Source of the DNA: Betaproteobacteria bacterium
GTDB lineage: Bacteria; Pseudomonadota; Gammaproteobacteria; Burkholderiales; Casimicrobiaceae
Assembly (NCBI GenBank): GCA_027307095.1
Contig: DAHUXO010000086.1
Span: forward strand, 1 to 36,474
Length of the DNA stretch: 36,474 nt
Direction: 5' to 3'
Shown: in pieces, positions 1 to 36,474 of the stretch
How the letters are laid out: the number at the start of each line of letters is the position of its first letter
Numbering within the stretch: the stretch's first letter is position 1
Made by a program: the position numbers and the translations under genes
The notes under the pieces: model-generated
The model's input: the letters and a program-made list of their open reading frames with translations, nothing else
The model's database searches: none
Told to the model about the DNA's origin: nothing

Positions 1-572
1 GGATTCTCGAGATCGCGGACATCCACGTCGTAAGCAAATGCGACAGGCCGGATGCGAACCGGACGATCGCCGACCTCAAGAACATGCTGGCGCTGGGCCT
101 GAAATCCGGGACGGACCACGTTTTGAAATCCGGGACGGACCACGTTTTCACGGCCGCACTTGCTGGCGACAGTCCAGTGGCGAAAACGTGGTCCGTCCCG
201 GATTTCGCCGAGAAAACGTGGTCCGTCCCGGATTTAGTGGTTCCGGATTTCCAGGCCGCCCCGAAGTCTTCGTGGCGGCCGCCGATCGTCGCGACGAGCT
301 CTCCGCGCGACGAAGGGATTGCGGAGCTGCTCGCCGCGATCGATCGCCACCGCGGGGCGATGGAGGCAAACGGCGAGATCGACGCGCGGCGATCGCTGAT
401 CGCCGAGCGCCGGATGCTGGCGGCCGGTGAACAGATCCTGCGCGAGCAGTTCGCGCGGCATCGCGACGGGAAGATCGCAGCGCTGCTGCACGACGTGAAA
501 GCACGCACGCTGTCGCCGCATTCGGCGGCGGAAGCCTTGTTGCGCGATTTGCATATCGGAGGTGAATCATGA
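1..572 (+). CDS. meaB: MeaB/ArgK-type GTPase (mutase chaperone), 3' part only, with an in-frame repeat insertion
   Basis: Frame from nt 3 is open to the TGA at 570-572 and reads ILEIADIHVVSKCDRPDANRTIADLKNMLAL ... WRPPIVATSSPRDEGIAELLAAIDRHRGAM, the NKxD/G4 and C-terminal region of MeaB-type G proteins. Next to a mutase gene. 5' end lies outside the window. Confidence 0.85.
   Translation, partial: ILEIADIHVVSKCDRPDANRTIADLKNMLALGLKSGTDHVLKSGTDHVFTAALAGDSPVAKTWSVPDFAEKTWSVPDLVVPDFQAAPKSSWRPPIVATSSPRDEGIAELLAAIDRHRGAMEANGEIDARRSLIAERRMLAAGEQILREQFARHRDGKIAALLHDVKARTLSPHSAAEALLRDLHIGGES
102..235. repeat. Palindromic REP-like repeat cluster: two direct 23-bp units followed by two inverted 23-bp units
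   Basis: aaatccgggacggaccacgtttt at 102-124 and 126-148; its exact reverse complement aaaacgtggtccgtcccggattt at 183-205 and 213-235. 125-149 and 182-206 form a perfect 25-bp inverted repeat. Confidence 0.97.
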
Positions 573-2281
573 ACGATCCGCTCGCCGACGCGTCCGCCGG
601 ACCGGAGCCGCAGATACGCGACGCCCTCGCGAAGCAGGTCGACGCCTGGGAGGGCGACGAAGTCGCGAAATTCGTCGCGCGTGCTCCCGAGCGTGCCCCC
701 GGGTTCGCGACGCTGGGTGGCTTTCCGGTCAAGCGCACCTACACGGCGCTCGACGTCGCCGACACGCCGCTCGCCGACATCGGACTCCCCGGCCAGTACC
801 CATTCACGCGCGGGCCCTACCCGACGATGTACCGCGGCCGGCTGTGGACGATGCGCCAGATCGCCGGCTTCGGCACCGCCGAGGACACGAACCAGCGCTT
901 CAAGTACCTGATCTCGCAGGGGCAGACCGGTCTGTCCACCGATTTCGACATGCCGACCCTGATGGGCTACGACAGCGACCATCCCATGAGCGAGGGCGAG
1001 GTCGGCCGCGAGGGCGTGGCCATCGACACGCTGGCCGACATGGAGCACCTGTTCGACGGCATCGACCTCACGAGGATCTCGGTGTCGATGACGATCAATC
1101 CGAGCGCCTGGATCCTGCTCGCGATGTACGTCGCGCTGGCGCAGAAGCGCGGGTACGACCTGAACCAGCTGTCGGGGACGATCCAGGCCGACATCCTGAA
1201 GGAGTACCAGGCGCAGAAGGAATGGGCGTTCCCGGTCGCGCCATCGGTGCGCATCGTGCGCGACTGCATCACCTACTGCGCCCGCAACATGAAGCGCTAC
1301 AACCCGATCAACATCTCGGGCTACCACATCTCCGAGGCAGGCGGCTCGCCGCTGGACGAGGTGGCGTTCACGATGTGCAACCTGATCACCTACGTCGAGG
1401 AGGTGCGGAAGACCGGCATGCACGTCGACGAGTTCGCGCCGCGGCTCGCGTTCTTCTACGTCTGCCAGGCCGACTTCTTCGAGGAGATCGCCAAGTTCCG
1501 CGCCGTTCGCCGCGTCTACGCCAAGGTCATGCGCGAGCGTTTCGGGGCGCAAAACCCCGAGTCGATGCGGTTGCGCTTCCACTGCCAGACCGCCGCGGCG
1601 TCGCTGACCAAGCCGCAGTACCAGATCAATGTCGTGCGCACCGGATTGCAGGCGCTCGCCGCCGTGCTGGGCGGCGCGCAGAGCCTGCACACCAACGGCA
1701 TGGACGAGGCGTTCGCGATCCCCACCGAGCAGGCGATGAAGATCGCGCTGCGCACGCAGCAGATCGTCGCCGACGAGAGCGGCGTGGCCAATGTCGTCGA
1801 CCCGCTGGGGGGCTCGTACTTCGTCGAGAGCCTGACGACGCAGTACGAGCGCGCGATCTTCGACGTGGTCGAGGAGGTCGACCGCAATGGCGGGACGATC
1901 AGGCTGACGCAGGAGGGGTGGTTCCAGCGCCGGATCGCCGACTTCGCCTACGAGACCGCGCTGAAGAAGGCCGATGGCGAGAAGGCGGTGATCGGCGTCA
2001 ACAAATACGTCGATCCCGAGGAGAAGTTCGACATCGAGCTCCATCCGTACGACACGTCGACGGCCGACCGGCAGATCGCGCGCCTCGCCCGTGTGCGGCG
2101 CGAGCGCGACAACACCAGGGTGAATGCGCTGCTCGAGCGCCTGGTCGAGGTCGCGAGGAACGAGAGCGAGAACATCATGCCGGTCACGATCGATCTCGTC
2201 GCCGCCGGCGCGACGATGGGCGACATCGTCGAGAAGCTCAAGATGCTGTGGGGAACCTATCGCGAGACGCCGGTGTTCTGA
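569..2281 (+). CDS. Acyl-CoA mutase large subunit, B12-dependent, without B12-binding domain (2-hydroxyisobutyryl-CoA mutase HcmA-like)
   Basis: 570 aa; methylmalonyl-CoA mutase family motifs RGPYPTMYRGRLWTMRQIAGFGTAEDTN, GYDSDHP, RFHCQTAAASLTKPQ; Ile in WTMRQI and Asp in STDFD replace the residues expected in methylmalonyl-CoA mutase. Confidence 0.9.
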   Translation: MNDPLADASAGPEPQIRDALAKQVDAWEGDEVAKFVARAPERAPGFATLGGFPVKRTYTALDVADTPLADIGLPGQYPFTRGPYPTMYRGRLWTMRQIAGFGTAEDTNQRFKYLISQGQTGLSTDFDMPTLMGYDSDHPMSEGEVGREGVAIDTLADMEHLFDGIDLTRISVSMTINPSAWILLAMYVALAQKRGYDLNQLSGTIQADILKEYQAQKEWAFPVAPSVRIVRDCITYCARNMKRYNPINISGYHISEAGGSPLDEVAFTMCNLITYVEEVRKTGMHVDEFAPRLAFFYVCQADFFEEIAKFRAVRRVYAKVMRERFGAQNPESMRLRFHCQTAAASLTKPQYQINVVRTGLQALAAVLGGAQSLHTNGMDEAFAIPTEQAMKIALRTQQIVADESGVANVVDPLGGSYFVESLTTQYERAIFDVVEEVDRNGGTIRLTQEGWFQRRIADFAYETALKKADGEKAVIGVNKYVDPEEKFDIELHPYDTSTADRQIARLARVRRERDNTRVNALLERLVEVARNESENIMPVTIDLVAAGATMGDIVEKLKMLWGTYRETPVF

Positions 2282-2294
2282 GCGGCGGCCCACG

Positions 2295-4010
2295 ATGAGC
2301 GCGTCTTGCAGCGTAGCCGAATGGGTCGCGCGCTTCATCGCGGCGCGCGGGCCCGCGCGCGTGTTCGGGCTGCAGGGCGGCCACATCCAGCCGATCTGGG
2401 ACGAGCTCGGGCGCGCGGGCGTGCCGATCGTCGACGTGCGCCACGAGGGGGCCGCCGTGCACATGGCGGCGGCGCACGCGCTGCTAGCGGGGGAGCCGGG
2501 CGTGGCTTTGGTCACCTCGGGCCCGGGCGTCACGAACTGCGTGACCTCGGTCGCCAATGCCGACCTCGAGCGCGCGCCGGTGCTGGTCATCGGCGGGTGC
2601 CCGCCTGCCCGCCAGGACCACATGGGCCCGCTGCAGGGAACCCCGCATGTCGACATCCTGCGCCCGGTCACGCGGCTCGCTCGCACGCTGCGCATTGCGG
2701 AGCACGTCGTCCGCGAGCTCGACGGCGCGCTCGCCTGCGCGCAGGGAGCGGCCGGTCTCCCGGGACCGGTGGACGTCGAGAGTCCCACCGACGTGCTGCG
2801 CACCAGGATCGCGGACGCGGCGGTGCTGCCCGAGCACCTGCTGCGTCGCCCGCCGGCGCGTTCGCTGCCCGATCCAGAAGCAATCGCATGCGCGGCAGAC
2901 CTGCTGCGAGGCGCGCGGCGACCGCTGGTGATCAGCGGCCGCGGTGCCGCCGGAGCCGGGGCGGCGCTGGTCGCGCTGCTCGATGCGAGTGGCGCCGTCT
3001 ACCTCGATACGCAGGAGTCGCGCGGCACCGTCCCCGCCGGCCATCCTTCCCACGTTGGCGCGATGCGCGGCGCGGCGATGCGCGATGCCGACCTGGTGCT
3101 GACGGTGGGCCGGAAGCTCGACTACCAGCTCGGTTACGGGTCACCGGCGGCATTTCCGAATGCGCGATTCGTGCGCATCGCGGCACACGCGGGCGAGCGC
3201 GGCGACAACCGGCCCGGGGCGGCTGCCATCGCGGGTGACGTCGCCCTGGCGCTGGCCGGGCTTGCCGCCGCGCTCGACGGGCGCCCGCCAGCGCTCGATC
3301 GCGACTGGTGCGAAGCGCTGCGCGCGCAGCACATCGAGCGCTCACGGCGGCATGTCGCGGCGCTTGCGCAGGCACCCGCTGGCGCCGACGGGCGCATGCA
3401 CCCGAACCGGATCTTCGCCGCGCTTTCCCGACTGCTGGGGGAAGATGCGATCGGCATCGCCGATGGCGGCGACATCCTGAGCTTTGCGCGTCTGTCGCTT
3501 GCGACGGGCAGCTATCTCGACGCGGGCGCGTTCGGTTGCCTGGGCGTCGGGGTTCCCTATGCCAACGCGGCGGCGCTGGCGTGTCCCGGTCGCCGCGTCG
3601 TGGCCGTCTGCGGTGACGGGGCGTTCGGCCTGCATGCGATGGAAATCGACACGGCGGCGCGCCATGGCTGCAAGGCGGTGTTCGTCATCGCCAACAATGC
3701 GGCCTGGAACATCGAGCGCGTGGATCAGGAACGCAACTACGGCGGCCGCGTGTCCGGAACGCTGCTGGGCGATTCGGACTACGCGGCGATGGCCCGCGCG
3801 TTCGGGCTGCACGCCGAGCGCATCGACGATCCGGCGGATCTCGAGCGTGCACTCGAGCGCGCATTCGAGCACGCGCCGGCACTCGTCGACGTCGCCGTCA
3901 CCCGCGACACCGTTTCCTCCGACCTCGAGAAGGGGCTGAGCATCGTCCCGGACTGGCAGCCGCTGACCGCGTGGGACAATGCCGAGCGCACGCGCTACCG
4001 CCGCGATTGA
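2295..4010 (+). CDS. ThDP-dependent 2-hydroxyacyl-CoA lyase / oxalyl-CoA decarboxylase family enzyme
   Basis: MSASCSVAEWVARF start at 2295 inside ORF 2124..4010; VRHEGAAVHMA (ThDP Glu), SGPGVTN, ThDP motif GDGAFGLHAMEIDTAARHGCKAVFVIANNAAWN; C-terminus SSDLEKGLSIVPDWQPLTAWDNAER. Confidence 0.85.
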   Translation: MSASCSVAEWVARFIAARGPARVFGLQGGHIQPIWDELGRAGVPIVDVRHEGAAVHMAAAHALLAGEPGVALVTSGPGVTNCVTSVANADLERAPVLVIGGCPPARQDHMGPLQGTPHVDILRPVTRLARTLRIAEHVVRELDGALACAQGAAGLPGPVDVESPTDVLRTRIADAAVLPEHLLRRPPARSLPDPEAIACAADLLRGARRPLVISGRGAAGAGAALVALLDASGAVYLDTQESRGTVPAGHPSHVGAMRGAAMRDADLVLTVGRKLDYQLGYGSPAAFPNARFVRIAAHAGERGDNRPGAAAIAGDVALALAGLAAALDGRPPALDRDWCEALRAQHIERSRRHVAALAQAPAGADGRMHPNRIFAALSRLLGEDAIGIADGGDILSFARLSLATGSYLDAGAFGCLGVGVPYANAAALACPGRRVVAVCGDGAFGLHAMEIDTAARHGCKAVFVIANNAAWNIERVDQERNYGGRVSGTLLGDSDYAAMARAFGLHAERIDDPADLERALERAFEHAPALVDVAVTRDTVSSDLEKGLSIVPDWQPLTAWDNAERTRYRRD

Positions 4011-4071
4011 CGCACGCGTCCACGCCGCCGCGCAGGTGGCCCCGGCACCTTATCCACGAGACGCATCGCGC

Positions 4072-5181
4072 ATGACGCAGGGACTGATCCTCGACTACCT
4101 ATGGCATTCGCCCGATGTCGGAGCCCGGGCCGAGGTGGTGGGGCAAGCCGCGATCATCGGCCGATCGGCGATCGGTCCGCGTCCGTCGCTTGCCGCCTAC
4201 GCGACGATCCGCGCCGACGGCGAATCGATCCGCATCGGCGCCGACGCCTGGTTCGGCGAGCACGCGACGGTGCATATCGCGGACAGCCTGCTCGGAGCGG
4301 TGATCGGCAACGGCGTCAGCGTGGCGTGCTACGGCCTGGTGCATGCGTGCGTGCTGGGAGACGATGTCGTCGACGGCGAATCGGCGGTCGTCATGGATGG
4401 CTCGAGCGTCGGTGCGGGTGCGCTGATCGCGGCCGACAGCGTCGTCCCGCCGCGCAAGGAGCTGCCTGGAGGATTCATATACGCCGGACATCCGGCGCAG
4501 CCGCTGCGTGCGATCGCGCCCGAGGAGCTCGCGGCGATCGCAGTGGCGCTGCGGGGCGGCGTCGTCGATCCGCTGCTGGCGGCTACGCGCCTGCCCGGCT
4601 GGACCGAGCTCGTATCGCGGCTTGCGGGCGGTCCCGGCCCGTTGCGCTCGCAGGATGGGCGGATGCCTGCGATCGCGCGCGCCTACGTCGCACCGACGTC
4701 GATCGTCGCCGGCGCGGTCGACGTCGCCGACGACTCGAGCGTGTTCTTCGGCTGCGCCGTTTCGGCGGGCGACGGACGGATCGTCATCGGGACGCGCAGC
4801 AATGTTCAGGACAATTCGATCCTCGCGACCGATCGCCGCCGCGGCGACCTCGTGCTCGGCGCGGGCGTCACGATCGGCCACAACGTCGAGATCGGTTCCG
4901 CGACGATCGGCGACGACGTGCTGATCGGCATGGGTGCGCGCCTGGGCGACGAAGTCGTCGTCGAGCCCGGTGCCTGCGTGGCGGCGGGAGCATGGGTCGA
5001 GCCGCGCAGCGTCGTGCCTGCGGGCTGGATCTGGGCCGGCCGGCCCGCACGCGCGTTTCGCGAGATCAGGGATTCCGAGCGGCGCGACTTCGCGCGCGCC
5101 GGGCAGATCTACGTCCGCTACGCGAGGGCGTACCGCGTCAATCCTGGCCGGGACCCACGGGCAGCGCGACCTGCACGTTGA
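4072..5181 (+). CDS. Tandem gamma-carbonic-anhydrase-like / PaaY-CaiE-like hexapeptide (left-handed beta-helix) protein
   Basis: Two consecutive hexapeptide-repeat domains (IRIGADAWFGEHATVHI...; IVIGTRSNVQDNSILAT...VTIGHNVEIGSATIGDDVLIGMGA...). Start could also be 3979. Confidence 0.8.
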   Translation: MTQGLILDYLWHSPDVGARAEVVGQAAIIGRSAIGPRPSLAAYATIRADGESIRIGADAWFGEHATVHIADSLLGAVIGNGVSVACYGLVHACVLGDDVVDGESAVVMDGSSVGAGALIAADSVVPPRKELPGGFIYAGHPAQPLRAIAPEELAAIAVALRGGVVDPLLAATRLPGWTELVSRLAGGPGPLRSQDGRMPAIARAYVAPTSIVAGAVDVADDSSVFFGCAVSAGDGRIVIGTRSNVQDNSILATDRRRGDLVLGAGVTIGHNVEIGSATIGDDVLIGMGARLGDEVVVEPGACVAAGAWVEPRSVVPAGWIWAGRPARAFREIRDSERRDFARAGQIYVRYARAYRVNPGRDPRAARPAR

Positions 5182-5842
5182 CCGCAGCGTGCTGCAGGTG
5201 GGCGCGCACCAGCGCCGCGGCGGCGTCGCCGTCGCGACCGGCGATCGCGCGCAGGATCTGCTCGTGCTCGAGCCAGATCGCCTTGCGGTAATCGCGGTGC
5301 TGCAGGACCTCGCGCATCGAGCGGCGCAGGTGGTTCCACAGCTCGTCCATCAGCTCGACGAACAGGCGATTGCGCGACAGCTCGTAGATGTACATGTGGA
5401 ACTGCATGTCGGCGGCGATCAGCTCGGCGATCGAGTTGTGGTGGATCGCCTGTTGTCCGGCGCGGATCATCCTCGCCCCGCGCGCGAGCTCCTCGGCGGT
5501 CGCATTGCGCGCGGCCAGCGTCGCGGCGAGCGGCTCGATCCCCAGCCGCAGCTCGTAGATCGACCGCATGAAGTCGCGATCGAGCGGCGCGACCATCAGC
5601 CCGCGGCGGCCCGCCTCGGCGACGAACTTCTGCTGCTTGAGGAGCAACAGCGCCTGGCCCACCGGCTGACGCGACACCGAGAGCTTCTTCGCGACCGTTT
5701 CCTGGGTGAGGCGCTCACCCGGCTCCAGGCGGCCGTCGCAGATCGCGTCGAGGATCGCCTTGTAGACCTGTTCGACGATCGTCGGCGCCTGCTGGAGCGA
5801 TTCGATCGCCGCCATCGATGCGGTGCGCGCCTGGGGATTCAT
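5138..5842 (-). CDS. GntR family transcriptional regulator, FCD domain
   Basis: N-terminal wHTH IVEQVYKAILDAICDGRLEPGERLTQETVAKKLSVSRQPVGQALLLLKQQKFV followed by FCD-type helical domain; ATG (MNPQART) at 5842. Tail-to-tail overlap with the gamma-CA gene. Confidence 0.88.
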   Translation of the reverse strand: MNPQARTASMAAIESLQQAPTIVEQVYKAILDAICDGRLEPGERLTQETVAKKLSVSRQPVGQALLLLKQQKFVAEAGRRGLMVAPLDRDFMRSIYELRLGIEPLAATLAARNATAEELARGARMIRAGQQAIHHNSIAELIAADMQFHMYIYELSRNRLFVELMDELWNHLRRSMREVLQHRDYRKAIWLEHEQILRAIAGRDGDAAAALVRAHLQHAAVNVQVALPVGPGQD

Positions 5843-5870
5843 CCGCGCGATGATACCCGCGAGGCGACAC

Positions 5871-6660
5871 TCATCGCGGCGCCCGACGGAAACGGACGTC
5901 GCCGTACCAGGCTTCGGCATGGCCGCCGGTATTGTCGGTGTCGGTGAAGACCCCGACCGCGCGAAGCCTGCCCGGCTGCTCGCCGAACGCGCGGCGGAAA
6001 TCCGCGACGACGTCGCGGGACAGGGATTGCCACGTCCCCACGCCCCGGCTGCCGCTCGAGGCGACGACCATCTGCACGCGGCGCGTGCGCGGGCTCGCGA
6101 TCACGGTGCCGACCGGCTCGCGGTTGGCCCAGAAATAGATCAGCGTCGCATACGGCAGCTCCCGGCCGGCGATGCGTTGCGACAGCTCGTAGATGCCGCG
6201 CTGGAGCAGCGGGAGCTTCGACTTGTCGCCGTCGAACTCGAGCACCAGGCGCGCCGGAGAGTCCTCGCGCGCGGCGAGTCTCGGGTCGGCATCGGCGATC
6301 AGCGCTGCGACTTTCCACCGCCACTCGACGATGGGCGTGGCCCGGAGATCGATGTCGGTGGCGACCGCAAGCACGCTCGCCGCGTTGTCGGCATCCGCAT
6401 GCAGCACGACGGTCCCTGCGTCGTCGACCAGGTCGTATTGCGTCGGTCGCTTGCGGCGCGAAAGCGAGACTGGTTCCCAGGGTGCGGTTGACCCGCCCGC
6501 GACCATGCCCGAGAAGGCGGCGATGGCCGCCCCCGGCGCGGAGTCCGGCGCCGCCAGTGCGCCGGACGCGAGCAGCGAGCAACAGGCGGCGGCGCAGGCC
6601 CGTGACCACGCGCGCGGGCGCGTCCTGCGCGACGCCGCGACGCGTCCGGTGACGCCGAGC
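5871..6660 (-). CDS. DUF3047-type secreted protein (start uncertain)
   Basis: VEWRWKV...[13 protein letters not shown]...[16 protein letters not shown]...[22 protein letters not shown] is characteristic; Ala-rich signal-like stretch upstream. Start codon not resolved. Confidence 0.7.
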
Positions 6661-6746
6661 CACGCGCCCGGCCCGGTATAATCGGCGCGCACCGGATCCG
6701 CAGCCGCATCTCCTTCCGTCACCGCCACCTCCCCGAACGATCGCCG

Positions 6747-7295
6747 ATGAGTCTCGACCGCGTTCCCGCCGGTGCCGATCTGCCGAACGACTGCAACGTG
6801 GTCATCGAGATCCCGATGCATGGCGAGCCCATCAAGTACGAGGTGGACAAGGACACGGGCGCGGTGTTCGTCGACCGCTTCATGTCGACGGCGATGCACT
6901 ACCCGTGCAACTACGGCTACATACCGCAGACATTATCCGATGACGGCGACCCCTGCGACGTGCTCGTGCTGTCGCCGGTGCCGCTGATCACCGGCGTGGT
7001 CGTGCGCTGCCGGCCGATCGGCATGCTGAAGATGGACGACGAGGCGGGGGGCGACGCCAAGATCCTCGCCGTACCGATCGACAAGCTGTCGTCGCTGTAC
7101 CGGGCGATCGGGACGCCCCGCGACCTTCCGGAGATCCAGCTCGCGCAGATCGCGCACTTCTTCGAGCACTACAAGGATCTCGAGCCCGGCAAGTGGGTTC
7201 GCCTGTCCGGCTGGGTGGGACCCGAGGAGGCGAAGCAGGAGATCGTCGCCAGCGCCAAGCGCTTCCGAAGCAAGCAGCGCGCTGGAAAGGCCTGA
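6747..7295 (+). CDS. ppa: Inorganic pyrophosphatase
   Basis: [45 protein letters not shown]...[22 protein letters not shown]. Confidence 0.97.
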
Positions 7296-7299
7296 GATC

Positions 7300-8178
7300 G
7301 TCGTCGGGAGGCGCCGCGCCGGAACGCGCGCCGGGGCGCTGCTGCCGGCGCTGTTCGTCATTCTCTGGAGCACCGGGTTCATCGCGGCGCGCTACGGCCT
7401 GCCGTACGCGCCCCCGCTCAAGTTCCTGCTGTTGCGCTTCACGCTGGTTGCGGCGCTGATGGGCGTCGTCGCGCTGGCGAGCGGCGCGACATGGCCGCGC
7501 GACCCGCGGCAGATCGCCCACGCGGCGATCGCGGCGTGGCTCGTGCACGGGGTCTATCTCGGCGGCGTGTTCATGTCGATCGCCGGCGGCATGCCCGCCG
7601 GGACCAGTGCGATGCTCGTCGGACTCCAGCCGATCCTGACGGTATTCCTTGCACGCGTCTGGCTATCCGAGCGTGTTGCCGCGCGCCAGTGGGTGGGACT
7701 CGCGCTGGGGCTCGCCGGCGTCTACCTGGTCGTGCGCCACAAGCTCGGCGCGGGCGCGGACGGCGCGACCCTCGTTCCGATCGTCGCCGCGCTGGTCGGC
7801 ATCAGCGTCGGAACCCTCTACCAGAAGAAGCACGCTTCCCACGTCGACCTGCGGGCCGGGGCCGTGATCCAGTTCACCGCCTGCGCCCTGGTCTACGCCC
7901 CGATCGTCGCTTTCCCCGAGCCGCAGCCGATCGTCTACACGCCGCAGTTCCTGTTTGCGCTCGGCTGGTCGGTGATCGTGCTGTCGGTGGGCGCGATCAG
8001 CCTGCTGTACTGGCTGCTGCGCCACGGCGCGGCCGCCGACGTCGCGCGGCTGTTCTACCTGGTGCCGCCGGTGACCGCGCTGATGGCGTATCTGCTGTTC
8101 GGCGAGCGCCTCGGGGTCGCGGCGTTCGTGGGCATGGGCCTGATCGTGGGCGGCGTCGCGCTCGCGCGCCGCCGTTAG
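7300..8178 (+). CDS. DMT/EamA family transporter (5' end uncertain)
   Basis: Reading frame LPALFVILWSTGFIAARYGLPYAPPLKFLLLRFTL... with two EamA-like repeats; open frame extends upstream of the listed TTG at 7432. Confidence 0.82.
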   Translation, partial: VVGRRRAGTRAGALLPALFVILWSTGFIAARYGLPYAPPLKFLLLRFTLVAALMGVVALASGATWPRDPRQIAHAAIAAWLVHGVYLGGVFMSIAGGMPAGTSAMLVGLQPILTVFLARVWLSERVAARQWVGLALGLAGVYLVVRHKLGAGADGATLVPIVAALVGISVGTLYQKKHASHVDLRAGAVIQFTACALVYAPIVAFPEPQPIVYTPQFLFALGWSVIVLSVGAISLLYWLLRHGAAADVARLFYLVPPVTALMAYLLFGERLGVAAFVGMGLIVGGVALARRR

Positions 8179-8729
8179 ACAGCGACGACGCGGGTCCCGG
8201 CGATGCGGTCGTGCAGGAACTGACCGTCGCGATCGAACAGTGCCCAGCAGTAGTTGACCAGCATGAAGGCGAGCGCGTTGCGAGGGTGATCGGTGCCCTG
8301 CAATGCCGCATATCCGGCGAGCGCCATCGCCGGTCCGATCCAGGCTGCGGCGTAGCGCAGCAGCGCCTGCGGCCAGGACAGCGCTCCTCCGTCACGGCTC
8401 TCCAGTCGCAGGCGCCAGGTTTTCTGCGGCAGCGTGCGGCGGCCGTGGCTCCAGCACCATGCGTAGTACAGCGCGGCGCCGCCGACCAGCGCGCAGAACG
8501 TGATTGCCCGAGCGGGCAGCGAGGGGACCGGCAGGTCGTGCTGCGTCGCGCCGGCAGACGGCGAGACGAGCGGCAGCAGCACGAAACCGACGCCGAACGC
8601 CATCGCGATCAGCAGCAGCGCCTCGTAGGCCAGTGCACCGAGGCGCCGCGTCAGCTTCGCGGTCGGTGGGCGGGGCAGGTCCACGTCGACGGCAGCGGTC
8701 CCCGCCCGGGAGATCGACGGGGCAGTCAC
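8175..8729 (-). CDS. RDD family membrane protein
   Basis: GTG start VTAPSISRAG at 8729; RRLGALAYEALLLIAMAFGVGF...GRRTLPQKTWRLRLESRDGG...DRDGQFLHDRIAGTRVV. Confidence 0.85.
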   Translation of the reverse strand: MTAPSISRAGTAAVDVDLPRPPTAKLTRRLGALAYEALLLIAMAFGVGFVLLPLVSPSAGATQHDLPVPSLPARAITFCALVGGAALYYAWCWSHGRRTLPQKTWRLRLESRDGGALSWPQALLRYAAAWIGPAMALAGYAALQGTDHPRNALAFMLVNYCWALFDRDGQFLHDRIAGTRVVAV

Positions 8730-9241
8730 CGGCCGGCCGGGACCGGCGACGGCGGTACGGCGGGCGCCGGGGATGTCGGCGCCTGGGGCACCGCTTTCCG
8801 GGCGGCGCCAGGCTTGGCGGCCGAATTCCTGGCGGCAAGCGCGCGTTTTTGCTCGGGCGACAGGCGCTGGTATTCGCGCCACTTCTCGCGTACTTCGCTC
8901 TTCTTCTCCGGGGGCAGGGACTTGAGCGACTTGTAGCGTGCGCGAGCGGCCTTGCGCTGCTCGGGCGAGAGCTCCGCCCAGGAGCGCATCTGCGCCTGTA
9001 TCCGCTGCTGGGCATCGGGTCGCATCGTCGAATAGCGATGCGCGACCCCCAGCCATTGCTGCTTTTGTGCGGTGTCGAGCCTGTTCCAGTCGGATGCGAG
9101 CGGAGCGAGAACCTGCCGGTCGTGCGCGCTGAGCTCGTTCCAGGAGGGGGACTTGAGGGTGATCTGGGCCTGGGCGACCGAGGCTGCAAGCAGCAGCGCG
9201 GCGGCCGCCGCAATCAGCGTTCGAATGATGTCTTGAGCCAA
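8726..9241 (-). CDS. DUF3106 domain protein
   Basis: Signal-like N-terminus then WNELSAHDRQVLAPLASDWNRLDTAQKQQWLGVAHRYSTMRPDAQQRIQAQMRSWAELSPEQRKAARARYK; likely TTG start near 9241. Confidence 0.75.
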   Translation of the reverse strand: MAQDIIRTLIAAAAALLLAASVAQAQITLKSPSWNELSAHDRQVLAPLASDWNRLDTAQKQQWLGVAHRYSTMRPDAQQRIQAQMRSWAELSPEQRKAARARYKSLKSLPPEKKSEVREKWREYQRLSPEQKRALAARNSAAKPGAARKAVPQAPTSPAPAVPPSPVPAGR

Positions 9242-9615
9242 TTCTGGAATCCCCGATCCAGATAGGCATCGATGGGCAGGTCGGAGGCGAGAAGCTGCGT
9301 GTCGATTTCCGCGAATTCCCGGACCTGCTGCACCGCGTGCCATTGCTGCCATCCAAAACCGATCCCGCCGAGCAGCAGGGCCACCGCGAGCCACCGGGCC
9401 GCCACACCCCAGCCCGAATGCCGGCCTCCGGAGACCGGGCCGCCGATTCCCGCCAGCGCGAGCTCGCCGGCGTCGACCGGCCGGACCGCGGTCCCGGCGA
9501 GGGCGCGCGCCCACGCCTGCTGGAGCCTGTAGACCATCCCCGGCTTCATCTGCGCGGCGCCACGATCGAGGTGGCGGATCAGCTTCCTGGCGAATTCGGC
9601 GTCACGGTCGGTCAT
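9214..9615 (-). CDS. DUF3619 family protein
   Basis: MTDRDAEFARKLIRHLDRGAAQMKPGMVYRLQQAWARAL...; start overlaps the upstream sigma factor stop (ATGA). Confidence 0.75.
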   Translation of the reverse strand: MTDRDAEFARKLIRHLDRGAAQMKPGMVYRLQQAWARALAGTAVRPVDAGELALAGIGGPVSGGRHSGWGVAARWLAVALLLGGIGFGWQQWHAVQQVREFAEIDTQLLASDLPIDAYLDRGFQNWLKTSFER

Positions 9616-10206
9616 GGGGTCACTCCTCTGGCCTTCAGCATTTCGGCCAAGGCGCGGACCGCCCGGGAGCAGTGGGTCTTCACGCTGCCCTCGGAACAGC
9701 CCATCGCCGCCGCGGTCTCCGCGACGTCGAACTCCTCCCAGTAACGCAACAGGAACGCCTCGCGTTGACGTGCCGGCAGCCTGGAAAGCGCCTGTTCGAT
9801 CACCGCCACCGTTTGCGCTTGCTCCGCGATTCCGGCGGGATCGGCCACGGCGTTCGAATCCGATTTCGCCTGCAAAGTTTCCAGCGGATCGTAATCTTCG
9901 TCTTTTTCGTCCTTGTTCCCGAAGGCCGAGAGCAGGGTCGTCCACGCCGAGCGCACTTTCTGCCGGCGGAAATGGTCGTGGATCGTGTTCTGCAGGATGC
10001 GCTGGAACAGCATCGGGAGCTCGGCGGCCGGCTTGTTCGAATAATTCTCCGTCAGCTTGAGCATCGCGTCCTGGACGATGTCGAGTGCCGCATCCTCGTC
10101 GCGGACGGCGAACATCGCCTGCTTGAACGCGCGGCGCTCGATTCCCGCCAGAAAACTCGAAATTTCCGCTTGGGCAGCCAGTTGATGGAGTCCGTCGAGG
10201 GGCGCG
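9612..10206 (-). CDS. ECF-type RNA polymerase sigma factor (start uncertain)
   Basis: AALDIVQDAMLKLTENY...FQRILQNTIHDHFRRQKVR...LSRLPARQREAFLLRYWEEFDVAETAAAMGCSEGSVKTHCSRAVRALAEML: sigma-2 and sigma-4 regions. Confidence 0.88.
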
Positions 10207-10282
10207 GCGATTATAAGGCCCGGCCGCGTCGTCACCGGGCGCCGCTCGGGTCCCGCGATGCTGCGGCGTAGCAATCCGGCCC

Positions 10283-10312
10283 TTGACCCGCGCGGGCGTT
10301 TGCCGGTAGTCT
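10283..10312 (+). promoter_or_regulatory. Putative sigma70 promoter for ilvB leader
   Basis: TTGACC, 18-nt spacer, TAGTCT, directly upstream of a hairpin-rich leader. Confidence 0.45.
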
Positions 10313-10319
10313 GTCGGTT

Positions 10320-10526
10320 CCGGGCCGCGAGGCCCGGATGCTGTATTGCAGCAAAGGCCGCAGATGCTCCCTCCGCGACGCCACAAGCGTCAACGAGGCT
10401 CCCAGGAGCGCGGCCGCTGTAGCCCCATCGCGGCTTTCTACCCGATCGAGCCTTGGCGGGCGCGCGCTCCACGCGAGTGCGACCGGCAGTCCTGACCCGA
10501 CGCTCACGCCGCCGGCGGCGCGAGCG
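10320..10526 (+). promoter_or_regulatory. Structured 5' leader of ilvB (candidate cis-regulatory RNA)
   Basis: CCGGGCC-GCGA-GGCCCGG at 10320-10337; TGCTG-N5-CAGCA at 10339-10353; GGCCGC (10356-10361) pairs with GCGGCC (10410-10415), enclosing GACGC/GCGTC (10377-10391) and GCTCC/GGAGC (10398-10409); strong stem at 10501-10526. Confidence 0.5.
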
Positions 10527-10553
10527 ATCACTTACCGGCACGAGGCGGCAATC

Positions 10554-12260
10554 ATGCAATTGACGGGTGCGGAAATCCTGATCCGCTGTCTGCAGGAGGA
10601 AGGCGTCGACTACGTCTTCGGATACCCTGGCGGCGCGGTCCTCAACATCTACGACGAGCTGTTCAAGCAGAACAAGGTCAAGCACGTCCTGGTCCGGCAC
10701 GAGCAGGGCGCCCTGCACGCCGCGGACGGCTACTCGCGTTCGTCGCAGAAGGTCGGCGTCGCACTGGTGACCTCCGGGCCCGGCGTCACCAATGCGGTCA
10801 CCGGCATCGCGACTGCGTACATGGATTCGATCCCGATGGTCGTGATCACCGGCCAGGTGCCGACCAACGCCATCGGCCAGGACGCGTTCCAGGAATGCGA
10901 CACCGTCGGCATCACCCGACCCTGCGTCAAGCACAATTTCCTGGTCAAGGACGTCCGCGACCTCGCGGTCACGGTCAAGAAGGCGTTCTATCTCGCGACG
11001 ACCGGGCGCCCGGGCCCCGTGCTGGTGGACATCCCCAAGGACGTATCGCAGGCGCTCGCCGAGTACAGCTATCCGAAGACGGTCACGCTGCGCTCCTACA
11101 ACCCGGTGACCAAGGGACATGCCGGCCAGATCAAGAAGGCCGTGCAACTGCTGCTCGAAGCGAAGCGGCCGATGGTCTACACGGGCGGCGGCGTCGTGCT
11201 GAACGATGCGGCCGAGTCGCTGACGCGGCTGGTCCGTCTGCTCGGCTTCCCCTGCACCAACACGCTGATGGGCCTGGGAGGCTTCCCCGCTACGGATCCG
11301 CAGTTCACCGGCATGCTCGGGATGCACGGGACCTACGAATCGAACATGGCGATGCAGAATTGCGACGTCCTGCTCGCCGTCGGGGCACGCTTCGACGATC
11401 GCGTCATCGGCAATCCCGCGCATTTCTATCGCGCCGACCGCAAGATCATCCACATCGACATCGACCCCTCGTCGATCTCGAAGCGCGTCAAGGTCGACGT
11501 CCCGATCGTCGGCTACGTTCGCGACGTGCTCGACGAGATGGTCAAGATCGTCGAATCGTCGCCGGCGCGGCCCGACGCAGCGCCGCTCAAGTCGTGGTGG
11601 GCACAGATCAAGGAATGGCAGCGCAAGGACTGCCTGCGCTACGACCGCGACAGCAAGCTGATCAAGCCGCAGTTGGTCGTCGAGAAGCTCTACGAGATCA
11701 CCGGCGGCGACGCATTCATCACGTCGGACGTGGGCCAGCACCAGATGTGGGCGGCGCAGTACTACAAGTTCGACAAGCCGCGGCGCTGGATCAACTCGGG
11801 CGGCCTCGGCACGATGGGTTTCGGCCTTCCTGCGGCGATGGGCGTCCAGCTCGCCAATCCGCACGCGCCCGTCGTCTGCGTGACGGGCGAGGCGTCGATC
11901 CAGATGTGCATCCAGGAGCTCTCGACCTGCAAGCAGTACCACCTGCCGATCAAGGTCGTGAACCTGAACAACCGCTACATGGGAATGGTGCGGCAATGGC
12001 AGGAGTTCTTTTACGGGAACCGCTACGCCGAGTCCTACATGGATGCGCTCCCCGACTTCGTGAAGCTCGCTGAGGCCTACGGCCACGTGGGGATGAAGAT
12101 CGAAAAGCCGGGCGACGTCGAAGGCGCCCTGCGCGAAGCTTTCGCGCAGAAGGAACGCCTGGTGTTCCTCGACTTCATCACCGACCAGACCGAGAACGTG
12201 TTCCCGATGGTGCCGGGGGGCAAGGGGCTCACCGAAATGATCCTGGCGGAGGAATTATGA
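10554..12260 (+). CDS. ilvB: Acetolactate synthase, large (catalytic) subunit
   Basis: MQLTGAEILIRCLQEEGVDYVFGYPGGAVLNIYDELF ... ThDP enzyme, AHAS catalytic subunit; followed by ilvH. Confidence 0.97.
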   Translation: MQLTGAEILIRCLQEEGVDYVFGYPGGAVLNIYDELFKQNKVKHVLVRHEQGALHAADGYSRSSQKVGVALVTSGPGVTNAVTGIATAYMDSIPMVVITGQVPTNAIGQDAFQECDTVGITRPCVKHNFLVKDVRDLAVTVKKAFYLATTGRPGPVLVDIPKDVSQALAEYSYPKTVTLRSYNPVTKGHAGQIKKAVQLLLEAKRPMVYTGGGVVLNDAAESLTRLVRLLGFPCTNTLMGLGGFPATDPQFTGMLGMHGTYESNMAMQNCDVLLAVGARFDDRVIGNPAHFYRADRKIIHIDIDPSSISKRVKVDVPIVGYVRDVLDEMVKIVESSPARPDAAPLKSWWAQIKEWQRKDCLRYDRDSKLIKPQLVVEKLYEITGGDAFITSDVGQHQMWAAQYYKFDKPRRWINSGGLGTMGFGLPAAMGVQLANPHAPVVCVTGEASIQMCIQELSTCKQYHLPIKVVNLNNRYMGMVRQWQEFFYGNRYAESYMDALPDFVKLAEAYGHVGMKIEKPGDVEGALREAFAQKERLVFLDFITDQTENVFPMVPGGKGLTEMILAEEL

Positions 12261-12292
12261 CCGCGTGTGCAAAGCTGCTGCGCGGGCCGTCT

Positions 12293-12392
12293 GCGTCGTT
12301 GGTTCCTCGCTCGGCGCTCGCTGTACCTCCGGAGTACTATCTCGCGCCTCGCTGCGGGCCGCCTAGCATCCGGCCCTGCTCGCGACGCTTTT
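12293..12392 (+). ncRNA. Candidate structured RNA / intergenic element between ilvB and ilvH
   Basis: GCGTCG (12293-12298) pairs with CGACGC (12383-12388), followed by TTTT; inner GGCGC/GCGCC (12313-12317/12344-12348) and an apical GTA(c)CTCC/GGAGTAC hairpin. Confidence 0.4.
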
Positions 12393-12417
12393 CATCACGC
12401 GGCCGAGCGATGTCGAT

Positions 12418-12909
12418 ATGAGGCACATCCTCTCCATCCTTGTCGAGAACGAGGCGGGCGCGCTGTCGCGGATCTCGGGGCTGTTTTCGGCGCGCGGCTA
12501 CAACATCGAGTCGCTGACGGTCGCGCCGACCGAGGACCCGACGATGTCGCGGATGACCATCGTCACCAGCGGCTCCGACGACGTCGTCGAGCAGATCACC
12601 AAGCAGCTGAACAAGCTGGTCGAGGTCGTCAAGGTGGTCGACCTGACCGAGGGCAACCACATCGAGCGTGAGCTGATGCTGGTCAAGGTCCGGGCCGCCG
12701 GCAAGGATCGCGACGAGATGAAGCGCCTCGCGGACATCTTCCGCGGGCGGATCCTCGACGTCACCGACAAGAGCTACACCATCGAGCTGACCGGAACGGG
12801 TTCGAAGCTCGACGCATTCCTGCAGGCGATCGAGCCGGGAGTGATACTGGAAACCGTCCGCACCGGGGCATCGGGGATCGGGCGCGGCGAGCGGATATTG
12901 CGGATCTGA
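12418..12909 (+). CDS. ilvH: Acetolactate synthase, small (regulatory) subunit
   Basis: MRHILSILVENEAGALSRISGLFSARGYNIESLTVAPTEDPTMSRMTIVT, ACT domain. Confidence 0.97.
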   Translation: MRHILSILVENEAGALSRISGLFSARGYNIESLTVAPTEDPTMSRMTIVTSGSDDVVEQITKQLNKLVEVVKVVDLTEGNHIERELMLVKVRAAGKDRDEMKRLADIFRGRILDVTDKSYTIELTGTGSKLDAFLQAIEPGVILETVRTGASGIGRGERILRI

Positions 12910-12924
12910 AGCAACAGCCCCTGA

Positions 12925-14072
<1,148 letters not shown>

Positions 14073-14114
14073 GACGGTATACTTGACCCGTCGGCCTGCA
14101 TCGGGGAGGGCGCC

Positions 14115-14399
14115 ATGGCGTTCCCGCATCGTCAGAAGGGGTGGCTGGGTCTGATCGGCCTCGTGCTCGCCCTCGTCATCGTCGCCTTCATGGCGCGCAC
14201 GCTCCTGAAGGAATATGGCCTGCTCGGCGGGGCCCCGGAGGCCCAGGCGAAGCACGCGAAGGCGTCGGGCAACGAGGCCGAGGACGCAGCATCGGTGACG
14301 CCGCGCGACGCGATGGCGCGCGCCCGCGCGCTGCAGGCGCAGGTCCGTCAGGACGCGATCGACCAAGAGAAGCGCATCGACGCCGCCATCCCGAAGTGA
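14115..14399 (+). CDS. Small single-TM hypothetical protein
   Basis: 94 aa, N-terminal [23 protein letters not shown]; stop overlaps the psd start. Confidence 0.65.
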
Positions 14400-15070
14400 C
14401 GCCGGAATCGCCCGAGACCTTGGCAGCCTACCCGCATCCGATCATCGCCCGCGAGGGCTGGCCTTTTCTGCTCGTCGCCCTCGCCGTCGCCGTTGCGCTG
14501 TCGATCGCGTCGTGGTGGCTGCCGGCGGTGCTGGCGTGGATCGCCTTCGTCTTCATCCTGCAGTTCTTCCGCGATCCTCCGCGCGAGATTCCATCCCAGG
14601 CCGATGCGGTGCTGTCGGCCGCCGACGGGCGCGTGGTCAGCGTCGGCATCGCGCGCGACCCATGGCTCGAGCGCGAGGCATTGAAGATCAGTGTCTTCAT
14701 GAACGTGTTCAACGTGCACTCGAACCGCAGTCCCGTCGACGCCGAGGTGCGGCAGACCTGGTACCACAGCGGAAATTTCGTGAATGCCGCCCTCGACAAG
14801 GCGTCGCTGGAGAACGAGCGCAGCGCACTGCACCTCGTGACCTCGACCGGCGTCGAGGTCACCTGCGTGCAGATCGCCGGCCTCGTTGCGCGGCGCATCC
14901 TCTGCTACGCGAAGCGCGGCGACCGTCTCGCCCGTGGCCAGCGCTACGGGTTCATACGCTTTGGCTCGCGGGTCGACCTGTACCTGCCGCGCGACGCCAT
15001 CCCCCGCACCCGCGTCGGCGACAAGGTCCACGCGACCGAGTCGATCGTCGCGCAGCTGCGCCGGGCCTGA
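14396..15070 (+). CDS. psd: Phosphatidylserine decarboxylase proenzyme
   Basis: GTG start at 14396; [35 protein letters not shown] (processing-site region). Confidence 0.93.
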
Positions 15071-15071
15071 C

Positions 15072-15845
15072 ATGCACGACGACTACCTGCACGAGCGCGT
15101 TGTCCTCAAGAACCGCGTAAGGCGGCGCGGAATCTACCTGCTGCCGAACCTCTTCACCGCTGCGGCACTGTTCGCCGGCTTCTACGCGATCGTGCAGGCG
15201 ATGAACGTCAACTACGAGAACGCGGCGGTCGCGATCTTCGTCGCGATGGTGCTCGACGGCCTCGATGGCCGGGTTGCGCGGATGACGCGCACGCAGAGCG
15301 CGTTCGGCGCCGAGTTCGACAGCCTCGCCGACATGGTGAGCTTCGGCGCGGCCCCCGCGCTGGTGATGTACGAATGGGCGCTGCGCGACCTGGGCAAGCT
15401 CGGCTGGGTCGCCGCGTTCGTCTATGTCGCAGGCGCCGCGCTGCGGCTCGCTCGCTTCAACACCCTGCTCGAGGTCGCCGACAAGCGTTGGTTCCAGGGC
15501 CTGCCGAGCCCGTCGGCGGCCGCGGTGGTCGCGGGGCTGGTCTGGGTCGTCGACGACCTGGGCTACGACCCCGACGCGCTGCGCTGGGTCGCGTTCGCGA
15601 CGACGCTGTTCGCCGGGCTGACCATGGTCAGCAATCTCCGCTACTACAGCTTCAAGACGATCAACCTGAAGAAGAGCGTCTCGTTCGTGGTGCTGCTCCT
15701 GATCGTGCTGCTGCTGGCACTGTTGATGTACCAGCCCCCGCTGGTGCTGTTCGCGAGCTTCGTCGCCTACGCGATTTCCGGCTACGTGGTCTCGGCGTGG
15801 CACGCGTTGCGGGAGCGGCGCGCGCGGGCCGGCGGGCCCCGCTGA
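15072..15845 (+). CDS. pssA: CDP-diacylglycerol-serine O-phosphatidyltransferase
   Basis: CDP-alcohol phosphotransferase motif DGLDGRVARMTRTQSAFGAEFDSLADMVSFG. Confidence 0.95.
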   Translation: MHDDYLHERVVLKNRVRRRGIYLLPNLFTAAALFAGFYAIVQAMNVNYENAAVAIFVAMVLDGLDGRVARMTRTQSAFGAEFDSLADMVSFGAAPALVMYEWALRDLGKLGWVAAFVYVAGAALRLARFNTLLEVADKRWFQGLPSPSAAAVVAGLVWVVDDLGYDPDALRWVAFATTLFAGLTMVSNLRYYSFKTINLKKSVSFVVLLLIVLLLALLMYQPPLVLFASFVAYAISGYVVSAWHALRERRARAGGPR

Positions 15846-15900
15846 CCGCGGTCCGCTCTGGGCACTTGCGCGGGGGGGCGGTTTCGTTTAGGCTGGCACG

Positions 15901-16017
15901 ATGATGAGCAGCGTCTTTTCCTCCACGGCCCCCTTCACGGCAATCGGCATCCGGACCCTCGCGTCCGCGCCCCTGCTGGCCGGTCTGCTGCTTCTGCTGC
16001 GCCCCGCGCGCAGATAA
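15901..16017 (+). CDS. Putative Leu-rich leader (attenuator) peptide upstream of leuA
   Basis: ATG ATG ... TAA: MMSSVFSSTAPFTAIGIRTLASAPLLAGLLLLLRPARR; 8 Leu in 38 aa with five consecutive Leu codons; 78 nt upstream of leuA. Too short for the supplied ORF track. Confidence 0.7.
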   Translation: MMSSVFSSTAPFTAIGIRTLASAPLLAGLLLLLRPARR

Positions 16018-16056
16018 ATCCCCCACCCCTCGCTCAGAGCAGTGCCCGCGCCGTCC

Positions 16057-16071
16057 CGCCCCCGGGGCGGT
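16057..16071 (+). terminator. Candidate attenuator hairpin between leader peptide and leuA (approximate position)
   Basis: ccgcccc/ggggcgg inverted repeat in 'cccgcccccggggcggtcatcatcg'; very small loop and no uninterrupted U-tract. Confidence 0.35.
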
Positions 16072-16095
16072 CATCATCGTTCATCGTCGACGGGA

Positions 16096-17823
16096 ATGAC
16101 CATGCTGTCCGCACCCTCGCAGAAATACCGGCCGTTCCGGCCGGTCGACCTCCCTGACCGTGCCTGGCCGTCGCGCACCATCACCCGGCCGCCCGTGTGG
16201 CTGTCCACCGACCTGCGCGACGGCAATCAGGCGCTGGTCGAGCCCATGGATGCCGGGCGCAAGCTCCGGATGTTCCGCCAGCTCGTCGCCATCGGCTTCA
16301 AGGAGATCGAGGTCGCGTTCCCGTCCGCGTCGCAGACCGACTTCGATTTCGTGCGGCAGCTGATCGAAGAGAAACTGATCCCCGACGACGTGACGATCCA
16401 GGTGCTGACCCAGTCGCGCGAGGAGCTCATTCGCAGGACATTCGAATCGCTGCGCGGGGCGAAGCGCGCGATCGTCCACCTCTACAATCCGACGGCTCCG
16501 CTGTTCAGGCGTGTCGTCTACGGCAAGGACCGCCCGGGCATCGTCGACATCGCCGTCGACGGTGCACGCCTCTTCCGCGAGTGCGCGCACTCGCAGCCCG
16601 CGACGGACTGGCGCTTCGAATACTCACCCGAGACGTTCACGATGACCGAGCTGGACTTCGCCCTCGAGATCTGCGAGCGCGTCGTCGACGTCTGGGAGTC
16701 CGCCACGCTCCACCCGGTGATCCTGAACCTGCCGGCGACGGTCGAGGTAGCCACGCCCAACGTGTTCGCCGACCAGATCGAATGGATGCACCGCCACCTG
16801 AGTCGGCGTGACCGGGTGATCGTCTCGGTCCATCCGCACAACGATCGCGGCACCGGCGTCGCGGCCGCCGAGCTCGCCGTCATGGCGGGTGCCGACCGGG
16901 TCGAAGGCTGCCTGTTCGGCAACGGCGAGCGCACCGGCAACGTCTGTCTGGTGACGCTCGCGATGAATCTCCATTCGCAGGGCGTGGATCCCGGCCTCGA
17001 TTTCAGCGACATCGGCGCGGTCATCAGGACCGCCGAGTACTGTACGGCGCTCCCGGTCCATCCGCGCCACCCCTACGCAGGCGAACTCGTGTTCACGGCG
17101 TTTTCCGGCTCGCACCAGGACGCGATCAAGAAGGGCTTCGCCGCGCAGCGCGCCGAGGAAGCCGCAGGCAACGCGTTCTGGGACGTGCCCTATCTGCCGA
17201 TCGACCCCGCCGATGTCGGCCGCACCTACGACGCGGTCATCCGGGTCAACAGCCAGTCCGGCAAGGGCGGCATCGCGTACCTGCTCGAGCGCGACCACGG
17301 GCTCGCGCTGCCGCGCTTGCTGCAGATCGAGTTCAGCCGCGTCGTGCAGGCGATCACCGACGCGACGGGCCGGGAACTGACGACGGACGACCTCCACGCG
17401 GCGTTCGTGCGCGAGTACGTCGCGCCCGATGCCCCGATCGCCTACGTCGACCACCGGACGACCCATCCGGGCGGCCCGTCCGCGCCGGAGCAGCTGACCG
17501 CACGCCTCCTGATCGACGGCGTCGAAACGGTGCTCGGGGGCGCCGGCAACGGCCCCGTCGACGCCTTCGTCCACGCATTGCGCGACCGCGTGGGTGCCGA
17601 CGTGCACGTGAGTGCGTATCACGAGCACGCGATCGGCACCGGCGAGGATGCGATGGCGGTGGCGTATGTGCAGTTGCGCGTCGGCCAGTGCGGCATCTAC
17701 GGCGTCGGCCTCGATCCGAACATCGTCACGGCGACGCTGAAGGCCATCGTCGCTGCGGTCGACCGCGGATCTGCGCAGCGGCATCTGGCGCTTAGGGCAC
17801 AGCCCGGAGCTGCGGCAGCATGA
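16096..17823 (+). CDS. leuA: 2-isopropylmalate synthase, long form
   Basis: [43 protein letters not shown]...; [10 protein letters not shown]-terminal regulatory domain. Confidence 0.93.
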
Positions 17824-17851
17824 ATTTCCCGTTCAGTCCCACGGAGGTCCC

Positions 17852-19393
17852 ATGTCCGATCATCTGATCATTTTCGACACGACGTTGCGCGACGGCGAGC
17901 AGAGCCCGGGTGCCTCGATGACCAGGGAAGAGAAGACGCGAATCGCGCGCCAGCTCGAGCGGCTGCGTGTCGACGTCATCGAGGCGGGGTTTCCGGCGTC
18001 GTCGAACGGTGATTTCGAGGCGGTGCAGGACATCGCGAGGGCGATCCACGACAGCACGGTCTGCGGACTGGCGCGCGCCAACGAGAACGACGTCCGCCGC
18101 GCCGGCGAGGCGCTGAAGCCCGCGAAGTCGATGCGCATCCACACGTTCATCGCCAGCTCGCCGATCCACATGCAGATGAAGCTGCGGATGACGCCCGAGC
18201 AGGTGCTCGAGCAGGCGGTCAAGGCGGTCGGGTGGGCACGCCGATACACCGACAACGTCGAGTTCTCGCCGGAGGACGCGGGGCGGTCGGAACCCGACTT
18301 CCTGTGCAGGCTGCTGGAGGCGACCATCGCCGCAGGCGCGACGACCGTCAACATTCCCGACACGGTCGGCTACACGATGCCCTGGCAGTTCGGTGCGCTG
18401 ATCAAGTCGTTGCGCGAGCGCGTGCCCAACTCCGACAAAGCGGTGTGGTCGGTGCACTGCCACAACGACCTCGGCGTCGCCGTGGCCAATTCGCTCGCGG
18501 CGGTCATGAACGGCGCGCGCCAGGTCGAATGCACGGTGAACGGCCTGGGCGAGCGCGCCGGAAATGCCTCGCTCGAGGAGATCGTGATGGCGGTGCGCAC
18601 GCGCAAGGACGTGTTTCCCTGCGCGACGCGCATCGACACGACGCAGATCGTCGCGGCTTCGAAGCTGGTGTCGGGGATCACGGGCTTCCCGGTGCAGCCG
18701 AACAAGGCGATCGTCGGCGCCAACGCATTCGCGCACGAGTCCGGCATCCACCAGGACGGCGTGCTCAAGCATCGCGAGACCTACGAGATCATGCGCGCGG
18801 AAGACGTGGGCTGGGGCGCGAACAAGCTCGTCCTGGGCAAGCTCTCCGGCCGCAACGCGTTCAAGACGCGGTTGACCGAACTGGGAATCGACCTGCCCAG
18901 CGATGACGCGGTCAACGTCGCATTCGCGCGATTCAAGGAGCTCGCCGACAAGAAGGGCGAGGTGTTCGACGAGGATCTCCACGCGCTGGTGTCCGAAGAG
19001 GGCATCGTCCCTGCGCACGAGTACTACAGGCTTGCCGCGCTCAAGGTGACCTCGGAAACCGGAACGGTGCCGCATGCGCGCGTCATGATGAACGTCGGCG
19101 ACACCGAGGTCGTCGCCGAGATCGACGGCGACGGCCCGGTGGACGCCGTGTTCAAGGCGATCGAGCGCATGGCGGGATCGAACGCCAGCCTGCTGCTCTA
19201 TTCGGTCAACGCGATCACCGGCGGCACCGATGCGCAGGGCGAGGTGACGGTGCGCCTCGAGCGCGACGGGCGGATCGTCAACGGCAACGGTGCCGACACC
19301 GACATCATCGTCGCTTCGGCCAAGGCGTACATCAACGCGCTCAATCGACTGCACGCCAAGGTCGTGCGCTTGAATCCCCAACTCGCCGCGTAG
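17852..19393 (+). CDS. leuA: 2-isopropylmalate synthase, canonical ~513-aa form
   Basis: [75 protein letters not shown]. Confidence 0.96.
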
Positions 19394-19605
19394 CCGCAAG
19401 GCCGGGCCGCGCGGCAGGTATCGCGGCTCGGACGCACTCGGCGCGCCGGGGCCGGTCGCAGCTGCGGCCTGCCCGGCGCCGCATTGCGATGCGCTAAAAT
19501 GCAATGTCTGCGCAAGACGCGGGCGGGCTTCGCCCTGCCGGCGCGTACCAGTCCCCTCAGGGCCCCCCGGGGCCGCCGCCAGTCGCTTTGGAAACAAGGA
19601 TCGTG

Positions 19606-21207
<1,602 letters not shown>

Positions 21208-21233
21208 GTGACTCGGGACCGGGCAGTGGCGCG

Positions 21234-21914
21234 CTACGGCTCGAACGAGAACGGCGGGTACTCGTCACGCAGCAGCAGCAGATACGACTCGACCCGCAGC
21301 GACCATCGCAGATACCCGACCGCGAATTGGTACAGCCCCTCGGGATACGAACCGGTGAACAGGATTGCGAACCACGCAATCACCGCAGTGATGAACCAGG
21401 CGATGCCGAGGAAGCAAAGCACAATCGCGTGGGGGATCACGTAGAAGATCCGGAGACCCACCGACCACGTGTCTCGAGGCGTATCCGGATAGGCAACTGC
21501 ATAGCGCGTCGGGTAGATGTCTTCGCCGAACGGCGGGTATTCGTCACGCAGGAGCGCGATGTAGGCGACGGCGCGCGCGCGCCAGGACATGAAGAAGAAC
21601 GCGAAGTCCCAGAGCCCGCGCGGATGGGTGCTCGCAAAGAGAATCGCGAACCACGCGATGATCGCCATGACGAAGGCGGCCGCGCCGAGGATGCCGCCAC
21701 CACCCCAGTGGAAGCCCCACGCCCAGTCCCCGTGAGCCGGGAATTTCCAGGCCCACGCGCCACCGAGCGCGAGGCCCGGCCCGCCGACAAGGATCAGGTG
21801 CGGGATTGCCAGGAACAGCCTGAAGAAGACGGTAAGCCGGTTGCGGTCGTGCAGCTGGGGCGCGACGTCGTATACGACCGGGTAGGAGGCCGAGTGGCCC
21901 ACGCTCTCTGCCAT
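21234..21914 (-). CDS. DUF4389-type membrane protein with internal duplication
   Basis: MAESVGHSASYPVVYDVAPQLHDRNRLTVFFRLFLAIPHLILV...; AIIAWFAILFASTHPRGLWDF...LRDEYPPFGE repeated as AVIAWFAILFTGSYPEGLYQF...LRDEYPPFSFEP. Confidence 0.8.
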   Translation of the reverse strand: MAESVGHSASYPVVYDVAPQLHDRNRLTVFFRLFLAIPHLILVGGPGLALGGAWAWKFPAHGDWAWGFHWGGGGILGAAAFVMAIIAWFAILFASTHPRGLWDFAFFFMSWRARAVAYIALLRDEYPPFGEDIYPTRYAVAYPDTPRDTWSVGLRIFYVIPHAIVLCFLGIAWFITAVIAWFAILFTGSYPEGLYQFAVGYLRWSLRVESYLLLLRDEYPPFSFEP

Positions 21915-22137
21915 TGTCGCGACATTGTGCGCGCAATCCCGCCCGGTGACGAGCCGCGCAGGTCGACCCCGGCAGGCGGCGCGTCCCTGCGCGCCCCGAC
22001 CCGTCCGATCATCGGCCCGTGATAACCTGATTCGACGCAGATTGCGCCGCAGAAATTCGGCCCGCGGACGTTCTCGCTGACCCCGCCCGGGGTCGCGGAA
22101 GGCCGCGTCGTGCCGCGCCATCGAGCAGGCGGCCCCG

Positions 22138-24006
22138 TTGGAGAACCCGGGAGTGGGAGAACAAGGACGACGCCAGGCGACGAGCCTGCCGTTGCTGCGG
22201 GAGGCGCGGCAGATGCATGAGACCGGCCGCCTCGCCGAAGCCAAGGCCCTGTATCGGCGGGCGCTGGAAATCCAGCCGTCGCCCGAGGCGTGGCATGGTC
22301 TCGGCGTGCTGGCGCGGGAGGTTGGCGCGCTGGATGCCGCGGCGCAATGCTTTGCCAATGCCCTGGCACTCGAGCCCGAGTCGCCCCTCGCGCCAGACCT
22401 CCTGAACGAGGAGGCCGATATCTTGCGGCAGGCGGGTCGCCTGGTGGACGCCGCGGCGCGCCTGCAGGCGGCATGTCGCCTGCGTCCGACGGATAGTGTT
22501 GCGTGGGAACGCCTGGGCATCGTGCAGCAGTCCCTGGGCGACATCTCCGCGGCGAGCGAATCCTATCGGCACGCTTGCCGCATCGCTGCTCGTCCTGGCG
22601 CACGCGTCAAGCTCGCCACCCTCGTGTCGCCGATCATCGGCTCGCGCGAGGCCATGGAGGGGGAACGCGCGCGCGTCGACGCCGAACTCGACACGCTGCT
22701 CGCGGACGACGCGCTTCACATTGACCGTCCGACCGATGCGGCCATGTGGACGAATTTCTATCTGGCATTCCACGGCAAGAATGATCGCGCCCTCCAGACC
22801 AAATATGCCGCCCTGTATCGCCGCATCTGTCCGTCGCTTGAATATGTGGCGCCGCATTGCGTCCGTCCACGCAGGACCGGCGAGCGCATTCGCGTCGGCC
22901 TGCTTTCGAAGTTCTTCCACAACCACAGCATCGGGCGCACGAGTCGTGGCCTGTTCGCCGGGTTTGCGCGCGCCGATTTCGAAGTGACGGCAATCTTCGT
23001 GGCGCCCGTCATCGACGACGACTACTCGCGATTCATTCGCCAGCATGCCGAGCGGAGTGTCGTGGTGCCGGAGGATCTGGCCGCAGCCCGGCGCCTGATC
23101 GAGGCGCTCGAGCTCGACGTCCTCTTCTATCAGGACATCGGGATGGAGCCTTTCAGCTATTTCCTGGCATTCTCGCGACTGGCGCGGGTCCAGTGCGTGT
23201 CGTTCGGCCATCCTGACACGACGGGCATCCCCACGCTGGACTATTTCGTTTCGAACGACCTGTACGAAACTCAGGCCGCGCAGACGCATTACAGCGAGAC
23301 CCTTTTCCTCCTGCGTGATCTCGGGAGCCTTGCCTGCTACTACCGGCCCCCGGTGCCGCCGCAGGGCAGGCCACGCGCGTCATTCGGGCTCGCCGCCGAC
23401 GATCACCTGTATATCTGTCCGCAGAATCTGTTCAAGTTCCATCCGGACATGGATGCGCTGATCGCCGGCATTCTGCGGCTGGATCCAGATGGAAAACTGG
23501 TGGTGATCGAGGGCCGCATCGAAACCTGGACCGGCCTTCTGCGTCGCCGTTGGGCTGGCGTCATGCCGGATGTGCTCGACCGCATCGTATTCCTGCCCCG
23601 CCAGGCAAGCCCGGATTACCTGAGTCTCATCGGGCTCGCTGACGTGATGCTGGACACCGTGCATTTCAACGGAATGAATACGTCGCTCGAAGCATTTTCG
23701 GTGGGGACGCCGGTCGTGACTTTGCCGGGTGAATTCCAGCGGGGCCGGCACACGCAGGCGATGTATCGCAAGATGGGGATCACCGAATGCATCGCAGTCG
23801 ACGCCGCACACTACGTCGAGATCGCAGTCAGCCTCGGTAGCGACCTCGCCTATCGCGAGTCGGTCCACCGGCAAATCATGCTCCGCAACGGCGTCCTGTT
23901 CGAGGACATGGAGGTCGTGCGCCAGTTCGAGTGTTTCTTTCGCGAAGCGCTTGGGCGGTCGGAGGAGGGCGGTGCCGGCGATCTGCCGGGGCGTCGCGGA
24001 CCATGA
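22138..24006 (+). CDS. TPR / OGT-like (SPINDLY-type) glycosyltransferase
   Basis: N-terminal TPRs (LAEAKALYRRALEIQPSPEAWHGLGVLAREVG...) and C-terminal SFGHPDTTGIPTLDYFVSND...DVMLDTVHFNGMNTSLEAFSVGTPVVTLPGEFQRGRHTQAMYRKMGI. Confidence 0.85.
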   Translation: MENPGVGEQGRRQATSLPLLREARQMHETGRLAEAKALYRRALEIQPSPEAWHGLGVLAREVGALDAAAQCFANALALEPESPLAPDLLNEEADILRQAGRLVDAAARLQAACRLRPTDSVAWERLGIVQQSLGDISAASESYRHACRIAARPGARVKLATLVSPIIGSREAMEGERARVDAELDTLLADDALHIDRPTDAAMWTNFYLAFHGKNDRALQTKYAALYRRICPSLEYVAPHCVRPRRTGERIRVGLLSKFFHNHSIGRTSRGLFAGFARADFEVTAIFVAPVIDDDYSRFIRQHAERSVVVPEDLAAARRLIEALELDVLFYQDIGMEPFSYFLAFSRLARVQCVSFGHPDTTGIPTLDYFVSNDLYETQAAQTHYSETLFLLRDLGSLACYYRPPVPPQGRPRASFGLAADDHLYICPQNLFKFHPDMDALIAGILRLDPDGKLVVIEGRIETWTGLLRRRWAGVMPDVLDRIVFLPRQASPDYLSLIGLADVMLDTVHFNGMNTSLEAFSVGTPVVTLPGEFQRGRHTQAMYRKMGITECIAVDAAHYVEIAVSLGSDLAYRESVHRQIMLRNGVLFEDMEVVRQFECFFREALGRSEEGGAGDLPGRRGP

Positions 24007-24037
24007 CGCGCGACCAGGGTCCGGGGGCACGACGTGC

Positions 24038-24982
24038 TCAGCAGAGGTTCGCGAGGTCTCCCGCGAGCGGCGCGTACTGCGCCGCGAGCGCTTCGATGGC
24101 GTCCGCGTGACGGCGCCATTTGTCGCGGTCCGGAGCCGAGACGGTGGAGCGCGAAAGCGGCAGCGGCGCGGATGCGCGCTCGCGCAATGGACCGTCGAAC
24201 GGCAGGCCGGCGAATTCGACGATCCGGCGGACCGTTGCGGCGGGGTCGTCGAGCAGATCGCGGTAACGCAAGGGCAACCAGCGTTCGCGGCCGAGTCGGC
24301 GCAGATCGCGCAGGAGGGTTTCGTTGGCAGCGCGCCATTGGAACGCGGCGATTTCGGCGAGCGATTTGCCGTTGACGGCGCGCCAGCCGGGCGGCAGCAG
24401 CAGGCACCAGTGACGCATTTCCCAGCCGGGCAAGTCGGGAAAGGTCACGAAGCCGCCCTGGCTCAAGCCCGTCTGCCAGGCTTCCATGATGCTCGCGATG
24501 GTCTCGCGCGGCTCGCGGTGCAGGAACAACGCGAGCAGGTCGGGGAAGACCTTCTGCATGAACGGAACGTTCAGCGCATTGCGCGGCGTTTTCTCCAGCA
24601 GCCGGATGTGCCGCGGACGCAGGCTTTCCGGCAGGTCGAGGTAGCGGCGACCGCTGGCGTCCTGCGCCATGGCCAGAAAGCAGGCGCGCATCTGGTGGCA
24701 CAACTCGGGAGTGGCGTCGGCCTCGGCCAGGGCCCCTGATTCGAACCGGTGCTCGGCGGGGTGAAGCTGCGGAAAGGCGTTGAATATGAAATGCGATTCC
24801 GTGCCGATGCTCCATAGCGCGTCCGAACAGCGCAGCGTCTCGAACAGCAGAGTGCTGCCCGAGCGCGGCGCGCTCAGGACCATCAGCGGCTGCCGGAACA
24901 GTTCGAGCAGGGCCGTCGGTGAATACTGCTCGGCGACGATGCCGGCCGCGTGCCTCAGGGCCCGGTGCTGTGGTGAGAGCAC
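24038..24982 (-). CDS. Sulfotransferase family protein
   Basis: PAPS-binding loop MVLSAPRSGSTLLFETLRCSD; LLEKTPRNALNVPFMQKVFPDLLALFLHREPRETIASIMEAW. Confidence 0.85.
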   Translation of the reverse strand: MLSPQHRALRHAAGIVAEQYSPTALLELFRQPLMVLSAPRSGSTLLFETLRCSDALWSIGTESHFIFNAFPQLHPAEHRFESGALAEADATPELCHQMRACFLAMAQDASGRRYLDLPESLRPRHIRLLEKTPRNALNVPFMQKVFPDLLALFLHREPRETIASIMEAWQTGLSQGGFVTFPDLPGWEMRHWCLLLPPGWRAVNGKSLAEIAAFQWRAANETLLRDLRRLGRERWLPLRYRDLLDDPAATVRRIVEFAGLPFDGPLRERASAPLPLSRSTVSAPDRDKWRRHADAIEALAAQYAPLAGDLANLC

Positions 24983-24991
24983 CCGCCGCGG

Positions 24992-25666
24992 TCAGTGCAG
25001 GCAGTCGCAGGGCATCGGGCGGAAATCCGTCGACCTGCAGTTGTCCGGCGTGCAGGGCGTCGTCGGGTGGACATGCGCCGAGCAGCAGCAGCGCTCACCC
25101 GGGATCACCCAGTCGACGATCATGTGCACGCGGTAGATCGGGCTGGCGTTCTCGACTTCGTGGGCCCGGCGATTGTTGATCTCCCAGACCTCGCCTTCCT
25201 TCATCGGCTGGCGGCGACCATCGATGACGAACTTCACGTCGTCGTGCGTCACGATCGGCAAATGGACGCGGTGTGCGTGGGCGAGGCTGAAAATCCTGTC
25301 CATGTGGGCAGGGATGGTGCCGCCGGGGCACAGGCGGGCGAGCAGCATGCGAACCGGGTAGGCGGGTCCGTTCGCATCCTGCAGACGCCTGAGATCGTCG
25401 GACCGGTCGTAGTAGCCACGGATCAGCCCGAGCACTGGCTCGATCGTCTCGCGCAGCGGCGCGTAATCGGGGCGGGCCGTCGGCTGGCTGTGCCGGAAAT
25501 CCTCGTCGAAAATCAGCGGGATGGTCGTGGTCTGCTGGTGGGCCTTGAACTGGCTGCGGCGCCAGGCGTCGCGATTCCAGTCCTCTTCCCCGAACGCGAG
25601 CACGCGCTCGCGGAGCGCGGAAATGTCAGTCTTGCCGAGGAGCAGGAAATCGCCCTTGAAATTCAT
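24992..25666 (-). CDS. Aspartyl/asparaginyl beta-hydroxylase family protein with Cys-rich C-terminal tail
   Basis: ARLCPGGTIPAHMDRIFSLAHAHRVHLPIVTHDDVKFVIDG...GEVWEINNRRAHEVEN (HxD...H); tail GERCCCSAHVHPTTPCTPDNCRSTDFRPMPCDCLH. Confidence 0.83.
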   Translation of the reverse strand: MNFKGDFLLLGKTDISALRERVLAFGEEDWNRDAWRRSQFKAHQQTTTIPLIFDEDFRHSQPTARPDYAPLRETIEPVLGLIRGYYDRSDDLRRLQDANGPAYPVRMLLARLCPGGTIPAHMDRIFSLAHAHRVHLPIVTHDDVKFVIDGRRQPMKEGEVWEINNRRAHEVENASPIYRVHMIVDWVIPGERCCCSAHVHPTTPCTPDNCRSTDFRPMPCDCLH

Positions 25667-25919
25667 TGGATTATCGGTTTTGGAATGATGTTTCGCCCCA
25701 ACCTTACCCGATGGGCCGCATCGATCGCAACCTCATGATAAGTCCGCCGCGCCCGGCTGCGCATAGTCGGAGATTATCGAGTGCATTGCGTTAGTCAATT
25801 GGACGTATCATCGAGCGCGACGCACAATACACTACGAGACCGGCAGCGCGTTCACGCCGGTCCTCGATCCGTCGCCCGTGCGTACCCGTGCGGGCGCCAA
25901 CGCTGAAGAGGAGCTCGAC

Positions 25920-26342
25920 ATGAAGTCCCTGAAAGGCACCAAGACTCACGACAACCTGAAGGCCGCGTTCGCCGGCGAATCGCAGGCGAATCGCCGCTAC
26001 CTCTACTTCGCGAACAAGGCCGACGTCGAAGGCCAGAACGACGTCGCGGCGCTGTTCCGCTCGACCGCGGAAGGCGAGACCGGCCATGCGCACGGGCACC
26101 TCGACTACCTCGCGATCGTCGGTGATCCGGCGACCGACCTGCCGATCGGCGCGAGCCGCGACAACCTGAAGGCCGCGGTTGCCGGCGAAACGCACGAGTA
26201 CACCGACATGTACCCGGGCATGGCGAAGGCTGCGCGCACCGAGGGTTTCGAGGAAATCGCCGACTGGTTCGAGACGCTGGCGAAGGCCGAGCGGTCGCAC
26301 GCCAACCGCTTCCAGAAGGCTCTGGACGCGCTGGCGGACTGA
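25920..26342 (+). CDS. Rubrerythrin family protein (ferritin-like domain, no rubredoxin domain)
   Basis: [61 protein letters not shown]... Confidence 0.93.
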
Positions 26343-26373
26343 CGGGACACGCAGCAACGGGAGCGCGCCGGCG

Positions 26374-27714
26374 ATGACGATCCGCGAGGGCAATCTTCAG
26401 GCGCCGACGCGCCACCCGCTCGACTGGCGCAATCCCGAGTTCTTCGACGAGGCCGCGCTCTTCAGGGAAATGGAGCGCGTCTTCGAGATCTGCCACGGCT
26501 GCCGGCGCTGCATCTCGCTGTGCGGCTCGTTTCCGACGCTGTTCGACCTCGTCGACGAGAGCAAGACGATGGAGGTCGACGGCGTCGCCAAGGCGGACTA
26601 CTGGAAAGTCGTCGACCAGTGCTACCTGTGCGACGTCTGCTACATGACCAAGTGTCCGTACGTTCCACCGCATCCCTGGAACGTCGATTTCCCGCACCTG
26701 ATGCTGCGTGCCAAGGCGTACAAGTTCAGGAAGGGCCCGGTGCGTGCGCGCGACCGGATGCTGAGCTCGACCGACGCCGTCGGCAAGCTCGCCACCATCC
26801 CCGTCGTCGTCCACGCGGTCAACAAGGCCAACAGGATGCCGGTGGTGCGCAAGATGATGGAGCGCACGCTGGGAGTCGCGGCCGACGCCTGGCTCCCGAC
26901 CTACGCGGCGAAGCCGTTCCCGAAGTCGGCGCGGCCGTCGCTGCAATGGCCGGTCAGGGACGGCGAACGCACGCCGGGCAAGGTCGCGGTGTTCTCGACC
27001 TGCTACGTCAACTACAACGAGCCCGGCATCGGGCACGACCTCCTGAAGCTGCTCGACCATGTCAGGGTGACCTACGTCACCATTGCCGGCGAGGCCTGCT
27101 GCGGCATGCCCAAGCTCGAGCTGGGCGACCTCGAAAGCGTCGAGAAGCTGAAGGACATCAACATTCCGCTGCTGGCGCCCCTGGCCCGCGAAGGCTGGGC
27201 GATCATGTCGCCGGTGCCTTCGTGCACGCTGATGTTCAAGCAGGAACTGCCGCTGATCTTTCCCGGGGACGCGGACGTGAAGGCGGTGGGCGACGCGATG
27301 TTCGACCCGTTCGAGTACTTCGTCCTGCGCGACAAGGACGGCCTGATCGAGCGCGAGTTCAAGAATCCGCTCGGCAAGGTCAGCTATCACATACCCTGCC
27401 ACTCGCGAGTGCAGAACGTGGGCCAGAAGACGCGCGAAACGCTGGAATGGGTGCCCGGAACGACGGTCAACACCGTCGAGCGCTGCGCCGGCCACGACGG
27501 AACCTTCGGCGTCAAGCGCGAGTTCTATGCAAGCTCGATGAAGATCGGCAAGCCGGTGTTCCAGCGCATGGCGGAGCCTTCGCCCGAGTACATCAGCTCG
27601 GACTGCCCGATCGCGGGACGCCGGATCGCGCAGGGCATCACCCAGTCGGGCGCGCCGGAACCGCGAAAGGCGCATCCGCTGACGCTGCTGCGGATCGCCT
27701 TCGGGATCGAATGA
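26374..27714 (+). CDS. Heterodisulfide reductase/GlpC-like Fe-S protein
   Basis: [15 protein letters not shown] and [18 protein letters not shown] (4Fe-4S); CCGMP and IPCHSRVQN (CCG-type). Confidence 0.9.
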
Positions 27715-28322
27715 ACAGGAACAGCATGGAGTCTGCAATGCCAGTCATCACCCGGGAAAGCCTCATGACGCTGGAAGCGTACGCGAAGGAGCGCCCGGCG
27801 TTCCGCGCGCGCGTCCTCGCGCACAAACGCGATCGCAGCGTCCACCTCGGCGAGCACGTGACGCTGCTGTTCGAGGATGAGCTAACGATCCGCTACCAGG
27901 TCCAGGAGATGCTGCGCATCGAGAAGACCTTCGACGAAGCCGGCATCCAGGACGAGCTCGATGCCTACAACCCGCTGATCCCCGATGGCAGCAATCTCAA
28001 GGCGACGATGCTGATCGAGTACGAGGACGAGGCCGAGCGTCGCGAGGCGCTGGCGCAGCTCAAAGGCATCGAAAGAGACGTGTGGTTGCGCGTCGATGGG
28101 TTTCCCGAAGTGCGGGCCGTCGCCGACGAGGACCTCGAGCGGGAAAACGAGGAAAAGACCTCGTCGGTGCATTTCCTGCGCTTCGAGTTCACGCGCGACA
28201 TGGTCGCGGCGCTGAATGGCGGTCGCGCGCTCGCGGCGGGCGTCGACCACCCGAACTACGCGGTTCGGATCCCGACGCTGGCGGAGCCGGTGCGGGCGGC
28301 GCTGGTCGCCGACCTCGCCTGA
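27711..28322 (+). CDS. DUF3501 family protein
   Basis: ITRESLMTLEAYAKERPAFRARVLAHKRDRSVHLGEHVTLLFEDELTIRYQVQEMLRIEK; ATGA overlap with the upstream gene; alternative start 27738. Confidence 0.85.
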   Translation: MNRNSMESAMPVITRESLMTLEAYAKERPAFRARVLAHKRDRSVHLGEHVTLLFEDELTIRYQVQEMLRIEKTFDEAGIQDELDAYNPLIPDGSNLKATMLIEYEDEAERREALAQLKGIERDVWLRVDGFPEVRAVADEDLERENEEKTSSVHFLRFEFTRDMVAALNGGRALAAGVDHPNYAVRIPTLAEPVRAALVADLA

Positions 28323-28337
28323 GACGGCGGCCGCGCC

Positions 28338-28823
28338 TCAGTCGCGGAAGTTCTGGTACTGCAGCGGGAAGTCGGTGACCGACTTCTTCACCAGCGCTAT
28401 CGCCTCCTGCAGATCGTCCCTCTTGGCGCCCGACACCCGCACGGCGTCGCCCTGGATCGATCCCTGCACCTTGAGCTTGCTGTCCTTCAGCAGCTTGACG
28501 ATGCGCTTGGAGAGATCCTGTTCCACCCCGGTGCGGACGGTGACCACCTGCTTGACCTTGTTGCCGGAGATCTTCTCCACGTTGCCGTACTTCAGCGACC
28601 GGACGTCGACCTGGCGTTTCGCGAGCTTGCCGGTCAGGATGTCGGTCACCTGCTTGAGCTTGAAGTCGTCGTCGGCGTAGAGCGTCAGGGTCTTGTCGTC
28701 GCTTTCGACGCGGGCGTCGGAGCCCTTGAAGTCGAAGCGCGTCGAGACCTCCTTGTTCACCTGGTCGACGGCGTTGCGTACCTCGACCTGGTTCACTTCG
28801 GAAACGATGTCGAACGATGGCAT
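28338..28823 (-). CDS. yajQ: YajQ family nucleotide-binding protein
   Basis: [37 protein letters not shown]... Confidence 0.95.
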
Positions 28824-29075
28824 GGCGGTGTTCTCTCGGTTGTCGCGTTGGCGCGACGCGATTTCGCGGCGCCGCGGCGGATCGCGCGGGTGCTGCACGA
28901 CCAGCGCGGATTTTGGCATGTTTGACGCGGATGGTCTGCCGCAAGCTTGCGCGTCCCGATGGACCCGGCGCGGTAGGCCGCCGTCCGACACCGGTTTGCG
29001 CCGCCGGCTGATGGTCGGCGGTGGCGCTGCGGCCCATCATGTCCGCCGGACCACAACGAATTCCCGGAGGGCAGC

Positions 29076-29504
29076 ATGAGCGGACGGACATATGCGGGAC
29101 TGGGCGCGGCGATTCTCGCCGCAGCGCTGATGGCGCATGCCGGCGCGGCACAGGCGATGCCGGCGCCGAAGCCGGTGACCCGAGGCGAAGCGACCTTTGT
29201 CAACGGAGGCATCGGGCAGACCGAGGCCGATGCGATCCGCCACATGGCGCCGAAATGGCCGGTGGAGATGACGTTCGCGAAGCGCCAGCAGGGTCGCAAC
29301 GAATTCGTCGCCGGCGTGAGGTTGCGCGTCACCGGCCAGGGCGGCCGGACCGTCGTGGACGTTCACGACGGCGGGCCGCTGCTGCTGCTCCGGCTTCCCG
29401 ACGGGCATTACACAGCCAGGGCCGATTACAACGGCCACGTCAAGACGCAACGCCTCGACATCGCCGCGGGACATCACGACGACATCGGCTTTCTGTGGTC
29501 GTGA
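29076..29504 (+). CDS. Small secreted protein with signal peptide
   Basis: MSGRTYAGLGAAILAAALMAHAGAAQAMPAP signal peptide; C-terminal LLLLRLPDGHYTARADYNGHVKTQRLDIAAGHHDDIGFLW. Confidence 0.7.
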   Translation: MSGRTYAGLGAAILAAALMAHAGAAQAMPAPKPVTRGEATFVNGGIGQTEADAIRHMAPKWPVEMTFAKRQQGRNEFVAGVRLRVTGQGGRTVVDVHDGGPLLLLRLPDGHYTARADYNGHVKTQRLDIAAGHHDDIGFLWS

Positions 29505-29510
29505 TCCGGA

Positions 29511-29578
29511 TCGCTCCCTCACGCGCCCCGCTTTCGCTCGGCGCCCTCTCCCGCTTGCGGGAGGGGGTCGAGGTGAGG
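29511..29578 (-). repeat. Dispersed intergenic palindromic repeat, copy 2 (between convergent genes)
   Basis: tcgctccctcacgcgccccgctttcgctcggcgccctctcccgcttgcgggagggggtcgaggtgagg; reverse complement resembles 12931-12991. Confidence 0.7.
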
Positions 29579-29588
29579 ACCCGCGCGG

Positions 29589-30809
<1,221 letters not shown>

Positions 30810-30902
30810 GGGAACACAGCCGAAATACGGGCACGATGACGCGGGAAGGGTGTGCGCCGCGCCCGTGTTGCGGCTGTGCCCCCGATTCCGACGGACCTCG
30901 GT

Positions 30903-31886
30903 TCAGTCGATCTTGAGCCCGATCTTCCTGATCACCGGGGCCCATTTCCCGGTCTCGCCGCGGACCAGTGCGCCGAACTCTCCGGGCGTGCCGCCGACGA
31001 GGTCGAAGCCCAGCCGGTGCATCCTGGCGACGATTTCGGGATCGGCGAGGATTGCGTTGATCTCGCTGTTGAGGCGGGTGATGATCGGCTTCGGTGTCGC
31101 CGCCGGAACCATGACGCCGTTCCAGGCGAGGACCTCGAATCCCGGATAGCCCGATTGCGCGATCGACGGGATGCTCGGGAACAGCGGGAACGGCTTCGCC
31201 GTGGTGACGGCGATCGCGCGCAGCTTGCCCGCGTCGATCTGCGGCTGCAGCGGCTGCATGACGGCGAACATCATCTGCGTCTCGCCCTTGATCGTGGCCG
31301 TCACCGCAGGCGGCGACCCGTTGAAGGGGATGTGCACGACATCGATGCCGGCGAGCTGCTTGAAGAGCTCCATGCACAGGTGCGACGAGCTGCCGTTGCC
31401 GACCGACGCGTAGTTGAGCTTGCCGGGATGGGCCTTGGCGTAGGCGACCAGCTCGGCCAGGTTGTGCACGGGCAGTTCGGCGTTGACCACGAGGACGTTC
31501 GGCTGGCTGGTCGTGGTGATCACCGGCGCGAGGTCGCGGCCGACGTCGTACGGGAGCTTCTGCAGCAACGGGGCGAACGACAGCGGCCCGTTGAACGCGA
31601 GGAGCATCGTGTAGCCGTCGGGCGCCGCGTGCGCGACCTCGGCCGTGGCGACGGTGCCGCCCGCGGCAGGCTTGTCCTCGACGACGACTGGCTGGCCCAG
31701 ACGCGTCGCGAGCTTGTCGGCGATCGCGCGGCCCAGCACGTCGATCGAGCTGCCGGCAGGCGCCGACATCAGGAACCTGATCGGGCGCTCCGGCCAGCTC
31801 TGCGCGGCAGCGGCGGTCGTCGCCAGCACCGCGAAGACGAGCGCGACAACCGATCGTGCAAGCATGGGGACGCTCCGGGTCGTCAT
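30903..31886 (-). CDS. Tripartite tricarboxylate transporter (Bug-type) substrate-binding protein
   Basis: Signal peptide then AQSWPERPIRFLMSAPAGSSIDVLGRAIADKLATRLGQPVVVEDKPAAGGTVATAEVAHAAPDGYTMLL. Confidence 0.93.
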   Translation of the reverse strand: MTTRSVPMLARSVVALVFAVLATTAAAAQSWPERPIRFLMSAPAGSSIDVLGRAIADKLATRLGQPVVVEDKPAAGGTVATAEVAHAAPDGYTMLLAFNGPLSFAPLLQKLPYDVGRDLAPVITTTSQPNVLVVNAELPVHNLAELVAYAKAHPGKLNYASVGNGSSSHLCMELFKQLAGIDVVHIPFNGSPPAVTATIKGETQMMFAVMQPLQPQIDAGKLRAIAVTTAKPFPLFPSIPSIAQSGYPGFEVLAWNGVMVPAATPKPIITRLNSEINAILADPEIVARMHRLGFDLVGGTPGEFGALVRGETGKWAPVIRKIGLKID

Positions 31887-31926
31887 TGTTGCGGAAGGGG
31901 ACGGTGTGCAGCGGTGCATGGAGGGA

Positions 31927-32856
31927 TCAGCCGTCGACCCTACCGCAGACCAGGTACTCGAGCAGCGCTTTCTGTGCGTGCAGGCGATTCTCCGCCTCGT
32001 CCCAGACGACGCTCTGCGGTCCGTCGATGACCTCGGCGGCGACTTCCTCCCCGCGATGCGCGGGCAGGCAGTGCATGAACAGGGCGTCGGGCGCCGCTTC
32101 GCGCATCATCGCGCTGTCGACCTGCCAGCGCTCGAATGCGCGCAGGCGGGCGTCGTTCTCCGCCTCATAGCCCATGCTCGTCCACACGTCGGTCGTGACG
32201 AGATCGGCGCCGCGGCAGGCCGCGCGCGGATCGTCGTGGCAGCTGTAGTGCGCGGCGCCTGGGGCGCCGGCAATCGCCGGGTCCATTGCGTAGCCCGGCG
32301 GCGTGGAGACGCTGACGTGGAAGCCGAAGATCTGCGCGGCCTGCAGCCACGTGTAGCAGACGTTGTTCGCATCGCCGATCCAGGCCACCGTCCTGCCCCG
32401 GATCGAGCCGCGGTGCTCGATCCAGGTGTAGATGTCGGCGAGGATCTGGCAAGGGTGGTACTCGTTGGTGAGTCCGTTGATCACCGGGACGCGCGAATGC
32501 TCGGCGAAGCGCTCGATGAGCGACTGGCCGAAGGTGCGGATCATCACGACGTCGACCATCCGCGAGACCACGCGCGCGACGTCCTCGATCGGCTCGCCGC
32601 GCGCCAGCTGGGTGTCGCCGCGCGTCAGGTTGATTGCGATGCCGCCCAGCTGGTTCATTCCTGCCTCGAACGAAACGCGGGTGCGCGTCGACGCCTTCTC
32701 GAACACCATCGCGAGCGTGCGGTCGCGCAGCGGCTGATAGATCTCGTAGCGCTTGAACCGGTCCTTGATCCAGCGCGTGCGCTCGAACAGGTGCTCGAAC
32801 TCGTCGCAGGAGAAGTCGCGGAACTGCAGGAAATGCTTGGGCGCCGTCACGGCCAT
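31927..32856 (-). CDS. argF: Ornithine carbamoyltransferase
   Basis: FEKASTRTRVSFEAGMNQLGGIAINL, HPCQILADIYT, FMHCLPAHRGEEV. Confidence 0.97.
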   Translation of the reverse strand: MAVTAPKHFLQFRDFSCDEFEHLFERTRWIKDRFKRYEIYQPLRDRTLAMVFEKASTRTRVSFEAGMNQLGGIAINLTRGDTQLARGEPIEDVARVVSRMVDVVMIRTFGQSLIERFAEHSRVPVINGLTNEYHPCQILADIYTWIEHRGSIRGRTVAWIGDANNVCYTWLQAAQIFGFHVSVSTPPGYAMDPAIAGAPGAAHYSCHDDPRAACRGADLVTTDVWTSMGYEAENDARLRAFERWQVDSAMMREAAPDALFMHCLPAHRGEEVAAEVIDGPQSVVWDEAENRLHAQKALLEYLVCGRVDG

Positions 32857-32906
32857 CGGATGCGTCGCCGCGCCTGCGCGCCGCGGACACTCGTCAAATC
32901 AAAAGT

Positions 32907-34691
32907 CTAGCACGCAGCCGCCTCGCGACTGCCGGGACCGTCGCCCGCGATCAGGATGCAGTCGCGACCGGTGTCCTTGGCCTGGTAGAGCGCCCGGTCG
33001 GCAGCCTCGAGGAGCTGCGCCAACACCGTGCCGTCCTGGCCGAGGACGGCGATTCCGGCGGAGAACGTGAATCCCCCGAGCGTCTGCGCGTTCCACTGCA
33101 CGCGCAAGTCGCGAAGGCGCGCGGCGAGGCTCGCCAGCGCCTTCGCAGCGCCGGCGCCGTTCGCGTCCGGAAGCACGATGCAGAACTCCTCGCCGCCGTA
33201 GCGGCACACGACGTCGGCCGGGCGCAATGACATCGGCAGCACGCGGCCGATCTCGCGCAGCACGAGGTCACCGGCCGGGTGGCCGTGACGGTCGTTGACC
33301 TGCTTGAAATGGTCCAGATCGACCAGCGCGACAGCGAGCGGGGTGCCGCGGCGCAGTGCGGCACCGATCAGCCCGGGCGCGACCGTGTCGAGGTAGCGTC
33401 GATTGAACAGCTGGGTCAGCGGGTCGCGCACGGCCTCGACCTCGAGCTGGGCCTGCAGCGCCTCGATCTGGATCATCTTGTGCTGGAGATCGGAATTGAG
33501 TCGCTCCAGCTCGCGATTGGTCCGCTCGGCCTCGCTGCGCTGCGCCAGCGCACGATCGCGCTCGTCCCTGGCATGCGAAAGCTCGTGCTCGACTCGCAGC
33601 AGGTAGTACTTGGCGCTCGCGCGATGTGACATGCGCTGCGTCTGCGCGCGCAGGAGCTCGCGCATGCAGGCGTAGGCGGCCTCGAAGTTTCCGCGCTCCG
33701 CATGGCGTTGCGCGAGGCGATCCCAGGCCTTGCATTCGACGGGAAGGAAATTGCGGCGTCGCGCCGCATCGGCCGCCGCCTCGAGCGTCGCGATCGCCGC
33801 ATCGGCCGGTCCCTGCGCATCGGCGACGACCGCGTCCGCCCAGCGGCTGTGGACTTCGTTGAAGCCGCCCGGGAAGTCGGCGTAGATCGCTCGCGCGGTG
33901 CCGGCGCACTGCTCCGCGTCGGCGATGCGCGCATGGCGCGCGTAGATCTCGGCAGCGATCGCGAGGTAATGATTCTGCGCGGCGCGGGGCATCGTCGCCG
34001 GCGCTCCTGAAAGCATCCGGTCGACCGTCTCGAGAGCGCGCGCGTCGTCACCGATGCCCACCAGCGCCTCGGCCAGGTTCGAGCGGGCGAACATCACGAC
34101 TTGGGGATTGTCGTACTGCTCGAGATCGACCAGCGCGGCATCCGCGAGCTCGCGCGCGGGCGCGTAGTCGCCGACGGTCACCAGCGCGGCTGCGAGATTG
34201 GACATGACGGTCGGATGCTGAGGCGACGGCGGCGCGAGTCGCAGCGCCTCCAGCGCTTCGTACAGATAGCGAATCGCCCCGTTGAACCGGTCGGTGAAGT
34301 AATGCGCGGCCCCGATCGCGTTGAGCAGCCAGAAGCGATCCTCGGGCGGAAGGATCTGCTGCGCCTCGGCGTAGAGCGAGAGCAGCCGGTCGCGCGCGGC
34401 CGGCGCCGAGCCTTCGACGATGGCCAGGCGGGCCGAGGCGATCTCGGCGAGCAGCAATCCACGCCGGTCACCGAGGGCTTCGAAGTCCTTCGCGGCGGCC
34501 GCGATCCAGTCCCTCGCATCCAGCGGCTTTGCGGTGAAGAACAGGTCGTGGAACGCGATCGTCAGCTCGGACCACGCGCGCAGTCGCGAGTCGTCCCGCG
34601 AAGGCGTCTCGACGAAGGCGCGCGCGCGGGCGTACGCCCGTTCGGGTTCGCGGAAATGCTGTGCCCAGAGCGCTGCTGCGGCGTCGTTCAT
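32907..34691 (-). CDS. TPR-containing GGDEF diguanylate cyclase
   Basis: RDPLTQLFNRRYLDTV...VALVDLDHFKQVNDRHGHPAGDLVLREIG...VCRYGGEEFCIVLPDA; helical TPR-like N-terminus; start MNDAAAALWAQHF. Confidence 0.9.
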   Translation of the reverse strand: MNDAAAALWAQHFREPERAYARARAFVETPSRDDSRLRAWSELTIAFHDLFFTAKPLDARDWIAAAAKDFEALGDRRGLLLAEIASARLAIVEGSAPAARDRLLSLYAEAQQILPPEDRFWLLNAIGAAHYFTDRFNGAIRYLYEALEALRLAPPSPQHPTVMSNLAAALVTVGDYAPARELADAALVDLEQYDNPQVVMFARSNLAEALVGIGDDARALETVDRMLSGAPATMPRAAQNHYLAIAAEIYARHARIADAEQCAGTARAIYADFPGGFNEVHSRWADAVVADAQGPADAAIATLEAAADAARRRNFLPVECKAWDRLAQRHAERGNFEAAYACMRELLRAQTQRMSHRASAKYYLLRVEHELSHARDERDRALAQRSEAERTNRELERLNSDLQHKMIQIEALQAQLEVEAVRDPLTQLFNRRYLDTVAPGLIGAALRRGTPLAVALVDLDHFKQVNDRHGHPAGDLVLREIGRVLPMSLRPADVVCRYGGEEFCIVLPDANGAGAAKALASLAARLRDLRVQWNAQTLGGFTFSAGIAVLGQDGTVLAQLLEAADRALYQAKDTGRDCILIAGDGPGSREAAAC

Positions 34692-34769
34692 CGGGTCGAT
34701 GGGCGGATCACAAACGATCAGGGCGCCGTGCAAGGCGCCCTGTCGTCGATCGCGCTGCGCCGTCGCCGG

Positions 34770-35033
34770 CTAGGGCATCGCCTTGATCGCCTGCGCCAGT
34801 CGCGACTTGGTTCGCGAGGCGAGATTCTTGTGGACGATCTTCTTTTCGGCGATCCTGTCGATGACCGCCTGCGACTGGCGCATCTCGGCTGTCGCGACGG
34901 CCTTGTCGCCGGTCGTGATCGCCTTCTTCACCTTCTTGACCGCGGTGCGCAGCGCCGACTTTAGGCTGGCGTTGCGCATGCGCGTCGCCTCCGCCTGTCG
35001 GGCGCGCTTGCGGGCCTGCGCCGTATTGGCCAT
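34770..35033 (-). CDS. rpsT: 30S ribosomal protein S20
   Basis: [44 protein letters not shown]..., 87 aa. Confidence 0.97.
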
Positions 35034-35247
35034 GAATGTTGATCCTCGGTCGAAATGATGCAGCGGATCGCTGCGCAGCCGGCTTTTTCCGCGAACCCCG
35101 CGGAACGCGGGCGTGGAGCGACCGACAAAGACCGCGCATAATACGCGGTTTTTGCTCTGCCAGCAAGGTTCGCGTGGTCTCGTCCAAAGGCACGGCGCCG
35201 CGCCCGGCCCGCAACCGCCCCATACCCGAACCGCCGCCCTCTTTCCC

Positions 35248-36474
35248 TTGAATCTGCTGCGAACCCTGTCGACCGTCAGCGCGATGACGCTGCTGTCGCG
35301 CATTGCCGGACTCCTGCGCGAGACCCTCAAGGCCACCGTGTTCGGCGCCGGTCTGCAGATGGACGCGTTCGAGGCCGCCTTCAGGCTGCCGAACCTGCTG
35401 CGGCGGCTGTTCGCCGAAGGCGCCTTCTCCCAGGCCTTCGTACCGATCCTCGCCGAGTATCAGCGCAAGAAGGGCGCCGCCGCCACGCGCAAGCTGGTCG
35501 GCGACGTGGGCACGCTGCTGGCGGTCGTCCTGCTCGTGGTTTCGGTCGCCGGATCGATCGCGGCGCCCTGGCTCGTCTATGTGCTCGCGGGAGGGTTCGC
35601 GAAGACGCCCGGCAAGGTCGAGCTCACTGCGCAGATGATCCGGATCGTGTTTCCGTACATCCTGTTCATATCGCTGGTGTCGCTCGCCGGCGGCGTCCTC
35701 AACGTCCATCGGCGCTTCGCGATTCCCGCCTTTACGCCGGTGCTTCTCAACCTGTCGATCATCGCCTCGGCGATTTTTCTCGCACGCTGGTTCGCGGAGC
35801 CGATCAAGGCGCTGGCCTGGGGCGTCGCCATCGGCGGCGTCGCGCAGCTTGCGCTGCAGGTCATCCCGCTGATGCGCATTGGCATGCTTCCGAGACCGGG
35901 ATTCGACTGGCGCGACGAAGGCGTGCGCCGCGTGCTGGTCGCGATGGGCCCGGCGGTGGTCGGGACCTCGGCGGCCCAGATCTCGGCATTGCTCAACACC
36001 CAGCTCGCGGCGCTGCTGGGCGACGGCCGCATCTCGTGGATCACCTACGCCGATCGCCTGATGGAATTCCCGAGCGCACTGCTGGGCGTCGCGCTGGGCA
36101 CGGTCCTGCTGCCGTCGCTCGCGCAGCATTACAGCGATGACGAACACCACGAATACTCCGCGCTGCTCGACTGGGGCCTGCGCCTCGCGTTCCTGCTGGC
36201 ACTGCCGGCGACGGTCGCGCTGGGGATGCTCGCGATTCCGCTGGTATCGACGCTCTACCACTACGGCCGGTTCACGATCGACGACGTGATGCAGACGCGC
36301 GCTGCGCTGCTGGGCTACAGCGTCGGATTGCCCGCGCTGATCCTGGTCAAGATCCTCGCGCCCGGCTTCTACGCGCGGCAGGTGATGAAGACCCCCGTGA
36401 AGATCGCTTTCTTCACCGTCCTGGTGACCCAGGCGATGGCGGTCACGCTCGCGTGGCCGCTCGGACTCCAGCAG
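35248..36474 (+). CDS. murJ: Lipid II flippase MurJ (MviN), truncated by window end
   Basis: TTG start, [72 protein letters not shown]; frame open to the window end and absent from the supplied ORF list. Confidence 0.95.

Follow-up and report, generated by a model that had tools for sequence, protein, structure and literature searches.

The window, the stretch of 36,474 nucleotides analyzed in this study, is a single contig of a 2.96 Mb draft genome that apparently belongs to a betaproteobacterium, its closest named relatives being Burkholderiales and Betaproteobacteria metagenome-assembled genomes. The genes at its beginning, together with the domains and site codons of a gene for a two-domain protein similar to gamma-carbonic anhydrases (gammaCAs), are as follows, with the numbering of Cam in brackets.

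3..572, + strand: MeaB-type GTPase, C-terminal part, cut by the contig end (the full-length homologue at locus L060 passes the MeaB cut-off)
569..2281, + strand: large subunit of a B12-dependent acyl-CoA mutase with the 2-hydroxyisobutyryl-CoA mutase signature (TIGR00641, 665.7 bits; Ile98, Asp125)
2295..4010, + strand: thiamine-diphosphate-dependent 2-hydroxyacyl-CoA lyase, HACL (NF058623, 888 bits against a cut-off of 600)
4072..5181, + strand: two-domain gammaCA-like protein, 369 aa (ORF, profile and structure matches)
4072..4560, + strand: N-terminal gammaCA domain, approximately residues 1-163 (residue retention, tree changes)
4273..4275, + strand: codon of His68 (Cam His81), invariant in 40/40
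4327-4329, + strand: codon of residue 86, the N-domain His117 position, Cys86 here (alignment)
4342..4344, + strand: codon of His91 (Cam His122), invariant in 40/40
4654..5139, + strand: C-terminal gammaCA domain, approximately residues 195-356 (residue retention, tree changes)
4879..4881, + strand: codon of His270 (Cam His117), invariant in 40/40
5138..5920, - strand: GntR/FCD transcriptional regulator, convergent (PF00392, PF07729)

The open reading frame of the two-domain protein, its coordinates and both sets of motifs were all found as described in the original prediction for this DNA. The start at 4072 is common to close homologues, which begin with MTQGLILDY or MTRGLILNY. In the N-domain, the motif ATVHI contains His68 (His81), VACYG contains Cys86 at the His117 position and LVHAC contains His91 (His122); in the C-domain, ILAT contains Ala252 at the His81 position, TIGHN contains His270 (His117) and EIGSA contains Gly275 at the His122 position. 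The N-domain also retains Arg47 (Arg59) and Asp49 (Asp61), plus Asp109 and Lys129, and has no His117, Asn73 or Gln75. The C-domain retains, besides His270, Asn244 (Asn73), Gln246 (Gln75), Asp247 (Asp76) and Tyr347 (the helix Tyr), and has no His81 or His122. The 3' ends of this gene and of the GntR/FCD gene share 44 bases (5138-5181).

Both a PF00132 match and the fold predicted by AlphaFold2 supported a left-handed parallel beta-helix of hexapeptide repeats. Solved gammaCAs match residues 198-356 best, and some plant and alga subunits also match residues 13-157. The NCBIfam profile NF050158 (gamma carbonic anhydrase equivalog) scored 175.2 bits over two stretches, below its cut-off of 250 bits, and therefore the two-domain protein should not be called an ordinary gammaCA equivalog; the single-domain relatives in the group likewise scored below this cut-off. 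The score for the PaaY equivalog TIGR02287 was 100.6 bits, short of the cut-off of 319.6.

Structure prediction of the monomer, suggested earlier as a check on the idea, gave a single confident arrangement of both domains when 40 homologues were supplied to AlphaFold2 as input (pLDDT 94.5, pTM 0.92). Since the two domains are of equal size, a pTM of this height means a confident prediction of how they are placed relative to each other. Both domains, taken singly, superpose on gammaCA chains (Foldseek, TM-score to target up to 0.94), and a second family member, 41% identical, was modeled equally well (pTM 0.92, pLDDT 94.7).

In order to compare the site residues across the family, an alignment of 40 two-domain proteins was used, consisting of 14 homologues in related genomes and of loci from a scan of species genomes. 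The homologues come from Alpha-, Beta- and Gammaproteobacteria and are 36-78% identical; a few source titles (Klebsiella, Bordetella, Vicinamibacteria) are labels of metagenome-assembled genomes and probably misassigned. His68, His91, His270, Asn244, Gln246 and Asp247 were each present in 40/40 proteins, and Arg47 and Asp49 in 39/39, one truncated sequence being without the Arg59/Asp61 region, and positions 86, 252 and 275 were variable. All three zinc-binding histidines of gammaCAs are thus present and invariant, but they are spread over different domains, and Asn73, Gln75, Arg59 and the helix Tyr around the metal site are likewise present as a composite of the two. The complementary loss of metal-binding histidines, proposed from the single protein, was borne out, with the lost partners varying across the family. 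Because the three histidines are invariant while positions 86, 252 and 275 vary, the pattern, as judged by conservation, is real and not due to chance, and it is stronger than had been claimed, since the division reaches beyond the histidines to Arg59, Asp61, Asn73, Gln75, Asp76 and the Tyr of the C-terminal helix.

Among 44 single-domain gammaCAs, including E. coli YrdA, PaaY and CaiE, the key site positions are 95-100% conserved, which indicates that the ancestor had the full set within one domain. In the two-domain proteins, Arg59, Asp61, His81 and His122 are each kept at a frequency of 1.00 in the N-domain and at 0.23, 0.10, 0.10 and 0.10, respectively, in the C-domain. Conversely, Asn73, Gln75, Asp76, His117 and the helix Tyr are each kept at 1.00 in the C-domain and at 0.00, 0.00, 0.26, 0.05 and 0.00 in the N-domain, the comparison being loosest for the Tyr, as the N-domain helix is short and the alignment there approximate. 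Asp109 and Lys129 of the N-domain obey the same division less strictly, since their conservation in single-domain gammaCAs is only 0.82-0.84.

Changes were counted on a tree built without the histidine columns. No change was found at any retained position, and 4 to 15 changes were found at the twin positions in the other domain (13 at C-81, 6 at C-122, 4 at N-117, 15 at C-59, 10 at C-61, 9 at N-73, 5 at N-75 and 8 at N-76). Homologues of the same layout that failed to conserve the retained histidines had been named as evidence that would speak against the idea; the three are kept in 40/40, with 0 changes versus 4, 13 and 6 at their twins. A complete histidine set is still found in the C-domain at L059, L060, L062 and L070, and a His at N-117 completes the N-domain set at L049 and L050. 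The exceptions at L059, L060, L062, L049 and L050 indicate that redundant histidines are free to come and go and that the composite three are not. Members with a complete histidine set in one domain can be regarded as intermediate forms in the division of the site.

The N-domain 117 position is occupied by Arg in 34/40 proteins, by His in two and by Thr, Ala and Ser in one each; Cys is private to the window genome. Consequently, the Cys noted in the original prediction is present in the window but is not a family feature, and a His2Cys zinc site in the N-domain was rejected as a feature of the family. The observation and its central idea are supported by the conservation data, and the specific Cys appears incidental. 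The Arg is well conserved where canonical enzymes have His117, which suggests a role for which the composite-site model described below does not account.

GammaCAs are textbook homotrimers with active sites located between subunits. In canonical gammaCAs one subunit contributes two of the histidines and its neighbor the third (PMC12648627, PMC7447434). In the 2 A structure of plant complex I, the CA1/CA2 site consists of His107, His135 and Asp153 of CA2 and His130 of CA1, and at the CAL2/CA2 interface His130, Gln101 and Tyr207 of CA2 lie opposite His124 and Arg152 of CAL2, and a crotonyl- or butyryl-CoA occupies the space between the two subunits (PMC9873573). The assignment of His81 and His122 to one subunit and of His117 to its neighbor, on which the original prediction relied, agrees with these structures (PMC9873573, PMC12648627). 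When mapped by spacing, the plant residues correspond to positions 68, 91 and 109 of the N-domain and to positions 270, 246 and 347 of the C-domain. The residues assigned in the literature to one side of the interface are all kept in the N-domain, and those assigned to the other side are all kept in the C-domain. The geometry of the beta-helix fits this division for the sides of Arg59, Asp61, Asn73 and Asp76, as does the contact between Arg59 and Asp76 across the subunit interface. The sides of these four residues, which rest on that geometry and on the retention pattern, should be taken as a lead.

These results make it quite probable that the protein is a single-chain gammaCA in which two domains share out one composite zinc site. 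One side of the site (His81, His122, Arg59 and Asp61) would come from the N-domain, and the opposite side (His117, Gln75, Asn73, Asp76 and the helix Tyr) from the C-domain. The two domains would meet side by side like two gammaCA subunits, in a two-domain monomer or in a mixed ring, and each N:C contact would bind metal in a single full site for zinc (or iron) that holds an activated water, the two remaining kinds of contact having presumably decayed. As read from sequence comparison, the evolutionary evidence for such a split site is unusually clear. The proposal that a fused pseudo-heteromer could rebuild one type of interface is supported by the retention in 40/40, by the absence of changes on the tree and by a division that matches the known two-subunit site.

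Comparison with known gammaCAs showed both likenesses and differences. CamH-type gammaCAs (Pyrococcus Cap, plant CA1/CA2) have the same left-handed beta-helix, the three histidines and Asn73, Gln75 and the helix Tyr, but are single-domain trimers with sites between subunits, whereas here one set is distributed over two domains of one chain. The plant complex I gammaCA (CA1, CA2, CAL2) also has unequal subunits with all three histidines at one interface only (PMC7447434, PMC7567890, PMC9873573), and its degenerate interface binds C4 acyl-CoA (PMC9873573). It differs in that it consists of three separate chains bound to complex I, and the losses in its CAL subunit are not divided by interface side.

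The two-domain form was recognized in only two of the 369 genomes of the class sample, including the window genome, and is rare in the class. The N-domains formed one supported clade in the tree and so did the C-domains, as would be expected if the fusion arose once. The two clades were not sisters in the free tree, but a tree grouping N- and C-domains together was not rejected (p-AU 0.40), and both the fusion of two paralogues and a tandem duplication are compatible with the tree. Neither a fused or tandem gammaCA nor a gammaCA tied to a 2-hydroxyisobutyryl-CoA mutase in this architecture was described in the literature searched, most of which lay outside subscription journals. The architecture is new, and the family, gammaCA, is already known.

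The mutase, HACL and MeaB genes confirm that the gene lies in an acyl-CoA locus, as had been supposed. The window mutase has Ile98 and Asp125, 27 residues apart as expected, at the places of Ile90 and Asp117 of HcmA, which we take to be the signature of a 2-hydroxyisobutyryl-CoA mutase; the motif RQIAGFGT occurs in the HcmA-type mutase genes of the family. An HcmA-type mutase gene was found in 22/38 related loci, typically with genes for a B12 subunit, a CoA ligase and MeaB, in the recurrent order B12 subunit, PaaK-like CoA ligase, MeaB, mutase and two-domain gene, and in many loci the two-domain gene lies directly 3' of the mutase gene. The genes for the small B12 subunit and the CoA ligase are present in related loci such as L060; the window contig starts inside the MeaB gene. 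HACL, found in 9/38 loci, was rejected as the main partner, the mutase being the steadier neighbor.

No HcmA-type mutase was found in 11/38 loci within the flanking DNA covered, and genome G153, where the mutase gene is cut by the contig end, is only apparently mutase-free. Four of the six class-sample genomes that have an HcmA-type mutase have no two-domain gene. Both these four genomes and the 11 loci indicate that the two-domain protein is an accessory rather than a universal partner, and the link between its gene and the mutase pathway is partial. Other contexts, seen at L043, L044, L049, L051 and L061 and at L045, L054 and L068, contain a tartrate dehydrogenase-like gene, a fused FAD oxidase/GcvT-type gene or a PaaK-like CoA ligase gene. 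Elsewhere in the window, two types of 2-isopropylmalate synthase gene follow each other (16042-17823, leuA_yeast/PRK03739 type, and 17852-19393, leuA_bact type), with acetolactate synthase and ketol-acid reductoisomerase genes upstream of them.

As to function, the likeliest reading, held with some reserve, is that the protein is a PaaY-like hydrolase of acyl-CoA thioesters that would act in the 2-hydroxyisobutyryl-CoA mutase/lyase pathway and release CoA from formyl-CoA or from a small acyl-CoA that is branched or hydroxylated. The thioesterase activity suggested in the original prediction is plausible. PaaY and TrlF are zinc thioesterases of the gammaCA fold that recover CoA trapped in dead-end esters, probably by means of a hydroxide bound to zinc (PMC11110157). 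This chemistry, together with the C4 acyl-CoA in the plant site, makes CoA rescue or formyl-CoA hydrolysis the first choice. PaaY and TrlF share with the two-domain protein both the fold and acyl-CoA pathway neighbors, and the zinc-bound water mechanism is theirs (PMC11110157); however, they are single-domain homotrimers, and the two-domain gene does not lie in a paa cluster.

Clusters for 2-hydroxyisobutyryl-CoA mutase and HACL, known from the degradation of acetone and 2-hydroxyisobutyric acid, contain an Ile90/Asp117 mutase, HACL, MeaB and a GntR regulator as in the window (PMC7176365, PMC7888143), and no two-domain gammaCA was described in such clusters in the literature compared. An acetone-induced protein of Desulfotomaculum arcticum that lies in an equivalent cluster is annotated as carbonic anhydrase/acetyltransferase and, although likened here by annotation only, independently links the gammaCA family to the pathway (PMC8084838).

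It is possible, if somewhat doubtful, that the composite site is real and that the enzyme acts as a carbonic anhydrase which helps to balance CO2 and bicarbonate near the pathway. The full CamH-type set of three histidines, Asn73, Gln75 and Tyr is present across the two domains, and the proposed proton-shuttle place, three residues after His81, is Asp or His in 39/39 homologues compared; in the Vibrio gammaCA this place is His68 (PMC7822066). However, the window genome already encodes two single-domain gammaCAs, no adjoining CO2- or bicarbonate-using enzyme was recognized, and for many CamH proteins the activity is low or absent (PMC7447434).

A non-catalytic role beside the mutase/lyase system, in which the protein would be an accessory, either a scaffold or an acyl-CoA sensor whose composite pocket holds CoA esters, is unlikely. 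The cyanobacterial scaffold CcmM provides a precedent in its gammaCA-like domain without activity motifs (PMC8580825), and the position of the two-domain gene directly after the mutase gene in many loci would suit such a role, but a scaffold would not require that the entire set of metal-site and water-activating residues be strictly conserved, and some lineages have the gene without a nearby mutase.

For the single-chain enzyme with a composite site, the assembly is constrained by the number of domains. If every contact is to be N:C, chains of two domains cannot close into a symmetric three-domain ring, and therefore the assembly must be open, asymmetric or mixed; since neither domain alone has the full set, three equal canonical sites are not expected. 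The chain could stand as an open two-domain unit, could enter mixed rings of the NNC and NCC types in which the chains are not equivalent, or could share a ring with another gammaCA that closes it.

Alternatively, although this is distinctly unlikely, the N-domains and C-domains might form two homotrimeric rings stacked on a common threefold axis, with no full zinc site in either ring and with the half-sets kept for another role, such as metal-free acyl-CoA binding or structure. Stacking is the sole closed, symmetric assembly possible for a two-domain chain; the high pTM is also compatible with it, the Arg at N-117 is well conserved, and the metal-free plant gammaCA interface binds crotonyl- or butyryl-CoA via two histidines, a Gln and a Tyr (PMC9873573). 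However, stacking gives no reason why each domain should keep exactly one subunit's half of the site without any change on the tree, or why Arg47 and Asp247 should both be invariant, though many homologues have lost the acidic residue that corresponds to Asp76 in the N-domain.

A ring completed by a separate single-domain gammaCA of the same cell, similar to the mixed plant trimer, is improbable, for although it would solve the ring-parity problem and most carriers, the window genome included, encode single-domain gammaCAs, no such gene was seen in the cluster, and in genome G054, which is 97% complete, the two-domain gene is accompanied by no further gammaCA at E <= 1e-12, so that a separate third gammaCA is not needed there.

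Taken as a whole, a single-chain enzyme with exactly one composite zinc site at the intramolecular N:C interface, forming an open two-thirds ring and hydrolyzing a thioester of the 2-hydroxyisobutyryl-CoA/formyl-CoA pathway, is put forward only tentatively. Monomeric dUTPases offer a working analogy only, as their fold is unrelated: a trimeric enzyme with inter-subunit sites became a single chain by duplication and tandem fusion (PMC9927489).

If the composite-site reading is true, the two-domain protein would be an example from nature of how the active site of an oligomer is rearranged inside one chain, position by position and without redundancy. As an asymmetric scaffold, it would allow mutations on one side of the site without altering the other. 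To our knowledge, the fate of formyl-CoA and of misformed CoA esters in the 2-hydroxyisobutyryl-CoA/acetone pathway is poorly described, and the two-domain protein would add a further enzyme to this pathway.
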